Source: Mogibacterium sp.
GTDB lineage: Bacteria; Bacillota; Clostridia; Peptostreptococcales; Anaerovoracaceae
NCBI GenBank assembly: GCA_017512365.1
Contig: JAFWGQ010000069.1
Coordinates: 1-64,000, forward strand
Direction of reading: 5' to 3'
Length of the DNA stretch: 64,000 nucleotides
The translations under genes and the position numbers were made by a program. Positions within the stretch are counted from its first letter, which is position 1. Each line of letters begins with the position of its first letter. Below, one piece after another: positions 1 to 64,000 of this stretch. Below the pieces are notes generated by a model, which worked only from the letters and a program-made list of their open reading frames with translations, was not told the origin of the DNA and made no database searches.

Positions 1-60
1 CCGACGAAGGTCAACGTTCCCGACTCTGCGCCAACGGCGTATGATCCGGAGGGAACGTTA
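1..60. repeat. Structured intergenic repeat, copy A
   Basis: Inverted-repeat element. An outer 9-bp stem, AACGTTCCC (13-21) with GGGAACGTT (51-59), encloses an inner hairpin GCGCC-AAC-GGCGT (28-40). Copies B (149-208) and C (57130-57190) keep the fold while bases in both stems change together. The element may extend left of the window. It does not resemble a terminator because no T tract follows. Function unknown: candidates are a REP-like or MITE-like element, or a structured RNA. Confidence 0.6.
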
Positions 61-148
61 TTGAGCCACATCAGCATATTATTCGAGACGCATTCGTAAT
101 GCGCTGCTTCTTTTTTTGCGTCGCTCTGCACTTACCGCAGGAGCACAG

Positions 149-208
149 CCGATGGAGATCAAGGTTCCCGTCTGTACGCCAACGGCGTACCATCCATGGG
201 GAACCTTA
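149..208. repeat. Structured intergenic repeat, copy B
   Basis: Second copy of the element, 148 bp after copy A. The outer stem is AAGGTTCCC (161-169) with GGGAACCTT (199-207); the inner hairpin is ACGCC-AAC-GGCGT (176-188). Compared with copy A, the third outer pair changes from C-G to G-C and the first inner pair from G-T to A-T, so pairing is kept. It lies just past the end of two small membrane-protein genes on the minus strand. Confidence 0.6.
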
Positions 209-225
209 CATCAGCAAATGAATGC

Positions 226-256
226 GTCGCGCTCCGTTAGTTTAACAGAGCGCGAC
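226..256. other. Perfect 9-bp hairpin beside copy B
   Basis: GTCGCGCTC (226-234) pairs perfectly with GAGCGCGAC (248-256) across a 13-nt AT-rich loop. It lies immediately past the stop codon of the minus-strand gene ending at 264, so it may mark the 3' end of that transcript. There is no T tract on the minus strand, so a standard intrinsic terminator is not supported. Confidence 0.4.
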
Positions 257-263
257 AAGGAAT

Positions 264-455
264 TCAATATTTTTCTTCGAGTTCCAGGGATTCTCCCTCG
301 AGCCCGTATGCATCTTCAGTCCCGAGTTCCGATCCGTCATCTGTTACGGTCTTCACGAGTTCCGTGAGCAGGAGCGCAACATTGAAAAATGCCACCGTTA
401 CAGCCAGACCTGTTGAAAGGCCCGACAGCTTCTTCATGATTTTCTTTGCATCCAT
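264..455 (-). CDS. Small single-span membrane protein (63 aa)
   Basis: The start codon follows a good ribosome site (GGAGG, 5 nt before ATG). Residues 1-12 are basic and residues 14-36 form one hydrophobic segment; the rest is acidic, rich in Glu and Asp. The hydrophobic part resembles that of the 35-residue gene just upstream (477-584): both have a VAF-x-N-x-A pattern followed by LV, so they look like diverged duplicates. The two follow the surface-protein gene at 611-4153 in one direction with short gaps, suggesting one transcript. I do not recognise the family. A type I toxin-like peptide or an accessory of the surface protein are both possible. Confidence 0.6.
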   Translation of the reverse strand: MDAKKIMKKLSGLSTGLAVTVAFFNVALLLTELVKTVTDDGSELGTEDAYGLEGESLELEEKY

Positions 456-476
456 CTCGATCCTCCGTTTCCGGCA

Positions 477-584
477 TCAGTCTTTGCTTACTTCCCTGAC
501 CAGATTGAGCACTACGATCGCAAGGTTAAGGAACGCTATCGCAACAGTTATATTATTGATGATCTTTTTTCTGCTTTCGCTCAT
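477..584 (-). CDS. Tiny membrane peptide (35 aa)
   Basis: Starts at the ATG at 584, preceded by AAAGGGGG with correct spacing. A longer reading back to 683 would have no ribosome site and would overlap the surface-protein gene. The peptide has a basic N-terminus (SESRKK), a hydrophobic stretch of about 20 residues and a charged end (REVSKD). It sits 26 bp after the stop of the surface-protein gene and 21 bp before its 63-residue relative. Family unknown. Confidence 0.6.
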   Translation of the reverse strand: MSESRKKIINNITVAIAFLNLAIVVLNLVREVSKD

Positions 585-610
585 TTTAGTTTCCCCCTTT
601 GCTGAGGATA

Positions 611-3600
611 TTATACTCTGCGACGGCGCCTCAATGTCAATACTGTGATGCCGGATACCGAAGCCGCCAGAAGTGCGATCCACAGACCTGCATAGGTATG
701 GTCACCGGTATCAGCGGATTTTTTGCCGGAAGCTTTTTTATCAGCGCCTTTCACTTCGGAAGACACGACATTTGTTTTAACGCTGTCCTCTGATTTGTGT
801 GATCTTCCGTAACTGACGTTATAAAACGCCTGATTTGTTACCCCGTTATTGAGGACATCGTTCGAATCCCTGTAACCCGGCTTTATGTTTGCCGTGAATG
901 TCAACTGCACCCATTTGCCGCGCAGTTTGTCGAGAGTTTTACCTTTGTCCAGATGTACTGTCAGTTTCTGTCCACTGATATTCGCGCTGACATCGTTCAT
1001 GCTGACCGTCCCGTCCGGCCTGGCGGCAACGCTGCCGTTTTCCCTGTGGTCGTTGGTCTGCCTGTAGCTTATCGACTGTATGGTCTTTGAAGGATTCGTT
1101 GTCTTATCACCCCTGCTGTCGCAGAACTCAAGCGGCGCGCTGAGCTCGTCGGTCAGGGTGAACTCCTGAGCGTCCAGTGGCACGTATGCCAGAACGTCAT
1201 ATGTAAGGACTTCGTCTGCACTCATACTGGTATGCTTCTGCTTGTCCGCATACTTTTCTGCGGCAGGATTCAGGTCGTTCGTGACATCCTTCGCGAATTC
1301 CATTCCGATGGTGAACGTGCCCATGTTCGCGATCTGGGTTCCGTCTTGTTCCGTGTAGTAGATCAGATCATCCTGTCCGGCGCTCGATGTCTTTACTGCA
1401 TTGATCGCCTTCAGCTCAATATCTTTTGGATCGACCAGGCGTGTCTCCAGCACCGAGCCGTCCGGAGCGATCTCTTCCACGACCATTTTCCAGTTGGTCG
1501 GCCGCGCATTTTTGACGGTCAGCGCACCGGATTCCAGCATTTCATATATCTTCTCAAGATCTTTGGTCGGATCCAGATCATCACTTGTATCGCCCGGAGT
1601 GTTCCTGTAGTCGAAAGTGAACAGCGGGAATGATTCTGCCTTTCCGTCCTTGCCCGGTACCGTGATATTCAGCGGGAGTCCTCCCTGCGCTACCCACGGC
1701 TCGACTTCATATAAAGGCGTATCCTCGGTATACTGGTCCTCTCCGTCACCTTCCGTTTCATCGACGAAGCGGTCAGCCGTTCCGTTCAGTTTGACCTCGT
1801 ACCCTTTCGCCATGAGATTGTCCGCAGGTATCTCTTTTCCATTGATTTGCACATACAGCTTGAGTATCACAGGCTTTGTGTTCTGAACAGCCTCAGCCCA
1901 TTTCTTTGTTATCCTTATCGACGCTCCTCCTCTGTAAGTGCTGTCCGGAGCTCCGAAGACCACATTCCCGTTCGAGGCTATCCCGCCTCCGCACGATGCA
2001 ACGTTGCCTGTTATCTTTACGCCTTCGTGATCCGTCGATGTCCCGGTATCCCTGTTTTTCAGCTTCAGCGGTCCGTTGTACTGTCTGTGAGCATCGATAG
2101 GCAGCTCTTCGGAATCATCTTCATTTATGAAATGATTGTTCGCTCCGAGGTTCTTTACATTGATACCGTTTCCGGCAGATGTAGCCGCATTCCTTACGAA
2201 TACGTCCGTCCCTCCGAAGCTTCTATTTCCGGAGATCCTATTGCCCCTTATCGTGACATCGTGGTCGTTGACCCTGACATCGAAGGTCGCCGTACCGCCG
2301 TACGCGCAGAGCCACAGTCCGCCTCCGTCGCCGTAGTCTCCCCAGAATCCTCTTATTCCTCTGTCATTTCCGGTAGGATCTCCTCCGGTGCTGTCTCCTG
2401 AGCTTCCCGGCTCTCCACCGTTGTCCCTGATGTTGTTGTCGAAGGTATTATCGTTTTTGAGACCGTTTCCGTAAAAGATCCTCTTCAGCCTGGCTCCGTC
2501 AGCACCCTGTACTATCGTGGCCTTGTTGTTGGTGATGACACCCTGCGGGACATACATCTGGAACGGCCTTCCCGGATCACCCTCAAGGTATATCCCGCCT
2601 CCAAGCTCGCGGGCAACGTTCTTGCTGATGGTTCCTCCGACCAGTGCGACATGATTGGACTGCACCTGTATTCCGCCGCCGCGCTTTATGGCCATGTTGT
2701 TATTGATAGTTCCGTCTTTAAGGACAAATGCAGCGTTTCCTGTTTTGACGCTTCTTGTTTCCCCTTCTTTCGGGACTTCCTTGCTGACAGTCTGAGACGC
2801 ATACACTTCCTCGCTGATCCAGAAAGCTCCGCCCTTCATCCACGCGAAGTTATCGTTTACCTCGCCGCCTTCCATCTGGCAGTGCGCACCGTTGAACACG
2901 TAAACAGCTCCCGCGTGATGGACCCCGGCATTACTGCTTATCGCTCCGCCGGTGATCAGAAGCTTTGATCTGTTCTCGTCGCTGCATACCTGTGTATTTC
3001 CTTTATTGTCCGGCAGACCCTGAAGGACTATAGCTCCCGTATCTCCGCGGTTCTGGCTGATAGTGCCGCCTGAGATGGTACAGCTGGACTTGTCCGTGAG
3101 TATCATCGCTCCTGCAGACTCGGTGTTCATCCACTTTGCCATGAGCGTGCCGCTCTCCTCTTCGAAATCTCCTCTTTCGCTTTCAAACCCGGTCGTAAAT
3201 GACTTTGCTCCGGACTTGTCGTTTTTTGCATCGTAGCCGATGGTGTTATGCGTTATTTCGCCGCTCATTATGTTTACTGTTCCGCCGTGTGAAACGACAG
3301 GCGCGCCGTAAGCGACCCATTCGCCCGCGGTAAGGTCCCTCAGAGTGGCTCCGTGCAGCGTGAAAGTTCCGCCCTGTTTCACCTGTACGAAAAAGCCCTT
3401 CTCTCTGCCGGCTTCTCCGCCGAACTGCTGCCTGGTCACCTTGTTGTATCCGCCCTGGTCTGTCTGTCCGCTGATGGTCAGCCCTTCTCCTAGCGTAAGT
3501 TTGCCGCCGTTCTCCACTATGAACATAGGCTCGTATGTCTTTACTGAAGAAACTGAAGAAGCAGCATTATCCGGCTGCAGTATGGTCGTACCGCCGGACT

Positions 3601-4153
3601 GTCCTTTGATAGTAACAGTCCTGCCTGCAGGCACTGTTATGGAATCAGTAACTCCATTATTCAATTCGACCTTCAGTTTTTCTGCATTTATTACTATTTC
3701 TTCCGGGCCGGAACCGCCTTCCACTTTCGCTTTCAGTTTAGTCCATGTATCCAGAACTTCGCGTGTACCGATCTCGGGCGCTCCGAGGAGAGACCTGCCG
3801 GCGTTCCTGACCTGTGGCGCCGGGGCTGTCTTCGCTGTGCCCGGCTGTCCGGCCTGCTGCTGGTCATCCGCTCCTGTGCTGTCTTTCCCTGCGGTATCCG
3901 TTTGCTCTGCTCCGCTGTTTGCGGCGCTGCCGTCCGTCCCGCCCGCGGGACTGCTGTCCTGCCCTTTTGCAGCTGTATCGTTGTTCCCGGTATCACCGCC
4001 GGCATTTGTTTCTGATGCTGCCGGCAGCTTCTCATCACCCTCACCTGCAGGAGCGAAGGCAAGGGCCGATACTCCCGATGCGAGCATCGTGAGCACCAGT
4101 ACGAGTACAGTTATCGCGGCAAGCAATCTGTGCCTTCTGCTTGTTTTGTTCAT
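611..4153 (-). CDS. Large beta-helix surface protein with sortase-like C-terminus (1180 aa)
   Basis: The start is the ATG at 4153, which follows GAGGAAG at correct spacing; an upstream in-frame start lacks one. Residues 1-35 are a signal peptide. Residues 35-120 are low-complexity, rich in Gly, Asp, Thr and Ala. Residues about 150-760 hold many short GG-T-I and N-x-A-x-x-GGGI units typical of right-handed beta-helix adhesins. Next come a Cna-B-like region (about 765-900) and a domain like the isopeptide-forming D2 domains of Gram-positive fimbriae (about 970-1120). The end carries SADTGD, a hydrophobic span and RRRRR, the layout of a cell-wall sorting signal, although SADTG departs from LPXTG. 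Probably wall-anchored and adhesive. It is followed on the same strand by two tiny membrane-protein genes. Confidence 0.8.
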   Translation of the reverse strand: MNKTSRRHRLLAAITVLVLVLTMLASGVSALAFAPAGEGDEKLPAASETNAGGDTGNNDTAAKGQDSSPAGGTDGSAANSGAEQTDTAGKDSTGADDQQQAGQPGTAKTAPAPQVRNAGRSLLGAPEIGTREVLDTWTKLKAKVEGGSGPEEIVINAEKLKVELNNGVTDSITVPAGRTVTIKGQSGGTTILQPDNAASSVSSVKTYEPMFIVENGGKLTLGEGLTISGQTDQGGYNKVTRQQFGGEAGREKGFFVQVKQGGTFTLHGATLRDLTAGEWVAYGAPVVSHGGTVNIMSGEITHNTIGYDAKNDKSGAKSFTTGFESERGDFEEESGTLMAKWMNTESAGAMILTDKSSCTISGGTISQNRGDTGAIVLQGLPDNKGNTQVCSDENRSKLLITGGAISSNAGVHHAGAVYVFNGAHCQMEGGEVNDNFAWMKGGAFWISEEVYASQTVSKEVPKEGETRSVKTGNAAFVLKDGTINNNMAIKRGGGIQVQSNHVALVGGTISKNVARELGGGIYLEGDPGRPFQMYVPQGVITNNKATIVQGADGARLKRIFYGNGLKNDNTFDNNIRDNGGEPGSSGDSTGGDPTGNDRGIRGFWGDYGDGGGLWLCAYGGTATFDVRVNDHDVTIRGNRISGNRSFGGTDVFVRNAATSAGNGINVKNLGANNHFINEDDSEELPIDAHRQYNGPLKLKNRDTGTSTDHEGVKITGNVASCGGGIASNGNVVFGAPDSTYRGGASIRITKKWAEAVQNTKPVILKLYVQINGKEIPADNLMAKGYEVKLNGTADRFVDETEGDGEDQYTEDTPLYEVEPWVAQGGLPLNITVPGKDGKAESFPLFTFDYRNTPGDTSDDLDPTKDLEKIYEMLESGALTVKNARPTNWKMVVEEIAPDGSVLETRLVDPKDIELKAINAVKTSSAGQDDLIYYTEQDGTQIANMGTFTIGMEFAKDVTNDLNPAAEKYADKQKHTSMSADEVLTYDVLAYVPLDAQEFTLTDELSAPLEFCDSRGDKTTNPSKTIQSISYRQTNDHRENGSVAARPDGTVSMNDVSANISGQKLTVHLDKGKTLDKLRGKWVQLTFTANIKPGYRDSNDVLNNGVTNQAFYNVSYGRSHKSEDSVKTNVVSSEVKGADKKASGKKSADTGDHTYAGLWIALLAASVSGITVLTLRRRRRV

Positions 4154-4267
4154 GTTCTTCCTCGTTGACAATGATTCCTGACTGCAAAAGAGACCCATCC
4201 CGGCCGGTGTCCCGACATATGTTGATCCCCTTTTATAACCATTTTATAAAAAATTTTTAACTGATAT

Positions 4268-5779
4268 TTATACCGAATACAAGTTGTTATTTGAAAATTC
4301 CGGATTCGATGTTATGTCGATCCCGAGTGCCTTCACTGCCTGCTCGTCCTTTTCCGAAAGTATGGCGGTGCAGTGCGCAACGCAGCCATTCAGATTAGGT
4401 ATCTCTCTGAGCGCGAGCTCAGCGAACGGGTTCGTCAGCTTTGTCAGCATGAGAGCCATGATGACCTCTTCGAGGTTGAGGCTCGTCTTGTCGTGCAGCA
4501 CATCGGCCTTGGTCGTCGACATGCTCTCAAAGACGGTCGGCGATATGATCAGCATGTCATCCTGTATGCCCGCAAGCTTCTTGATGGCGTTCAGGACCAT
4601 TGCCGCTGTCGCGACCATCCTCCTGGATGATCTGCCGGTGACTATGCTCCCGTCAGGAAGCTGCAGCGCCGAGACCACGACGTTCTCGTATCTTTCAGGG
4701 TTCTGCGATCTCTTGAATTCGGCGTAGTCCTCTGCCGCGGCAACGGCCGGCCTGTCGTATTTCGTCGCTCCGACCTCTTCCATCAGCAGCTTGCATCTTT
4801 CGAGGGTAGTCTCGTCGATGACGCCCTTCCTGTACGAGCACTCGGCGATCAGGTATCTCCTGATGACCTCCTGTCTCGCGGCTTCCCTGCACGCTTCATC
4901 GTCGGTGATGGCAAAGCCGACCCTGTTGACTCCCATGTCTGTCGGGGACTTGTAGCCCTCGTCCGAGCCCGTGATCGCCTGCAGTATCCTCTTCAGCACC
5001 GGGAAGGCGTCGACGTCCCTGTTGTAGTTGACTGCCGTCTGGCCGTACGCCTCGAGGTGGAACGGATCTATCATGTTGAAGTCCTTGAGATCCGCTGTGG
5101 CCGCCTCGTACGCTATGTTTACATAATGCTTGAGCGGCAGGTTCCATACCGGGAACGTCTCGAACTTGGCGTATCTGGCCTTGCGGCCGCGCTTGTACTC
5201 GTGATAGACCTGCGAGAGCGAGGTCGCCAGCTTGCCCGAGCCGCCTCCCGGACCCGTCACGACTATGAGCGGCTTCGACACCTCGATATACGGATTGGCG
5301 CCGTAGCCCTCCTCGGACACGATTGTGTCGACATCGGTCGGGTAGCCCTTGGTGAACTTGTGAGTGTATGTGCGGATCCCCCGTCTTTCGAGCTTGGCGA
5401 TGAACTGGTTGACCGAAGGAGCATCCTCGTATCTGGTCACGACCACCGAGTTCACCTCGAGGTCATAGCTCCTGAATTCGTCTATAAGCCTCATGACCTC
5501 CAGGTCGTAGGTGATGCCGAAGTCCTGGCGCGTCTTGCTCTTGACGATGTCGCCCGCATAGATGCAGATGATGATCTCGGCCTGGTCCTTCATCCTCTGG
5601 AGCAGCTTGATCTTGGCGTTCTCATCGAAGCCCGGCAGCACTCTCATCGCGTGTTTGTCCTCTACCAGCTTTCCTCCGAACTCAAGGTACAGACGGCCCT
5701 CGCCGCTGCTTATCCGTTCAAGGATGTACTTGGTCTGTTCTTCGATGTACTTTTCTGCGCTGAATCCTTCTTTAAACAT
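4268..5779 (-). CDS. DUF1846 family protein (503 aa)
   Basis: Full-length member of the DUF1846 family, cytosolic proteins of about 500 residues common in Firmicutes. The N-terminal half carries a Rossmann-like region with VTGPGGGSGKLATSLSQVYH near residue 175, a glycine-rich nucleotide-binding-like loop, and a charged, well conserved N-terminus. No signal peptide or membrane span is visible. It lies 53 bp downstream of the DUF1934 gene and shares its direction, so the two are probably co-transcribed. The biochemical role of the family is not settled to my knowledge, so I give no reaction. Confidence 0.85.
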   Translation of the reverse strand: MFKEGFSAEKYIEEQTKYILERISSGEGRLYLEFGGKLVEDKHAMRVLPGFDENAKIKLLQRMKDQAEIIICIYAGDIVKSKTRQDFGITYDLEVMRLIDEFRSYDLEVNSVVVTRYEDAPSVNQFIAKLERRGIRTYTHKFTKGYPTDVDTIVSEEGYGANPYIEVSKPLIVVTGPGGGSGKLATSLSQVYHEYKRGRKARYAKFETFPVWNLPLKHYVNIAYEAATADLKDFNMIDPFHLEAYGQTAVNYNRDVDAFPVLKRILQAITGSDEGYKSPTDMGVNRVGFAITDDEACREAARQEVIRRYLIAECSYRKGVIDETTLERCKLLMEEVGATKYDRPAVAAAEDYAEFKRSQNPERYENVVVSALQLPDGSIVTGRSSRRMVATAAMVLNAIKKLAGIQDDMLIISPTVFESMSTTKADVLHDKTSLNLEEVIMALMLTKLTNPFAELALREIPNLNGCVAHCTAILSEKDEQAVKALGIDITSNPEFSNNNLYSV

Positions 5780-5832
5780 GTTGCTCCCAACCGTTCCTTT
5801 TTCTTTTGATCATCTTTTGTCTTTTCAGGTTA

Positions 5833-6309
5833 TCAGGACGGCATGACTTCTATCTCGAGCACATTGCGCCTCGAAAAGAATCTGTCGAACTTTATCCTGT
5901 AGTCAACGGAAATAGTCCCGTATCCCTCTTCATCCAGACTCTCGTCCAGACTGTTGGTGTAGACCTCAAGATCCATTGACGGCATCGCCGGCACGCGGTA
6001 TCTGGTTATGTTGAGCATGCCCGGCCTCAGGGTCATGTCCATGCCGTCGTCAGCCTCGTCCCTGCCGAATCTGCGGATGCGTATCGAGCCGTCGTCGAGC
6101 TTGACCAGGGTCCTGATGTCGGCGAGCCCCGCCTCTTCGGACTCCTCGTACGAGATATAGGTGGCCTCGTTCTTCGAATACATCGTTCCCTCGGTATATA
6201 TCTCGAGAGAATCCTCTTTTTCGAGCTCACGAAGGAAAGCCTCGCCGCTCGGCCTGAGGTTCTCGACATACTGTGTGCTTGTTATCCTGAGACTTACATT
6301 CTTTTTCAT
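5833..6309 (-). CDS. DUF1934 (YwiB-like) beta-barrel protein (158 aa)
   Basis: Start chosen at the ATG at 6309, behind AAAGGA; upstream in-frame codons read through the promoter region. The sequence is a run of amphipathic beta strands with the family pattern of an N-terminal VSLRITSTQ strand, a YISYEESEEAGL segment and a C-terminal VDYRIKF strand. It fits the calycin-like DUF1934 family, of which Bacillus subtilis YwiB is a member. Cytosolic, no catalytic motif known. First gene of a likely two-gene unit with the DUF1846 gene, transcribed from the promoter at 6334-6363, divergent from htrA. Confidence 0.8.
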   Translation of the reverse strand: MKKNVSLRITSTQYVENLRPSGEAFLRELEKEDSLEIYTEGTMYSKNEATYISYEESEEAGLADIRTLVKLDDGSIRIRRFGRDEADDGMDMTLRPGMLNITRYRVPAMPSMDLEVYTNSLDESLDEEGYGTISVDYRIKFDRFFSRRNVLEIEVMPS

Positions 6310-6333
6310 GGGCTTTTCCTTTTTAACTTGTAT

Positions 6334-6363
6334 ATTATAGAACACTTGACACAAATGACACAA
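6334..6363 (-). promoter_or_regulatory. Promoter for DUF1934-DUF1846 unit
   Basis: Reading the minus strand: TTGTGT, an 18-nt spacer, then a perfect TATAAT, ending about 25 bp before the start codon. It fits a vegetative sigma-A promoter with a weak -35. Confidence 0.55.
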
Positions 6364-6387
6364 TAACAACATATTTGAAATCTACAA

Positions 6388-6415
6388 TTGAATACTGTAA
6401 ATAATGCTGTAAAAT
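6388..6415 (+). promoter_or_regulatory. Promoter for htrA
   Basis: TTGAAT (6388-6393), a 16-nt spacer and TAAAAT (6410-6415), followed by an AAAGGA ribosome site and a GTG start at 6446. Other AT-rich hexamers nearby could also serve, so the exact promoter is uncertain. Confidence 0.45.
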
Positions 6416-6445
6416 TAATAAGCATACTTTTATAAAGGAAAAGCG

Positions 6446-8218
6446 GTGGAATTGATTGCTTCGCCGCATGGGAGCAAAGAGAAAATGGATGACAAGAACA
6501 CACTAGTGAGGCTGGATGAACCTTCATTCGAAATGAAAGAACAGGCGGACCGCAGCAAAGCGGCGGCCGGAGCGGAGGTGACCGCTGTGCCGGAAGTAAC
6601 TGCGGCGCCGGAAGCGACCGTTTTGCCGGAAGTAACTGCGGCGCCGGATGTGACTGCTGTGCCGGAAGCGACCGTTTTGCCGGAAGCGGCGCGTGAAGCA
6701 GCGCCGGTCGCTGTGACCGGGGCATATGATGTAAATACAGCGCCTACAGTAGACCTGACGGTAAGACCGGAGGATGATTCCGTGGTCATACCTGAGCCGG
6801 TCTTTGAATACGATGTGCGCCGTGAGCCCGGGACGGAGCATGCATTCGGAGCGTCAGCCGCGACTGAATACTCTTCAGCCGGCATCGGCCGGGCGCAGGA
6901 GGCTGCCTCGACCGTCTCCGCTGCTGATTACTCTTATGCCGGCATCGGCCGGGCGCAGGAGGCTGCCTCGACCGTCTCCGCTGCTGATCATGCTGCATCG
7001 GGAACGGACTACGTGCCGGCGCATTCGGCACCGGCCGGACCGGCACACGCGGCTCCGGTGAGTGCTCCTCCGAAGAAGCAGAAGAAGAGCAGGGAAAAGA
7101 AATACGTTACCCGCGGAGTGCTCATAAGCTTCATGATCATCACCATGATCGTCAGCGCCATGCTCGGCGCCATAGCGGGAGTCCTCTTCTCGCGGACCGG
7201 AGGCAGCAGAGTAAAGGAAAGAGTTGATTCCGAGCTCTCGCAGCTGAACCTCGGAGACGCGACCGGGGGCGAGCTGACCATATCCGAGATCGTCAAGAAG
7301 AACGAAGACTCTGTGGTGGAGATCGTCGTATCGGGCACTTCCCAGGGCATATGGGGCCAGCTGGAGCTGACTCAGGGCGCCGGCTCCGGAGTCATAGTAA
7401 AGGAAAACGGATACATCGCCACGAACTATCACGTCATCGAAGGCGCCAACAAGGTCGAGGTGACCCTGCACAACGGCGATACGTATAACGCCAACATAGT
7501 CGGCAGCGATTCCATGAACGACATCGCCGTGATCAAGATTGACGCCAAAGATCTTGTCCCTGCCACCATAGGCGACAGCAGCAAGCTCAGCGTCGGCGAT
7601 CTGGCGGTAGCGATCGGCAACCCTCTGGGACAGCTTGGCGGCACCGCGACAGCGGGCGTCATCAGCGCTCTTGACAGGAACCTCACCATCGAAGGCACTC
7701 CTCTCACGCTGATCCAGACCGATGCCGCCATCAACGGAGGAAACTCCGGCGGCGGACTTTTCGACGCCAGGGGCGAGCTCATCGGCATCGTCGAATCCAA
7801 GGCTTCGGCCGTGGGCGTTGAAGGCCTCGCCTTCGCGCTTCCTATCAATGCCGTTTCGGGCGTCATCAACGACCTGATCGAGAACGGCGGGACCGACAAG
7901 ACGGCCGAATCGACGCCTGCGGTGGGCATAGTCATCAGCGAGGTGTCCGAGGACAACGCGCAGTACTACGGTCTCGACAAGGCCGGTGTATATGTCGCCC
8001 AGGTCACCGGTGAGAACGCCAGGAAGGCAGGCTTCCAGGAAAAAGACAGGATAGTGTCCATCGACGGCAAAGAAGTCAGCAGCAGCAACGAGTTCATCGG
8101 AATCGTAAGAAAACACAAGATCGGGGATACCGTCTCCATCGTGATCGAAAGAAACGGCCAGGAGATGGAGATCAAGACCGAGCTCGAAGCTCTTGCCAAT
8201 ACTTCAGCGGACGAATAA
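6446..8218 (+). CDS. HtrA/DegP-type membrane-anchored serine protease (590 aa)
   Basis: Envelope quality-control protease that degrades misfolded exported proteins. The GTG at 6446 follows AAAGGA; an ATG at 6485 is an alternative. Residues 1-220 are a long disordered cytoplasmic tail with VTAxPE repeats and a perfect 20-residue duplication. One membrane span lies at about 225-247. The trypsin-like domain has its triad at His329 (TNYHVIE), Asp359 (NDIAVIK) and Ser434 (GNSGGG). A PDZ domain fills about 490-580 (GVYVAQVTGENARKAG). Only one PDZ, as usual for Gram-positive HtrA. The long acidic N-terminal tail is unusual for the family and could bind cytosolic partners. Monocistronic, ended by the hairpin at 8252-8285. 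Confidence 0.95.
   Translation: MELIASPHGSKEKMDDKNTLVRLDEPSFEMKEQADRSKAAAGAEVTAVPEVTAAPEATVLPEVTAAPDVTAVPEATVLPEAAREAAPVAVTGAYDVNTAPTVDLTVRPEDDSVVIPEPVFEYDVRREPGTEHAFGASAATEYSSAGIGRAQEAASTVSAADYSYAGIGRAQEAASTVSAADHAASGTDYVPAHSAPAGPAHAAPVSAPPKKQKKSREKKYVTRGVLISFMIITMIVSAMLGAIAGVLFSRTGGSRVKERVDSELSQLNLGDATGGELTISEIVKKNEDSVVEIVVSGTSQGIWGQLELTQGAGSGVIVKENGYIATNYHVIEGANKVEVTLHNGDTYNANIVGSDSMNDIAVIKIDAKDLVPATIGDSSKLSVGDLAVAIGNPLGQLGGTATAGVISALDRNLTIEGTPLTLIQTDAAINGGNSGGGLFDARGELIGIVESKASAVGVEGLAFALPINAVSGVINDLIENGGTDKTAESTPAVGIVISEVSEDNAQYYGLDKAGVYVAQVTGENARKAGFQEKDRIVSIDGKEVSSSNEFIGIVRKHKIGDTVSIVIERNGQEMEIKTELEALANTSADE
6869..6988 (+). repeat. Two 60-bp direct repeats inside htrA
   Basis: Two near-identical 60-bp units in tandem (6869-6928 and 6929-6988), in frame, each coding AGIGRAQEAASTVSAAD plus flanking residues. 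The nucleotide copies differ only at a few bases, so the duplication is recent. It sits in the disordered cytoplasmic tail. Confidence 0.9.
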
Positions 8219-8251
8219 CGCTTCGGCATCATAACTATACGGATAATCAAA

Positions 8252-8285
8252 AAAGCGGGCATGATCGCAGGATCGTGTCCGCTTT
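8252..8285. terminator. Bidirectional terminator between htrA and gntR
   Basis: A 15-bp stem, AAAGCGGGCATGATC with GATCGTGTCCGCTTT, contains two G-T pairs and has a 4-nt loop. On the minus strand it is followed by TTTTTT and on the plus strand by GGTTTTC, so it can end both convergent transcripts, better for the gntR side. Confidence 0.85.
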
Positions 8286-8305
8286 GGTTTTCGTCATATC
8301 ATGAT

Positions 8306-8992
8306 CTATTCGGCGTCTCCCATGGCCTCCATCTTCTTGCCGAGTTCGAAGACGAATTCCTTCAGAGCCTTTACATGCGCATCCGCCTCGGCTCTTGCTT
8401 CCTCATCGCGGCCGGCGTTTATCGCCTCCATGATGCGGTTGTGCTGCTCGGCCGTCGACTCGTACAGAGAGAAGTCCTCGTAATACAGATATCTGAACCT
8501 GAGGGAGAGCTCCTGCACATACTTGACGAGCTCGCTGAGGGTCTCATTGCCGCTGCACTTTACGATGAAGTTGTGGAACTTCTCGTCGAGCTCGATGATG
8601 ACCTCCTTGTCGTCGGCCTTCTCGATCGCCTGCTCGTATTCGAGGGCGATGGCTCTGAGCTGCTTCCTCTCGTCATCGTTGATCCTCTGAGCGGCCAGCT
8701 TGGCCACGAAGCCTTCCATGTCTTCCCTGACCTCGAACACATCGAGCATGTCCTTGATCGAGATGTTGGCGACGTAGGCCCCGCGCCTCGGCTCCACCTT
8801 GACGAGCCCGTCGTCCGCGAGCCTCTTGATGGCCTCTCTGATCGGAGTCCTGCTCACGTTCATCTTTTCGGACAGGTCGATCTCCATAAGTCTCGTCTGA
8901 GAGACGATCTCGCCTGTCAGTATCTTATGCTTGAGTTCGAGATATACAAGATCCTTCAGCGGCTTCTGTACCTTAAGCTGTATGTCAGTCAT
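8306..8992 (-). CDS. GntR-family (FadR/FCD type) regulator (228 aa)
   Basis: Start is the ATG at 8992 behind AAGGGGG. Residues about 10-75 form the winged-helix DNA-binding domain, with SRTPIREAIKRLADDGLVKVEPRRGAYV typical of GntR recognition helix and wing (quoted in parts: SRTPIREAIKRLA, then GLVKVEPRRGAYV). Residues about 85-220 are an all-helical FCD ligand domain with the metal/ligand-type residues D, H and H (EKFHNFIV and EQHNRIMEAI segments). It starts 14 bp after the ispE stop, so the two are one operon. The effector is not evident; the ispE link does not by itself indicate isoprenoid control. Confidence 0.9.
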   Translation of the reverse strand: MTDIQLKVQKPLKDLVYLELKHKILTGEIVSQTRLMEIDLSEKMNVSRTPIREAIKRLADDGLVKVEPRRGAYVANISIKDMLDVFEVREDMEGFVAKLAAQRINDDERKQLRAIALEYEQAIEKADDKEVIIELDEKFHNFIVKCSGNETLSELVKYVQELSLRFRYLYYEDFSLYESTAEQHNRIMEAINAGRDEEARAEADAHVKALKEFVFELGKKMEAMGDAE

Positions 8993-9006
8993 AAATCCCC
9001 CTTTTA

Positions 9007-9960
9007 CTATCTTCCCGTGTCTGTCAGCCACGCCCTTACGGACGCGTCCGTCACAGCCACCTCGGTAAGCGCGGCAAGTCCCTTTCCGGCCTTGTCGATG
9101 TCCTCATAGTAAGCGACCATCGTAGGCCCGCTCCCGCTCATCAGGATCTTCTCTGCATCGAGTCTTCTCTGCATGAACCTTCTGAGATTTGCCGCCTTGG
9201 GATCGGCCATGAGCGTGTATTTTTCCATGTCGTTGACGAACAGATGCTTTCCGGCCTTATCAGCGTCCGCGTAGCCGATCGCGTCCATCGCCTCGTAGGC
9301 CGCCTTTGTCAGGACCGCGGTGCCCGGATTCGCCATGATGACATATCTCGGGACGCTTTTTGCAGGTTCGACTATCTCTCCTATGCCGTAGGTCCACGCC
9401 GCGTCGCTCGCCTCCCCGATCCCTTCGAGGTCTCCGAGAAGCCTGCGGTTGCGGTAAGCGTTCATGAAGGTCGAGAACGGGACGTCGGCTCCGAATCCCG
9501 CGCCTATCTCCATGAGCTGTCTCAGCGTGAACGGTCTGCCGGTCATCTCGTTGAGTCCGAGCAGACACGCGGCCGCGTTGGCGCTGCCCCCGCCGATGCC
9601 CGCCGATACCGGCAGGTCCTTCCGGATATCTATGAGCAGCTGATCCGTGAGTCCGTACTGCTCGGGATCACCCGCTCCCATGGCGTCCGTGAAGGCTTTT
9701 ACGGCTCTGAACGCCAGATTATCCATGTCCGTCGGGATTGTTTTTGCATCCGTACATAAATATACAACAATGCCATTTACAGTGCAATGAGGCAGCTTGT
9801 ATTTTGTTGCTTTTTGAGAACATTTTTCGATCTTCATCACATCGTGCAGGCCGATCCCCTGCATGAAGGATACGATGTCATGATAACCGTCGGGCCTTTT
9901 GCCCGTGATCTCAAGCGAAAGATTTATTTTTGCATGCGCGTTCAGCGTGATGTGATCCAT
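9007..9960 (-). CDS. 4-diphosphocytidyl-2-C-methyl-D-erythritol kinase
   Basis: IspE phosphorylates CDP-methylerythritol with ATP in the non-mevalonate isoprenoid pathway. The N-terminus AHAKINLSLEITGKRPDGYH is the family signature. The GHMP-kinase phosphate loop PVSAGIGGGSANAAA lies near residue 105, and the C-terminal GHMP motif MSGSGPTMVAY near residue 275. At 317 residues it is slightly longer than the usual 280-300: residues about 50-72 include an extra segment with LPHCTVNGIVVYL. The cytosolic enzyme is first in an operon with the GntR regulator and is separated from the upstream secreted protein by a terminator at 9985-10009. Confidence 0.93.
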   Translation of the reverse strand: MDHITLNAHAKINLSLEITGKRPDGYHDIVSFMQGIGLHDVMKIEKCSQKATKYKLPHCTVNGIVVYLCTDAKTIPTDMDNLAFRAVKAFTDAMGAGDPEQYGLTDQLLIDIRKDLPVSAGIGGGSANAAACLLGLNEMTGRPFTLRQLMEIGAGFGADVPFSTFMNAYRNRRLLGDLEGIGEASDAAWTYGIGEIVEPAKSVPRYVIMANPGTAVLTKAAYEAMDAIGYADADKAGKHLFVNDMEKYTLMADPKAANLRRFMQRRLDAEKILMSGSGPTMVAYYEDIDKAGKGLAALTEVAVTDASVRAWLTDTGR

Positions 9961-9984
9961 CTGATGACCTCCGAAAGAGTCAAT

Positions 9985-10009
9985 GAAAACAGGGGAGGCC
10001 GGCTCCCCT
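9985..10009 (-). terminator. Terminator after the Ig-like secreted protein gene
   Basis: AGGGGAG (9991-9997) pairs with CTCCCCT (10003-10009); on the minus strand it is followed by GTTTTC. A GC-rich stem plus short T tract right after the gene ending at 10022. Confidence 0.7.
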
Positions 10010-10021
10010 TGTATGTGTTTT

Positions 10022-10885
10022 CTATTTCTTTCTCTGGTTCCCCTTACTGCCCTTGCTCTTTGTCTTAGTCTGCTTAGGAGCTTTCTCTGCTTTTCTCATT
10101 GCCGCCAGGGCTTCGACCGACCTGTCCTCCTTGCTCACCGGAGCCGGCGCGTGTACGTGATACACATTGTTCAGATACTGCGCGCAGTTCTCGATCTTCT
10201 TTTCCTGAGGCTCTTCAGTCTTTTTCTTTCTGCGGGCCTTCTTCTTCGCTTCCTTTTCTTCTTTCCTGGCCTGCTCGGCCTTTACCTCGTCAATGGATTT
10301 GCCGGTTCTCTTCGCCTCTTTGTAAGGGTTGAACGCGGCCTCCTTAGGAGCGTCCTTCGGGACCTCCTCTTCTTCCTTCTTGTTCTGCTGGCGGACCGAA
10401 AGCAGCGTGATACCGCCGAACATGACGATCATCATGGCCATGTTGACCATGTTGTTGACCTTCTGGTTGTATGTTTTGAACGATACGGTCTGCTCATTTG
10501 CCAGCTCTCGGCCGTCGTTGTCGACCACTCCCGGGCTTATGACGAGCCTGTACTCGGAATTGTTCTTTGCAGTGAAGCCCTTGTCTATGTCAGCAAGCAC
10601 GAGCACGAGTCCGTCGTTCTTGTCGCTGAACAGGATCTCGACCGGAACAGCCTTGCCGTCCTCGTCGTAGATGGCGAACTTGTCGAGATTGGCCTTCTTG
10701 GCCTCCGCTGTATTGATAGGATGATTGAATGTGAGCTTGACTCCGAGGTTCTCCATCGAAGTGTTTTTCTGTCCGTCCTCAGGGTATGAAGACACAAGCT
10801 TCAGTTCGTCGTCGGCAAAGCACATCGCCGACGCTGCCGTTATCATGACCGCAGTAAGTATCGCGATCAGACTTACCCTTTTCAT
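10022..10885 (-). CDS. Secreted/membrane protein with SbsA-type Ig-like domain (287 aa)
   Basis: Residues 1-24 are a signal peptide (LIAILTAVMITAASAMCFA). Residues 28-140 match the Ig-like SbsA (Big_5) pattern, with SSYPEDGQ near the start, LTFNHPIN, and YRLVISPGVVDNDG. One membrane span lies at about 147-167, followed by a long basic/acidic, Lys-rich tail of about 115 residues that would be cytoplasmic. Start chosen at 10885 because its ATG overlaps the stop of tadA as TAATG; an ATG three codons earlier sits too close to the GGAGG. Translational coupling with tadA is likely. Function unknown; an Ig domain outside and a highly charged tail inside suggest a structural envelope role. Confidence 0.8.
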   Translation of the reverse strand: MKRVSLIAILTAVMITAASAMCFADDELKLVSSYPEDGQKNTSMENLGVKLTFNHPINTAEAKKANLDKFAIYDEDGKAVPVEILFSDKNDGLVLVLADIDKGFTAKNNSEYRLVISPGVVDNDGRELANEQTVSFKTYNQKVNNMVNMAMMIVMFGGITLLSVRQQNKKEEEEVPKDAPKEAAFNPYKEAKRTGKSIDEVKAEQARKEEKEAKKKARRKKKTEEPQEKKIENCAQYLNNVYHVHAPAPVSKEDRSVEALAAMRKAEKAPKQTKTKSKGSKGNQRKK

Positions 10886-11379
10886 TATCTGCATTCCTCC
10901 GTTGTTTTACGTCTGTTTCTGAAGAATTCTCTGAGCTGCTCCGAGCATGTCTCCCCGAGAACTCCCCGCTCTGTCTCTATGCGGTGATTGAGTCTGGGAT
11001 CGTCCGCTATGTCGTAAAGCGACCCGCACGCCCCTGTCTTGGGGTCATCGGCTCCGATCACCAGGCGGGATATCCTCGAGAGCACCAGCGCTCCCGCGCA
11101 CATGCTGCACGGTTCGAGAGTGACATACATGACCGCGCCCGTGAGCCACTTGGCGCCGAGCTTCGCCTCGGCCTCCTCTATCGCGAGCATCTCCGCGTGC
11201 GCGGATGAACGCCCCGACGACTCTATGCGGTTATGCGCCCTTGCTATGATGACGCCGTCCTTTGCGATCACCGCACCGACCGGCACTTCGTCCTCCGAGG
11301 CAGCCTTCGCGGCCTCCTTTATCGCCTCGAGCATGAAGCGTTCATCATCACCTGAGCATTCGATCTCCTCAAAAACCAT
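10885..11379 (-). CDS. tRNA-specific adenosine-34 deaminase
   Basis: TadA converts adenosine 34 to inosine in the tRNA-Arg anticodon. The zinc site is His61-Ala-Glu63 (HAE) with Cys91 and Cys94 (PCSMC); Glu63 is the proton shuttle. The length of 164 residues is typical. The start at 11379 has a poor ribosome site; a downstream ATG (residue 16) exists, but family members usually begin about 15 residues before the FMxEA segment, so the longer form is kept. Middle gene of a cvpA-tadA-Ig protein unit, with its stop overlapping the next start. Confidence 0.93.
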   Translation of the reverse strand: MVFEEIECSGDDERFMLEAIKEAAKAASEDEVPVGAVIAKDGVIIARAHNRIESSGRSSAHAEMLAIEEAEAKLGAKWLTGAVMYVTLEPCSMCAGALVLSRISRLVIGADDPKTGACGSLYDIADDPRLNHRIETERGVLGETCSEQLREFFRNRRKTTEECR

Positions 11380-11415
11380 AGCTTGAGTATTGTATCACAA
11401 CAGGCCTTGTAAAAT

Positions 11416-12120
11416 CTACTTTAATACGTATTTTACGACCAGCAGCAGAGGGTTCACATCGTACAGTACCTTGCCTATCGTCGTCATCTGGAGAGCCTCC
11501 AGCGACGCGGGCACATTCTCCGGCTTCACCAGAGTCATGACCGGTATCAGAAGAGCCGTGAACACCCAGGCCAGGAGCAGCCCCCTTACACCTCCGAGCA
11601 CGAAGCCCAGCAACCTGTCGGTAAAGCCGATCACGACCGAAGTGTTCCGGAAGTGCTTTATGACAGCTCTGATGACAGCGGTGAGTACGGCGATGGTCAG
11701 CAGAATGAGAGCAAAACCGATGACGCTCACAGCCACCGCGGTCAGCTTCTGCGCGGCCGCGTCAGCCGCCCTGTCCGCGGCGTTGTCGAACATGCTGCCT
11801 ATGGATTTCGAAAGCGAATCCTGATACGACGCAGGAGTCTCCGTCGAGTTCAGGGTATCCAGCGCGGCGTTGCCGCTTCCCGTATCCGCCTCTTCTCCCC
11901 TTATCAGAAAGAAAATATGATCATGAAGAGACCTGCTCATCTTCGTTTTCATGAGAAAAGCAGTTATCTTGTCCGAATAGAATATGCCGAGACCGATGCC
12001 GGCGGCTGTGCCCGCCAGTCTGATCACAGTATCTCCTATTCCTTTGACGGCGCCCCATATGGCCGCCGCAAGTATCAGCAGGATTATGAATCCGTCTATC
12101 GCCCACCAGTTCGTAAACAT
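11416..12120 (-). CDS. CvpA family membrane protein (234 aa)
   Basis: Four hydrophobic segments (about residues 8-26, 30-48, 105-135 and 155-185) and the early DGFIILLILAAAIWGAVKG helix with glycine spacing match CvpA/colicin V production proteins. A periplasm-side or loop insertion of about 45 polar residues (EEADTGSGNAALD region) sits between the second and third spans. The precise role is unsettled; some relatives act in envelope or biofilm processes. It lies 36 bp upstream of tadA and probably leads that operon. The stretch 12121-12300 before it holds only AT-rich promoter-like sequence for this gene. Confidence 0.8.
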   Translation of the reverse strand: MFTNWWAIDGFIILLILAAAIWGAVKGIGDTVIRLAGTAAGIGLGIFYSDKITAFLMKTKMSRSLHDHIFFLIRGEEADTGSGNAALDTLNSTETPASYQDSLSKSIGSMFDNAADRAADAAAQKLTAVAVSVIGFALILLTIAVLTAVIRAVIKHFRNTSVVIGFTDRLLGFVLGGVRGLLLAWVFTALLIPVMTLVKPENVPASLEALQMTTIGKVLYDVNPLLLVVKYVLK

Positions 12121-12327
12121 AGATGTATTTTAACATATTCTGCCGCGGGCATCTCAATACTAAACACTTATATAGACTGCGGATGCGGCCGCGCTGCCGG
12201 GTTTGTTCGCGGATACAGAAGCGGCTGCAGGGGCTTTGTTTTTGAGTACAAAAAAGAGCGTGAAGTTTGTGTGAAGAAATAAGGTCGTATTTCAGTAATT
12301 GCAAGGCTTTGACGGATTCTTAACTAT

Positions 12328-12356
12328 TTGACGCTTCGCCGTGCGGGTGCTATTAT
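12328..12356 (+). promoter_or_regulatory. Promoter of the glycine cleavage operon
   Basis: TTGACG (12328-12333), 17-nt spacer, TATTAT (12351-12356): a strong sigma-A-like promoter. A second TTGACG lies at 12309. The predicted leader to gcvT is only about 80 nt. I found no glycine-riboswitch core in the 324-bp gap 12121-12444. The remainder of that gap shows no gene. Confidence 0.7.
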
Positions 12357-12444
12357 TAATATAGGTTAGAAAAGTGGGCTCAGGGGCTGTTTTTATTGAC
12401 GCTTCCGGCCCGTGCCAGCATATAAAAAACGGAGGTAAAAAGCG

Positions 12445-13533
12445 ATGGAAAAGAAAACCCCGCTCTATGACACCCATGTCAAGTACGGCGGCAAGATAGT
12501 CGAATTCGGCGGCTTCCTGCTCCCTGTGCAGTATGAGGCCGGTGTCAAAGCAGAGCACATGGCAGTCAGAACAAAATGCGGACTGTTCGATGTCTCCCAC
12601 ATGGGCGAAGTCCTCGTCCGGGGACCTAAGGCAAAGGACTTCCTCAACCTGCTCCTGACAAACGATTACACTGACCTTAAGCCGGGATACGCGAGATATT
12701 CCCCTATGTGCAACGAGAACGGCGGCACCGTCGATGACCTCATTGTATACATGAAGGGCGAGAATGATTATTTCGTAGTCGTCAACGCCGCCAACACCGA
12801 CAAGGACTTCGCGTGGATGTGCGATCACAAGATCGACGGCGTCGAGCTCAAAAACGTGAGCGACGAGTACGGCCAGGTGGCTCTCCAGGGTCCTAACGCC
12901 GAAAAGGTGCTGAGGAAGGTCGTTAAAGAGGAGTACATCCCTGCGGGCTACTACACATGCATCTTCGACGCGGACTTCCAGGGCATCCCTGTGATGATCT
13001 CCCGCACAGGCTATACCGGCGAGGACGGATTCGAGATCTACATGCCGGCTGCAAAAGCTCCGGATGTATGGGAAGCTCTTATCGCTGCAGGCAAGGACGA
13101 CGGACTCATCCCTTGTGCTCTCGGCGCGAGAGACACCCTGAGGATGGAAGCTGCCATGCCTCTCTACGGACATGAGCTCAACGACGAGATCAGCCCTAAG
13201 ACAGCAGGCCTCGGCTTCGCAGTCAAGATGGATAAGCCTGACTTCATCGGCAAGGCCGCGCTCGAGGCGGATCAGCCTCTCAAGCACAGGAGAGTCGGCC
13301 TCAAGGTCACGGGCCGCGGCATCCTCAGAGAGCATCTTGACGTCTACAGAGACGGCAAGATCGTAGGACATACTACTTCCGGCACGTTCCTGCCTTACCT
13401 CGGCAGCTCGTACGCGATGGCCATCGTCGAATCCGGCGCAAGAGAGATAGGAGCTCCTTGCCAGGTCGACGTAAGAGGCCGCATGGTAGACTGCGAGATG
13501 GTAGGCCTGCCGTTCTACAAAAGAGAGAAGTAA
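12445..13533 (+). CDS. Glycine cleavage T protein, aminomethyltransferase
   Basis: GcvT takes the aminomethyl group from lipoyl-GcvH, releases ammonia and forms methylene-tetrahydrofolate. Ribosome site GGAGGT 9 nt before ATG. Sequence signatures: the FDVSHMGEV motif near residue 50, the folate-pocket region [17 protein letters not shown] near residue 80, [10 protein letters not shown] near residue 188 and [14 protein letters not shown] near residue 233, with the C-terminal barrel ending in RGRMV. At 362 residues it is of normal length. First gene of gcvT-gcvH-gcvPA-gcvPB. The partner lipoamide dehydrogenase and lipoate ligase are encoded convergently 3-6 kb away. Confidence 0.96.
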
Positions 13534-13588
13534 TCAAACCGATATCTTTTATCCCACATTTAAACAAGTTTTAAAAAGGAGATCGAAA

Positions 13589-13957
13589 ATGTTTTATCCA
13601 AAAGAACTGAAGTACACGAAAGATGATGAATGGATCCGCTATGAAGGCGAAGAGGCCTTTATCGGCATCACGGATTACGCTCAGAGCGAACTCGGCGACC
13701 TCGTATTCGTAAATCTTCCTGAGGTAGGCGACGAAGTAGTTGCGGGCGAGGCTTTCGGCGATGTCGAATCCGTAAAGGCTGTAGCCGATGTAATGTGCCC
13801 TGTTACGGGTGTCGTTCTTGAGCTCAACGAGGACCTCCTCGACGATGCTTCGCTGATCAACAGCGATCCTTACGGCTCATGGTTCATCAAGGTCGGAAGC
13901 ATCACTGACGAAGAGGACCTCATGACAGCTGAGGAGTACGACGCATACAGAGGATGA
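13589..13957 (+). CDS. Glycine cleavage H protein (lipoyl carrier)
   Basis: The shuttle protein of the glycine cleavage complex. Lys63 in ESVKAV is the lipoyl attachment site, expected to be modified by the LplA encoded at 20932-21921. Conserved [19 protein letters not shown] strand precedes it and [10 protein letters not shown] follows. 122 residues, full length. Good ribosome site AAGGAG; 55-bp gap after gcvT and 51 bp before gcvPA. Confidence 0.96.
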
Positions 13958-14008
13958 TCAGCTTATTCAGAACAGTTATTTCCGCTGTTAAGTTAAGGAG
14001 GAATCAAA

Positions 14009-15352
14009 TTGGGCACTTTCATTCCTAACACTAAGGAAGAGCAGTTAAAAATGCTCAACGAGATCGGATACAAGGATTTCGACGACCTCTTTAAAGTGAT
14101 CCCTGACGCGGCCAAGGTCAAAGGCGAGCTCGATCTCCCTGAGGGACTTTCCGAGATCGAAGTTGACCGCAAGGTCCAGGGCCTCGCAGACAAGAACGTC
14201 GTATTCCGTTCGATCTTCCGCGGCGCCGGCGCTTACAACCATTACGTACCTGCCGCCGTCGACGCGATCGCCAACAAAGAGGAATTTGTTACGGCATACA
14301 CACCATACCAGGCTGAGATCAGCCAGGGCATCCTCCAGTCGATATTCGAGTACCAGACCATGATCGCAGAGATCACCGGCATGGATATCGCGAACGCTTC
14401 GATGTACGACGGTGCTTCCGCAGCCGCTGAGGCATGCTGGATGTGCAAGGACAGAAAGCACAGCACCATCTACGTATCCGGAGCACTCGACGAGAGGATC
14501 CTCACAGTCATCAACACTTATTCGTTCGGAAGAGAGAGCAAGGTAGTGGTCATCCCTGCAAAGGACGGCGTTACCGACAAGGACGCTCTGAAGAAAGCTC
14601 TCGCTGACGATCCTGAAGCCGCCTGCTTCCTGATGCAGTATCCGAACTTCTACGGCATCATCGAGGATGCCGACGAGCTCTGCAAGATCACTCACGACGG
14701 AGGCGCGAAGTTCATCATGTACTGCCATCCGCTCGCACTCGGCGCTCTGAAGAGCCCGGGCGAAGTCGGCGCGGACATCGCCGTAGGCGAAGGACAGCCT
14801 CTCGGACTCGGTCTCGAGTTCGGCGGACCGTACCTCGGCTTCCTGTCGACGCGTCAGGAGAACATGCGCCAGATCCCGGGCAGACTCATCGGAGAGACCG
14901 TCGACACCAGAGGCGACAGAGGCTTCGTTCTGACCATCCAGGCCAGAGAACAGCACATCCGCCGCGAGAAGGCGAGCTCCAACATCTGCTCGAACGAGGC
15001 GTGGTGCGCTCTGAGAGCCGGCATCTATCTTTCGACCATCGGCCCTGCGGGTTATGAGAAGGTCGCTGAACTCTGCTCATCCAAGGCCCACTACATGGCC
15101 GAAGAGCTCGAAAAGATCGGCATGAAGCGCTGCTTCAAAGGCGAGTTCTGGAACGAATTCGCAACGACATGCCCTGACGCCGACAAGCTGCTCAAGGCAC
15201 TCGAAGAGAAGGGCATCCTCGGCGGACTCAAACTCTGCTGCGGCTGCTGCGACGCGGGATGCGACACAGACTGCATCCTCTGGTGCTGCACCGAGCTCAA
15301 CACCAAAGAAGATATCGATGAAGTCATAGCTGTCGCAAAGGAGGTGTTCTAG
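14009..15352 (+). CDS. Glycine decarboxylase P protein, subunit 1
   Basis: N-terminal half of glycine decarboxylase, which with GcvPB binds pyridoxal phosphate and transfers the aminomethyl group to GcvH. It starts with TTG at 14009, 7 nt after AAGGAGG. The family pattern is clear: MGTFIPNT, FRGAGAYNHYVPA, YTPYQAEISQGILQ, and EFGGPYLGF. Length 447 is usual. Odd feature: residues about 409-427 contain eight cysteines (CCGCC, AGCDTDC, WCC) where relatives known to me have an ordinary strand, so an added metal or redox site is possible. The next gene starts 1 nt after its stop. Confidence 0.95.
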   Translation: MGTFIPNTKEEQLKMLNEIGYKDFDDLFKVIPDAAKVKGELDLPEGLSEIEVDRKVQGLADKNVVFRSIFRGAGAYNHYVPAAVDAIANKEEFVTAYTPYQAEISQGILQSIFEYQTMIAEITGMDIANASMYDGASAAAEACWMCKDRKHSTIYVSGALDERILTVINTYSFGRESKVVVIPAKDGVTDKDALKKALADDPEAACFLMQYPNFYGIIEDADELCKITHDGGAKFIMYCHPLALGALKSPGEVGADIAVGEGQPLGLGLEFGGPYLGFLSTRQENMRQIPGRLIGETVDTRGDRGFVLTIQAREQHIRREKASSNICSNEAWCALRAGIYLSTIGPAGYEKVAELCSSKAHYMAEELEKIGMKRCFKGEFWNEFATTCPDADKLLKALEEKGILGGLKLCCGCCDAGCDTDCILWCCTELNTKEDIDEVIAVAKEVF

Positions 15353-15353
15353 G

Positions 15354-16772
15354 ATGAAATTAATATTCGAAAAGAGCATTCCGGGCAGAGGACAAGACAT
15401 TTTCCCTGCATGCGATGTGCCTGTAAAGATGCCTGCAGCTCCTAAGCGCGAAAAGAAGGCTCACCTGCCTGAGATCTCCGAAAACGAGATGGGCAGACAC
15501 TACACGGCTCTCGCCAAGAGAGCTCACGGAGTCAACGACGGATTCTATCCTCTCGGCTCCTGCACGATGAAGCATAACCCGAGGATCAACGAGAAGATGG
15601 CAGCCCTTCCGGGCTTTGCAAAACTGCATCCGCTCCAGCCTGCTCATACTGTGACAGGCGCCAACGAGCTGATCGCCGACCTCGAGAAATTCCTCTGCGA
15701 GATCACCGGCATGGACGGAGTGACTTTCTCACCTGCGGCCGGAGCACACGGAGAATTCACGGGACTTCTGCTGATCAAGGCTTATCACACGGACAGAGGC
15801 GACACGGAGCGTAACGAGATCATCGTACCTGACGCCGCTCACGGCACCAACCCTGCTTCGGCAACGATGGCCGGCTACAAGACCATCGTCATCAAGTCGA
15901 ACGAGAACGGCACGGTCGACATCGACGACCTCAAGGCTCACCTCGGTCCTAAGACAGCGGGCCTGATGCTGACAAACCCTAACACGGTAGGTCTCTTCGA
16001 CCCTAACATCATGGAGATCACGAAGCTCGTCCATGAAGCAGGCGGACTCTGCTACTATGACGGAGCCAACCTGAACGCCGTTATCGGCATCGTCCGTCCG
16101 GCGGACATCGGCTTCGACGTCATCCACATGAACCTGCACAAGACCTTCTCGACGCCTCACGGCGGCGGCGGTCCGGGAAGCGGCCCTTGCGCATACAAGG
16201 ACTTCCTCGCTCCGTTCGCACCGGGACTGGTCTGCAGGGACGGCAAGGAGTACACGAGGGCGGAGAAGTCGATCGGAAACATGACCGGCTTCTACGGCAA
16301 CTTCCTCGTGATGGTCAAGGCTTACACATACCTGCTGACCATCGGCAAGGACGTTCATACGCTCGCGGAGAACGCCGTGCTCAACGCGAACTACATGCAG
16401 GAGAAGCTCAAGGATATCTATCCTATCGCATTCGACACGACCTGCATGCACGAGTTCGTCATCGGTCTCGACCCGATCTACAGGAAGACCCACGTATCGG
16501 CTCTGGACGTAGCCAAGGCACTCCTCGACTACGGCATCCATCCGCCTACGATCTACTTCCCTCTGATCGTGCACGAGGCTCTGATGATCGAGCCTACCGA
16601 GACGGAGACGAAGGAGACTCTCGACGAGGCCATCACGGCATTCAGAGAGATCTACGACAGGATCTTCAACTCGCCTGAGAGCGTACAGAACGCTCCTCAG
16701 ACCACGCCGGTACTGAGGCTCGACGACACCAAGGCAGCGAGAGAGCCTCATCTGAGGTACACCTTCGACTGA
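15354..16772 (+). CDS. Glycine decarboxylase P protein, subunit 2
   Basis: C-terminal half of the P protein, holding the pyridoxal-phosphate lysine: Lys263 in MNLHKTFSTPHGGGGPG. The SCTMKHNPR segment near residue 68, DAAHGTNPAS and HEFV(I)GL are family signatures. 472 residues, normal. Coupled to gcvPA with a 1-nt gap, which supports equal amounts of the two subunits. Last gene of the operon; the strong terminator at 16827-16863 follows. Confidence 0.96.
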   Translation: MKLIFEKSIPGRGQDIFPACDVPVKMPAAPKREKKAHLPEISENEMGRHYTALAKRAHGVNDGFYPLGSCTMKHNPRINEKMAALPGFAKLHPLQPAHTVTGANELIADLEKFLCEITGMDGVTFSPAAGAHGEFTGLLLIKAYHTDRGDTERNEIIVPDAAHGTNPASATMAGYKTIVIKSNENGTVDIDDLKAHLGPKTAGLMLTNPNTVGLFDPNIMEITKLVHEAGGLCYYDGANLNAVIGIVRPADIGFDVIHMNLHKTFSTPHGGGGPGSGPCAYKDFLAPFAPGLVCRDGKEYTRAEKSIGNMTGFYGNFLVMVKAYTYLLTIGKDVHTLAENAVLNANYMQEKLKDIYPIAFDTTCMHEFVIGLDPIYRKTHVSALDVAKALLDYGIHPPTIYFPLIVHEALMIEPTETETKETLDEAITAFREIYDRIFNSPESVQNAPQTTPVLRLDDTKAAREPHLRYTFD

Positions 16773-16826
16773 CCCGCCGGGCAGTAACGACGGCTGCGGA
16801 CACGCGCAGCCCGTAAACAGAAAAGG

Positions 16827-16863
16827 AGGCCCCTGCGCGTCACATCATGCGCAGGGGCCTTTT
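16827..16863 (+). terminator. Terminator of the glycine cleavage operon
   Basis: Perfect 12-bp stem AGGCCCCTGCGC with GCGCAGGGGCCT around a 10-nt loop, followed by TTTC. Confidence 0.9.
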
Positions 16864-16912
16864 CAGCGCGTTCTTTTTCGTGCCGATAATGAAGATATTG
16901 CGCCTGATTATA

Positions 16913-16921
16913 TGGTAAAAT
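16913..16921 (+). promoter_or_regulatory. Possible extended -10 promoter for the GGDEF pair
   Basis: TGG followed by TAAAAT fits an extended -10 element; no good -35 is visible at the right distance. It lies about 50 bp before the first GGDEF gene. Confidence 0.35.
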
Positions 16922-16973
16922 ATTGTTGTATAAGCGTTTTTTGCGTGCTGGAAAAAGGAGAGTTTCCCGGACA

Positions 16974-18146
16974 TTGTCTGAATACTTTTTGCACTATGCT
17001 GAATCGAATATATGCTGCGCCGTGATATTCGGCATCATGCTGGCCCACGATCTCATGAGCGTCGACCGGCAGGAGAAGCAGATCAAATTCGACCGCGTTC
17101 TTGCCGCGTTCATCGCTTATTTTATTTCAGACGTTTTCTGGGCGGCAGTCATTACCGGCACTGTCCCTAAAACGATCCTCACCTCCTCCCTGACCAATAT
17201 TTCGAATCTCGTCCTGATGATCCTTATAACATACTGCTGGCTCAACTATGCCATGGCCGTGCTGCAGTCACCGAACCGGAACCGGCCTCTCAATAAATTC
17301 GCGGTGCTCTTCCCGATGCTCATAAGCTTCATCGTCGTGATGATCATCTTCTTCATCGACCCGCTGCTGCTCATCGACAAGGACCTCAATTCGACAGATC
17401 TTTACGATCTGTTCCAGGTCACCATACCTGACATCTACATCATCGCAGTGCTTATCTATGCCGTTAAAAAAGCCCGGTCTGTCGACTCTCCTTCCGAAAA
17501 GAGGACTTACCTTGCTCTCGGGATCGTTCCCGTCAGCATGATCCTGATCGGCGGGCTCCAGGCCTTTGTCATGCCGCAGAGTTCGATCTTCTGTCTGGGC
17601 TGCACCATAGTGATGGTGCTGTTTTACATCGAATCCATGGAGAGCCGGATATCCCTGGACCCTCTCACCGGGCTCAACAACCGCAGCCAGCTCCGCAGGT
17701 ATGTTTCGCAGGACAATACTCTCTTCAGGGAGGGTCTCGATACTTACATGATGATGCTCGACATAAACGATTTCAAAAGGATCAACGATACATACGGCCA
17801 CGCCGAAGGCGACCACGCTCTGATGATAATGGCGAACGCCCTCAGGAGGTCCGTCAGCGCGATGGATTTCCACGCCTTCATCGCCAGATACGGCGGCGAT
17901 GAGTTCACCATCATAGCTCACACAAACAGCAGCACCGGCCTTGACGCTCTTGCCGAAAAGATAAGGACCTCTCTCGAGGAGGAATGCGCGGCCGTGAAAG
18001 TTCCGTATACCGTGACCGCCGGCATAGGCTGGTCGAAGCTCTCACGCGGGAACGACAGCGTGGCGGACTGCATGAAGCGCGCCGACCGCATGCTCTATAT
18101 CAACAAGAAAGAGATAAAGTCCGGCGAAGCGATACAGGCGTCCTGA
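16974..18146 (+). CDS. Membrane diguanylate cyclase (GGDEF), first of a tandem pair (390 aa)
   Basis: Would make cyclic di-GMP from two GTP at the membrane. The TTG at 16974 is chosen as start: it gives MSEYFLHYAESN, aligning with MSQYFIYYTESQ of the neighbour and placing GGDEF at residue 307 in both proteins. The ribosome site AAGGAG is rather far (13 nt). Residues 1-200 hold about six to seven membrane segments resembling a small-ligand sensor. Residues about 225-385 form the cyclase domain with DPLTGLNNRSQL and RYGGDEF. The RxxD inhibitory site usually five residues before GGDEF is absent. Signal unknown. Confidence 0.88.
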   Translation: MSEYFLHYAESNICCAVIFGIMLAHDLMSVDRQEKQIKFDRVLAAFIAYFISDVFWAAVITGTVPKTILTSSLTNISNLVLMILITYCWLNYAMAVLQSPNRNRPLNKFAVLFPMLISFIVVMIIFFIDPLLLIDKDLNSTDLYDLFQVTIPDIYIIAVLIYAVKKARSVDSPSEKRTYLALGIVPVSMILIGGLQAFVMPQSSIFCLGCTIVMVLFYIESMESRISLDPLTGLNNRSQLRRYVSQDNTLFREGLDTYMMMLDINDFKRINDTYGHAEGDHALMIMANALRRSVSAMDFHAFIARYGGDEFTIIAHTNSSTGLDALAEKIRTSLEEECAAVKVPYTVTAGIGWSKLSRGNDSVADCMKRADRMLYINKKEIKSGEAIQAS

Positions 18147-18169
18147 CAGCAGGCAGCAGAGGAGCACAG

Positions 18170-19327
18170 ATGTCTCAATATTTTATTTACTACACCGAAT
18201 CTCAGATAGTATGCCTGATCATATTCAGCATCATACTTCTCCACGACCTTTCGAGGATCGACCGTCAGGAGAAGCAGATCAGGTTCGACTACGCGCTGTT
18301 TTCCTTTATGCTGTACTTCATTTCGGATACCTTCTGGGCCGCCATAATATCCGGCGTCATCCCGAAGACGACAGTCAGCGCGACCATAGCCAACTATTTC
18401 AACAACTTCTTCATGGCGCTGATCACTTATAACTGGTTCATGTACGTGCTGTCGGTAGAGAAAGTAGGCAAAAAGTACAGTCCGAGGCAGAAGCTCCTGT
18501 TCGCGCTTCCTCTCATCGCTTCGGCTGTCGTATCCTTTGCTCTCTACGGACTTCGGCCCGATCTTATGTTCGGCCCGGACCTCAGCACCACAGCCGTGTC
18601 GACTCTGATGCTTGTGCTGGTGCCTATCATATACATCGTTGCGATACTGATATATACCGTCAGAAAAGCTGCAGAAGCGAAGACACGCGAGGAGCGGTAC
18701 ACGCACATCCGTCTGGGAGCTCTGCCGCTTGCCATCGTGTTCGGAGGTCTTCTTCAGGTGATAATGCTTGAATCCGTTCCGATCTTCTGCTTCAGCTGCT
18801 CTGTCGTCATGATAGTATTCTACATACAGTCGATAGAAAGCCAGGTCTCCCTGGACCCGCTGACAGGGCTCAACAACAGGGGCCAGCTGCAGCGCTATGT
18901 CCAGCAGAGCAGCACCCTCTTCAGGGAAGGCCTGAAGACCTTTGTCGCCATGATCGATGTCAACGACTTCAAGCGCATCAACGATGGATACGGCCACGCG
19001 GAAGGCGACCGCGCGCTGGTCATCATCGCCGACTCTCTCAGACAGGCCGCGGGCGAGGTCGGGTTCCCCGTCTTTATCTCAAGATACGGCGGGGATGAAT
19101 TCGTGATCATCATGCACTGCAGGGAAGCTGACGCGCCGGAAAGGCTTAGGGACAGCATCCGCGCCGGGATAAAGGAGAACTCGGAAAAGGCCGGCATAAC
19201 GTACACGATCTCCGTGGCCTTCGGATGTGACGAGCTCAGTCCGCGCGGGGAATCCTTCGACGACTGCCTGAGACGCGCCGACGAGAAGTCGTATAAAGAC
19301 AAAGAGCTCCAGAAGGGGCTCCGTTGA
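18170..19327 (+). CDS. Membrane diguanylate cyclase (GGDEF), second of a tandem pair (385 aa)
   Basis: Clear paralogue of the preceding gene, with the same layout: LSRIDRQEKQIRFDY after the first span, six to seven membrane segments to about residue 200, DPLTGLNNRGQLQRYV, and RYGGDEF at residue 307. No RxxD inhibitory site precedes GGDEF. The ATG at 18170 follows GAGGAG; 23 bp separate it from the first gene, so the two are co-transcribed. Tandem duplication with divergence in the sensory region suggests different input signals feeding one second messenger. Confidence 0.9.
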   Translation: MSQYFIYYTESQIVCLIIFSIILLHDLSRIDRQEKQIRFDYALFSFMLYFISDTFWAAIISGVIPKTTVSATIANYFNNFFMALITYNWFMYVLSVEKVGKKYSPRQKLLFALPLIASAVVSFALYGLRPDLMFGPDLSTTAVSTLMLVLVPIIYIVAILIYTVRKAAEAKTREERYTHIRLGALPLAIVFGGLLQVIMLESVPIFCFSCSVVMIVFYIQSIESQVSLDPLTGLNNRGQLQRYVQQSSTLFREGLKTFVAMIDVNDFKRINDGYGHAEGDRALVIIADSLRQAAGEVGFPVFISRYGGDEFVIIMHCREADAPERLRDSIRAGIKENSEKAGITYTISVAFGCDELSPRGESFDDCLRRADEKSYKDKELQKGLR

Positions 19328-19365
19328 ACATTTTTTAAAGCCATACGATAGCTGCCCATCACAAA

Positions 19366-19390
19366 AGCCGCCCGTTAAGGACGGCTCTTC
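19366..19390. terminator. Bidirectional terminator between GGDEF pair and lpdA
   Basis: AGCCGCCC and GGACGGCT form a stem with one mismatch and a GTTAA loop (19366-19386). On the minus strand TTTTGT follows, so it mainly serves lpdA; on the plus strand the tail is cTTcTT. Confidence 0.65.
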
Positions 19391-19413
19391 TTATGTCTTT
19401 TCCGCTTCGCTGC

Positions 19414-20790
19414 CTAGAGGCGGGCCGCCTCCATGATGGCTTCTGCGAACGACGGATGCGGGTGGATGATGTTCGCGACTTCCTCGAGCATCATGCCTCT
19501 TCCTATCGCTACCGAGAGCTCTCCGATAAGGTCGGACGCTCTGCCGCAGAGCAGGTGCGCTCCGATCAGCACGTGGTCGTCCGCTCTCGCGACGAGCTTG
19601 ACGAAGCCCCTGTCGAGTCCCGCGATGACGGTCTTGCCGTTCGCCGACATCGGGTATTTCTTTGTGACCACTTCGATGCCCGCTTCCTTAGCTTCTTCCG
19701 CCGTCATTCCGACTACGGCGATCTCAGGGTCCGTGTAGATGCAGCTCGGGACGGTTCCCATGTTGATGGTGGCCTTGCAGCCGTTCATCATCGCCACAGC
19801 GTTTCTTCCTTCAGCGGATGCCACGTGAGCGAGCTGGATGCCGCCGTTGCAGTCGCCGATCGCGTATACTCCCTTCATCGGCGTCTCGTATTTGTCGTCG
19901 ACCTTGATGAAGCCCTTTTCATCCGTGAGGTCCGGATATTTCCTGAGGAGCTCGTCGCTGAATACTCCGGCCGTGTTAGGTCTTCTGCCGACGCACATCA
20001 GCACCTTGTCTGCTTTGACCGTGATCTCTTCGCCCTTTTTGTTTTTGAGAGTGACCGCAAGCTTGTCGCCGTCCTTCTCTATCTTCTGTACAGGCGATGC
20101 GACATGCACGTCGACGCCCTTCTTTTCGAGAGTCATCTTGATGCTGCGTCCGATCTCCTTGTCGATCAGCGGCAGCAGTCTGTCGAGTCCCTCGATCACC
20201 GTCACGTGGTCTCCGAGGTCCGCATAGATCGTCGCGAACTCGATGCCGATGACGCCTCCGCCGATGATGACGAATTCAGGAATCTCAGCTCCGCCCATGT
20301 CGATCAGCTCGGTGCTGTCGATGACGCCCGGCAGATCGTGTCCCGGGATCGGCGGCGTGAAAGGCTTCGAGCCTGTCGCCACGAGTATCCTCTCCGCGGT
20401 GATCTCCATGCCGTCCACCATGACAGTGTGATCGGCGATGATCCTGGCTTCGCCTCTGACGAGATCTATCTTTTTCTTGATCAGCAGTCCCTGGATGCCG
20501 TTTCTGAGAGTGTCGAGGACCTCGTCCTTGCGCTCTCCGATGCGCCTGCGGTTGGCCCTGAGCCCTTCGACCTCAACGCCCACATCAGCGCCGTTCCTGG
20601 CGTCTCTGTATACATCCGAAGAATGCATCAGAGCCTTTGTAGGGATGCATCCGCGGTTGAGGCAGGTGCCGCCTACCTTGTCCTTCTCGACGACCGCTAC
20701 TCTCATGCCGAGCTCCTGCGCGTAAAACGCCGCCTCATAGCCGCCCGGGCCCGCTCCGATTATCAGAAGATCGTATTTGTAATCACTCAT
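19414..20790 (-). CDS. Dihydrolipoyl dehydrogenase (L protein / E3)
   Basis: Flavoprotein that reoxidises the dihydrolipoyl group of GcvH, passing electrons to NAD. N-terminal FAD motif IIGAGPGGYEAAF; redox disulfide in GGTCLNRGCIPTK near residues 41-46; NAD motif IIGGGVIGIEFA near residue 175; C-terminal catalytic pair in HPHPSFAEA. 458 residues, with no fused lipoyl domain. Placed 141 bp downstream of lplA on the same strand and convergent with the glycine cleavage/GGDEF side, so it most likely serves that complex. Confidence 0.95.
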   Translation of the reverse strand: MSDYKYDLLIIGAGPGGYEAAFYAQELGMRVAVVEKDKVGGTCLNRGCIPTKALMHSSDVYRDARNGADVGVEVEGLRANRRRIGERKDEVLDTLRNGIQGLLIKKKIDLVRGEARIIADHTVMVDGMEITAERILVATGSKPFTPPIPGHDLPGVIDSTELIDMGGAEIPEFVIIGGGVIGIEFATIYADLGDHVTVIEGLDRLLPLIDKEIGRSIKMTLEKKGVDVHVASPVQKIEKDGDKLAVTLKNKKGEEITVKADKVLMCVGRRPNTAGVFSDELLRKYPDLTDEKGFIKVDDKYETPMKGVYAIGDCNGGIQLAHVASAEGRNAVAMMNGCKATINMGTVPSCIYTDPEIAVVGMTAEEAKEAGIEVVTKKYPMSANGKTVIAGLDRGFVKLVARADDHVLIGAHLLCGRASDLIGELSVAIGRGMMLEEVANIIHPHPSFAEAIMEAARL

Positions 20791-20931
20791 TTCCTTACCT
20801 CTCTGTACTGGTATAAAAGGCTTCCGTTAATAATATATCACACTTTGGCCTGCACGCCATGTCAGCAGTGTGAGTTCCTCATAAAATACACGCGCATGAG
20901 CCGAAGCGGACCGTCTCCCGGCTCATTCCGC

Positions 20932-21921
20932 TCATATGGATGCGGCGATGTACTCCAGGAGTTCGCGGGCGCTTTCAGATGCGTCCTCCGGCAGCTCAGC
21001 GCCGAGTATCGCGGCCGCGTCGTACCTGCGGCCTCTGAGCAGGTCCCCGATCATTCCGAAGACCTCCGTCTCGAGAGAGTCCGAATATATCCTGCAGTCC
21101 TTTATGTATTCGCCATTCATGGAGAGCTGTATCTGGGCCTCGCCCCAGCCGAATCTGTGTATGAGTTCCTTTTCGAAAGGGATCTTCGTGCCGAGCCGCC
21201 ACTCCTCCGACGCGTATCTGTCCTTCAGCTCCTGCGGGACCTCCGGCAGATCCGCGTATTCCGCCGCGCTTTTGTATTCCTCCTCTGCCGCTCTGATCAT
21301 CGCATTCTGCATCGCACGTATGAGCTCCGGCAGCGGCGCTCCGGCGAGTTCTCCGCCGAGATGCCCGGCCAGGTTGGTCACTCTTGACCTTACCGACTCC
21401 ACGCCCTTGGATCTGAGCTTTGATTCCGGCACGTTCAGATACTTCGTGAGATCGTCTCCCCTGACGTCGATCATGATGGTGCCGTGGTGGTAGTTGTATG
21501 TGTGCGACGAGAAATACGCGTGGCCCGAGAACTTCCTGCCGCCGACTGTCAGGTCGTTCCGGCCGGTCTTTTCTGCGTCGATCCCCAGAAGCCTGCAGGC
21601 GCGGAGTATGACATCCGTCTGCCGCTGTATGTCGAAGAGGCCGTCCCTCGCGATGAAGGTGAAATTGAGGTTGCCCAGGTCGTGGTAGACCGCACCTCCG
21701 CCTGACATCCTGCGCGCGAGACAGATGCCGTCGCGCTTTATGGCCTCGACGCTGCACTCCCGCCACGGGTTCTGGTTCCTGCCGATGACCACAGTGCGGG
21801 CGTTCTGCCACAGAAACAGCGTCATGACTCCCTCTTCGGCCGTCATCGTGAGGTATTCCTCCGTCGCGAGATTGATGTAGGGATCCGTGTTGTCCGTTCT
21901 TATCACTCTCAGTCCGCTCAT
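20932..21921 (-). CDS. Lipoate-protein ligase A
   Basis: Attaches salvaged lipoate to lysines such as GcvH Lys63 through a lipoyl-AMP intermediate. The start is the ATG at 21921, which follows AAAGGGA; the frame stays open upstream only because of an A/G-rich repeat. Signatures: INLATEEYLT near the start, RRMSGGGAVYHDLGNLNFTF near residue 75 and GRKFSGHAY near residue 137 with the substrate-binding lysine. The C-terminal accessory domain (about residues 245-329) is present, as in two-domain LplA. 329 residues. Upstream of lpdA in the same direction. Confidence 0.93.
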   Translation of the reverse strand: MSGLRVIRTDNTDPYINLATEEYLTMTAEEGVMTLFLWQNARTVVIGRNQNPWRECSVEAIKRDGICLARRMSGGGAVYHDLGNLNFTFIARDGLFDIQRQTDVILRACRLLGIDAEKTGRNDLTVGGRKFSGHAYFSSHTYNYHHGTIMIDVRGDDLTKYLNVPESKLRSKGVESVRSRVTNLAGHLGGELAGAPLPELIRAMQNAMIRAAEEEYKSAAEYADLPEVPQELKDRYASEEWRLGTKIPFEKELIHRFGWGEAQIQLSMNGEYIKDCRIYSDSLETEVFGMIGDLLRGRRYDAAAILGAELPEDASESARELLEYIAASI

Positions 21922-21930
21922 GTCCCTTTT

Positions 21931-21981
21931 TTTGCGTTTCCTTCCTTTTTTTGCGTTTTTCTGCGTTTTCTTGCGTTTTCT
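21931..21981. repeat. Short repeats in the lplA leader
   Basis: Four units of the form T-rich plus TGCGTTTT, the last three at a 10-bp period. On the minus strand the leader reads as GAAAACGCA repeats and contains two purine-rich ribosome-site-like patches, the nearer being the one used. Confidence 0.6.
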
Positions 21982-22006
21982 GTCCGGTCCGCATCCTGAT
22001 CGCGGC

Positions 22007-22035
22007 AAAAAAACTGCCGCCTGTAACAGCGGCAG
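22007..22035 (-). terminator. Terminator after the DUF937 gene
   Basis: On the minus strand CTGCCGC pairs with GCGGCAG around an 8-nt loop and is followed by TTTTTTT. Confidence 0.85.
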
Positions 22036-22050
22036 CCGCGTTGTCATCGC

Positions 22051-22566
22051 CTATTTAATGAGCAGGTTCGCGATCTTGATCACATCGCCGATATCCACGT
22101 TCTCGAGCAGATTGCCCACGATGCCGGACATGTCGCCGGAACCGCTCTTCGCAGTCTCTGTCTTTGCTTCCTTGCCCATCTGCGACATCAGAAGAGGCGC
22201 GACGATAGCCATGATCTTGAGTATGGTCTTCACATCGAGACCGCTCTTCTTTCCGGCCTTCGCGGCGACATCCTCGGTCTTGCTGCCGAGCAGATGATTT
22301 ACGATCTTGGCGCCGTCATCCGTGTCGACGTTCTTAAGGAACTTCTTTACGTCCTTAGGATCGTTCTTTCCGTGGTCGTCCAGAGCCTTGAGGAAGCCAT
22401 CCTTTGTCTCCTTGCTCTTTGCCTGGCTCTGCATTCCCTTGAGAAGCAGCGGCAGCACGACGTTCAGCGCTTTGCCGGCATCCTCTTCCGGTACGTCTAT
22501 CATCTTGCTTACCTGCTCAAGAGCTCCCGCCTTGATCGCAGCTTCGATCACTTTGTTCATATCCAT
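22051..22566 (-). CDS. DUF937 family protein (171 aa)
   Basis: Start at 22566, 9 nt after AAGGAGG. All-helical, with repeats of the DUF937 type: hydrophobic LLLKGMQSQ and APLLMSQMGKEA segments separated by Lys/Asp-rich loops, ending in DIGDVIKIANLLIK. The central GLDVKTILKIMAIVAPLLM segment is hydrophobic enough to touch a membrane but is probably a buried helix. The molecular role is unknown. Own terminator downstream; no clear partner among its neighbours. Confidence 0.8.
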   Translation of the reverse strand: MDMNKVIEAAIKAGALEQVSKMIDVPEEDAGKALNVVLPLLLKGMQSQAKSKETKDGFLKALDDHGKNDPKDVKKFLKNVDTDDGAKIVNHLLGSKTEDVAAKAGKKSGLDVKTILKIMAIVAPLLMSQMGKEAKTETAKSGSGDMSGIVGNLLENVDIGDVIKIANLLIK

Positions 22567-22699
22567 ATGCAACGTCCTCCTTGATCTCTCCACCGCGCAT
22601 TTCCGGCGCAGTTCTCCGTTTGTTCGTACACTGAAATTTTAACTGTTCGATGCCTTTTGTGTCAATATTTCCGCTCAAAGCGGCCTGCCTGCAAAGCCC

Positions 22700-23155
22700 C
22701 TATTTTACTGCGACTCCGCACTCGCGTTCCATGATCTTTGCGAACGACCTGACGCAGCAGTGCACGATGCCCGTGCAGTACTTCTTGCGCTCCGGATCCG
22801 TGAACTCATAGTCCGCGATCAGCTCGGGGCATATGCTGCTGACGTATTCCTTCGCCACGTCCTCGTTGAGCTCCCTTACAAGATCGATGCACTTTTTGTA
22901 CGCCGGGTCGCCCTTGACCGTGCGGCCGAAGACCTTGCCGAGGCACATCGTGGCGCCGGCGACCGCTCCGCACACATTGCCTCCGTCGCCGAATCCGTAC
23001 GGGAAGCCCGTCGAAAGAGCTATGGCTTCCTCGCCTATGCCGAGCTCATAATGCCTGTTCAGCACCTCGAGCACCGATTCAGAGCACATGAAGCCCGTCG
23101 TGAAATTCTCCGTCGCGTCCGCGAGCATCTTTTCGAGATTTACTTCCTTTACCAT
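22700..23155 (-). CDS. C_GCAxxG_C_C family protein (151 aa)
   Basis: Start at 23155 behind AGGGG. The name-giving cysteine pattern is visible: FMCSESV near residue 24, NVCGAVAGATMCLG near residue 62, then cysteines in YKKCIDLV, SSICPEL, YCTGIVHCC and RECGVA. Family members are assumed to bind a metal or iron-sulfur cluster or to act in redox reactions; they are sometimes annotated as putative redox proteins and are often linked to anaerobe metabolism. Soluble, no signal peptide. It lies 114 bp downstream of prmA in the same direction. Confidence 0.85.
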   Translation of the reverse strand: MVKEVNLEKMLADATENFTTGFMCSESVLEVLNRHYELGIGEEAIALSTGFPYGFGDGGNVCGAVAGATMCLGKVFGRTVKGDPAYKKCIDLVRELNEDVAKEYVSSICPELIADYEFTDPERKKYCTGIVHCCVRSFAKIMERECGVAVK

Positions 23156-23269
23156 CGTTCCCCTCTCAATCCTCTTCATCAGCTGTAATGGTTTCCGCAT
23201 CATCGATAATTCATGCAAAATGATTTTACCACCCGGCCGGACTTTTGTCGCCTGTCTCATGAAGCTGTC

Positions 23270-24259
23270 TCATCTGCGGCGGGCAGCGATCGCGCGCCAT
23301 TCCCCGTCGTGCAGGACCTCCGTTATTTCGAAGCCGGCATCGCGTATCGCTTCCGAGACGGTCTCTTCCTTTATGTCCAGTATGCCCGAAGTGATGTATA
23401 TGCCGCCCGGCTCCAGAAGCGCGGCAGCGGCCGGCGAGAGTCTCATGACGAGGTCGGCCATGAGGTTCGCGACGATGATGTCGGGCGAAAAATCCTCCAG
23501 GCCTTCGGCGAGGTCGCCTTTCGCGATCGCGACCGTGCCGCCGAGGCCGTTCTTTTCGACGTTTTCCGAGGCGACACGGACTGCCTCGCTGTCGATGTCT
23601 ATGCCGAGGCAGCTGTCCGCGCCAAGGAGCGCGGCCGCGATCGACAGGATACCCGTGCCCGTCCCTACGTCCAGCACCTTTACGCCCGCGCTGCCCGTCA
23701 GACCGTCAGCTCCGTCCCGCCTTCTCTTTTCCGCGATGGCTTTTTCCAGCGCCTTCACGCACATGGAAGTAGTCCCGTGCAGGCCGCTTCCGAATGCCAT
23801 TCCCGGATCCATCTCGATGACGAGGTCTTCCGGCTCAGGCGAATAGTCCTCCCAGCCGGGTCTAACGACTATCCTTTCGCCTATCCTGACCGGTTTGAAG
23901 TGCTCCTGCCATTTATACAGCCACTCGCTGTCATCGCCGGTCTCGCGCACACTCATCAGGGCTCCGCTCCCGCTGTTCGCTTCGCTGAACCGCTTCACGG
24001 CATCTGCCGCCCTTTCGCATCCGCGGCGCCCCTCTTCATCATCAGGAAAATACAGCGTGATGACCGGATCCCTGTCCGCTTCGGCGGCCAGATCCTCGTT
24101 TATATAGTCATACTTGTACCACTCCGGATGCTCTTCTATCTCGAGAAAGTCCGCAGGATCGTCTATCTGCATCGAATCGAAGCCCGCTCCGATCAGGGCG
24201 GCCTCCATTCCTTCCAGGTATTCTCTTTTTACGCTTATCGCAAGTTCCCTGTATCTCAT
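23270..24259 (-). CDS. Ribosomal protein L11 methyltransferase
   Basis: PrmA trimethylates ribosomal protein L11 using S-adenosylmethionine. Start set at the ATG at 24259, giving MRYRELAISVK, the usual N-terminus, though the ribosome site is poor. N-terminal substrate domain to about residue 120; linker; then the Rossmann domain with VIEMDPGMAFGSGLHGTT, the SAM motif VLDVGTGTGILSIAAALLGA and the catalytic-domain motif IIVANLMADLV. 329 residues, slightly longer than the usual 295-315 because of an acidic insert near residue 70 (FPDDEEGRRG). Cytosolic. Confidence 0.93.
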   Translation of the reverse strand: MRYRELAISVKREYLEGMEAALIGAGFDSMQIDDPADFLEIEEHPEWYKYDYINEDLAAEADRDPVITLYFPDDEEGRRGCERAADAVKRFSEANSGSGALMSVRETGDDSEWLYKWQEHFKPVRIGERIVVRPGWEDYSPEPEDLVIEMDPGMAFGSGLHGTTSMCVKALEKAIAEKRRRDGADGLTGSAGVKVLDVGTGTGILSIAAALLGADSCLGIDIDSEAVRVASENVEKNGLGGTVAIAKGDLAEGLEDFSPDIIVANLMADLVMRLSPAAAALLEPGGIYITSGILDIKEETVSEAIRDAGFEITEVLHDGEWRAIAARRR

Positions 24260-24315
24260 ACAGTTCAAGGATACACAAAGACGCTGCGTAAAACAACGTC
24301 TCATACAGCAAAGCA

Positions 24316-24335
24316 CGGGACCCTTCCGGGCCCCG
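24316..24335 (-). terminator. Possible weak terminator before prmA
   Basis: CGGGACCC pairs with GGGCCCCG around TTCC with one mismatch; on the minus strand the tail is TGCTTTG, so termination would be inefficient. Confidence 0.4.
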
Positions 24336-24359
24336 CGCAATGCAGTATGCTGGTTTTTC

Positions 24360-24890
24360 CTATTCCGCCATGCAGTCGTATGTGCATTCGCCGTCGCTGA
24401 AAGTCATCAGCGCGTTCACAGGATGGACGTCGTTCAGGATCTCCGCATCGAAGCTCCATCCGGCGAGGCCGTTGTCTTCGAGGATCTCCATTCCCTCGAG
24501 CGAAGCTCTGTCTCCGAGTTCGCGCACCCTGTTCCACTCTTCAGCGTTCCCTTCCTTTGCCGCTGCAGCCGCTCCGTCAGCGAGCATCAGATAGACGATG
24601 CGGTGGTTTGCGTAATCCGCTCTTACGCTGCAGATCACATTCTCATCAGTCATGCAGTTGCTGATCACCGTCTTGACGTTCTGTACTTCAGCGATCTCGC
24701 TTTCCGAAGCATCGCCCGGATCTTCCGTGATATCCGTCGCCGCAATGCCCATGGCTTCACCGTCCAGGCTGCTCAGGTCCATGGCGTTGATCTCATGGAA
24801 CATCCTGAAGCAGAAGCCGAACACCAGCAGGAACATTATCGCAACAGCAGTGAATACGGTCACATTTACAAATCTCTTTGTCATCTTCAT
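24360..24890 (-). CDS. Membrane-anchored exported protein of unknown function (176 aa)
   Basis: The ATG at 24890 lies 10 nt after AAAGGA; a GTG nine bases earlier would be too close. Residues 10-30 are one membrane span with a short positive N-terminus, so the remaining 145 residues are likely outside. The exported part is mixed alpha/beta with two cysteines near residues 77 and 85 and a final ECTYDCMAE. Not recognised. It is divergent from a TetR regulator at 25104-25676, with about 210 bp between, so it may be the regulated target. Confidence 0.65.
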   Translation of the reverse strand: MKMTKRFVNVTVFTAVAIMFLLVFGFCFRMFHEINAMDLSSLDGEAMGIAATDITEDPGDASESEIAEVQNVKTVISNCMTDENVICSVRADYANHRIVYLMLADGAAAAAKEGNAEEWNRVRELGDRASLEGMEILEDNGLAGWSFDAEILNDVHPVNALMTFSDGECTYDCMAE

Positions 24891-25103
24891 TTCAGCCACA
24901 TCCTTTCATTTCCGGCCCTTAGCGGGTCTTTATTTACAGCGATCAATCTGTTACCATTTGTATGGTCTCAGACTCCGTTTCCTTTTGACAGCCTCATGAT
25001 AGGCCTTCCGGAAGGCGGATGGAACTGATACTTCGGGCTCAGTGCACAGATTTGTGACGGATACGGCAATGTGCCCAAAAAATAAAGAGGGAGACGGATA
25101 CTC

Positions 25104-25676
25104 ATGGCAAACAGCAATATAACCGAACGCGTGATACACGAAGCCTTCGTCGAGCTCCTCAGCAAAAAAGCCCTCGACAGGATCACCGTCAGGGACATCA
25201 CGGAGCAGGCCGGCATCAGCCGCAATACCTTTTATTATCATTATCAGGACATTCCGGCCCTGCTCGAGGACATACTCGAAAAGGACGCCGACCGGGTCAT
25301 CGCGGAATATCCCAGGCTGAACTCGATAGAGGAATGCCTCGGGGCCGCGATGCAGTTCGCCCGCGCCAACAGGCGCATCATAATGCACATATTCAACTCC
25401 GGCAGCAGCACCAACATCGCATCCCTCTGGAGGGTCTGCGAGCATGTCATCACGACGTACGCGGACACCGTGTTCCCGGATGTGCCGATCTCTGACGGGG
25501 ACAGGATGCTCTTCATCAGGTACCACAAATGCGCCTGCTTCGGACTCGTGACCGACTGGATAAATTCCGGCATGAGCGAGGATTACGTGGAGGGCATGCG
25601 CAGGATATGCGAGCTCAAGAAGGGCTCGGCCGAACTCATAATCAAAAATGCAGCCGATAAAAGAGGCCTGCACTGA
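25104..25676 (+). CDS. TetR/AcrR-family regulator (190 aa)
   Basis: Helix-turn-helix in residues 8-55 with ITVRDITEQAGISRNTFYYHY, the classical TetR recognition helix (in parts: ITVRDITEQAGIS, NTFYYHY). The C-terminal helical domain of about 130 residues resembles the TetR_C_8/DhaS-like group. GGGAG lies 10 nt before the ATG. The divergent neighbour is an exported protein; the ligand is unknown. The last codons overlap the terminator stem at 25661-25697. Confidence 0.88.
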   Translation: MANSNITERVIHEAFVELLSKKALDRITVRDITEQAGISRNTFYYHYQDIPALLEDILEKDADRVIAEYPRLNSIEECLGAAMQFARANRRIIMHIFNSGSSTNIASLWRVCEHVITTYADTVFPDVPISDGDRMLFIRYHKCACFGLVTDWINSGMSEDYVEGMRRICELKKGSAELIIKNAADKRGLH

Positions 25677-25697
25677 ATGTGCAGACCTCTTCTCTTT
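25661..25697 (+). terminator. Terminator overlapping the TetR stop codon
   Basis: AAGAGGCCTGCAC pairs with GTGCAGACCTCTT (one mismatch) around TGAAT, which includes the TGA stop; the tail is CTCTTTTC. Confidence 0.75.
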
Positions 25698-25712
25698 TCG
25701 CATGACCGTTAT

Positions 25713-25952
25713 TTAGCCGTATTTCCTCTTCAGTTCCTGGTTGTAGTCCTGTACCTTCTGATATGCCGCCGCGGCTTCTTCGTAAGTCGCCTCTCCGGCC
25801 TCATACGCCTTGTATACCCTGCGGTAATTCTTGACCAGCTCCACATAGCGCATGTTCTCTTCCGTAGTCAGATCATACATGTAGAATCCTGCTGCTACTG
25901 ATCCGAGATCATTGAGATCAAGCGGCTGAAGCCTGTCTCTGGCATCCTTCAT
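25713..25952 (-). CDS. Small helical protein of unknown function (79 aa)
   Basis: Start at 25952 behind AAAGGAG; the frame extends further upstream without a ribosome site. Hydrophilic, helix-rich, with YRRVYKAYEAGEATYEEAAAAY, like short cytosolic helical-hairpin proteins (quoted in parts: YRRVYKAYEAG, ATYEEAAAAY). No signal or cysteine. It lies alone between the TetR and tyrS genes. Not recognised. Confidence 0.6.
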   Translation of the reverse strand: MKDARDRLQPLDLNDLGSVAAGFYMYDLTTEENMRYVELVKNYRRVYKAYEAGEATYEEAAAAYQKVQDYNQELKRKYG

Positions 25953-26104
25953 GATCGTTTCTCCTTTCGGCAAATGCCATACTGCTTTGATTCTGTTTCC
26001 TTCACCATATATACGCTTCAGGCTGACGAAGGAGACCGGGACCATGTCAAAGCCCCATACCGCCGGGCCATGTCAAAGCGCCTGTCAGGATACTGCCGGA
26101 AACT

Positions 26105-27439
26105 CTAGACGAGCTCGATCTTCATGAATTTCTTCTTGCCCTTCTGCAGCACGAGGCTTCCGTCCTCGAAGCAGTCGAGTGTTACCGCGAACTTCTTGTC
26201 CGTGACCTGTTCGCCGTTGATCCTGGCTCCGCCGCCCTGTATCGTCCTGTACGCCTCGGAAGTCGACGGCTCAAGGCCGCTCTCCTTGAGGAGGGCTGCA
26301 AGTCCGAAGCCCTCGCCTTCGAATCTGGCTTTTTCGATCTGCATCGACGGCATGTCCTTCGAGACTCCGCCGCCCGCGAATACTTCGCGGCTCGTCTCGA
26401 GAGCCTTCTTCGCCTTCTCTTCGCCATGGACGAGCTTGGTGACCTCGTACGCGAGGATCTCCTTGGCCTCGTTGATCGCCGATCCTTCAAGGGCCGAAAG
26501 TCTGTTGACCTCCTCCATAGGCAGGAAGGTCAGCATGCGCAGGCATGTGTTGACGTCGGCGTCGTCGACGTTCCTCCAGTACTGGAAGAAGTCGTAGACA
26601 GGAGTCTTACTCTCGTCGAGCCAGAGCGCTCCGCCGACGGTCTTGCCCATCTTCTCGCCGTCGCTCTTGAGGAGCAGCGACACGGTCAGGCCGTACACCT
26701 CGTCGCCGGTCAGCTTTCTGGTGAGGTCGACGCCTCCGATGATGTTGGACCATTGGTCGTTGCCGCCGAGCTGCGCCATGAGGCCGAAGTCTCTGTGCAT
26801 GACATAGAAGTCGTAGCTCTGCAGCAGCATGTATGAGAATTCATAGAAAGAAAGACCGATATCCCTGTCCATGCGGGTCTTGAAGCAGTCCGCGCGCAGC
26901 ATGGTGTTGACGTTGAACTGCGAACCGATGAACCTCGCGAACTCCGTGAACTTCGCAGGCCTGATCCACTCCGCGTTGTTGACGCTGACTGCCTTGCCCG
27001 GGAGCGGCTCCCTGTTCTGGCGGCCCGGAGTGTATACGCCCTCGTTGCCCTCGTACTTCCACTCGTCGTCAAAGTCGATGTACTTGTCGAAGAGCTTTTT
27101 GAACTGTCTGCAGTTCTCATCGATGGTATCGATGGTCATGACCTGGCGCATGTCGGCCTTTCCCGAAGGGTCGCCGATCTCGCCGGTCCCGCCGCCGAGC
27201 AGGAATACAGGCGTGTGGCCGTACTTCTGCATGTACATCATGGTGATCATCGGGATGAAGTGTCCGATGTGCAGGCAGTCCGCCGTCGGGTCGAAGCCGA
27301 TGTAGAACTTGATCTTCTCTCTGCCGAGAAGGTCTCTGAACTCCTTCGGATTCGTGCACTGCGCGATGAGTCCTCTCTCCTCGAGAACGTCATACACGTT
27401 CGTGTGCTTGCTTACATTGTCAGGAATAAGTGACTTCAT
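26105..27439 (-). CDS. Tyrosyl-tRNA synthetase
   Basis: Charges tRNA-Tyr. Start at the ATG at 27439, 7 nt after AAGGAG. Class I signatures: LHIGH near residue 55 and KMGKT near residue 264 (a KMSKS variant). Residues about 375-444 are the S4-like RNA-binding domain (GGGARINGEQV). 444 residues, of normal length. Transcription passes through a leader with a tyrosine-rich mini-gene (27545-27604) and an intrinsic terminator (27469-27501), so expression is likely set by tyrosine or charged tRNA-Tyr supply. No T-box motif is visible in that leader. Confidence 0.96.
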   Translation of the reverse strand: MKSLIPDNVSKHTNVYDVLEERGLIAQCTNPKEFRDLLGREKIKFYIGFDPTADCLHIGHFIPMITMMYMQKYGHTPVFLLGGGTGEIGDPSGKADMRQVMTIDTIDENCRQFKKLFDKYIDFDDEWKYEGNEGVYTPGRQNREPLPGKAVSVNNAEWIRPAKFTEFARFIGSQFNVNTMLRADCFKTRMDRDIGLSFYEFSYMLLQSYDFYVMHRDFGLMAQLGGNDQWSNIIGGVDLTRKLTGDEVYGLTVSLLLKSDGEKMGKTVGGALWLDESKTPVYDFFQYWRNVDDADVNTCLRMLTFLPMEEVNRLSALEGSAINEAKEILAYEVTKLVHGEEKAKKALETSREVFAGGGVSKDMPSMQIEKARFEGEGFGLAALLKESGLEPSTSEAYRTIQGGGARINGEQVTDKKFAVTLDCFEDGSLVLQKGKKKFMKIELV

Positions 27440-27468
27440 TTCTTTCTCCTTGTCCTCTGCTCTGTCAT

Positions 27469-27501
27469 AAAAACCGGCTCCGCGTCCGTGCCGCGAAGCC
27501 G
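27469..27501 (-). terminator. Attenuator terminator in the tyrS leader
   Basis: On the minus strand CGGCTTCGCG pairs with CGCGGAGCCG (10 bp, one T-G) around a 7-nt loop and is followed by GTTTTT, about 30 bp before the tyrS start. Its left arm can alternatively pair over 8 bp with CTGCGAAG near the end of the leader peptide gene (27550-27557), which would prevent the terminator. Confidence 0.8.
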
Positions 27502-27544
27502 TAATCAACGTCTGTAAAGGCCCTGTGATCGTCTCGCAGCAAAA

Positions 27545-27604
27545 CTATCCTTCGCAGTACGAAGCTCCGTCGTAGTAATAGATTGCCGGAACGATATTCT
27601 TCAT
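27545..27604 (-). CDS. Tyrosine leader peptide of tyrS (19 aa)
   Basis: Reads MKNIVPAIYYYDGASYCEG and stop. Four of 19 residues are tyrosine, three of them consecutive. AAAGGG lies 8 nt before the ATG. The codon run is followed within a few bases by CTTCG, which pairs with CGAAG (27550-27564); the same CGAAG arm can pair with the left arm of the terminator. Ribosome stalling on Tyr codons would cover the first arm and favour the antiterminator, as in the amino-acid operon attenuators of enteric bacteria. Confidence 0.8.
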   Translation of the reverse strand: MKNIVPAIYYYDGASYCEG

Positions 27605-27635
27605 TAATATGGCCCTTTCATTTTCAGATGCTCAA

Positions 27636-27664
27636 AATATACCACTACGCCCCCGAAGTGTCAA
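27636..27664 (-). promoter_or_regulatory. tyrS leader promoter
   Basis: On the minus strand a perfect TTGACA (27659-27664), 17-nt spacer and TATATT (27636-27641), giving a start about 25 nt before the leader peptide. The -35 lies in the loop of a GCCCCCG/CGGGGGC stem (27649-27675) that could also weakly end the upstream gene; no T tract follows it. Confidence 0.8.
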
Positions 27665-27687
27665 ACTACGGGGGCTCTCAGTAAGTC

Positions 27688-28893
27688 CTACTTCTTTATT
27701 GTTTTGGTCTTTGACCACTTTGAGACGTAGGTCTCCCCATTGGTTTTCTTGATCTTGCGTACCCTCACGTAATAATTCTTCTTCTTGTTCAGCTTCTTTA
27801 TCGTGCATGAAGCTTTATTCTTTTTGATATATTTCGACTTCGCGTTGATGAATTTTTTATTGTCGCTGTACTGGACCTCGATTTTTCCGAAAGCCTTCTG
27901 CTGCTTTGCTGTAGCCTTTTTCCAGCTGATCGTCATTTTGCTGCCGCTTCTTTTTGCTTTGATTTTGCTTACAGTAGAAGCATTCAGAGCCTTAGGTTCC
28001 GATGATGTCGCTACCGGGATCGCAGCTTCCTGACCACCCTGATCACTCGGCTTGTCACCTACGTAGACTTTAAGGATAAACGGCGCAACATCCTTTCTGC
28101 TCATTAACATTATCTTGACATCATTATCTCCCTCTCTCAGCCAGACTCCATCGACGGGTTCTTCAACGTCAAGCAGTATGGTATCTCCGTCCTTAGCTAC
28201 GAAACCTGCCAGCCAAAGTCCCCATGAAGTAAGGACATCCTCGCAGTAATATGTCTTTGACGTGCCGTCACTGAAATAGAGATTTACGCTCTCACCCGGG
28301 CAGAACGGTGATTCTATCAGAACTCCCTTGGATGTGTAATGATGCTCACGCGCCCACATAGTTAAATATCGTTTTCCGTCTTCATACATCGATACTTCTT
28401 CCGGCTTAACCGTCAAGCTCGAAAAACAGTACTCGATCCGTTCTACAGCCGGTGTAGTCGCTTCGACACCAATAGTCTGCGTTATGTTGTATCTGTATGC
28501 GCTTAGGGAATCGGAATAATAAAACCTAAGAGATACAGTGCTGTTACTGATATCGTAGTCTTTCCCATCACGGCCGATATCTCCGTAATAAATGCGGCTT
28601 CCATCGCTTTTAAAAAAGCCTGTCTTCTTATCTCTTTCGCCATATACCCCAACCTCGTCAGGATCCTTTGAAGTGTCCCCGTCATACCAGACATTGACTT
28701 TATCCCCTGCCTTTGGGAAATCAACAAATTCGCAATGCGTATAATCAAACTTCAATGATATAGGCTGACCCTCACTGTCCGTTATTTCGTACACAGCATT
28801 AGGGTTCAGGTTGGATTTTTCGGCAGCAAATGAAATCGTAACGCAGACCATCACTATAATAAAAGAAGCCAGTATTATTCTCAGCTTTTTCAT
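27688..28893 (-). CDS. Secreted protein with FnIII-like C-terminus (401 aa)
   Basis: Start at 28893 gives a clean signal peptide (KKLRIILASFIIVMVCVTISFA). Residues about 25-300 are beta-rich, with many Tyr, Asp and Gly, and not recognised. Residues about 315-400 resemble a fibronectin type III module of the kind found in clostridial cell-surface proteins (KITWKKA-like strand, YYVRVRKIK, ending KWSKTKTIKK). No wall anchor or membrane span at the end, so it is probably released or wall-bound through its basic domain. AT-richer than the housekeeping genes. It follows the secretion locus on the same strand after a gap of about 500 bp. Confidence 0.75.
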   Translation of the reverse strand: MKKLRIILASFIIVMVCVTISFAAEKSNLNPNAVYEITDSEGQPISLKFDYTHCEFVDFPKAGDKVNVWYDGDTSKDPDEVGVYGERDKKTGFFKSDGSRIYYGDIGRDGKDYDISNSTVSLRFYYSDSLSAYRYNITQTIGVEATTPAVERIEYCFSSLTVKPEEVSMYEDGKRYLTMWAREHHYTSKGVLIESPFCPGESVNLYFSDGTSKTYYCEDVLTSWGLWLAGFVAKDGDTILLDVEEPVDGVWLREGDNDVKIMLMSRKDVAPFILKVYVGDKPSDQGGQEAAIPVATSSEPKALNASTVSKIKAKRSGSKMTISWKKATAKQQKAFGKIEVQYSDNKKFINAKSKYIKKNKASCTIKKLNKKKNYYVRVRKIKKTNGETYVSKWSKTKTIKK

Positions 28894-29053
28894 TTTTATA
28901 CAATCGCCTTTCCGGCGAAAGATCCCAATGAATCTCCCTTGCAATCTTTCGCCTTTTTCGTTCTCCCGCTAAACTTCTACTGCAATGCTGACACACTACA
29001 AAGCATGTGGAAGTGAGTAGTGGGGCTATATAGCAGCAACCCTGTTCTGAATA

Positions 29054-29329
29054 TCAAGCAGAATTATCTTTTTGGTTGAATCTCCTGACGCTAACACGTT
29101 TAATGTTTCTAATAAGTATTATTGATTTCTCGCTCCTTGCGAGACCACTAGCAATACCGATATCCAACTTGGCTCCTAATTCTGTAGGATTCTTAGCCAA
29201 CAGGAGATAGTCTCTTCTGGCATTGACACGATACAGCCTCAGATTTTTGAGATTGTATGAGAAGCAGATCCCATCGACGATTCCTTCAAGGTCTTTTCTG
29301 CATTGATTCAGCAGATTAATGTCCTGAGG
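29054..29329 (-). pseudogene. Probable gene remnant, no start codon (91 codons)
   Basis: An open frame on the minus strand with normal-looking protein (DINLLNQCRKDLEGIVDG, YRVNARRDYLLLAKNPTE, KSIILIRNIKRVSVRRF) but no ATG and a stop just upstream of its first codons. It looks like the 3' end of a gene whose front is lost. Not recognised. The rest of the gap 28894-29393 shows nothing else I can support. Confidence 0.4.
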
Positions 29330-29393
29330 TTATTGTTCTGCGGAGCACTTGTCGCGTCAGGGATCAGAGTTCCTGAGGAGTCCCCACAGCGCT

Positions 29394-29924
29394 TTAAAGC
29401 ATTCCTGCATTTGCCAGATAAGACATCACTAATCCCAACACTACCATTAATATGCCTCCTGCCAAAAACATATTTACTAAAAAGGTATTTGTTGTTGGTA
29501 TCCCGAAATAGCTGTTTTGGGGATTGACAGGGTTATAGTGTATGTCTACTTCCTTTCCAATCGGCCACAATTCGGACATAATTCTATCGAAACTCACTTG
29601 CACTCCCGATTTCACATGAAGCCACCCTTTTTCATCTTCCCATGCAGTTGATAGTTCTGAAGAAGGTACTCTTACTGATTTTTTTATCCCATTAAACTTC
29701 TTTTTGCAATTGAACTTTTGTCCATTGACCTCGTATTCAGCAAGAGGAGCCATTCTCCCGTCCCCATAGTATAGATGATCGATTATTGTTCCTGTCGTCA
29801 AAGCTGTGCATTTTTTATTTCTGCTAATTGCACGGGTTTTAATAATAACTGCAACGGCTATAAGTATAAACCCCGGTACACCAAGAGTTGCTATTGCCAA
29901 TAAGGCCATTATTTGTTGCGACAT
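29394..29924 (-). CDS. DUF3592-type membrane protein (176 aa)
   Basis: Two membrane spans (about residues 8-28 and 148-170) bracket a beta-rich extracellular part, the DUF3592 layout; EYEVNGQKF and IHYNPVNPQNSYFG are typical strands. Ribosome site GAGGA. Last gene of the AT-rich effector cassette. Its place beside an LXG effector whose toxic end may act on membranes makes an immunity role possible, but this is only inference from position. Confidence 0.65.
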   Translation of the reverse strand: MSQQIMALLAIATLGVPGFILIAVAVIIKTRAISRNKKCTALTTGTIIDHLYYGDGRMAPLAEYEVNGQKFNCKKKFNGIKKSVRVPSSELSTAWEDEKGWLHVKSGVQVSFDRIMSELWPIGKEVDIHYNPVNPQNSYFGIPTTNTFLVNMFLAGGILMVVLGLVMSYLANAGML

Positions 29925-29955
29925 ATAGTTCTGTCCTCAATTATTATGGTAACTC

Positions 29956-30432
29956 CTAATAACCCAATTTGCTAATAAGGTCTTTTGCCTCATCCGCATT
30001 ATCTATTTGTGATGTAACATACAATACTGTGTTCTGGTTATGCAAAACTGCACAGTAGTAATCTGAAGCCGTAACTTCATATTTGCCGGATTCTTCTGAT
30101 GAATTTGCTACGATTACAGCAGATGAATCATCCGTATATGTAGCGTCCAAATTTTCGGTAAGATAAGTGTAAATATTCTTTGCAGGATTGATTCCTGTCA
30201 TAAAATAATACTCAAATGAATATTTGTCCCCATCTGTAGCCACATATATTTTCTGATATGAGCTATCCCCATTGGCAGAACTGGTTTGATCAACTACGCT
30301 TAATCCAAGTTCTTCCATTTCACTTTTAAACTCGTCTGCAGTATTAGGAGACTTCATATCCTCCCCCTTTGAGCATCCAGCAAGAGTTAATGTAAGCAAG
30401 ATTATACAGATTAAACTAATTATCCTCTTCAT
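29956..30432 (-). CDS. Lipoprotein of the effector cassette (158 aa)
   Basis: Start at 30432 behind GGAGG. A lipobox is clear: LTLAGC, giving Cys20 as the lipidated residue. The mature part is small and acidic with strands such as YKIYVATDGDKYSFEYYF (segment approximate) and KYEVTASDYYCAVL. Overlaps the preceding gene by 17 bp. Surface-exposed; could be an immunity or accessory protein for the neighbouring LXG effector. No family recognised. Confidence 0.7.
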   Translation of the reverse strand: MKRIISLICIILLTLTLAGCSKGEDMKSPNTADEFKSEMEELGLSVVDQTSSANGDSSYQKIYVATDGDKYSFEYYFMTGINPAKNIYTYLTENLDATYTDDSSAVIVANSSEESGKYEVTASDYYCAVLHNQNTVLYVTSQIDNADEAKDLISKLGY

Positions 30433-30880
30433 CTCTATCCTCCACATATGTTACCCGTGTGTCTTCTACAGAATATTTTATTTCTTTATTCGTAAAGTCT
30501 CTGTCCTCAGTTAAGCCCTTGACAGGAATATTAAAATGTGCCAATACTGCCTCATTTCTATCAATATTTCCCATGAAATCCCTATCAAAATCAACGGTCA
30601 TATTTGCTATCTGAACACCATCCATATCAGGTGAAAAATGGATTTTACAGTGGATTTCACATATTGAGCGAGGCAGTTTATTTACAAATGCAATCACCGT
30701 AGTCATTCTTTTCTCGAAGTCATGGTAAATACCTCTAAGCAAAACCACGTGCAGAGTTTCTTCATCTCCGAAATCGATACTCTGAAGGTATTCTTCAACA
30801 GACTCTAACTCCCGTTGAACATCCTTATCATCTGCCTGGAATGCCAATGCCCTAGGCAATAGAACTTCGCAATTTTTCAT
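30416..30880 (-). CDS. Soluble protein of the effector cassette (154 aa)
   Basis: Start at 30880 behind GAGGTG. No signal peptide or span. Mixed alpha/beta, acidic at the C-terminus (EDRDEEDN). It lies between the coiled-coil DUF5082-like gene and the lipoprotein, overlapping the latter. Unrecognised; a chaperone or cytosolic immunity protein would fit the context. Confidence 0.55.
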   Translation of the reverse strand: MKNCEVLLPRALAFQADDKDVQRELESVEEYLQSIDFGDEETLHVVLLRGIYHDFEKRMTTVIAFVNKLPRSICEIHCKIHFSPDMDGVQIANMTVDFDRDFMGNIDRNEAVLAHFNIPVKGLTEDRDFTNKEIKYSVEDTRVTYVEDRDEEDN

Positions 30881-30890
30881 CTGATTCACC

Positions 30891-31310
30891 TCAATTTGCC
30901 CAATTTTCAATTTTTGTCTGTACTGTATGAAACGCTTTTCCCAACGATCCAATCGGTCCTAAACAATCTGAAGCCAGGTTTTTCTGACGGAGTATTTCAT
31001 CATTCAGTCTATCGAGATTTATGTCTATATTTCTAATTACAGTGTCGTACGAGTTTAATAGATTTTCAATCTCAGGCTTATATCGGTACTCACAATTGCT
31101 TCCTTTAAAATCAGTAAACTGTTTTCCCGAATAAGAACGCACTGTCTTCTTATAACCCTGTATTGTATCTTTATCTTTTTTTAGCCTATCATAAACCTTG
31201 CGTATTTCCTCTGCCTTATCCAGATACGCCTGACGTTTTCTTTTCCAGTGATTCAATGAGTCCCTTATATTTGAAAGGGATTCATGCAGTCCTTCTAATG
31301 ATTCTGACAT
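30891..31310 (-). CDS. DUF5082-like coiled-coil protein of a type VII effector module (139 aa)
   Basis: Almost entirely helical with two long amphipathic stretches separated by SYSGKQFTDFKGSNCEYRY (approximate), matching small helical proteins such as the YwqH/DUF5082 group that accompany LXG effectors. Start behind GGGAGG. It directly follows the LXG gene. Such partners bind the LXG helices and aid export. Confidence 0.65.
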   Translation of the reverse strand: MSESLEGLHESLSNIRDSLNHWKRKRQAYLDKAEEIRKVYDRLKKDKDTIQGYKKTVRSYSGKQFTDFKGSNCEYRYKPEIENLLNSYDTVIRNIDINLDRLNDEILRQKNLASDCLGPIGSLGKAFHTVQTKIENWAN

Positions 31311-31325
31311 AGTTTTCCTCCCTAA

Positions 31326-32774
31326 TTACCAAGGCCATTTCCAATATATTGTAGGAACAGTAATGTTTAAATCAAATCCCAGTCCAGCTACGCCCTTTAG
31401 TTTTATAGAAGTAGCATTAACATTGAACAGGCGAGTTTCAATTGCCTTTTCGCTCTCAGCATACATTGCAAAAGCGCCCCCTGCACTAGCTGATGCGCCA
31501 GCCTCAACTTTAAACAAGGATAACTTTTCCGGTTTAGCTCCGGTCGCTCCCTTCTGTTTATGCTCCTTATATCCCACTTCTAAAAATGATACTCCTGCTG
31601 ATCCGCTTGCGGAAGCTGCTGTCGCTGATGCATCGACGCCAACAGCGAATTCTCCCGACTTTCTGTCAAATTCAAACGATGCCTTACCATCTGCAGTAAG
31701 AACCTCGACATCACCCTTAACATAACCATTAAATCCATCAGTGCCGATTGTTGCTTTGCCGTCGATTTTTAACAGTCCGATTTCGCCGGAAATATGCCCG
31801 CCATAATATCCATCCTGTCCGTCACCTACCTTGACCTCTCCCTCTGCATATGCGACCTTTGCTTCGCCTTCAGTCTTAATATACTCAGTTAATTGTGCAT
31901 AAGCATTAGCCGAAAAAACAACTGCGGCACCTTTTGCATATGCTGTTCCGTTTTCTAAGCCCACTTCGCCTTCAGCTCCAAGCCATGTATACCCAGCATA
32001 CGCATATACATCAGAGCACAATCCTGCAGCCCACTGTTTTTCCGATATAGCTACTGCGCCTGCTTCATACGCAAATGGATCTTCCTGGAGTTTAATATTT
32101 AATGCTAAATTTGTCTGCTTTTCATACCAGCTTTGATTAGATAAATCTAGTATTTTATCAGGAACAAACTTTCCATCCCTATAGCAACGTCCCATGGTAT
32201 TTGTTACCATTAATTGCAAAGATTCTATCCTTGAAATTAACAACGCAACATCAGTCAGAGCCTGACTGTCAACATCATTGATATCAGTATCTATCTCTTT
32301 TATTTTGGTTTCAACTTTTGTATAGGAGTCTATGACTCCGTCCAATTTAAGACCAGTGGTTGAGATGTAATTTGATGCCTCTGTGATTGCCCCACTCAGT
32401 TCTGCCTCCATACCTGAGAAAGTCTTTTTATATCCCTTAAGGTCGGTTTTGATCGACTCTAACCGGCTCTTTGCAATCACTCCATTGGCAGACTCTTCTA
32501 TAACATAAAACGCTTCTGCAATTACTTGCGCCAATGTAGCGGTATCAGCAACAATATCCATAAGTCCTGATATTATGTTTATGGTGCCCTGTGACAAATA
32601 TGTTTTGAAAGAATCGGCTGCTGCTCCCCTCATATAATTTGTATGGGATATCTTATATGCAGTTTTGAATTGTTCGTACAAGGCGTCTTCCGCTTTAGTC
32701 TGAAAATCAGCAAGCGCAAAGTATAACTCAGAAAGAGTAGATGATCTAAGTTTAAATGAGCCTTTACCTGCCAT
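31326..32774 (-). CDS. LXG-type secreted effector (482 aa)
   Basis: Start at 32774, behind AAGGAG. Residues 1-200 are helical with the LXG hallmark around residue 45 (YMRGAAADSFKTYL), as in effectors exported by EssC systems. Residues about 230-482 are rich in Gly, Ala and aromatic residues, with repeating short strands (GKATIGTDGFNGYVKGDVEV, split here for reading) and a C-terminus of PTIYWKWPW. The C-terminal activity is not recognised; alternating small residues and absence of obvious catalytic motifs would suit a membrane-active domain. Flanked by a small partner upstream and helical, lipoprotein and membrane genes downstream, i.e. a toxin-immunity-like cassette. Confidence 0.75.
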   Translation of the reverse strand: MAGKGSFKLRSSTLSELYFALADFQTKAEDALYEQFKTAYKISHTNYMRGAAADSFKTYLSQGTINIISGLMDIVADTATLAQVIAEAFYVIEESANGVIAKSRLESIKTDLKGYKKTFSGMEAELSGAITEASNYISTTGLKLDGVIDSYTKVETKIKEIDTDINDVDSQALTDVALLISRIESLQLMVTNTMGRCYRDGKFVPDKILDLSNQSWYEKQTNLALNIKLQEDPFAYEAGAVAISEKQWAAGLCSDVYAYAGYTWLGAEGEVGLENGTAYAKGAAVVFSANAYAQLTEYIKTEGEAKVAYAEGEVKVGDGQDGYYGGHISGEIGLLKIDGKATIGTDGFNGYVKGDVEVLTADGKASFEFDRKSGEFAVGVDASATAASASGSAGVSFLEVGYKEHKQKGATGAKPEKLSLFKVEAGASASAGGAFAMYAESEKAIETRLFNVNATSIKLKGVAGLGFDLNITVPTIYWKWPW

Positions 32775-32812
32775 TTTTTCTCTCCTTATTATGAACTGTT
32801 TGGTTATAAGTT

Positions 32813-33100
32813 TCATCCAAGCAGTATTTCTCCTAATGTTTTTGTTGCAATATCAGAATCCGTATGCATCCATTTTGCTTTAATACGCTGCATGGTATCT
32901 CCATCCATTGTAGCAAACGTAGTAAAAGACTCAATTAAACTGTTAAGGTCTTTAACGCCTTCAACCAGTTTATCTACACATTGAAGGGATACATCTTCCT
33001 TATCAACTGCACATTTAAGACCCCCTACTACAGCAGTAGCGTCCTTAAATTCGTCAACCTGTCCTTGAAATTCAATGGGTTTTAACAGTATCTCAGACAT
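32813..33100 (-). CDS. Small LXG-partner protein (TIGR04197/DUF3130-like, 95 aa)
   Basis: Helical, no signal, GGGAGG ribosome site. The pattern of an N-terminal polar stretch, then LNSLIESFTTFATMDGDTMQRI, resembles the short WXG100-like proteins encoded immediately before LXG effectors (segment quoted approximately). It overlaps the preceding gene by 8 bp and the following gene starts 38 bp after it. Likely forms a complex with the LXG helices to present the export signal. Confidence 0.6.
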   Translation of the reverse strand: MSEILLKPIEFQGQVDEFKDATAVVGGLKCAVDKEDVSLQCVDKLVEGVKDLNSLIESFTTFATMDGDTMQRIKAKWMHTDSDIATKTLGEILLG

Positions 33101-34196
33101 TGAATACCTCCCTTCTCAAAGCAACTTGTCCCTCGTTAATGATTGGTTTGATCTTCTCAGATACATTTAAATATCCTTCATATTCCAATCTATCCAATAA
33201 TTCCAGAAAATCTATCAAAGAGCATCCTGCGAGCTTCATTCCTACGTAGTCCTGATTAAAAAGTACAGGTTTCTTTTCCAGAAGCCTTCTGTATTTCAGA
33301 AATATGCTTCCCTTTGCTTTATTGAATTGCTCGTTGTCTATTGGCGTGCGGAATATTTTTTTAAGCGAGATCAGCTCAGGCGTAGATACGATGACCGATG
33401 CATCAAGCTCATCAACATTAACTTCCTTATCCTCGTATTGTATTCTTGCAGTCTCTATATTTGTCCATACATATCTGTCAATTAAGCTTATGTTATCGTT
33501 AAATGCAAAGTGTATAACGTCAATGTTATAGGATTCCCTTGCTGTTTCAATTATATGTGCATCATCCAATAAGTATGGATCTATTTCTTTTCCACATATC
33601 TCCGGCACACTATAGACTGGTTCTGACCTATCATTCAGTGAGGCTAACTCATCATCAGTTAAATTCCTCAAGTTTCCATTGACATAAACCATTAGTTCCC
33701 CGTTTATAATTATTCTTGAACCAATGCTGGTAAACTCTTCAAAACCAATTGATGTCATATCACGAATCAGACCTTCAAATGTATATCCTTTTGTAATGTC
33801 GGCTATTTCCATTGCTTTATAGCGAGCTCTGAATTCGCCATTTTTGTACGCCTCTTTAAAATTCTCCAGCGCAGTCTCTTTTACTTCATCAAACAGTGAT
33901 CTATCAAATTCCAAGCATCTGAAAACATCTATTAAGGTTGTCAGATCCTTTACCATTTCTTCTTTATTGCTTTTAATTGTAAAGCATGTTGATGTTTGCC
34001 CTATCTGACAATCACATTTTAAGTCATACTTCTTTTTAATATAATTGACTATCAAATGTGAAAAAGACAAATTACAGATTGCAATTTCATCATCTACTTT
34101 ATAGTATTTTGATGCAATACCATTATTATATCCAGCAGTGATATATACAGCATTATCATTATAGTGATGGTTATTGTAATCAATTCTTATTTGCAT
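33093..34196 (-). CDS. M16 (insulinase)-like protein without zinc motif, secretion locus (367 aa)
   Basis: The ATG at 34196 is preferred to a GTG nine bases earlier, which lacks spacing. The order of segments resembles an M16 peptidase half: an N-terminal strand pair (AVYITAGYNNGI), a helix where HxxEH would lie (SFSHLIVNYIKKK), a LCQIGQTSTCF-like strand region, a long helix (EFDRSLFDEVKETALENF) and the typical INGELMVYVNGNL strand. His is present but the EH half of the zinc motif is not, so it would be an inactive relative. It sits between the WXG100 gene and the effector cassette; a scaffold or chaperone role is possible. Similarity is by eye only. Confidence 0.5.
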   Translation of the reverse strand: MQIRIDYNNHHYNDNAVYITAGYNNGIASKYYKVDDEIAICNLSFSHLIVNYIKKKYDLKCDCQIGQTSTCFTIKSNKEEMVKDLTTLIDVFRCLEFDRSLFDEVKETALENFKEAYKNGEFRARYKAMEIADITKGYTFEGLIRDMTSIGFEEFTSIGSRIIINGELMVYVNGNLRNLTDDELASLNDRSEPVYSVPEICGKEIDPYLLDDAHIIETARESYNIDVIHFAFNDNISLIDRYVWTNIETARIQYEDKEVNVDELDASVIVSTPELISLKKIFRTPIDNEQFNKAKGSIFLKYRRLLEKKPVLFNQDYVGMKLAGCSLIDFLELLDRLEYEGYLNVSEKIKPIINEGQVALRREVFNV

Positions 34197-34235
34197 AGCA
34201 GTCACATTCCGTTTTCAGTGAATTGTTTTCCACTC

Positions 34236-34264
34236 TTATCAATAATTATTGTGATTTTCGTCAA
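34236..34264 (-). promoter_or_regulatory. Possible internal promoter before the effector cassette
   Basis: On the minus strand TTGACG (34259-34264), 17-nt spacer, TGATAA (34236-34241), just after the long hairpin that follows the WXG100 gene. Confidence 0.45.
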
Positions 34265-34269
34265 TACTC

Positions 34270-34334
34270 TTATAGTTGAAGCATGATGCCTGCATGATAC
34301 CCATGCAGGTATCATGCTTCATATCAAACTATAA
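34270..34334 (-). other. Long stem-loop after the WXG100 gene
   Basis: GAAGCATGATGCCTGCATG pairs with CATGCAGGTATCATGCTTC (one G-T) around a 5-nt loop, with an additional outer TTATAGTT/AACTATAA pairing. No T tract follows in the direction of transcription, so it is more likely a processing or stability hairpin that lets esx mRNA accumulate over downstream genes. Confidence 0.7.
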
Positions 34335-34357
34335 TTTCGTTTTAGGCATATGGTTTT

Positions 34358-34651
34358 TTAGCTGAACTGACTTGCAATCGCCGCATCAGTGCTCTCAACC
34401 GCCTCTGCTGTTTTGTCTAATGCCATAGCGATATCGTCAATCAGGTCTTTCATAGCAACAAATGAAGGCCTTAATTCACCATATTTTGCTGCGTATGCCT
34501 CAGAAGATGCGCCCTCCCATTCAGCTTGCAGCGTCTGAAGAAGCGAATCCATCTTTGCGATAACGTCGGCAACATTCTGAGATTCCGTACGATACTCTCC
34601 TGCTCTTGTGCGCATAGTATCCGGAGTCATCCTAATCTGTCCTGAAGCCAT
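34358..34651 (-). CDS. WXG100 family secreted protein (EsxA-like, 97 aa)
   Basis: Helical hairpin with the signature W45-E46-G47 between two helices and 97 residues, as expected for EsxA substrates. Very strong ribosome site (AAAGGAGG). It directly follows essC, separated by a small hairpin, as in other type VII loci. Exported as a dimer and needed for export of other substrates in related systems. The C-terminus lacks an obvious YxxxD/E motif. Confidence 0.92.
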   Translation of the reverse strand: MASGQIRMTPDTMRTRAGEYRTESQNVADVIAKMDSLLQTLQAEWEGASSEAYAAKYGELRPSFVAMKDLIDDIAMALDKTAEAVESTDAAIASQFS

Positions 34652-34685
34652 ATTTAATCCTCCTTTTTTGATAGTAATAATATTT

Positions 34686-34707
34686 ATAATTACATCGTTG
34701 TAATTAT
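34686..34707 (-). other. AT-rich hairpin between essC and the WXG100 gene
   Basis: ATAATTACA pairs perfectly with TGTAATTAT around a 4-nt loop. It lies in the intercistronic gap, 35 bp before the esx start; it could tune processing of the two messages. Confidence 0.5.
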
Positions 34708-34714
34708 TGGCATG

Positions 34715-37700
34715 TTATAACAGCGGCGTTTTGATTTTATAAATATCCGTATCATGGATGTAGAAAGCATCGCCTGTGCTAATTCTCTTTTTATTATTCC
34801 TCATTTCTGCTGCAGGAATATCAGCAATCTTACACATCTCTAAATTGTCGAAAAATAGTATGCTCCTGTTCTCTTTTGCAATCTTATAGAGTTCAGGTGC
34901 AGCAAACCCGATTTGAGAATTTGGCATGCATCCAATCAGTACAAAGGTGTGCAACATTTTATACTTGCCTATCATATTTTTTACTGTTGCCAAGGCATTT
35001 TTGTCTGAACTGATAGCCTCTATGACATCTGCATTATTGATAACCAATATATGTGACTCGTCAGGGTCCTCCTCGTCGACAATCAAGTTTTGGTATGCAT
35101 CCTGCAGCCTTGTCTCAATTGCTGAAATGACATCTATAAACTTAGTGCCTCTTGAATCATATGCTTCAACTTCAGCGTGCTCGCAGAGACTTGAAAGCTT
35201 TTTCCTGTAGTCATCAAAGATATATATGCAAGCATCTTCATCTTTTTTCAATATCTGTTCAATAAAGTACCTTATGAAATTCGATCTGCCGGATCCATCC
35301 GGTCCACACAACGCCAAGATATTAGGTCTCATAAGGTCTACTGTCACAGGCTCAACAGAAGCATAATCGAGACCGACCACAATATTCTGCATGCTGCTTG
35401 TTGTATATTCTTCCAATGATGCTGCCAATAATTGTTCAGGTATTTCCGGTATAGGATAAGCTCTGAGACTTGAATATGCGGTCTCCATATCCTCCACGTA
35501 CTTCTGCATTTTCTGCATCCTGTCGCTCTCTTTTTCTCCTTCGAACGCCAAGTATGTCTGGCACTCATATATATTTTTCTTGATTTCTATCAGGCATCTG
35601 CCCGGAATGTTTTCCGGATGTATCCTTCCTATGCCAAATAATGATGCATATTCGCTCGGCTCATTACATGTAAATGCAAGTCTTGTTGAAAAACTTGTCA
35701 TGTATTTATATCCAAGTCCGGAAGTCTGTACACTGGTAACTACAAATGTAACACCTACTGAAAGGCCTTCCCTGCACAACTCAAGAAGTATGTCTGAATC
35801 CTGCAGAGACAATTCCTTTAGTGCAGAAATGTTATCAATGAAAACAATGATTTGTGGAAAATCGCTATATCCCATCTCCCTGTAATGAGACATTGAGCTG
35901 ATGCCGGCATTCATCAGTTTTGTCTTTCTTCTTTGTATTTCATCTGATAGATATTTAAACAGATTCTTGATTTTTTCATCATCCGACGGAAGTACAACTC
36001 CACCGACATGAGGAAGCTTCTCAAGATTCTTCAAAACCATCGAACCGAAATCAACAATATACATATTGACCTCGACAGGCGAATATGCACTTGAGAGATT
36101 TCTTATCAATAGTTCGAGCAAGTTTGTTTTTCCATACTGCGCCGATCCGATTATCAATGCATTCGAGACACCCAAGTCAAAATATGCTTCATTTTGTAGT
36201 TGATGATCCGGATCATCATACAATCCAATAGGCACACTATAATTTACTATAGTGTCCGAAGCGCAAATTCCACCATTAAGCTGTTCAGGCAACGAAGGCA
36301 AGCAGATTGGGGAGAGTAAACTATCTCCGGATTTATCAAAGCTATCACGAATATGACTTACTATTGCCTCTAACTGCGTTCTTCCACCTGCACTCTTTTG
36401 TGCTTTTTTCTTATAAATAAGTCTTCGCGCTCCGGAAAAATCCAGTTCACTAACCTCAACACATCCGACAGATTCTTCCATGTTTTCTGAGGCACCGGAG
36501 TATCCTGACTGAAGGAGCTCAAACAACTCATTATTTCCAACTTGCATATACGCCCTTCCCGGTTCGAGAATCTCAGCCGCAAGTGGTGATTTAAGCACTT
36601 CATTACTGTCTTCCGGCGTTTGAACTTTCAAGCAGAGTTTGAATCTTGAGTTACTCCATATCTGTTCATTTACCTGACCTGAAGGCTTCTGTGTAGCAAG
36701 AATCAGGTGAACGCCAAGGCTTCGGCCGATTCTGGATGCACTTATGAGTTCCTTCATGAATTCAGGCTGTTCTGCCTTTAGTTCAGCAAACTCGTCAACA
36801 ATTATTATCAGGTGAGGAAGAGCTACATCAACATTTCCTTCCTTATATTCCTTAATGTATTTGTCAATATGGTTAACGCCTGCTTCCGCAAACATAGTTT
36901 GCCGTTTAAGCAGCTCTGCTTTTATAGATTTAAGTGATCTGTCAATTTCTTTACCATCAATATTTGTAATAGTACCAATCATATGCGGCAAATCTGCCAT
37001 TTGATTGGCCATTCCGCCTCCCTTAAAATCGATAATGACGAAACTGACTTCGTAAGGATGAAATCTAGAAGCCATGCTCAATATGTATGTCTGAAGGATC
37101 TCACTCTTACCTGATCCGGTAGTACCGGCTACAAGTCCATGCGGGCCATGCGCTTTTTCGTGTAAGTCAAGGTACACTATCTCGTCTTTGGAGTTGACGC
37201 CCAAAGGCGCTGCCATCGACTTGAATACTTTTGATTCTGACCAGCTATTTTCAATATCAAGATCATTCGCGTTGTATATACCAAGCATTTCATACATCGT
37301 AAGGCTTTTCCTAAGTGAGCTGGCAAGGCTTATTTCCTCGCTATATACAGGCGCAATTTTTTCTACCAAAGCCGCTATATCGCTATCAGTAATATGACTG
37401 TATGTAAACTCTCGTGAATCCGTTCTGTTTGAGCTGCTGAAGCATACTCCGGTGCCATTGCCTTTCAGCTCTATAACCTCGCTGCAATATAGTGGCAAAT
37501 AGTCTAGTCTGCTTTCAAAGAACAAAAATGTTGTTTTGATTTTCGATGCTTCCTGGATATACTTTGAAATCGGATGGTTGTATATTCCATTGTTATCTAA
37601 AGTAAATACTACAAAGTTTTTTCCGATAGGCTTATCCGTCTCGTACCTTGCAGAAAGCTCTTTATACAGATAGTCGAATGTATTCGTCCTTGTATTTGAA

Positions 37701-39202
37701 TCAAATACAACATTTCTTCTTCCATCAGGTCTCTGTAATTGAGGAAGTCGCTTTATCCACTCATACCTTTCTGAATCCTCTCCGACAAGGAGGAAGAATT
37801 CAATCTCATTAGAGAATTGCCTGCAAATCAAGTCCGTAAGAACAACCTTGAAGAACTCGAATCTCTCATCCTCACTGCCGGTTATTCCTACTGCATTGAC
37901 ACTTCGAAGTGATATATAGATCGGTGCATTATCGATATATTTGTATTTTTCTGCTACCTGTTCAGGTATCAATGTCATCTCATCGTCTTCTTCAAGTTTT
38001 TCCTGCTTCTTGTATTCGATGAGCCTCTCAGCTTTTCTCCTGCCATATCCAAGAAGAACGTCCATATAGTCGTCATCCTCCGGAATGCGGTCGAAAATAT
38101 CGGATTCAAATTCCATGACCTTACGAATCGATTCATCCTGAGGTCTGTATATTTCATGCAGAATATCCGCTTCTGCCTGTCTTGCCCTGATTATCTCAGC
38201 TTCTTTTTCTTCTATGTATTTTGAGTAAACTCGTTCGCGTTCAGCTACCTCCTTTTTATATTTCTTTTGTCCCTGAACCATGGTTATTATTGATGTAATA
38301 ACGCCAAGACCCATTGAGCATGCACTGAATAATACAAAGCTGCCTCCAGATGAAGACATGTAACCTCTTACAACAATAATCAGGATAAGCATCATAACCA
38401 TCGGAAGGAGCGATGTGATTATGTTAAGTTCAGGTTTGATCGGTTTTTTGCTAGGATCTAGAATTTTGATCGGTGTTTTGTCCGGCTCTACCTTGCGCCT
38501 TGTATTGCGCACGAAAACCGGGTAGTGGAATGTGCTCTTTTCAAGCAGTTCATGAGGTACGCCTCTTACAACGACCTTGCTGTTGTCCGTATAGAGAGAA
38601 CCTTCTTTGAAATAGAAGAACACATCTGATATCGAGAAGAAATCATGATCCTTCAGTACTGTCGGCTTTGTGATGCGTGTGCCGTTCACGTTGATCCCGT
38701 ATCTGCTCTTATCCTCCCTGAGGATATACTTGCCGTTATCATTGCTGATCACGGCGAGAGTATCGCTGCAGTACTCGCTGTGCAGTTCCACCTCTACTGA
38801 CGGAGAAGGTGTTCCGAGTCTTATATCCATTCCTGCAGGAATTTCGATTCTCCTGTTGTAAGAAGGGATCTGGACTTCAAAGTTGATCGCAAAGGAGATG
38901 TCGAAAACGGCAGCTCCGTTATTGGCGTATCTGACCTGGAAGCGGTCGCCATGATTGATCTTATTGTGCCTGAGCTTGCGGACGTCATCGAAGTTCAGGT
39001 AGAGGTTTTCATCACAGATCGCATACCACTGACCTTCTTTGAGGATGAACGCGATCTCGATAGGAGTAAAGAAATCATCAGCGTTCAGTCTGAACTCACA
39101 CGAAGAGTTGGTTCCAAGAGACACTCTCTCGACGTCCTCACGTATCTCAAACTCTCTGTGAATGCTATTACTGCTTACTATGATCTTATACGGATGACCC
39201 AT
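34715..39202 (-). CDS. Type VII secretion ATPase EssC (1495 aa)
   Basis: Membrane motor of the secretion system. Residues 1-215 hold two FHA-like domains. Two membrane spans lie at about 255-310 (MVMMLILIIVV and FVLFSACSMGLGVI). Then three FtsK/SpoIIIE-type ATPase domains: the first has Walker A GTTGSGKS near residue 697 and Walker B IIIVDEFAE; the second has GSAQYGKT near residue 1020 with FIDNIS; the third has GPDGSGRS near residue 1303, with Arg for Lys, and INNAD, so it is degenerate. Length matches EssC of T7SSb. Base composition changes near 38.45 kb (about residue 250): GC-rich before, AT-rich after. The WXG100 gene follows. Confidence 0.96.
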   Translation of the reverse strand: MGHPYKIIVSSNSIHREFEIREDVERVSLGTNSSCEFRLNADDFFTPIEIAFILKEGQWYAICDENLYLNFDDVRKLRHNKINHGDRFQVRYANNGAAVFDISFAINFEVQIPSYNRRIEIPAGMDIRLGTPSPSVEVELHSEYCSDTLAVISNDNGKYILREDKSRYGINVNGTRITKPTVLKDHDFFSISDVFFYFKEGSLYTDNSKVVVRGVPHELLEKSTFHYPVFVRNTRRKVEPDKTPIKILDPSKKPIKPELNIITSLLPMVMMLILIIVVRGYMSSSGGSFVLFSACSMGLGVITSIITMVQGQKKYKKEVAERERVYSKYIEEKEAEIIRARQAEADILHEIYRPQDESIRKVMEFESDIFDRIPEDDDYMDVLLGYGRRKAERLIEYKKQEKLEEDDEMTLIPEQVAEKYKYIDNAPIYISLRSVNAVGITGSEDERFEFFKVVLTDLICRQFSNEIEFFLLVGEDSERYEWIKRLPQLQRPDGRRNVVFDSNTRTNTFDYLYKELSARYETDKPIGKNFVVFTLDNNGIYNHPISKYIQEASKIKTTFLFFESRLDYLPLYCSEVIELKGNGTGVCFSSSNRTDSREFTYSHITDSDIAALVEKIAPVYSEEISLASSLRKSLTMYEMLGIYNANDLDIENSWSESKVFKSMAAPLGVNSKDEIVYLDLHEKAHGPHGLVAGTTGSGKSEILQTYILSMASRFHPYEVSFVIIDFKGGGMANQMADLPHMIGTITNIDGKEIDRSLKSIKAELLKRQTMFAEAGVNHIDKYIKEYKEGNVDVALPHLIIIVDEFAELKAEQPEFMKELISASRIGRSLGVHLILATQKPSGQVNEQIWSNSRFKLCLKVQTPEDSNEVLKSPLAAEILEPGRAYMQVGNNELFELLQSGYSGASENMEESVGCVEVSELDFSGARRLIYKKKAQKSAGGRTQLEAIVSHIRDSFDKSGDSLLSPICLPSLPEQLNGGICASDTIVNYSVPIGLYDDPDHQLQNEAYFDLGVSNALIIGSAQYGKTNLLELLIRNLSSAYSPVEVNMYIVDFGSMVLKNLEKLPHVGGVVLPSDDEKIKNLFKYLSDEIQRRKTKLMNAGISSMSHYREMGYSDFPQIIVFIDNISALKELSLQDSDILLELCREGLSVGVTFVVTSVQTSGLGYKYMTSFSTRLAFTCNEPSEYASLFGIGRIHPENIPGRCLIEIKKNIYECQTYLAFEGEKESDRMQKMQKYVEDMETAYSSLRAYPIPEIPEQLLAASLEEYTTSSMQNIVVGLDYASVEPVTVDLMRPNILALCGPDGSGRSNFIRYFIEQILKKDEDACIYIFDDYRKKLSSLCEHAEVEAYDSRGTKFIDVISAIETRLQDAYQNLIVDEEDPDESHILVINNADVIEAISSDKNALATVKNMIGKYKMLHTFVLIGCMPNSQIGFAAPELYKIAKENRSILFFDNLEMCKIADIPAAEMRNNKKRISTGDAFYIHDTDIYKIKTPLL

Positions 39203-39206
39203 GTAC

Positions 39207-39455
39207 TTACCTCTTATAGATTATCTGTGATCCGTTTCTAACACCAAGTTCCTCAAGAGTCCTCTCTCCTCTGAAGAACGCGATGGGATTCTCCATGCAC
39301 ATGTAATAATTCGAATAATCTTCCTTATTAAGTCCCAGCCCGTATGATATATTGAGAGCGTCTATCATGTCGTTTGCGGTTATCGTCAAAGGCACTTCAA
39401 GTTCCGCCCGCTCTCCGGAATTTTCATTTATAAAGTCGATCGTCGCAGAATCCAT
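39207..39455 (-). CDS. YukD/EsaB ubiquitin-like protein (82 aa)
   Basis: Beta-grasp pattern of the EsaB/YukD family: an N-terminal strand pair (ATIDFINEN, ELEVPLTI), helix TANDMIDALNISYGL, and the final strand GSQIIYKR. Small, cytosolic. It is encoded 4 bp upstream of essC, its usual partner in type VII loci, where EsaB is required for or regulates secretion. The C-terminus ends in KR rather than a di-glycine, so it is not a conjugating modifier. Confidence 0.88.
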   Translation of the reverse strand: MDSATIDFINENSGERAELEVPLTITANDMIDALNISYGLGLNKEDYSNYYMCMENPIAFFRGERTLEELGVRNGSQIIYKR

Positions 39456-39473
39456 TTCGTCACCTGTGTTTCA

Positions 39474-40511
39474 TTATTCTATCAGCAGCGCCATTTTTAA
39501 TATCGAGTCGGAATTGCTGATCCTTTCCAGCAGTTCTCTTCCCATGCCATCGAAATGCGGTACATACAGATCCACACTTACCCTGTCCAGCTGCTCTGTC
39601 TTACTGTCTTCATCTCCCGAATAATTGTTGCGAATAAACACAAATCGTCCGGAGCTGCTGTCTATATCAGACAGGAACCGGTCCGCAGTGTTCACTATCG
39701 CCTCTTCCTGGTTGCTGATAAAGAACACCTTCGTTGACTGCTTCAATATGTCCGAGATCACATTATCAAATATGCTGTCCGTATCCACGACTACATAGTC
39801 ATAATCTCTGGATGAGCATACATCTTCGATGAGCGCGTTGTAGATTTCTCTTCCTGTCCCATAAAACGCAAGCGGTGACGGCAGCGGCGGAACATAACTG
39901 AAGCCTTCCTGCCTGATACTGCCCTTCAGTATCCCGTATACACTTGACGAAGACGTCTCCAGGTTCATCATGATCTGTCCCGTAACCGGTCTGTCGTCTT
40001 CCAGATAATATGAGTGGCTCTGTATGCTTTCCGTATTGATATACAGAACTCTATAGTGCTTGCCTGCCAGATGTTTGGCCATGCTCAGAGCCAGAGTAGT
40101 CTTTCCGAGTCCGCCCGAGGCAGAATAGAAAGTCAGTACTTCTACATCCTTTGTCTGATCGATTATTATTCTGCTCGTCAGAGTGGATTTTATCTGATTG
40201 AATATCTGATTCGGGCTGGAGTACTTCTCGATCTTCCTGATCTTTCCATCGGGCGATATTTCCTCCTTGCCGGATTCAGTCAGGATAATGATATTATCGA
40301 TATTGTGTTTGAGAAGTTCCTCCGAATACATCGATTCGAAAATGATCAGGCACCCTGCGTCACGCGGCACAGAGAAGTATGTGCGAAAATAATCCGAGTC
40401 TGTGATTGATTCGATTTCAACATCACCGCTTACTCCCTGCATCAGGCGTATCTGCAATTTAAGCAGATAGTGGAGGTCCGGATCAGCCAGAATTATCTTT
40501 GTGCTGCTCAA
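39474..40511 (-). CDS. TadZ/CpaE-like MinD-type ATPase (345 aa)
   Basis: Start taken as TTG at 40511, 6 nt after AAGGAGGGG; an earlier in-frame ATG would lie within the previous gene. Residues 5-125 look like a receiver-type domain (KIILADPDLHYLLKLQI). Residues about 140-330 are a MinD/ParA fold with the deviant Walker A SASGGLGKTTLALSMA near residue 150 and the switch DYVVVDTDS. Such a fusion is found in TadZ/CpaE, which sets pilus location. In a secretion locus it may position the EssC apparatus at a cell site. Co-directional, 2 bp after the DUF6382 gene. Confidence 0.75.
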   Translation of the reverse strand: MSSTKIILADPDLHYLLKLQIRLMQGVSGDVEIESITDSDYFRTYFSVPRDAGCLIIFESMYSEELLKHNIDNIIILTESGKEEISPDGKIRKIEKYSSPNQIFNQIKSTLTSRIIIDQTKDVEVLTFYSASGGLGKTTLALSMAKHLAGKHYRVLYINTESIQSHSYYLEDDRPVTGQIMMNLETSSSSVYGILKGSIRQEGFSYVPPLPSPLAFYGTGREIYNALIEDVCSSRDYDYVVVDTDSIFDNVISDILKQSTKVFFISNQEEAIVNTADRFLSDIDSSSGRFVFIRNNYSGDEDSKTEQLDRVSVDLYVPHFDGMGRELLERISNSDSILKMALLIE

Positions 40512-40513
40512 GC

Positions 40514-41419
40514 CTATCCCCTCCTTACCCCGACATAGAGCGTGCTGTTGGCCAGCCTTACCGCATCTCCGTCCTTGATCTCTGTTTTTGTATATCTTTC
40601 GAGCTTCCTTCCGTTCACGAAGGTCCCGTTGGTGCTGTCGAGATCGGATATCAGCCATCTCCCGTTTTCACGCGTAATCTCACAGTGAGGGCTGCTGATG
40701 AACTTGTTGGTTTTTATTATCCCGTCAGCGCTTCCGTCCTTGAATCCGATCGTAAAGCTGTCTCCGCTGATGCAGAAGGAGCGCTGCTCACTGCCGTCGG
40801 TGAAGTCCAGTATCAGCTCTTCGCTGCTTTCCTCCCTGATCTCTTCGATCTTATATTGCTTCATCAACTGTATGAACATGTTGCGGTAGCTTTCAAACGT
40901 CGTCTCCTTGTTTGAATAGCAGAACATCTTGATAGCCGATAATATGTTTGAATCCGGCTTGCCCGCCTTCTCGAGTATCGATATTATGAATTCGTTGATC
41001 TCGCTGACACTTATCCTTCCGTCAGCGCTCCATGAATTGACAGGAAGATAGATAAGTTTTACCGTGAGATCGTTCGAATCAACGAACACTTTATCCAGGC
41101 TGATATCCAGATTGCAGCTCCTGAGAAATCCATTGCTGCCGGTCTCTGCCAGTGCATCAAGGAACGACCTTATGACACGCGTGATCTGCTCATCGTTGAA
41201 GAGCCCTATTACTGCCCTGAGCGGTCTGGCTTTTTCATTTATGTATACAAGCTGTATGTCACCATTTAGAGAAGCTTTGACGCACTTTACAAGCGACATC
41301 AGGTTCTCCATCACCTTGTATTCGGTGACGGAGAACTGATTTCTGTCTTTTACTATATAGACAGGAGTCTCTACTCCTTCTATAACTTTTACGGTTTCAT
41401 CTATCAATGCGTCGTTCAT
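40514..41419 (-). CDS. DUF6382 plus FHA domain protein (301 aa)
   Basis: Residues about 10-170 match the DUF6382 pattern (LDISLDKVFVD, VKLIYLPVN), a domain often followed by FHA in Clostridia. Residues about 205-300 are an FHA domain with the binding residues SPHCEI and DLDSTNGTFVNGRKL, so it can bind phosphothreonine. No membrane span or signal. It sits 3 bp after the giant surface-protein gene and 2 bp before the ATPase gene. EssB of T7SSb also has a soluble pseudo-kinase domain; whether DUF6382 is related to it is an open question. Confidence 0.8.
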   Translation of the reverse strand: MNDALIDETVKVIEGVETPVYIVKDRNQFSVTEYKVMENLMSLVKCVKASLNGDIQLVYINEKARPLRAVIGLFNDEQITRVIRSFLDALAETGSNGFLRSCNLDISLDKVFVDSNDLTVKLIYLPVNSWSADGRISVSEINEFIISILEKAGKPDSNILSAIKMFCYSNKETTFESYRNMFIQLMKQYKIEEIREESSEELILDFTDGSEQRSFCISGDSFTIGFKDGSADGIIKTNKFISSPHCEITRENGRWLISDLDSTNGTFVNGRKLERYTKTEIKDGDAVRLANSTLYVGVRRG

Positions 41420-41422
41420 CAG

Positions 41423-44400
41423 TTACTGCTGTTGTTCAGCTTTCCCCTCTTCCTGATTTTTCTTTCTCCTGGCGTAGTAATAAGCGCCCCCTGCGATCAC
41501 AGCCAGTATCGCAAGCACTATGTACCAATAGTGGAGCATGAGCTCGAAGATATTGGCAGTGACCAGCACTTTATATGTCTGCTTGCTCTCGTTTCCGGCT
41601 GCATCCCAGATGGTGATGTCAATGAACTTCGTATCAGAGCCGCTCTTGATTATTTCCTCGAAGTACTTTTGCTTGTCTTCTCCCATGTACTCCCAGAATT
41701 CTTCGCCTTCATACTTGGTCGGTCCGAAGAGCTGGCCCTTCTTCGCGTTGCTGCTCCTGATGCCGATCTCTATCGCCGAGAGAGCCCAGTCGTCATCCGG
41801 TCTGACTCCGAGATCAAGTGATGACATGCCTCTGAACAGCGTGCTTCCGTTTTCTTTCAGCGTTATTACTTTGTTATTCTCTGACAGATCCAGGAACGAT
41901 ACCGTAGGCAGCGTCGTATCATATACGAATTTGACAGGGACTTCTTCTACTCCCTCCTCTGTCCTGATAGACGCATTGGTATTCATATTGCCTGCCTCAT
42001 CTTCCGAGGTAGCTACGATGTTGTAGCTGCCTTCATCAGTGATCAGATCTTCATTGATGTAATAAACGTACTGATATCCGCCTTTTACGGTTCTCTCTTC
42101 AACTCTGTAGTCAGCGCCCTTCTTGAGTGTGCTGCTCGTATCATCTTTATACAGAGTCAGTTTGTAGTTCTTGAGCGGGTTGACATTGATCTCGCGGAGC
42201 ACAAGCGCCTGAGGTTTGTTAGTGTAATACCGCCCTGACTTCTTGCTGACAAGAGAGATGGTATCCGTATCTCCGTCGTAGTCATAGGTCGATCCGAACC
42301 TGTTGACACTGAATGACAGACTGACTGAAGTATTGTTGCCCGCCATGTCTGTCGATGTAGCCGAGGCAGTATAGATGTCATCGTTCTTCCTGATCCTGGC
42401 GAAATCACTCATCGTATAAACTCCGCCATACTCATTTTCCTTCATTCCGCCCGCCAGATCGCTTCTGTCTCCGCTCCGGGCTCCTGTGAATGAGAATTTG
42501 CTGTTATTCCTGTCAAAATTATCGTCCTCGAATGAAGCTCTCGGAGCGATCGCGCCACTGTAGATATTGTTCGCATCCACATTTTCGATCTTGACCACCG
42601 GCGGCGTCTTGTCGATCACGAACTCAGGGATCTTCACCGTCTTCGCCGGATTGCCCGCAAGGTCTGTGTAAGAAACGTCAAAGGCAAAATTACCCTCTTT
42701 ATTGAAGTAAATATTGCTCTTCCTGGTATCTCCCTTCGAGGAGAATTTAGTCCTCCCCGGGAAGCCCATGGCTTTTTTCCTCGGAGCCTTTGCACTGCCC
42801 GCTGTCTTGACATCAGGATCATAGAAGTTGTGTTCGACTATAGTGATAGTCGCCGTTCTGTTGGCTTTGTAGTACTTTTGGTTCCTGACACTGTTATTGT
42901 CGAATGTCACCTTGATAGTCGGATTCGTTTTATCTATCGTGAATTCCTTAGGATGTTCTCCTTCCCAGTGTATATTGGCATCTGTTGCACGGTTGCCCAG
43001 AGCATCTTCTCCGCTTACAGCCAGCGTGTAGTCTCCGTCCTTGTTATAATGGAGCTTCTTGATCCACTCATCCTTATTCCCGCTAACATTATCGCCGGCA
43101 GTATATGTCCAGCTTTCCGGGACATCGATCTGAGTATCGATCTTTATCTTCTTGCTCTTTTCTCCCAGGTTGCGGTCTATTACCTTTATGGTTGCTGTCC
43201 TGTTTTCGTTGAAGTACTTATTACCTTTGGAAGCCTTGCGGGTCAAAGAGACATAGACCTCCGGAGCTACCGAATCTATACCAAGGCCTTTTACAGCCGG
43301 CACTGCCTCGTTGTCCGAATTATCTACCGCGTAGAGGGTCACCACGATGTCATTCGTCTCATATCCGTTATCAACGCCTTTTGGTATCGTGATGGTTCTG
43401 TCTATCGAATAGGTAAGAGCCTCATCGCCCTTTTCCTTTACGGCATTCTCCATGTCAGCCTTCCCGAACATGAGGAGGTCTCCCTTATCGAAATAATCCT
43501 CGTCGTTTGGCTTGATAAGTTTTTCGGATGCTATCGGCGTACCATCTACCGATAAGGTATACCATACGTGCTGCAGTCCTGAGCTTGACTTGTTCTTATA
43601 CGGATCCGTCACGGTGAACTTCAGGTCAACGTCTGTATTGTAAAGCTCATAGCCCGTATCATGATGCGTTATGGACTTGGTCGCGCTTGTTATGCTGACT
43701 TCAGGCTTGATGATATCCTCCTGTCCTTCAGGCGATGTCCCATCCAGATATACAGTATTGCTCTCGCTGAGCTCAGTTGCATTGCCGGCCTTGTCCGCGA
43801 CCTTTAAGTCCTTGACTCTGAATTGCGTCTCACCTTCCTTATCCTTAGTAAGGGTCTTGGCATCAGGATAACCGTTTGATGTAAACAGCTCGGAATCCGT
43901 CCATTCTGTGCTCTCGCTGTTTGCATCTACGGATGTAAACCTGTACTGCAGTTTTACCGGGGATGCATCATAACCCTTGGCAAGCACTGTTGCTGTCTTA
44001 TTCTTTCTGAACGGTTTATATGTGCCGTCTGTACCGATATCCTGTTTATCTGCCGCTACATTGCCGTATTTGACAAGATATCCGTCCATGTCCTCATCGC
44101 TTATCTTCAGTCCGTAGCCCGGAGCTTCTGTATCAAGCACCTTGCTGAACGAGCGGAACTTGCCGGGTTCATTGATACTGCACTGAATGGTCTTATTGTA
44201 TCCGCCGCTTCCCGCTACTGCGGCTTTAGTTTCTTCATCGCTGCTCATAACGAGAGTATTGCCGGCCTTATCTACGCCGTATACATAGAATCTGTATACT
44301 CCGTCCGTACCCGAAACCGTCTTCTGGCAGGAGTATTTATTATCACCCTGTGATACAAAGCTCATCGTTTCCGGAGCATCAGTTTCTGAAGGCGTAACTT

Positions 44401-47248
44401 TGCTGTAGTCATCGCCTGTCTTGTAGACCGTCTTCGCCCATGTCTCGTCGTTATCCAGATTGGCATCCACGACTTCGAAGGCTGCGTCTATCTTGCCGCC
44501 TACTTTAGTTGTATCACCATAATATGCGGTGTACTCTCCTCCGGCCGTTTCTTCTGTATTATCAGCAGCATCCTCCACTTCGCTGAATGTAGATGTATAT
44601 ACCGGAGATACGATATCTCTCGTGAAACTGATCTGCAGGCTGTCAGTGGCGAGCCTGACCTTCTTTGATCCGGTAGGCCAGGAGGTGCCTCCATGCGATA
44701 CTACTTCGACTCCTAAACTGGTTTTTTCTGTTACTTCCAGCGAGTGGATTATGTCCGAACCGTAAATATGATATGCAGCATCGCCATCTTCTGTAAGCAG
44801 GGCAATATTCTCCAGCTCTGCATACTGATAGCCTTCTTCTGCATTGGTCTTAATATCTTCTGGCTTCAGTGTTTGTATAGTGCCTTTCTCTGTTTCCCAA
44901 TGTATGTGGTTTTTTACCCATAACAGGTTGTTATCTTCTATCCTTACGCTGGCTACCTTGACATTACCACTGACATATGCCCTTAACTTGCCACTCTCAT
45001 TATAAAGATGCATCTTCGCTTTCTGATTCGTTACAGGCGATACTTCCGTATCGTATGTTACAGTGACTGTCGGCTTCCTCGTGTCCACGACCTTGCCGTA
45101 CTTGAAGTTTACATAGCCGTTAGCGGCTGTTCCGTCTACAGTATCCTCTGCCTTAGGATTGAAATTCTCTCCGATAACAAGCTTATTCCCGGCTAAGTCT
45201 TCGGCATAGAGCTTGATTTCCGTGTACATTCCCTGAGAATTCCAGTTTCCTGTGATTTTTTTCTTGCTGCTGTCCGCAGTTCCCGATGCAGTTGCTCCGT
45301 CCTTCTTATAGGTCAGCGAAATAACCGAAGGATTGCTGTCCTCGATAGTGTATGTCGTAGCTGCTGCCGCATCATAGTAATAGTAATTATCTTCTACAAC
45401 ACTGCTTGATTTGGCAGTCGTCACGCTCACGAGTTTCGGTGCTGCTGCATCATAGTTGATAGCAAGGGTAGTTTCCCCTGTATTTCCTGCGTTGTCTGTT
45501 GCAACAGCCGTTATTGTAACGTTGCCCTCTATTGCGCCGAGCTTGTTCGCTACCGTAGCTGCCGACAGTGAACAGGTTGACGTTGTCACAGAGCCTAATT
45601 CTATCTCATCGGCGCTTGTCCCCAACTGGGCTTTTAATGCCAGTGAAGCAAGATCGGAGGCACTTGAAGATGCAGTCATTCCGCAGTTATCAGCCTTATA
45701 GTATGAATGTGTTTCACTCATTCCCAAAGTTACTTCCGGAGCTGTATTATCAAATGCGCATGTAATGGAGTCGCTGCTGACTCCGCCCCAAATACCTGTA
45801 GCTGAAATCTGTATTACTATGTTTCCGTTCAACGATTTCCCTGTCGTTTCCTCTGAAATCGTAAAACTGGTGGTCGTGCTGTCTCCGGTAAGCCCGGATA
45901 TAAGCTCACCTCCAACAGAAACTTCGACTATGTCGATTTCTGCGCCTGTATTTTCAAATGTGACAGTATGGCTCTTCGATGCTACAGCTGCATCCGTTGC
46001 ACTTGTTGTTATATTTACATCAGGAGCACCCCCAGCTTTTATATTCTGAAGATCAATTCGTCTTTGCTTATAAGCGGTATTCTCATTTTCTGAAGAATCT
46101 ACAGCTTTCACCACAAGGTACTTCCCGTCATCGACCTGTATCGAGCTCGACGGAGCATCCACCCAAGCTGTTATTGATGAAGGTTCACTGACTTCACTGT
46201 CGGAAATATAGTATTGAAGCGTCTTAACACCGCTTGCGTCCGTCGCGCTAATGTTGATATCGGCCTTTCCCTCATTGGACGGATTCACTGGCGCGACTAT
46301 CTTTATTTGCGGAGCTGTATTATCCTCTATCTCACCTCTCAGCTTTACCATGGCACTCTTGGCGCTGGTTCTCTCCGGTTCGATCTTTTCGGCCTTGATT
46401 TCTTTGCCGGCTTCATATACGGTCTTGCCCTGATCCGGGGTCCACCCTACAAAGTCCATGCCTTCCTTGCTTGCAGTCTCGTCAGGCAGCACAACAGGCT
46501 CGCCGTAAACGGCGATCTGATCTTCGACCTTATCAGCTTCGATTCCTTTTGCGCTGAATTGAATAGTATATGTCTGCTTCCAGACAGCCGTAAACTCAGC
46601 ATCAGCCTTCAGAGTAACTTTGTCGCCCGGCTCATACTCATCGCCCTTATACTTCCACCCTGTGAAGTAGTACTTCTTGCCGTCTCTGGCCTCATATACT
46701 TTCTTTCTTGCCTCAGGCTTTTCAGGCAGCTTGATCTCGCCGTCATTATCTGTCGTCTTAGGGTTGATCGCACTGAATCTGGCGTAGTTCTCTCCAAAGT
46801 CGAATTCTGCTTTGAAGGACTTTTCTTCAGCCTTCTTGCCTTCAGCCTTATTGCCTTCAGCCTTATTGTCTTCAGCCTTCTCCTCAGCCGTCCTGTCAGC
46901 ATTGCTGTCTGCCTGAGCTTCCTCTTTTTTAGGCTCGGCAGCCGCTTTGTCCGTTTCCTTGCCGGAAGCATCATCCTTCCCGGTTTCCGGCTCAGGATCG
47001 GTTTTTTCTGATCCGGCCTCCTCCTGTGCAGGCTTTGCCTCCTCCTGTGCAGGTTTTGACTCTTCCTGTGCAGGCTTTTTCTCTTCTTCTCCTGCGCCCT
47101 CTTCGCTGTTCGCAGAAGCCTCCGGTGCAGTCTGGTCAACAGCATAAGACTCTGTGCGGGACATCAGTCCGAGCGGCATCATGGTGATCACCATGGCCAC
47201 AGCGCACAGCAGAGCAAGGATCTTGCTGAAATAACTGTTTTTCTTCAT
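41423..47248 (-). CDS. Giant Ig-repeat surface protein of the secretion locus (1941 aa)
   Basis: Signal peptide at residues 1-37, with AGGAGAA ribosome site. Residues 40-150 are a charged Glu/Lys/Ala-rich low-complexity arm with PAQEE and KAEG repeats. Residues about 170-290 look like InlB B-type repeats (YYFTGWKYKGDEYEPGDKV and FVGWTPDQGKTVYEAGKEI, separate units). The remainder, about 1500 residues, is a chain of Ig-like bacterial domains with recurring TAPEV, DAAGN, DLAGN and VDKTPP boundaries. One membrane span near residue 1905 and a cytoplasmic RRKK tail end it, so it is membrane-anchored rather than sortase-anchored. It may span the wall alongside the EssC system. Confidence 0.82.
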   Translation of the reverse strand: MKKNSYFSKILALLCAVAMVITMMPLGLMSRTESYAVDQTAPEASANSEEGAGEEEKKPAQEESKPAQEEAKPAQEEAGSEKTDPEPETGKDDASGKETDKAAAEPKKEEAQADSNADRTAEEKAEDNKAEGNKAEGKKAEEKSFKAEFDFGENYARFSAINPKTTDNDGEIKLPEKPEARKKVYEARDGKKYYFTGWKYKGDEYEPGDKVTLKADAEFTAVWKQTYTIQFSAKGIEADKVEDQIAVYGEPVVLPDETASKEGMDFVGWTPDQGKTVYEAGKEIKAEKIEPERTSAKSAMVKLRGEIEDNTAPQIKIVAPVNPSNEGKADINISATDASGVKTLQYYISDSEVSEPSSITAWVDAPSSSIQVDDGKYLVVKAVDSSENENTAYKQRRIDLQNIKAGGAPDVNITTSATDAAVASKSHTVTFENTGAEIDIVEVSVGGELISGLTGDSTTTSFTISEETTGKSLNGNIVIQISATGIWGGVSSDSITCAFDNTAPEVTLGMSETHSYYKADNCGMTASSSASDLASLALKAQLGTSADEIELGSVTTSTCSLSAATVANKLGAIEGNVTITAVATDNAGNTGETTLAINYDAAAPKLVSVTTAKSSSVVEDNYYYYDAAAATTYTIEDSNPSVISLTYKKDGATASGTADSSKKKITGNWNSQGMYTEIKLYAEDLAGNKLVIGENFNPKAEDTVDGTAANGYVNFKYGKVVDTRKPTVTVTYDTEVSPVTNQKAKMHLYNESGKLRAYVSGNVKVASVRIEDNNLLWVKNHIHWETEKGTIQTLKPEDIKTNAEEGYQYAELENIALLTEDGDAAYHIYGSDIIHSLEVTEKTSLGVEVVSHGGTSWPTGSKKVRLATDSLQISFTRDIVSPVYTSTFSEVEDAADNTEETAGGEYTAYYGDTTKVGGKIDAAFEVVDANLDNDETWAKTVYKTGDDYSKVTPSETDAPETMSFVSQGDNKYSCQKTVSGTDGVYRFYVYGVDKAGNTLVMSSDEETKAAVAGSGGYNKTIQCSINEPGKFRSFSKVLDTEAPGYGLKISDEDMDGYLVKYGNVAADKQDIGTDGTYKPFRKNKTATVLAKGYDASPVKLQYRFTSVDANSESTEWTDSELFTSNGYPDAKTLTKDKEGETQFRVKDLKVADKAGNATELSESNTVYLDGTSPEGQEDIIKPEVSITSATKSITHHDTGYELYNTDVDLKFTVTDPYKNKSSSGLQHVWYTLSVDGTPIASEKLIKPNDEDYFDKGDLLMFGKADMENAVKEKGDEALTYSIDRTITIPKGVDNGYETNDIVVTLYAVDNSDNEAVPAVKGLGIDSVAPEVYVSLTRKASKGNKYFNENRTATIKVIDRNLGEKSKKIKIDTQIDVPESWTYTAGDNVSGNKDEWIKKLHYNKDGDYTLAVSGEDALGNRATDANIHWEGEHPKEFTIDKTNPTIKVTFDNNSVRNQKYYKANRTATITIVEHNFYDPDVKTAGSAKAPRKKAMGFPGRTKFSSKGDTRKSNIYFNKEGNFAFDVSYTDLAGNPAKTVKIPEFVIDKTPPVVKIENVDANNIYSGAIAPRASFEDDNFDRNNSKFSFTGARSGDRSDLAGGMKENEYGGVYTMSDFARIRKNDDIYTASATSTDMAGNNTSVSLSFSVNRFGSTYDYDGDTDTISLVSKKSGRYYTNKPQALVLREINVNPLKNYKLTLYKDDTSSTLKKGADYRVEERTVKGGYQYVYYINEDLITDEGSYNIVATSEDEAGNMNTNASIRTEEGVEEVPVKFVYDTTLPTVSFLDLSENNKVITLKENGSTLFRGMSSLDLGVRPDDDWALSAIEIGIRSSNAKKGQLFGPTKYEGEEFWEYMGEDKQKYFEEIIKSGSDTKFIDITIWDAAGNESKQTYKVLVTANIFELMLHYWYIVLAILAVIAGGAYYYARRKKNQEEGKAEQQQ

Positions 47249-47314
47249 CTTTTGATTCTCCTCTTCAGTAACTGTGTTTGCTATATGTAATATGTTCGAT
47301 TCTCCTGAACATCA

Positions 47315-47824
47315 TTACTTCGTGTCTGATCCGGGTTCCAGAACCTCTTCTGTATGAGTCTCCATCTCTACGGAGATCACGTCGAATTCCGCTCTTTCGC
47401 CTGCAGGTTCGAACGCATCCTCCGGAATCTCCGGACTATATCCCTGATGATCGAGCGGCATAGTCTCCGGCGCTGTACGCAGCTGTACAGTCTCAGGCGC
47501 CGCTCTCAATGGTACAGTTTCGGGTGCCGGCCGCAGCGGCACAGTCTCAGGCGCCTTCATGCCGGCCTTATCGGTTGAGCCGGCTTTTTTCTTCGATTCT
47601 TTCTTCTCATCAGTATCAAGCGGCGCGTCCCTCAGCGTTCCGGTTTCCGCTCTTTGCTTTTCCATTCCGATCAGGGCGTTCTTAAGACCTCTGCCGGAAC
47701 GTATCAAATAAACCTCGCGTATGTTGAATTTCCAGAACGTGATCGCTGACAGCGCGACCCCTGCGACTGCGGCTATAGTGCTGATTATGAAACCAACAGT
47801 CGAAATCGTCAGTAATTGTTCCAT
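47315..47824 (-). CDS. Membrane protein with four ETxxL repeats (169 aa)
   Basis: Residues 6-28 are one hydrophobic segment (STVGFIISTIAAVAGVALSAI); the rest is charged. Residues about 91-124 hold four tandem repeats of the form APETVPLR (third: APETVQLR, fourth: APETMPLD). Each Thr is followed by Leu at +3, which suits FHA recognition of a phosphothreonine. It starts right after the kinase gene (stop and start separated by 1 nt), so it is a likely kinase substrate. No known family recognised. Confidence 0.65.
   Translation of the reverse strand: MEQLLTISTVGFIISTIAAVAGVALSAITFWKFNIREVYLIRSGRGLKNALIGMEKQRAETGTLRDAPLDTDEKKESKKKAGSTDKAGMKAPETVPLRPAPETVPLRAAPETVQLRTAPETMPLDHQGYSPEIPEDAFEPAGERAEFDVISVEMETHTEEVLEPGSDTK
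47453..47554 (-). repeat. Coding repeat: four ETxxL units
   Basis: Nucleotide units coding APET-V/M-P/Q-L. Synonymous differences between units show that the protein repeat is kept, not just freshly duplicated DNA. Confidence 0.85.
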
Positions 47825-47825
47825 A

Positions 47826-49637
47826 TCAGTCCTCCGTCACCGTACTATCATCAGACTCTTCAGGCTCTTCATCATACTTGCCGAGCTCCTCATTGTGAGT
47901 TCTGTTCAGCTGACGCTCCGCATTGCTGATTTCTTCCTTAGCCTGCGAGATCATACTCTCTGTCGCTTTATTGCCGTTTGTGGAAGCCGTCTTCAGATAA
48001 TCACTTCCTGCTTTCAGCAGGGTCTTCATATCCTCAGCCTTGATCCCGGCTTCCGCATAGTTCGGCTGGTACAGACATATCTGTTTGGCTATCTCTCTGT
48101 AGATGAGAGCCGAATAGAACGTCTCCCCCGTTTTTTTATCTATCTGATCCGGGTCAGCGGCTATGTCTGCAAGACTGCCCCAGACTTTTTTATACTTGCT
48201 GCCGGTATTCTCGTACGAGGCGATCGTTCCGCCTTCATTTCCCCGGAAATCTGTATTTGTTACGTAGATATCACAGATAGTGGCAAGGCAGCTGCACAGG
48301 CCCTTTCTCCTGTCGTCGATCTTACTGTCGCTCTCCAGAAGCTTAAAGATCGCTTCCGCTCTCTTCTTGCTTCCCGTGAAGTAATCGAAGTAGCTGCTCG
48401 CGCGCCTTATCTGAAAGTCCAGATATTTATCGTGGTTCTTCCTGCTGAATTCATCAATATTTGTAGAGCCGCCTCTCCCGTTAGGCGTTTCGATCGCATT
48501 TGTAAGAGTATCCTCTTCCTTCTTTGTGATCGAGATCCCCTTATCGCTGTCAGGCTCCATCGCAGCGTCCAGGAGCGAATTGTATGCCGTCGGTTCGGCC
48601 GGTTTGATGTTCATGGCGCCGACCAGTATCTCCGACTTTTCGTCATATGTAGACGCATTGCTCGCCTGGCTGATCCTCGAGTCGTAACTGTTCCTCGCAG
48701 CTGAATTATGGAGTACCGTGAACGCTATCATTCCGAAGATCCCGATGAATGCAAGCGCAATGCTCATGGTGAACAGCTTCCACTTCCTGTTCCTCTCCAT
48801 GATCGCGATATCATCCTGATCATGGACATGCTCCAGAGCAAACATCAGCTCACGGCAGTCCTGATATCTGTCAGCAGGATCTGCCATACAGCACTTCCTG
48901 ACCACCTTTTCGAGTCCGGTGTTCTTGTAGTAAGGCACCAGCTCTCCGAGAGCTTTGATCTCGAAATTCGTATCTGCCGGGCTGTAACCCGTCAGAAGGT
49001 GATACATCGTAGCCCCCAGATTGAAGATATCCGTCCTTGCGTCCGTCTGCCCTTTGCCGCCGAACTGTTCAGGGGCAGCATATCCCTTGGTGCCGAGATT
49101 CTTTGTATCCGCTATGCCGTACTTTTTATATTCACGGGCGGTCCCGAAATCCAGCACTTCGATCTTCCCATCCGGGCACAGCATTATATTCGATGGTTTG
49201 AGGTCGCGATATATGATAGGCGGATCGAGCGTATGAAGATAATGCAGCACATCGCAGAGCTGCTTCGCCCAGTCCAGTACCAGCTCCGAATCGATCGGCT
49301 CGCTTGTTCCGTCAGCACGTCTGTTTTCGTCAAGAAGTTTCTGCAGAGACCGGCCCTCCACATAATCCATGACGATCATAACCGTGTCTTCATCTTCAAT
49401 GACATCGACTATGCTCGGAAGGTTGGGATGATGGAGTCTCTTGAGCATCTCCGTCTCTGCCGCGAGGCTCTGTTTAACGACATCTATATCATTACCGCCA
49501 TCCTTGCGGACTTCCTTTACTGCCCACGTCTTGTTTGCCTTCTCATTCAGAGCGAGATAGACGACGCTCATTCCTCCCTCGTCGATCTTACTCAGAATCT
49601 TATATTTGCCGTCCAGAACCTGGCCTACCTGAAGCAT
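47826..49637 (-). CDS. Membrane Ser/Thr protein kinase (603 aa)
   Basis: Eukaryotic-like kinase of the Hanks type. N-terminal domain: glycine loop IDEGGMSVVY, lysine in WAVKEVR, catalytic YRDLKPSN near residue 143, DFGTAREY near residue 167, activation-loop GTKGYAAPEQ. A membrane span at about residues 284-310 is followed by about 290 residues outside, with helical, TPR-like segments but no PASTA repeats, so its signal differs from PrkC-type kinases. Encoded between the PP2C phosphatase and a repeat protein, in the usual phosphatase-kinase order. Confidence 0.93.
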   Translation of the reverse strand: MLQVGQVLDGKYKILSKIDEGGMSVVYLALNEKANKTWAVKEVRKDGGNDIDVVKQSLAAETEMLKRLHHPNLPSIVDVIEDEDTVMIVMDYVEGRSLQKLLDENRRADGTSEPIDSELVLDWAKQLCDVLHYLHTLDPPIIYRDLKPSNIMLCPDGKIEVLDFGTAREYKKYGIADTKNLGTKGYAAPEQFGGKGQTDARTDIFNLGATMYHLLTGYSPADTNFEIKALGELVPYYKNTGLEKVVRKCCMADPADRYQDCRELMFALEHVHDQDDIAIMERNRKWKLFTMSIALAFIGIFGMIAFTVLHNSAARNSYDSRISQASNASTYDEKSEILVGAMNIKPAEPTAYNSLLDAAMEPDSDKGISITKKEEDTLTNAIETPNGRGGSTNIDEFSRKNHDKYLDFQIRRASSYFDYFTGSKKRAEAIFKLLESDSKIDDRRKGLCSCLATICDIYVTNTDFRGNEGGTIASYENTGSKYKKVWGSLADIAADPDQIDKKTGETFYSALIYREIAKQICLYQPNYAEAGIKAEDMKTLLKAGSDYLKTASTNGNKATESMISQAKEEISNAERQLNRTHNEELGKYDEEPEESDDSTVTED

Positions 49638-49662
49638 TTGGTCTTTACCTCTCTGAAATCAT

Positions 49663-50433
49663 TCAGATTATTTTTACTATTACCGCACTCAAATTATCCG
49701 TTTCACCGCGCTGGATATTAAGATCTGTAACCTCTCTTAATTTGCGGTTCATTATGCTCCGGGATGTCAGTGAATCCGGAGCAAAAGCTGTATATAATTC
49801 ATCTGCCGTTACTTCGTGTCTCATGCCGTCACAACAGATCAGGAATGCATTTCCGGGTTCCGCCGTTCCTGATAAGAACTGCGGTGTTATTATGTTTGAC
49901 GCGCCTATGCACTGCAGCAGCAGGCCTCGGTCCGGCGATACGCGAGCCTCTTCGTACGTCATGCGGCCGGCATCCATCTCGCGCTGCACCAGAGTCTGGT
50001 CCTTTGTGAGTTGTCTGATGCCTTCTGTATCCAGCAGATAGATTCTTGAATCACCGACGTTAAGCAGATAATAATCATTGTTTATAAGGAGCAGCACGAC
50101 CGCTGTCGTCCCGAGTTCGATCGAGTTCTTTGCCGCATAATCGGCAAGCTGTCTGTTGGTAGAGACCACGACTCTCTTCCAGTCTTCCTCGAGTTCGTTT
50201 GAACTCAATCCTCCGGGCAGCAGATACGGAAGTCTTTCGGAGAACCAGGAAGTCAGATTCTTCACCATGATTGCGCTGGCCAGTTCTCCTCTTGAAAGGC
50301 CTCCCATGCCGTCGCATACTGACGCCAGCAGGATCTCATCACCGCCGCTTCTTGCTCTGAGCAGCAGCGTGGAATCCTGGTTGTTCTCTTTGCTGACACC
50401 TATGTCTGAATATGATGCTGTAATGTAATCCAT
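49663..50433 (-). CDS. PP2C-type Ser/Thr phosphatase (256 aa)
   Basis: Removes phosphate from proteins phosphorylated by the neighbouring kinase. Metal-binding residues are in NNQD, SVCDGMGG, CCDGMRH and TDNLSAV. Close in length to Stp1/PrpC enzymes. 21 bp after the FHA gene; the ribosome site is weak, so translation may depend on coupling. Soluble. Confidence 0.93.
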   Translation of the reverse strand: MDYITASYSDIGVSKENNQDSTLLLRARSGGDEILLASVCDGMGGLSRGELASAIMVKNLTSWFSERLPYLLPGGLSSNELEEDWKRVVVSTNRQLADYAAKNSIELGTTAVVLLLINNDYYLLNVGDSRIYLLDTEGIRQLTKDQTLVQREMDAGRMTYEEARVSPDRGLLLQCIGASNIITPQFLSGTAEPGNAFLICCDGMRHEVTADELYTAFAPDSLTSRSIMNRKLREVTDLNIQRGETDNLSAVIVKII

Positions 50434-50454
50434 ACTGAAATCTTTAACCGTGCA

Positions 50455-51288
50455 TCACCTGACTATGAATGTAAACGGTTCATCTCCTATCATGATCCTG
50501 TCACGGTTCTTTAGCTTGACTTCTTTTCCTTCCTCCACTTTGACATTATTCACAAATGTACGATTGAGGCTGCCGTTGTCGACAATATAATAGTCAGCGC
50601 CCTTTCTTTTTATGGTCGCGTGATTACGGCTGACAGACAGGTTGTCCTCCAGACAGAGATCGACCAGGCCTGATTCCCGTCCGATAACAAATTGCTCCGA
50701 TTTGAGTTCGATCCTGTCTTTGGTTCGCGGTCTCTGGAGCCATCCCTTTTTATATACATGCTTTGAGAACAATCCGCCGCCCTGTTCTTCAACAGGCAGA
50801 TCTTCAAGCAATTCCGTAGGCGGGGCTTTGCCTTCAGCGCGGTCTGCAGAAGCCGGATTACCATTACTGTCTGTAGCGGCCGGACCATTATCAGACTTCA
50901 GCACTTCAGTTCCCCGTCTTCCTGTGCTTTGCCGGCTGCCGCTTTGGGAAGCTTCTGTGTTGCTGAACGGATCATCCTCCGGATGGAGCACTGCTGTTCC
51001 GTTATTTTTCTTGACGGAAGTATTCTCACCGCCTGATCCTGCTTTGTTAATTCCTGTAGGATTCTCCATATCCGGCGTCAATACTGCAGTTCCGTTGTTG
51101 CGCTTTCCTGAATTATCGGCATTCAGTGATGGCGTACCATCACGCTGCTTTATTGAGTTTTCAGACAGATCCTCTGTTTTGTAATAGCGCGCTGTTGTAA
51201 CTGAATTCCCCTTCGACTTGCTCAGAAAGAAAATAACAACTGCTACTACGGCAAAAACAGCAAGAGCTGCAACAAGAATGATTGTCAC
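50455..51288 (-). CDS. Membrane FHA-domain protein with GTxxL linker (277 aa)
   Basis: GTG start with AAGGAG 6 nt upstream. Residues 3-22 form the only membrane span. Residues about 40-135 are a disordered Asn/Gly-rich linker holding GTPSL, NGTAVL, NGTAVL and RGTEVL, four Thr with Leu at +3. Residues about 195-277 are an FHA domain (IGRESGLVDLC, SRNHATI, GSLNRTFVNN), in which Arg, Ser, His and Asn positions expected to bind phosphothreonine are present. Phosphorylated linker sites may bind its own or other FHA domains, comparable in idea to GarA. First gene of the 22-kb operon. Confidence 0.85.
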   Translation of the reverse strand: MTIILVAALAVFAVVAVVIFFLSKSKGNSVTTARYYKTEDLSENSIKQRDGTPSLNADNSGKRNNGTAVLTPDMENPTGINKAGSGGENTSVKKNNGTAVLHPEDDPFSNTEASQSGSRQSTGRRGTEVLKSDNGPAATDSNGNPASADRAEGKAPPTELLEDLPVEEQGGGLFSKHVYKKGWLQRPRTKDRIELKSEQFVIGRESGLVDLCLEDNLSVSRNHATIKRKGADYYIVDNGSLNRTFVNNVKVEEGKEVKLKNRDRIMIGDEPFTFIVR

Positions 51289-51297
51289 TACAAACTC

Positions 51298-51328
51298 CTT
51301 ATGAAAAAGAAAGCCTGTGCTTCATAAG
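51298..51328 (-). other. Hairpin touching the ribosome site of the FHA gene
   Basis: CTTATGAA pairs perfectly with TTCATAAG; on the mRNA the right arm runs into AAGGAG. The hairpin would partly hide the ribosome site of the first gene of the operon. Confidence 0.5.
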
Positions 51329-51412
51329 CAAAAAATTCCACACAAAAAGCTTGTCCAGATTACTTTCTATCAGTCCTTGTAGATGTTAAAAACCACCTCA
51401 TACCTGTGTAAC

Positions 51413-51443
51413 ATTCTACTTGAATAATTTTCTGTATTCAAGT
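51413..51443 (-). promoter_or_regulatory. Predicted promoter and operator of the secretion operon
   Basis: On the minus strand TTGAAT (51436-51441), 17-nt spacer, TAGAAT (51413-51418). The same stretch has an inverted repeat ACTTGAAT (51418-51425) with ATTCAAGT (51436-51443) that overlaps the -35 and abuts the -10, so a protein bound there would block transcription. A similar TTCAAGTATA occurs at 51459-51468. Confidence 0.6.
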
Positions 51444-51544
51444 TTATAGGTAATTAATTTCAAGTATATGTAAGTAGTTACTTATTTCTATTGTCGAAAA
51501 AAGCAAAAGACCAGCTATCTTGTACCTGGTCTTCCTTCTTACCC

Positions 51545-51739
51545 CTATATATCTGTTATCTTGATTTCGCTTATATCTACTTCAAATACGTTCGCCAGCT
51601 TCAATACCTTTCCTACAGCGATCCTGGATATATCCTTTTCCCAGGCATTATATGTCTGGACAGATATTCCCATTCGTTCAGCTGTTTCTTTTTGTGTCCA
51701 GTTTTTGCGGGCTCGTAATTCCTTTAGAGAATAGCGCAT
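51545..51739 (-). CDS. XRE-family HTH regulator (64 aa)
   Basis: A single Cro/CI-type helix-turn-helix: LKELRARKNWTQKETAERMG, then SVQTYNAWEKDISRI, then the packing helices (given as separate parts). Nothing else but the DNA-binding domain. Start behind AAAGGAGG. It lies between the secretion operon promoter and the LexA-like gene, which is divergent; sites like TTCAAGTATA flank it on both sides, so it is a good candidate to control the secretion operon, itself, or both. Confidence 0.85.
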   Translation of the reverse strand: MRYSLKELRARKNWTQKETAERMGISVQTYNAWEKDISRIAVGKVLKLANVFEVDISEIKITDI

Positions 51740-51777
51740 ATAAAGTGCCTCCTTTGACTACCCTTTTTCACAAAAAC

Positions 51778-51853
51778 TATACTTGAAAACAATTCTTATA
51801 TCAACAGGTATATGAATCAAAATCTATTGATGCTATGCATAATATCAAGTATA
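51778..51853. promoter_or_regulatory. Operator-like repeats between the two regulators
   Basis: TATACTTGAA (51778-51787) and ATCAAGTATA (51844-51853) are inverted copies of the motif found at 51417-51468. The 210-bp gap is AT-rich and contains the divergent promoters. Confidence 0.5.
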
Positions 51854-51948
51854 TTTGAATTTTATTTAAAAATAATTGAATTATTGTAAAGCGGGTTGTA
51901 ATATTGGATTTGTAAGTATTTGACCGGTTGAATCAACAGGAGAACTGT

Positions 51949-52593
51949 ATGTTTTTCGCAGGCAATCTTAGATTTTTAAGGAAAGCGAACAACTACACAC
52001 AGAATTATATTGCCGAAAAGCTTGGTTATAAATCGTTCACGACCGTGCAGAAATGGGAGACCGGCGAGGCTACGCCACGTTATCAGAAACTGGTTGAACT
52101 GGCCGAATTATTTGGTGTTGATGTCAACACTTTTACATCTACAGACATGACCAGTGATTCTTTTATTGCATCTCATGCGGACTCCAGTATTTCAGTTCCC
52201 GTATACGAAACCATTCCCGCAGGGCATTCCGATGACGCTGCTGAGGATATTCAGGGCTATGTTGATATACCTTCTAACTATCTGCGCGGCAAATCGTATT
52301 TTGCTCTGAAGATACGCGGAGAATCCATGAACCCCGACTACAAGGACGGTGATATCGTTGTATTCGAGAAGGCAAATGACTGTAACAGCGTTGAAGACTG
52401 TGCCGTCAGACTAAACGGCGGCGAAGTGATATTCAGGAGGATACGCAAAAGTAAGGATTGTATAATCCTGCAGCCGCTTAACCCACTGTATGAGCCAATG
52501 CAGATCAGCACCGGCGATATCATCTCTGATGATTCTTATCCTTCTGCGATCGAGATCCTGGGGATAGCGCGGGAGATCCGCCGCAGCGTCTGA
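51949..52593 (+). CDS. LexA/CI-like XRE regulator with altered catalytic Lys (214 aa)
   Basis: ATG at 51949 follows AGGAG. Residues 5-60 are an XRE helix-turn-helix (LRFLRKANNYTQNYIAEKLG, then TVQKWETGEATPRYQ). Residues about 85-210 are an S24 peptidase-like domain: a cleavage region ETIPAGHSDD with Ala-Gly, and the serine in GESMNPDY. The catalytic lysine, expected in a V-K-R context, is Arg in IFRRIRK. Self-cleavage would therefore be lost or very slow. It may be a repressor controlled otherwise. A terminator follows at 52638-52679. Confidence 0.85.
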   Translation: MFFAGNLRFLRKANNYTQNYIAEKLGYKSFTTVQKWETGEATPRYQKLVELAELFGVDVNTFTSTDMTSDSFIASHADSSISVPVYETIPAGHSDDAAEDIQGYVDIPSNYLRGKSYFALKIRGESMNPDYKDGDIVVFEKANDCNSVEDCAVRLNGGEVIFRRIRKSKDCIILQPLNPLYEPMQISTGDIISDDSYPSAIEILGIAREIRRSV

Positions 52594-52637
52594 AATATCA
52601 CGCACGTTCATCTTCATTTTGTATATCAGTATAATAG

Positions 52638-52679
52638 AAAAGACTGCCTGCATTCTGAATGAACTGCAGGCGGTCTTTT
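52638..52679. terminator. Bidirectional terminator between regulator and rpiB
   Basis: AAAAGACTGCCTGCA pairs with TGCAGGCGGTCTTTT (one T-G) around a 12-nt loop, with A and T tracts on both sides, ending the convergent regulator and rpiB transcripts. Confidence 0.88.
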
Positions 52680-52730
52680 GTACATGAGATTCTCTTTGTT
52701 CAGAATGACATTCTTAGCTGTTGCGAAGAT

Positions 52731-53168
52731 CTAGAAGTCCAGGTCTTCGATCTCGTTGATGCGGCGCAGGTGCTTGCCCCCTTCGAACTCAGTGGTCATC
52801 CACTTGTCGATGATGTCGAAGGCGAGATCCTGACTGATCATGCGGGCGCCCATGCAGACCACGTTGGCATTATTGTGGCGTCTGCACATCTCCGCCATCT
52901 CCACGGATGTGCACAGTGCGGCGCGGATGCCCGGCACCTTGTTGCAGGCGATGCTGATGCCGATGCCCGAGCCGCACACGGCGATGCCGCGCTCGGCATC
53001 GCCGGACGCCACCAGGCGCCCGACCGCGTGCCCGTATTTCGGATAGTCAACCGACTCAGTCGAGTCGCAGCCGACATCGATGACCTCATGGCCCTCTTTT
53101 GTCAGCTTCTCCTTGATCGCTTCCTTCAATTCATATGCTGCGTGATCGCAGCCCACTGCAATTTTCAT
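52731..53168 (-). CDS. Ribose-5-phosphate isomerase B
   Basis: Interconverts ribose-5-phosphate and ribulose-5-phosphate. The N-terminus KIAVGCDHAAYELKEAI, catalytic Cys in AVCGSGIGISIACNK near residue 65 and the RRHNNANVV segment are family marks. 145 residues. Ribosome site AGGGGGA lies inside the 9-bp gap after upp, so the genes are co-transcribed. Provides pentose phosphates next to nucleotide salvage by upp. Confidence 0.95.
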   Translation of the reverse strand: MKIAVGCDHAAYELKEAIKEKLTKEGHEVIDVGCDSTESVDYPKYGHAVGRLVASGDAERGIAVCGSGIGISIACNKVPGIRAALCTSVEMAEMCRRHNNANVVCMGARMISQDLAFDIIDKWMTTEFEGGKHLRRINEIEDLDF

Positions 53169-53177
53169 AGCTCCCCC

Positions 53178-53807
53178 TTACTTGGTTCCGAAGATGCGGT
53201 CTCCGGCATCCCCCAGTCCCGGTACGATGTACGCGTTCTCGTTGAGACATTCGTCCTTTGCGGCGATATAGATGTTCACGTCCGGATGCTTCGATGTGAG
53301 CGCCTCGATCCCTTCTGGCGCCGCGATGAGGAACATCAGGCTGATCTCCTTCGCTCCCTTGGATTTTACGAAATCGACTGCTGCGACAGCGCTGCCGCCT
53401 GTAGCGAGCATCGGGTCAACGATTATGATTTTCCTCTTGTCGATATCCTCAGGGAGTTTACAGTAATATTCTACAGGTTCATGCGTCTCAGGGTCTCTGT
53501 AGAGTCCGACATGTCCGACCTTGGCGCTCGGTATGATCTCGAGCATGCCGTCGACGAAGCCGAGTCCCGCTCTGAGGATAGGGATGATGGCGAGCTTCTT
53601 GCCTGCAAGCATCTTTACCCTTGCAGGGCAGATTGGTGTCTCGATGTCTACCTCCATCGTAGGCAGGTCCCTGGTGACCTCGTAGGTCATCAGCATGGCG
53701 ACCTCTCTCGCAAGATCTCTGAATTCCTTGCTCGCGGTGTTCTTGTCTCTCATCAGCGACACCTTGTGCTGGATCAGAGGGTGATCAAAAATCATTACTT
53801 TACCCAT
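53178..53807 (-). CDS. Uracil phosphoribosyltransferase
   Basis: Salvages uracil to UMP with PRPP. PRPP loop [17 protein letters not shown] near residue 130; uracil-binding end with [17 protein letters not shown]. 209 residues, normal length; ribosome site GGAGG. Downstream in one direction from prfA and tsaC, upstream of rpiB. Confidence 0.95.
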
Positions 53808-53869
53808 TGCATACCTCCGTGGTGTTTATATATTATTAGGTTTTTTATAACTATTTTACGAAAAATGCT

Positions 53870-54898
53870 CTATTCTACGTCGTAACCGGCGCTTTTGAGT
53901 ATGCGGTTCATGACGCCGAAGCCCTTGCCCTTCTGCTCCATGGAGCGGATGAGGATCAGGTCGTAGCCCTGCCTGTCGAGCTCTCTCAGATCCGCGAAGA
54001 ACCTGTGGGCGGCCTTGTCCGGATCATCGCCGTAATCGATCACCGCGGCCCGTCTGCCGTCCTTCATCGCTTCCAGTCCGAGCTCCTTCGCTCTTGATCT
54101 GAACCTTTCAGAGCTCCCCCGTATCACGATGACATCAGCCTTTGGAGAGTAGTGCTTATACTTCATTCCCGGCGACTTCGGCCTGAACAGAGTGTCCGCC
54201 GTTCCCATTGCCGGGTCAGCTGTCTCACCGGGTATCTCAAGCAGCGACGCATCGTACAGGACGTCTTTTCCGAGGATATCGCTGAGGTACTCTTTGCTGA
54301 GCATGCCGGGCCGCAGTATGACAGGCACCTCGCCTGTCATGTCCAGCACGGTGGACTCGATGCCGACATCGCACATCCCTCCCATGATGACGGCATCGAT
54401 GCGGCCGTCCATGTCCTCGAGCACGTCCATCGCCGTCGTCGGGCTCGGCCTGCCTGACAGGTTGGCGCTCGGCGCCGCTACAGGTCTTTCCGCTTCCCTT
54501 ATGAGGGCTCGCGCCGTTGCGTTCGAAGGCATCCTCACAGCTACAGTATCGAGACCTCCTGTCGTGACATCGGGTACCGCATCGGCTTTCGGGAAAATGA
54601 GCGTCAGCGGACCCGGCCAGAGTTCTCCGATCAGCCTGCGCGCATCGCCGCCGAGCGAATCCAGCCCGCCCTTTATAAGGTCTCCCAGAGCCGCGACATA
54701 CGCGATATGCACTATCATCGGGTTGTCCGACGGCCTGCCTTTCGCCCTGTATACAGAACTGACGGCCCCGGCGTTGAGAGCATCCGCTCCCAGCCCATAG
54801 ACCGTCTCTGTAGGAAAAGCGACAAGACCGCCGCTGCGAATGATCTCACCGGCCCGTCTGATGTCGCTTTCATTTGTCGTCAATCTTATTGTTTCCAT
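53870..54898 (-). CDS. Threonylcarbamoyl-AMP synthase (Sua5/YwlC type)
   Basis: Makes the threonylcarbamoyl-adenylate used for tRNA t6A37. YrdC-type catalytic domain: AKGRPSDNPMIVHI near residue 50, GPLTLIF, RMPSNATA and AAPSANLSGRPSPT near residue 142. A C-terminal Sua5 domain (about residues 215-342) is present, as in two-domain family members. 342 residues. Encoded 17 bp after prfA, an arrangement often seen in Firmicutes. Confidence 0.92.
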   Translation of the reverse strand: METIRLTTNESDIRRAGEIIRSGGLVAFPTETVYGLGADALNAGAVSSVYRAKGRPSDNPMIVHIAYVAALGDLIKGGLDSLGGDARRLIGELWPGPLTLIFPKADAVPDVTTGGLDTVAVRMPSNATARALIREAERPVAAPSANLSGRPSPTTAMDVLEDMDGRIDAVIMGGMCDVGIESTVLDMTGEVPVILRPGMLSKEYLSDILGKDVLYDASLLEIPGETADPAMGTADTLFRPKSPGMKYKHYSPKADVIVIRGSSERFRSRAKELGLEAMKDGRRAAVIDYGDDPDKAAHRFFADLRELDRQGYDLILIRSMEQKGKGFGVMNRILKSAGYDVE

Positions 54899-54915
54899 TC
54901 TCTTTAAGACGAGTT

Positions 54916-55983
54916 TTAACCGAAGTCTTTCATTTTTGCAGCCTGGTCGGCTGTGATGAGTCCGTCGATAGCCTCGTCGATGTCTCCGTCGAGGAACTGC
55001 TCGAGCTTGTACAGAGTCAGATTGATGCGGTGATCTGTCATCCTCCCCTGCGGGAAGTTGTATGTGCGGATCCTCTCGGAACGGTCGCCCGAGCCGACCT
55101 GACTCTTCCTGTCAGCAGAGATCTTGTCGTTCTGCTCCTGCAGCATCTTGTCGTAAAGCCTGGCCTTGAGCACTCTCATGGCCTTCTCTCTGTTCTGTAT
55201 CTGCGACTTCTCGTCCTGGCATGTGACTACGATGCCCGTAGGCAGATGTGTCATGCGGACGGCGGAGTCTGTCGTGTTGACGCACTGGCCGCCGTTTCCG
55301 GAAGCTCTGTATACGTCGACCTTGACATCGTTAGGGTTGATCTCGACCTCGACATCGTCGACCTCAGGCAGCACCGCAACCGTGGCGGCAGAAGTGTGTA
55401 TCCTGCCGGAGGACTCCGTCTCAGGCACTCTCTGCACCCTGTGGACGCCCGACTCGAACTTGAGCCTGGAATACGCGCCCTTGCCCTTTATCATGACGAC
55501 GGCTTCCTTGATGCCGCCGATGCCGGTGTCGCTGATCTCGATGATCTCCGCCTTCCAGTGGCGGCGCTCGGCGTATCTCAGATACATCCTCAGAAGATCG
55601 TTTCCGAAGAGCGCGGCTTCCTCGCCGCCGGTGCCCGCCCTGATCTCGAGGATGACGTTCTTGTCGTCGTTAGGGTCCTTAGGCAGCAGGAGTATCTTGA
55701 GCTCTTCCTGAGCCTTTTCCATGCTCTCTTCAAGCTCCTTCGCTTCTTCTTTGGCCATCTCGCGCATCTCTTCGTCATCTTCCATGTCGATGATCTCTCT
55801 TGCGTCGGCGAGATCGCTCTGCATCCTGCGGTAGTCGTCATAAGCCTTTACGACAGGCTCAAGCTCGGCCATCTCCTTCATGTACTTCTGCCAGGTGTTC
55901 TGGTCAGCGATGATGGCCGGATCAGCTACCTTTTCGCTGAGCTCGGTGTATTTATCTTTTATAAAATCCAGTTTGTCAAACAT
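54916..55983 (-). CDS. Peptide chain release factor 1
   Basis: Ends translation at UAA and UAG. The GGQ motif lies in [10 protein letters not shown] near residue 231; its glutamine would be methylated by PrmC, which I do not see in the window. N-terminal domain rich in helices; the [11 protein letters not shown] segment is typical. 355 residues. AGGAG ribosome site. Followed closely by tsaC. Confidence 0.95.
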
Positions 55984-56170
55984 GTATTTCTCCTGTTTTT
56001 CGGTCAGTTCCGCTCAGTTCCGTCTGAGGAGCCTGCCTCCCGGGATCATTGTTCTCATCCCTGCTGCAGAGCACCTTATCACCGAGAACATTATAGCAAA
56101 TATCGGTGCTCAATTCATTGTTATATGCGTTGTTATGTGCGGGAAGGCTTCCTTCTGTTCCCTGCACATT

Positions 56171-56197
56171 AAAACCGGAGCAGATGACGCTCCGGTT
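56171..56197 (-). terminator. Terminator after rpmE
   Basis: Perfect 9-bp stem AACCGGAGC with GCTCCGGTT around a 7-nt loop; on the minus strand TTTT follows. It separates rpmE from prfA. Confidence 0.85.
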
Positions 56198-56216
56198 AAT
56201 GTCCTGATCTTCTGAT

Positions 56217-56414
56217 CTAAAGTCCGTATTTGTTCTTGAACTTCTCTACACGACCGCCTCTGTTGGCAAACTTCTGCTGGCCTGTAAAGAATGGGTGGCA
56301 CTCACTGCAGATGTCTACTCTCATCTCGTCCTTTGTGGAGAGAGTCGTGAATGTATTCCCACATGCGCAAGTAACTTTACATTCCTTATACTCAGGATGG
56401 ATTCCTTCCTTCAT
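56217..56414 (-). CDS. Ribosomal protein L31 (zinc-binding form)
   Basis: 65 residues, full length. Zinc cysteines in CACG (residues 16 and 18) and CSEC (36 and 39), so the C+ form of L31. [20 protein letters not shown] is the family end segment. Ribosome site GAGG. Transcribed from the promoter at 56476-56504. Confidence 0.95.
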
Positions 56415-56475
56415 GTTGGTACCTCTTTCTGATAATAATCATGAAACGTTTCAGCTGTCAGGCGACAGCTCGTAT

Positions 56476-56504
56476 ACTATATCACCCGAGCCGCGCTATT
56501 GCAA
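56476..56504 (-). promoter_or_regulatory. rpmE promoter
   Basis: TTGCAA (56499-56504), 17-nt spacer and TATAGT (56476-56481) on the minus strand. A short hairpin AGCTGTC/GACAGCT follows in the leader, before the ribosome site. Confidence 0.7.
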
Positions 56505-56840
56505 GGTTTTATTTGATTTTTGCCCGTTTGCCGGTTGCTTGCCTGTTGTCTGATACTTGTCTGCCGGTTGTTTGACTGTTATTTTGCCTGTTCGTGCTTC
56601 GCGCCTCAGCCTGTAAACTCATGTTCAGCCTCTCCGTAATCACGAAAGCATAATTCTTTTTCAGGGGGTGATCCCGAAAAGAGGGATTCTATTGCCGGAT
56701 TCAGTGCTTTTTTCGTTCGCGTTTTCCGGATGCAATAAGTAGAATGATGCCAAGTCAGGAAAGCAGTGACTCGCGGCTGGCCCGGCCATACAGGTTTTTA
56801 CTACATCCCTACCGCCTGAGGAGGTGATGCGCATGGTAGA
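56505..56840. other. Gene-poor stretch after the rpmE promoter
   Basis: No convincing open frame on either strand. I see only small imperfect repeats of TTGCC-type sequence (56515-56600) and a 5-bp hairpin near 56668. Nothing else can be supported here. Confidence 0.4.
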
Positions 56841-56864
56841 GACTCTGGAAGGGAGGGACCGGAG

Positions 56865-56948
56865 ATGGTAAGAGTTACCATATCGCTAAGCCAAAAGGCC
56901 TTGCGGGTAACGATCAGCATCAGAAAAGCCGCCAGTTCACGTAACTAG
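56865..56948 (+). CDS. Possible micro-ORF, 27 aa, with hairpin at its end
   Basis: GGAGGG and GGAG precede an ATG, and the frame reads MVRVTISLSQKALRVTISI, then RKAASSRN and stop. GCCGCC (56928-56933) and GGCGGC (56948-56953) form a hairpin over the stop. The arrangement of strong ribosome site, tiny basic/hydrophobic peptide and terminal GC hairpin recalls small toxin-like or holin-like genes of Clostridia, but the peptide is only weakly hydrophobic. It may be a decayed copy. Confidence 0.3.
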   Translation: MVRVTISLSQKALRVTISIRKAASSRN

Positions 56949-57129
56949 GCGGCGACCCAAAACGGTCGAGTTAGTCGTTGACGAACGACGCTCTTCCTGA
57001 CCCAATTATATTCACAACATATCAGCAACGCAACCCCCTCCTGAAAACAGGCGGTTTGCCCGAGAGCACCTGCGCTGGACAGTGGGGAATATCCGGCCCG
57101 CCCGGACAGCATTTATCGGAGAAGCGGTG

Positions 57130-57190
57130 CCGACGGAGATCAATGCTTCCGTCATTGCGGCAACGCCGTATTATTCAAACGGAAGCATTA
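57130..57190. repeat. Structured intergenic repeat, copy C
   Basis: Third copy, 57 kb from copies A and B. Outer stem AATGCTTCCG (57142-57151) with CGGAAGCATT (57180-57189); inner hairpin GCGGC-AAC-GCCGT (57157-57169). Against A and B, outer pairs 3, 5 and 7 and the fourth inner pair all change with pairing kept. The leading CCGACGGAGATCAA is also shared. Confidence 0.6.
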
Positions 57191-57248
57191 CAGAGCGGTG
57201 CGAGCGGCCGGCAAACACCGTGAGCGCAAAGGAGCGTGAACGGCAAAA

Positions 57249-57504
57249 GTGTACCACTTCCTGAATTGCCTACTGACTGTACACACAATGGCCCTGCCAC
57301 TCACTTCGACGTAGTCTAATTCAGTACATTCTGTGTACACTACTTCTCTGCATCGACAAGATGTACACATTTTTCAGAAAAAACAGTGTACCATCCTTCG
57401 CCAACCAACCATTTTGTACACATATTGGAGGTATTTATGGACATATTCAGAGATCAGATAGACAGAATTGTGTACGAGCAGAAAAAGTTGCTAGAAGTGT
57501 ACAC
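57249..57504. promoter_or_regulatory. Array of GTGTAC/TGTACAC motifs before and into the nuclease gene
   Basis: Eight motifs start at 57249, 57278, 57333, 57362, 57386, 57415, 57470 and 57497. Spacings are 29, 55, 29, 24, 29, 55 and 27 bp, close to multiples of about 27.6. Six lie in the 190 bp before the start codon; two fall in the first codons. GTGTACAC is a palindrome, so this looks like a set of binding sites for a dimeric protein. Confidence 0.5.
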
Positions 57505-58288
57505 AAATGAGTATAGCCGTAACTATGAGCCTGATGACGGAACACATCTAGTGTGCTGCAGAAACAACGGAAGAGATACTTTTTATCGTGCATACAGGGA
57601 GAAGGGCAGACGCATCAGGAAGAGTTTAAGTAAAGACCCAGATGCAATCAGAGTCCTTGCCAGGAAAGAGTATCTCAGGGTAGTGATCCCGGCCTTGAAA
57701 AACAATGTGGAAATATTTGACACATCCTGCGCTGGCCTGAAGGATCTGGGGTTTGAAACGATAATGTCCCAGATGTCCGGTTCATACAGAAAACTGCCGG
57801 CGGAACTCTTCTTTTCAAAGGAAGTCGCAGGTGTTGACTGCCTGTCAGGGGAAAATGAGGACAGGATCAGGAGACACCGGGAATGGGCCGCCGAGCCGTA
57901 TGAGAAAAGCGACTATATGCCTGAACATCGGCGCTTCATGACATCGGCCGGATTCAGGGTAAGATCCAAATCCGAGCAGCACATAGTGGAGCAGCTCGTG
58001 AACTACGGGATCCCCTTCAGGTATGAGCAGGTCATACATATCAACAACAAAAGATATTCGGCAGATTTCACGTTCCGTGACAGGATCGGCGAGCTGTTCT
58101 ACTGGGAGCATGCAGGTATGATGGATGTTCCGAAATATGTGGACGGTTATCACCGCAAGATGGATGCCTTTGAAAAGATAGACATAGTGCCGTGGAAGAA
58201 TCTGCTCATCACTTACGATATCGATGGCGTCATCAATGTTCCGATGGTCAAGAGCATCATCGAGCATGATGTGATACCGAGGCTGTAG
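57437..58288 (+). CDS. PD-(D/E)XK nuclease-like protein (283 aa)
   Basis: ATG at 57437 behind GGAGG. The C-terminal 110 residues carry a nuclease-like pattern: helix with Glu (SKSEQHIVEQL, Glu180), strand YEQVIHI, Asp210 in YSADFTF and Glu224 in YWEHAG, where EHxG replaces the usual ExK. The N-terminal half is basic and includes NGRDTFYRAYREKGRRIRKS, which could bind nucleic acid (given in one segment of 20). Cytosolic. Lies alone after a gene-poor stretch, preceded by the TGTACAC array. Similar solitary proteins occur in Clostridia; a defence or housekeeping role cannot be assigned. Confidence 0.65.
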   Translation: MDIFRDQIDRIVYEQKKLLEVYTNEYSRNYEPDDGTHLVCCRNNGRDTFYRAYREKGRRIRKSLSKDPDAIRVLARKEYLRVVIPALKNNVEIFDTSCAGLKDLGFETIMSQMSGSYRKLPAELFFSKEVAGVDCLSGENEDRIRRHREWAAEPYEKSDYMPEHRRFMTSAGFRVRSKSEQHIVEQLVNYGIPFRYEQVIHINNKRYSADFTFRDRIGELFYWEHAGMMDVPKYVDGYHRKMDAFEKIDIVPWKNLLITYDIDGVINVPMVKSIIEHDVIPRL

Positions 58289-58409
58289 CCGCTCGCGCTC
58301 CCGGGCGCTTGCGGGGACCGGCAGCCGGTCGACGCACGCCCTGCAGTTGCCCGGACGGGCAGAGCAGGCCCCGCCGGTCAACGCGGGTCGCCCGGGCCGG
58401 TCCGTGCCG

Positions 58410-58536
58410 CCGGCTATTCTTTTTTTGAGGGCGTTTTTTATCTCGGCGTGGCTGTCCGGGCCGCCGGCTGTTCTTTTTTGAGGGCGTTTTATCCCGGAGG
58501 GCCGGTCCGGCTATTCTTTTTTTGCGGCGTTTTTTG
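58410..58536. repeat. Three diverged copies of the 3' end of the symporter gene
   Basis: CGGCTATTCTTTTTTTG plus GGGCGTTTT-type sequence occurs at 58410-58440, 58464-58491 and 58507-58536. The last copy holds the stop and final codons (AAKKE) of the symporter gene; the other two lie beyond it, so the gene tail appears to have been duplicated. Confidence 0.7.
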
Positions 58537-59911
58537 CCCCGGCGTGACGGCCGACCCTGAAGATTATGAGGTCGAGTATCACGAGATACACCGCCGCCAG
58601 AGCCATCATCAGGAAGCACAGGAAGTTGCTCTTGGTCGCAAGTCCCACGAGTATCAGGACAGGCGATCCGAGCAGTATGCCGAAGCCGGATCCTGAGATG
58701 AGATTGTTTGCCGCCGGAGTCGAGAGATCCGGATCGATCTCTCTCAGCAGCAGGACGCCCGAGCTGATCGTTCCCGTAAGCATGCCGAACATCGAGATCA
58801 GCCCCTCGTAGTAGTAGTCGCTGTAGACTGCCCTGCAGACCCGGCGCAGATGGAACCATGTCACGATCGTGCCGGCAACGACGAGCAGTATGAACGGCAG
58901 CACCAGCCCGCGGATGTCTTCGATGTCGATGCAGGCTATGCCGGCGACTATCATGATGTCGAAGAACGCGCCCGAAAGGCGGTTCAGAAGATAGTTGTCC
59001 TGATAGCGGCGCGTGATGAGTTCCTTTGCCCGGAGCTTCTCAAGGATGACTCTGAGCAGTATCGCGAGCGCCGAACCGATGATGAAGTTGAAGCCCCAGA
59101 GCAGGGTATTGGTCGTTGCCGCTACTCCCGGGCTGGCCTTTTCGATGGCGCCTGTGACGCCCGCCGTCACCGCATATGTGACGAGATAGACTATCACGAT
59201 CATCGCCAGCTGTACGCTCAGCTTGTCGATGGATTCGGAAACAGGCTCCTCCTCTTCTCCCTCGATGAAGTCCTCTCTCGGCGCTGCGAACTTCCTGTCT
59301 TCGTCTGCAGCGAGGATCAGCCCCTTCCCCCGCAGTACATTCAGCATGATGACGCCGATGACGCACGCCACTATGTATCCCGCGGCCGCGATCGAAAGGC
59401 CGAAGCTGTGGCCTCCGCGGAAGCCGAGAGCCTCGTAGCTTGCGCCGATGTTGTTGGCCTGTCCCGGCCCCTGTCCGAAACCCATGGGCAGCAGCATGCC
59501 CGCCGCCCTGAACATGTCCGGCATGAAGGTCATCGCGAGACCGATCGTGATGATGAGCCCCGTGATGCCCTGCACCATGTAGGTGCTGACTATGACCGCT
59601 CCGGAACGGAAACCGACCTTGCTCTCGTCGCTGCCCGTTCTCTTTACCGGGGTGCGCAGGCTCATAGCGATGAAGCCGAGCGCTATGCCGTGGTATGTAA
59701 GCGCCGACAGGAGCTCCTCATCGAGGGTGACGATCCCGGTCTCCTTGGCAAAAAGCAGGATGAATCCACCGAGCACTGCGACCGGCATCAGGCTCTTCCT
59801 TATCGGCCTGATGGTCTGTCTCATCAGGTTGGCAAGCAGTATGACTATGGCCAGATATCCGATCTGGATGATGCCGTTCCATAATTGATGATTAGCTGCC
59901 GAATAATCCAA
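58511..59911 (-). CDS. Sodium/glutamate symporter family protein (466 aa)
   Basis: Multi-span inner-membrane carrier. About 11 hydrophobic segments; GltS-like inverted-repeat motifs appear as MGFGQGPGQANNIG near residue 155 and NNLISGSGFGILLGSP near residue 412. A 40-residue charged cytoplasmic loop (DFIEGEEEEPVSES) sits between halves. Longer than the usual 400-residue GltS because of that loop. Substrate assignment to glutamate is from family; other acidic substrates are possible. Upstream neighbour on the same strand is an acyltransferase gene 36 bp away. Confidence 0.85.
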   Translation of the reverse strand: MDYSAANHQLWNGIIQIGYLAIVILLANLMRQTIRPIRKSLMPVAVLGGFILLFAKETGIVTLDEELLSALTYHGIALGFIAMSLRTPVKRTGSDESKVGFRSGAVIVSTYMVQGITGLIITIGLAMTFMPDMFRAAGMLLPMGFGQGPGQANNIGASYEALGFRGGHSFGLSIAAAGYIVACVIGVIMLNVLRGKGLILAADEDRKFAAPREDFIEGEEEEPVSESIDKLSVQLAMIVIVYLVTYAVTAGVTGAIEKASPGVAATTNTLLWGFNFIIGSALAILLRVILEKLRAKELITRRYQDNYLLNRLSGAFFDIMIVAGIACIDIEDIRGLVLPFILLVVAGTIVTWFHLRRVCRAVYSDYYYEGLISMFGMLTGTISSGVLLLREIDPDLSTPAANNLISGSGFGILLGSPVLILVGLATKSNFLCFLMMALAAVYLVILDLIIFRVGRHAGAKNAAKKE

Positions 59912-59947
59912 ATAATATCTCCTTTACAAGCGTCCCCGGTCCCTTCG

Positions 59948-61234
59948 CTATGTCTGCGATGACACCACGATCTCTCTGGCTGTAAGGTATTTCCTCATGT
60001 TGGCGGTCTTTGAGAACAGCTCGTAGTAGCCGTCCTTCGTGCTGAAGAGCAGCCTGCCCGCGACCACCATCATCATCTCTTCTATATCTCCGAATCTGAA
60101 GCTTCGTTCTCCTATACCGAGAACGAAGTCCCCGCCCTCACATGCGAGAGTCAGCCTGCCGCGCGCGGCTTCTTTCGCGCTGTGGTCGCTGCCGATCTCC
60201 GAGAGCACTACGTCTTCGTCCCCGAATATCTCCGCGGCATCCCCCCGCGCCGGCTCCTCTTCTTTTTCGGAAGCCGGCTCCGCCGCTTTTTTCTCCGCTT
60301 CGAGCAGCGACGCCAGAAGCTTTCTGTCCGCCTCTTCCCAGTCAGCGATCGTCTCAAAGGGCCCTGGCTGTTCGAAGAAGCCGGTGTCCTCCAGCTTCAG
60401 GCTGAAGCCGCAGCTGCAGCTTATCCTGTCTCCGGAGGTCCTCAGGCTTCCGATGCGCCTGCACTCCGGACAGCTGCACACGGCCCTTTCGAGCCCCTCT
60501 GCGCTGCCGCCCCTGCTGCACCTGAACCTGACCGGTCCTCCCGGCTGAGACTTCTGCCATTCCCAGACATTGAAGTTCAGGTCGCCCTCGATGGCCTTTT
60601 CGATCTCTTCATCGGTCATCGCCCCGAGAGTCTCCGGGCTGTAGACATTCACCGGATGCCCGTACACTCTGCCCTTCCTCGGGCTGTACGCCCACCGGGG
60701 CTGAGCCAGATAGGCGCCCTCGATCCTGTAGGTGACGAGCGTCGCCCCGCAGCTCCTGATGAGCCCTGCCGTGGACGGTCGTACCTCAAGAGACACGCCG
60801 TCCCAGGTCTGTTCGCCCTCCGGCGCAAGGAATATGGATTCGCCCCTGCGCACCCTCTTTATAACGGCGAGCGCGGTGCGGTTGGCGTTCCTTCCCTTCT
60901 GATGAGGGATTATCGAATTATATTTAGTGAGGAAGGCTCCCCACTTCGGATCTCTCACGACAGTCTCGCTCGCTATGAAAGTGAGAGGTCTGCGCCTGAA
61001 GGCTGCTCCGGCAAAAAGCGGGTCATAGGCGCAGGCGTGATTGATGCACACTATGAGCGGCCCGTCTATGTCATCCGGCTCGAAGCTCCTGTCGCAGCTG
61101 TAGTTGAAGCGGGCCTTCAGGAATACGCCAAGAGGCGGTGTGGCGATCCTGTAGAATCTTTCACGCCGCCTCCGGTCTTTGTCTCTTGTTGTATTATCGC
61201 TCTGCTTTCCCATACACCCCTGCATTCGCAGCAT
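59948..61234 (-). CDS. PlsC-type acyltransferase with zinc-ribbon extension (428 aa)
   Basis: Start taken at 61234, where ATG overlaps the stop of the upstream permease gene as TGATG; a downstream ATG at 61213 has AGGGG close to it. The acyltransferase part has NHACAYD (His66-x4-Asp71), the catalytic motif, and APEGEQTW. After about residue 205 come an unusual cysteine cluster CSCPEC ... CSCGF (about 255-280), a zinc-ribbon-like pair, then an acidic linker and a beta-rich C-terminal domain of about 75 residues. Acyl transfer to lysophosphatidate is the family reaction, but this extended form may have another acceptor. Confidence 0.8.
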   Translation of the reverse strand: MLRMQGCMGKQSDNTTRDKDRRRRERFYRIATPPLGVFLKARFNYSCDRSFEPDDIDGPLIVCINHACAYDPLFAGAAFRRRPLTFIASETVVRDPKWGAFLTKYNSIIPHQKGRNANRTALAVIKRVRRGESIFLAPEGEQTWDGVSLEVRPSTAGLIRSCGATLVTYRIEGAYLAQPRWAYSPRKGRVYGHPVNVYSPETLGAMTDEEIEKAIEGDLNFNVWEWQKSQPGGPVRFRCSRGGSAEGLERAVCSCPECRRIGSLRTSGDRISCSCGFSLKLEDTGFFEQPGPFETIADWEEADRKLLASLLEAEKKAAEPASEKEEEPARGDAAEIFGDEDVVLSEIGSDHSAKEAARGRLTLACEGGDFVLGIGERSFRFGDIEEMMMVVAGRLLFSTKDGYYELFSKTANMRKYLTAREIVVSSQT

Positions 61235-64000
61235 CACGCTATGTCTCTGAGGTTTAGGTCCCTGACCTTCCTGTAGACGAAACTGTTGATGATGAATGCG
61301 AACAAGGCCTCGAGGCCTATCGCAATGGCCCACGCGGCAACGTTGAACGACTTGACAAACTCGAGGTCAGGCTGCTGCAGGACCGTGATCACGGCCGGGG
61401 TGATGACCGCTCCCAGCAGCACGCCGAGGATTATTCCGCCGGCAGTCGTCAGGACAGACTCCTGCGTGAGGTATCCCTTGCATTCCCTGACCGTGAAGCC
61501 GTTGACCCTCATGACCGTAAGCTCGGTCTTCTTTCTCATCAGATAGATATTGGCCAGATTCGTCAGTATCATGAAGGACATCAGTATCGCTATGGACGTA
61601 GTGACTATGACGAGTATGAGGAAGAGCATGGATGCAGACTCAAACTTAACCCTGAAATCATCCTTTCCCGAGAACGAGATATCGTCGCTCACCTTAAGCA
61701 GTTCATCCTCGACCGCGTTGATGTCCGCGCCGTTCAGTTTGATAAAGTAGCAGTTGGCCTTGTTCACATCGCCGAATATCGATTTGTACGCCGCAGGCGA
61801 GCACACGACGGTCCTTCCCACATAGTTTATGAAGGTCCCTTTGATCTCAGCATCGTGTTCCCTCAGCGAATCATCGAGCACCGGCAGCATGTCGCCCTCC
61901 ATCATGTCGTAGCTCTCGTGCATCCTCTTCTGTATGAGTATACCGTCTTCAGGCAGCTCGACATCTTTGCCCGTGATGTCGGTGATGCCGTAGAACTCTG
62001 ATACCCTCTCGGGATTCGCGCATATCAGGGTGACACCGTCGAGTCTTCCGTTCCATTTATAGAGAGTCTTTGAATACGTGGCAGGCATGAAGTCGGCGTC
62101 GTTCTTTTCGAGCACCGCAACAAGCTCTGCTTCGTCATCCCCGCTTACATCCTTGTTCATGTCCATGCGCAGATCGTATCTGTTGACAACAGTCTCCTCC
62201 ATGTCCATCATGCCGTCGTACGCCGCTTTGATCGAGATGCCCAGTCCGATGAGCATGCAGCTGAAGCCTATGATGGCGATGGTGATGATCACGCGGGCTC
62301 TGTCCTGTATCATGTTGCGGATTATGAGGCGTGAATACAGCGTTTTGCCTGTCGACGATTTCCTTTCTGTCCTTTCTTTCTTCTTCTTCTTTTCTCTCTT
62401 GAGAACAGCGCCGTTCATGAGCATGGACGCCGGGCTCCTCAGGATATCCAGGCATGCTATGACGCTCGCCAGTACCGTTACGGCGATGATGAGCAGAGAG
62501 AACAGTATCGTCGGCAGCGGCAGGATGATGCTCTTTGACACGCCGATCGGATAAAGGCCTGAGGCCTCGTACATCATCTGTATGAAGTCAGCAAGCAGGA
62601 TCGAGATCGTTACTGCGAGCAGGTCTCCGACCGCTGCGGCAGAGGTTCCGAAGAGCAGATATTTGCCGAGGATCTCTTTCTTATGGAAGCCAAAAGCCTT
62701 CGTCGTGCCCACGAGAGTCTTCTGTTCATCTATTATTATCACCAGGGTCGAGAAGCATACTATCGCCGTAATGAGAGTGAACAGTATACCGAACACCACA
62801 CCCATGCTCTCGATCGCAGCGGTGTTGGTATCCATGTCGACATAGCCCGCATTGCCCTTTCTGTCGATCACTATATATTCGCACTTCCGTATGTTATTGA
62901 CCGATTTCTTTGCCTCTGCAAGCTTCTTTTCGGCCTTCTCACGGTTCACGGCGAGCAGTTCTACCGCCTCAGCGAGCTTGCCCTCGTATTTAGTCTTTTC
63001 GGAATAGTACTCAGCCCATCCGGCCTTTATCTTGCTTTCAGCATCAGCCTTCTTTGACGCGAACTCAGCCTTACCGTCTTTGAGCTGCTTCTTCCTCTTG
63101 TTGAGTTCTTTCCGGCCGTCATCGATCTTCTTCTGATAAGACGCGATCTCCTTTTCGCCGTCGGCGATCTTTTCCTCTGCAGCCCACAGCTGTTCCACGA
63201 GGGATTTGACGGCGTCACAGCAGGCTATCGCTATGCTCCTCATCTTTTCATAGCTCGCGATATCTCCGGACAGCGCCATTGACCAGGCATCATCGATGAA
63301 ATCGTCATAGCTGTAGCCCTGTATGGCTTTTACAGCAGCGATGGCTTTTTCGAAGCTGATCTCCGGATACTTCTTTTCAAGCTCTTCCAGATTGCTGAGG
63401 ACCTGCGGATCCTGAGCCTCATCGAACGCTTTTTTGAACGTATCCTCATGGGTCACGATGTACAGGCCCAGAGTCCTTGCAGCAGTCGTTACGGCGGGAT
63501 CATCTGCCCCTTTTTCTTTTATCAGCTTGTCGAAATCAGCGATCATGTCCTCCGTCTCTTTGACCGCATCATACATTTCCTTTATTTTTTCGTCGCTGCC
63601 GAGACGTTCCTTGAGGTCTTTGATCTTGGCCTTGCCGTCTTCAAGCTTTTCTTTGTTTTTATCGAGCTCTTTCTGACCGTCCTTCAGCTTCTTTTCGTAC
63701 TGCTCTATCGTGATCTCGCCTTTTTTGAACAGCTTCGTGTACTTGTCCGTCTCTTTGTCGAGTGTTTTCTGCGCATCGTTCAGCTTGTTCCTGCCGTCCG
63801 CGAGCTTTGAGTCGAGCTCTGCCTGTCCGGCATCGATCTGAGCCTGGGCATCAGCGAGCTTCTGCTCTGCCTCCGCCCACTTTTTGTCTATCTCCGCATT
63901 GGCCTGGGCTTTGACCTCGTTGGTCCTGTCGACCTCGAGCTCTTCGGCGAGCTTTTCGAGAGCCTTTCTTGTCGACGCGGTCTCTTCGAAGTATTCCTCG
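61234..64000 (-). CDS. FtsX-type ABC transporter permease with long coiled coil (partial, runs off right edge)
   Basis: The frame stays open to position 64000, so the N-terminus is missing; about 921 residues are visible. The first 330 visible residues, after the edge, are a long coiled coil of Lys/Glu/Ala-rich heptads (e.g. KKLKDGQKELDKNKEKLEDG), outside the membrane. A membrane span, then VVFGILFTLITAIVCFSTLVI and three further spans, with a second FtsX repeat (LFLILVIVTTSIAILMSFMIL) at the end, plus the family TLVGTTKAFGFHKKEILGKY segment. This is the MacB/FtsX organisation, used by exporters and by cell-wall regulators. The ATPase partner is expected outside the window. Stop overlaps the acyltransferase start. 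Confidence 0.85.
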   Translation of the reverse strand, partial: EEYFEETASTRKALEKLAEELEVDRTNEVKAQANAEIDKKWAEAEQKLADAQAQIDAGQAELDSKLADGRNKLNDAQKTLDKETDKYTKLFKKGEITIEQYEKKLKDGQKELDKNKEKLEDGKAKIKDLKERLGSDEKIKEMYDAVKETEDMIADFDKLIKEKGADDPAVTTAARTLGLYIVTHEDTFKKAFDEAQDPQVLSNLEELEKKYPEISFEKAIAAVKAIQGYSYDDFIDDAWSMALSGDIASYEKMRSIAIACCDAVKSLVEQLWAAEEKIADGEKEIASYQKKIDDGRKELNKRKKQLKDGKAEFASKKADAESKIKAGWAEYYSEKTKYEGKLAEAVELLAVNREKAEKKLAEAKKSVNNIRKCEYIVIDRKGNAGYVDMDTNTAAIESMGVVFGILFTLITAIVCFSTLVIIIDEQKTLVGTTKAFGFHKKEILGKYLLFGTSAAAVGDLLAVTISILLADFIQMMYEASGLYPIGVSKSIILPLPTILFSLLIIAVTVLASVIACLDILRSPASMLMNGAVLKREKKKKKERTERKSSTGKTLYSRLIIRNMIQDRARVIITIAIIGFSCMLIGLGISIKAAYDGMMDMEETVVNRYDLRMDMNKDVSGDDEAELVAVLEKNDADFMPATYSKTLYKWNGRLDGVTLICANPERVSEFYGITDITGKDVELPEDGILIQKRMHESYDMMEGDMLPVLDDSLREHDAEIKGTFINYVGRTVVCSPAAYKSIFGDVNKANCYFIKLNGADINAVEDELLKVSDDISFSGKDDFRVKFESASMLFLILVIVTTSIAILMSFMILTNLANIYLMRKKTELTVMRVNGFTVRECKGYLTQESVLTTAGGIILGVLLGAVITPAVITVLQQPDLEFVKSFNVAAWAIAIGLEALFAFIINSFVYRKVRDLNLRDIA

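Follow-up and report, generated by a model that had tools for sequence, protein, structure and literature searches.

Transcription of tyrS in the window, a 64,000-nucleotide stretch of a Mogibacterium sp. contig, is most likely controlled by a trp-type ribosome-mediated attenuator that senses charged tRNA-Tyr, a reading that rests on sequence and folding models and to which we assign a probability of about 0.87. The leader elements in front of the gene are real, and their parts, conservation and alternative complementarities are matters of observation. They exceed chance because the leader ORF is the only ATG-started frame of 8 to 30 codons with three consecutive Tyr codons on either strand of the 64-kb window and because the arrangement recurs in relatives. 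Several hallmarks of a trp-type attenuator are present: a predicted short ORF that has an SD sequence, start and stop codons and a series of regulatory codons, an intrinsic terminator that separates this ORF from the structural gene, and regulatory codons, for Tyr, that fit the controlled gene (Table 1). We infer that the leader ORF is translated, that ribosomes stall in it and that the system responds to tyrosine. With ample Tyr-tRNA, the lead ribosome would reach the UAG and cover region 2 just behind it, and the 3:4 terminator would form. With scarce Tyr-tRNA, the ribosome would stall on codons 9 to 11 and cover region 1; region 2 could then pair with region 3, and RNA polymerase would read into tyrS. 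In RNA that is not translated, 1:2 would form and transcription would terminate.

Table 1. Features of the tyrS leader region in the window
Feature	Position	Strand	Details
Promoter	27636..27664	-	TTGACA, 17-nt spacer, TATATT with TG ahead of -10; sigma-70 type, 11/12 consensus matches
Promoter boxes	27664-27659 and 27641-27636	-	-35 TTGACA; -10 TATATT
SD-like sequence of leader ORF	27611..27618	-	AAAGGGCC (AAAGGG ahead of ATG 27604)
Leader ORF	27545..27604	-	MKNIVPAIYYYDGASYCEG; 19 codons + TAG (27547-27545); ATG at 27604
Tyr codons of leader ORF	27580-27572 and 27559-27557	-	Codons 9-11 and 16
Region 1	27583..27588	-	CGGCAA in the window; just 5' of Tyr run; pairing with region 2 possible
Hairpin P1	27550..27564	-	CTTCG-UACUG-CGAAG, at ORF end, nested in 1:2
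Region 2	27534..27544	-	UUUUGCUGCGA (stretch also written TTTTGCTGCGA), directly 3' of stop
Region 3	27489..27496	-	UCGCGGCA, in terminator 5' arm and loop; pairs with region 2 in antiterminator
Intrinsic terminator	27469..27501	-	10-bp stem, 7-nt loop, then GUUUUU; stem 27501-27475, tail to 27469
tyrS	26105..27439	-	Tyrosyl-tRNA synthetase, 444 aa; NCBIfam TIGR00234, 398.6 bits vs cut-off 113.8

The first-pass annotation had described a TTGACA-N17-TATATT promoter, a 19-codon mini-gene with four Tyr codons and a ribosome site, and an intrinsic terminator 30 bp ahead of tyrS; all of these are present, the terminator tail ending 29 nt ahead of the tyrS ATG. By eye, promoter-like TTGACA...TGGTATATT or TGATATATT also stands ahead of tyrS in several relatives, both leader-bearing and leaderless. 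Also by eye, an inverted repeat GCCCCCG...CGGGGGC (window 27650-27678) spans the -35 of the tyrS promoter, directly past the upstream gene. When folded, the whole leader is more stable than shuffled versions of itself (z -2.81; 2 of 200 shuffles equally low). The SD-like stretch is the perfect complement of GGGCCUUU (27523-27516), which lies between regions 2 and 3, and pairing of the two could perhaps restrict leader translation. The region 2 pattern TTTTGYTGCGA matches the genome once, at region 2 itself, but the reversed control pattern has just three matches, so rarity of the pattern alone says little. A pattern search of the same genome for the motif plus CCGCR found nothing, because the terminator arm in the window reads UUCGCGG.

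Alignments of the tyrS leaders, folded with RNAalifold (A1, 17 rows; A2, 13 rows with L101, L103, L005 and L006 left out), contain four regions. Region 1 is GCAGCAA in most tyrS leaders and encodes the codons just before the Tyr run, and regions 3 and 4 are the terminator arms. Since region 3 resembles region 1 as region 4 resembles region 2, the pairings 1:2, 2:3 and 3:4 are mutually exclusive. The terminated state, consisting of 1:2, the P1 hairpin and 3:4, is paired in 92.6% of A2 cells versus 89.3% after shuffling (0 of 500 shuffles), and both partners have changed in 8 of its pairs, none of them in 1:2, versus 3.6 in shuffles. The antiterminated state, with 2:3, a middle hairpin and P1, is paired in 87.5% of A2 cells versus 82.8% when shuffled. 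In a broader alignment fitted to the model structure (A4, 32 leaders of several genes), both-side changes occur in 23 of the 26 pairs of the terminated state, including 7 of the 9 pairs of 1:2, and P1, in which 3 of 6 pairs are changed on both sides in A2, has such changes in all 6. The covariation of the terminated state on this structure-fitted alignment is 0.421, versus 0.208 when shuffled (0 of 500) and at most 0.120 when slid. Taken alone, 2:3 does not exceed shuffles in covariation on A4 (83.6% versus 82.9% paired), and slid versions reach at most 41.8%. Pairing of region 3 with the motif after the stop is uninterrupted for 9 or more base pairs in 13 of 17 leaders and spans 5 to 7 in the other four (L032, L048, L104 and L055), which bears out the expectation of the first-pass annotation that alternative pairings would recur in relatives. 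In the window leader, 1:2 comprises only 6 bp.

Predicted folding responds to the position of the ribosome once the terminator is kept from completing. We masked a chosen footprint, which began 13 nt upstream of the first nucleotide of the P-site codon and ended 15 nt downstream of it, specified the terminator arms explicitly, cut the transcripts ahead of region 4, and called 2:3 predicted at a mean probability above 0.4. On these cut transcripts, 15 of the 17 leaders are predicted to form 2:3 when the ribosome is on a Tyr codon, 8 of 17 without a ribosome and 2 of 17 when it is at the stop, compared to 58 of 340 predictions in a control with a scrambled motif. When the arms were instead located by folding only the final 45 nt, they were misplaced in L051 and L100 and 2:3 came out weaker (13 rather than 15 of 17), so this definition was dropped. 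At equilibrium, the terminator of full-length leaders prevails wherever the ribosome is placed (mean probability 0.86-0.98) and 2:3 exceeds 0.4 in 0-2 of 17, so that the ribosome states are not separated and kinetic control must be assumed. Attenuation of the trp operon is a kinetic switch, and its leader likewise has mutually exclusive 1:2, 2:3 and 3:4. The window leader itself reaches a 2:3 probability of only 0.04 when stalled, with AAAGGGCC at the SD paired to GGGCCUUU; with the 5' end masked too, the prediction for 2:3 is 0.61 in the stalled state and 0.0 once the ribosome has reached the stop. For L103, masking of the 5' end is needed to obtain 2:3 at all, and its probability is then 0.81 whether the ribosome is stalled or at the stop, so no switch is predicted for that leader. 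Across the set, mutually exclusive 1:2, 2:3 and 3:4 are thus found as complementarity and as model prediction, and they are weak in the window's own leader. The attenuation geometry proposed at first pass is supported by the recurrence of Tyr runs and alternative pairings and by the lack of a detectable T-box, with the predicted switch being weak in the window leader.

The distribution of the leader was examined at 110 loci of tyrS homologues, comprising the best 30 from one search, in which 137 of 148 genomes matched, and 80 from another; 108 had a usable start, giving 97 distinct upstream stretches. A leader was counted where a short ORF with three consecutive Tyr codons is followed by TTTTG(C/T)TG, or by TGTTGTTG in L100, with 450 nt upstream of tyrS covered for the codon run and up to 1200 nt for the motif. 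Such a leader is present in 17 of the 97 stretches, and 80 have none within these spans; the Tyr codons that the first-pass annotation had expected in orthologous leaders recur in tyrS leaders of relatives. L040, with three consecutive Tyr codons that lie inside a longer reading frame without the motif, was not counted. The Tyr run is found in 17 of 17 leaders by selection, because they were chosen by it. The third bases of the Tyr codons, which had no part in the selection, vary at each codon (TAT:TAC of 14:3, 14:3 and 3:14). The leader peptide reads, for example, VAAIYYYDGAS in close relatives, and HKQAYYYLFS or NNNNYYYYSS in more distant ones; the divergent leaders L005, L006 and L103 retain the Tyr run, motif and hairpins despite changed sequences. 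The distance from stop to region 2 is 12-15 nt in these three, 3 nt in L100 and 0 in the other 13. Two pairs among the 17 (L035/L101 and L048/L049) are near-copies. The nearest relatives are metagenome-assembled genomes titled Mogibacterium sp. or uncultured Clostridiales bacterium, and those with a family label are assigned to Anaerovoracaceae.

On a tree of 95 of the 97 stretches (L066 was dropped for too little upstream DNA and L103 for a broken tyrS reading frame), a single clade of 34 rows (support 99/96) contains all 16 rows with a leader, and the leader label changes 6 times versus 15.0 times with shuffled labels. This pattern suits a single gain followed by several losses but does not prove it. 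Eighteen of the 34 clade rows were counted as leaderless, one of which, L047, has a displaced leader; it is apparently the same 4949-base contig as L127, which carries the leader. In both, an IS66-like transposase gene (L047:609-2177, minus strand) sits between the Tyr leader with its terminator and tyrS. Three close relatives, L033, L052 and L054, retain the promoter and a terminator-like hairpin and have lost the leader peptide, and their tyrS upstream regions appear to be leader relicts. At some leaderless loci, tyrS lies close behind another gene, upp-like by reading of the sequence.

Leaders of the same kind extend beyond tyrS. Covariance models were built from 13 tyrS leaders (R1) and from 32 leaders (R2). 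R1 recovered the tyrS leaders L005, L006 and L103 from outside its training set and matched 36 of 349 genomes of the family. R2 was run on 393 genomes of the order and matched 73 of them, in 21 of 158 genera; all but one of the matched genomes (G518) belong to the window's family. Within the genus, R2 matched 33 of 47 genomes (E 0.01), G185 only through a hit without a leader ORF. All 110 listed matches from the R1 and R2 searches were examined by script, and the downstream gene was sorted by protein motifs into 46 DAHP synthase, 22 tyrosine phenol-lyase (TPL)/tryptophanase-like, 19 tyrS, 2 tyrA and 21 unsorted genes, the last including those of L136, L216, L218 and L219 and two more leaders on tyrS contigs, L123 and L127. 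A short ORF with at least three consecutive Tyr/Phe codons occurs in 100 of the 110 (L201 and L220 only under a lenient ORF rule), a count that is not an independent test because the models contain Tyr codons and any ORF frame and start was allowed. Ten matches have no such run (L139, L140, L231-L237 and L216). We took L139, L140, L231 and L233-L237 to be false hits, and L232 corresponds to the leaderless relict of L054. Because at least two false hits (L139 and L140) have E below 0.001, R1 E-values are rough, and because the relicts L033, L052 and L054 score similarly to L103, an R1 score alone is no proof of a leader. At L216 (2960-3200, minus strand), a gene for a three-domain TPP enzyme, in our reading probably acetolactate synthase, follows a leader ORF rich in Ile, MVTFRQISAIISIIIGIAITGNASLALC, and a terminator-like repeat.

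DAHP synthase leaders (46 loci, e.g., L147-L149, L151, L171, L172, L174 and L177-L185) carry Tyr/Phe runs. In the one locus checked, L147, the enzyme matches NCBIfam NF006421 at 481.5 bits against a cut-off of 335, and in the two loci read the following genes are tyrA and aroA (L147) or tyrA, aroA and aroC (L148), where the best match of L147 tyrA, below cut-off, is to a prephenate dehydrogenase model, and aroA and aroC were assigned by reading of the sequence. Runs of 5-8 Tyr codons precede the TPL/tryptophanase-like gene (L130-L135, L142, L144-L146, L150, L153, L154, L170, L173, L175, L176, L192, L194 and L226-L228), whose protein stays below the cut-offs for tyrosine phenol-lyase (441.3 of 720.7 bits) and for the two tryptophanase equivalogs (400.6 of 750 and 332.3 of 825.8 bits). 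For a catabolic enzyme of this type, induction by tyrosine shortage would be odd. A leader also precedes a TrpX-like ABC binding protein in L136 (284.5 bits against a cut-off of 390), and Tyr/Phe leaders stand before a sodium:solute symporter family gene in L219, assigned by Pfam, and in the similar L218, a candidate aromatic amino acid transporter. L230 has a six-Tyr-codon leader before a xylose-isomerase-like TIM barrel family gene (Pfam PF01261), an unexpected target. In the window's own genome (92.9% completeness, 6.94% contamination), the search for DAHP synthase TIGR01361 found nothing, although 11 of 14 genomes were positive in its control, and a search run without a control gave no TPL-like gene either. 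Given that completeness and contamination, these results only hint that the organism is a tyrosine auxotroph.

The first-pass annotation had placed the antiterminator arm inside the ORF, and a version of the same attenuation in which CTGCGAAG (27557-27550) pairs with CTTCGCGG (27498-27491) deserves comparison with the post-stop arm. Both complementarities it described, CTTCG with CGAAG and the 8-bp CTGCGAAG:CTTCGCGG duplex, exist in the window leader, and the duplex energies are close (-13.1 kcal/mol versus -13.8 for the post-stop arm). Among relatives, the arm inside the ORF keeps its register in only 5 of 17 leaders (L002, L035, L101, L043 and L053), in contrast to the long post-stop pairing in 13; the conserved arm is thus the post-stop UUUUGCUGCGA (27544-27534), and we set the other aside as unlikely. 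A more radical alternative would dispense with translation altogether, a T-box or other tRNA-sensing riboswitch governing tyrS with the Tyr codons as its RNA specifier. T-boxes do precede tyrS in other members of the family, in at least G018 and G029 by coordinates and G015 with an extrapolated tyrS start, and at least one T-box match occurs in 58 of 60 family genomes. At the leader, however, the T-box covariance model RF00230 finds nothing, although this search does pick up a T-box elsewhere in the genome, the single one detected there, at 74.2 bits before thrS (best match TIGR00418, 351.5 bits, just below cut-off, the protein being cut by the locus end). The claim that no T-box core is visible is thereby borne out, and the T-box was rejected as the leader's identity. 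Searched with 4227 Rfam models at gathering score, the window matches neither the T-box nor amino acid leader families, and with E up to 10 the leader region yields one weak opposite-strand match to an unrelated sRNA family (E 0.09). T-boxes are likewise absent from 11 leader-bearing tyrS loci (E up to 0.01) and 9 leaderless ones (E 0.01), 20 tyrS loci, mostly leaderless, have no T-box or other Rfam match at gathering score, and neither do 18 leader-bearing loci of several genes have any Rfam match at that score. Only 103 nt separate the leader ATG from the terminator, and start, stop and Tyr codons are conserved while the Tyr third bases vary; both points speak against a riboswitch without translation, an account that we consider very unlikely.

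The preferred reading, attenuation by a translating ribosome with a post-stop antiterminator arm, must also be weighed against simpler and more exotic uses of the same parts. The terminator could be constitutive and the upstream ORF non-functional, with the likeness among leaders reflecting recent common descent only; several close relatives without a leader do keep the promoter, and the apparent relicts L033, L052 and L054 also keep a terminator-like hairpin. Common descent alone sits poorly with the divergent leaders, in which Tyr run, motif and hairpins persist while the sequences have changed, and with leaders of the same build, bearing Tyr/Phe runs, before other aromatic amino acid genes, and we regard this explanation as quite unlikely. 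Alternatively, the leader peptide could act as a nascent-chain arrest switch of the TnaC-like family that senses free tyrosine rather than charged tRNA. The leaders with 5-8 Tyr codons before the TPL/tryptophanase-like gene would fit this model, as induction by excess tyrosine is more sensible if the enzyme degrades tyrosine. Across genes, however, it is the codon run and not the peptide after it that is conserved, and the alternative stems fit stalling at the codon run, so that we hold such a switch to be very unlikely.

The family-wide set of leaders is the more interesting part of these findings. Tyr/Phe leaders would constitute a sizeable group of ribosome-mediated attenuators in Clostridia that are mostly uncultured, without an Rfam match in the 18 loci tested, and they hint at the substrates of the transporters and of the TPL/tryptophanase-like enzyme. 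We tentatively speculate, at somewhat less than even odds, that the leader is a portable cassette, one RNA frame in which the codon run is swapped and which has spread over genes of the family as a ribosome-based alternative to T-boxes. The frame itself, in which GCAGC underlies regions 1 and 3 and GCUGC underlies regions 2 and 4, with codon runs of Tyr, of Tyr/Phe and, in one genome, of Ile, is a similarly tentative part of this idea. Equally provisional is the range of targets that the cassette would serve in this one Clostridia family, namely tyrS, DAHP synthase operons, the TPL/tryptophanase-like gene, tyrA and transporters. In Firmicutes, tyrS is a model T-box gene. Within a single family, we find it behind a T-box, behind a leader peptide, behind apparent leader relicts or at a short distance from a preceding gene, which should make the replacement of one tRNA sensor by another traceable among near relatives.

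Among known systems, the closest are E. coli pheM-pheST and the trp, his and phe leader-peptide attenuators, in which a cognate codon run, alternative stems and a terminator are combined. The leader described here shares with them the codon run, 1:2/2:3/3:4 and the terminator, and with pheST an aminoacyl-tRNA synthetase target, and it differs in its Tyr codons, its tyrS target, its Clostridia family and its lack of a match to Rfam leader families. T-boxes, by comparison, bind tRNA directly and without translation. The literature searched contained no Tyr leader-peptide attenuator before tyrS, which is weak evidence of absence, as most subscription papers fall outside its coverage. The B. subtilis tyrS T-box senses tRNA-Tyr (PMC2494555); the gene is the same as here, where no T-box was detected. 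Ribosome-mediated attenuation of a synthetase gene has been predicted for uORFC-8-2, a uORF with tandem cognate codons before cysS in Rhodobacterales, which has Cys codons and a different structure and belongs to alphaproteobacteria, as opposed to Tyr codons and Clostridia here, and the same source lists uORFC-13-1 before aroF (DAHP synthase) of Acholeplasma as a candidate uORF attenuator with Phe codon(s), whereas the aroF leaders here have mixed Tyr/Phe runs (PMC8632094). Two further papers describe His leader peptides before hisS*/hisZ in bacilli (PMC2965389) and candidate His attenuators before his operons in five Eubacteriales species (PMC9413887); these are likewise leader peptides in Firmicutes, where T-boxes are usual, with His in place of Tyr/Phe. 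In Streptomyces, classical attenuators precede trpS and leuS, so that the targets are again synthetases; the phylum is Actinobacteria, and that study reports no conserved RNA structures before tyrosine operons there (PMC1262725). For other amino acids and in other phyla, leader-peptide control of aminoacyl-tRNA synthetase genes is thus already known or has been proposed, and the putative Tyr leader before tyrS would be a well-supported new addition to the leader-peptide attenuators.
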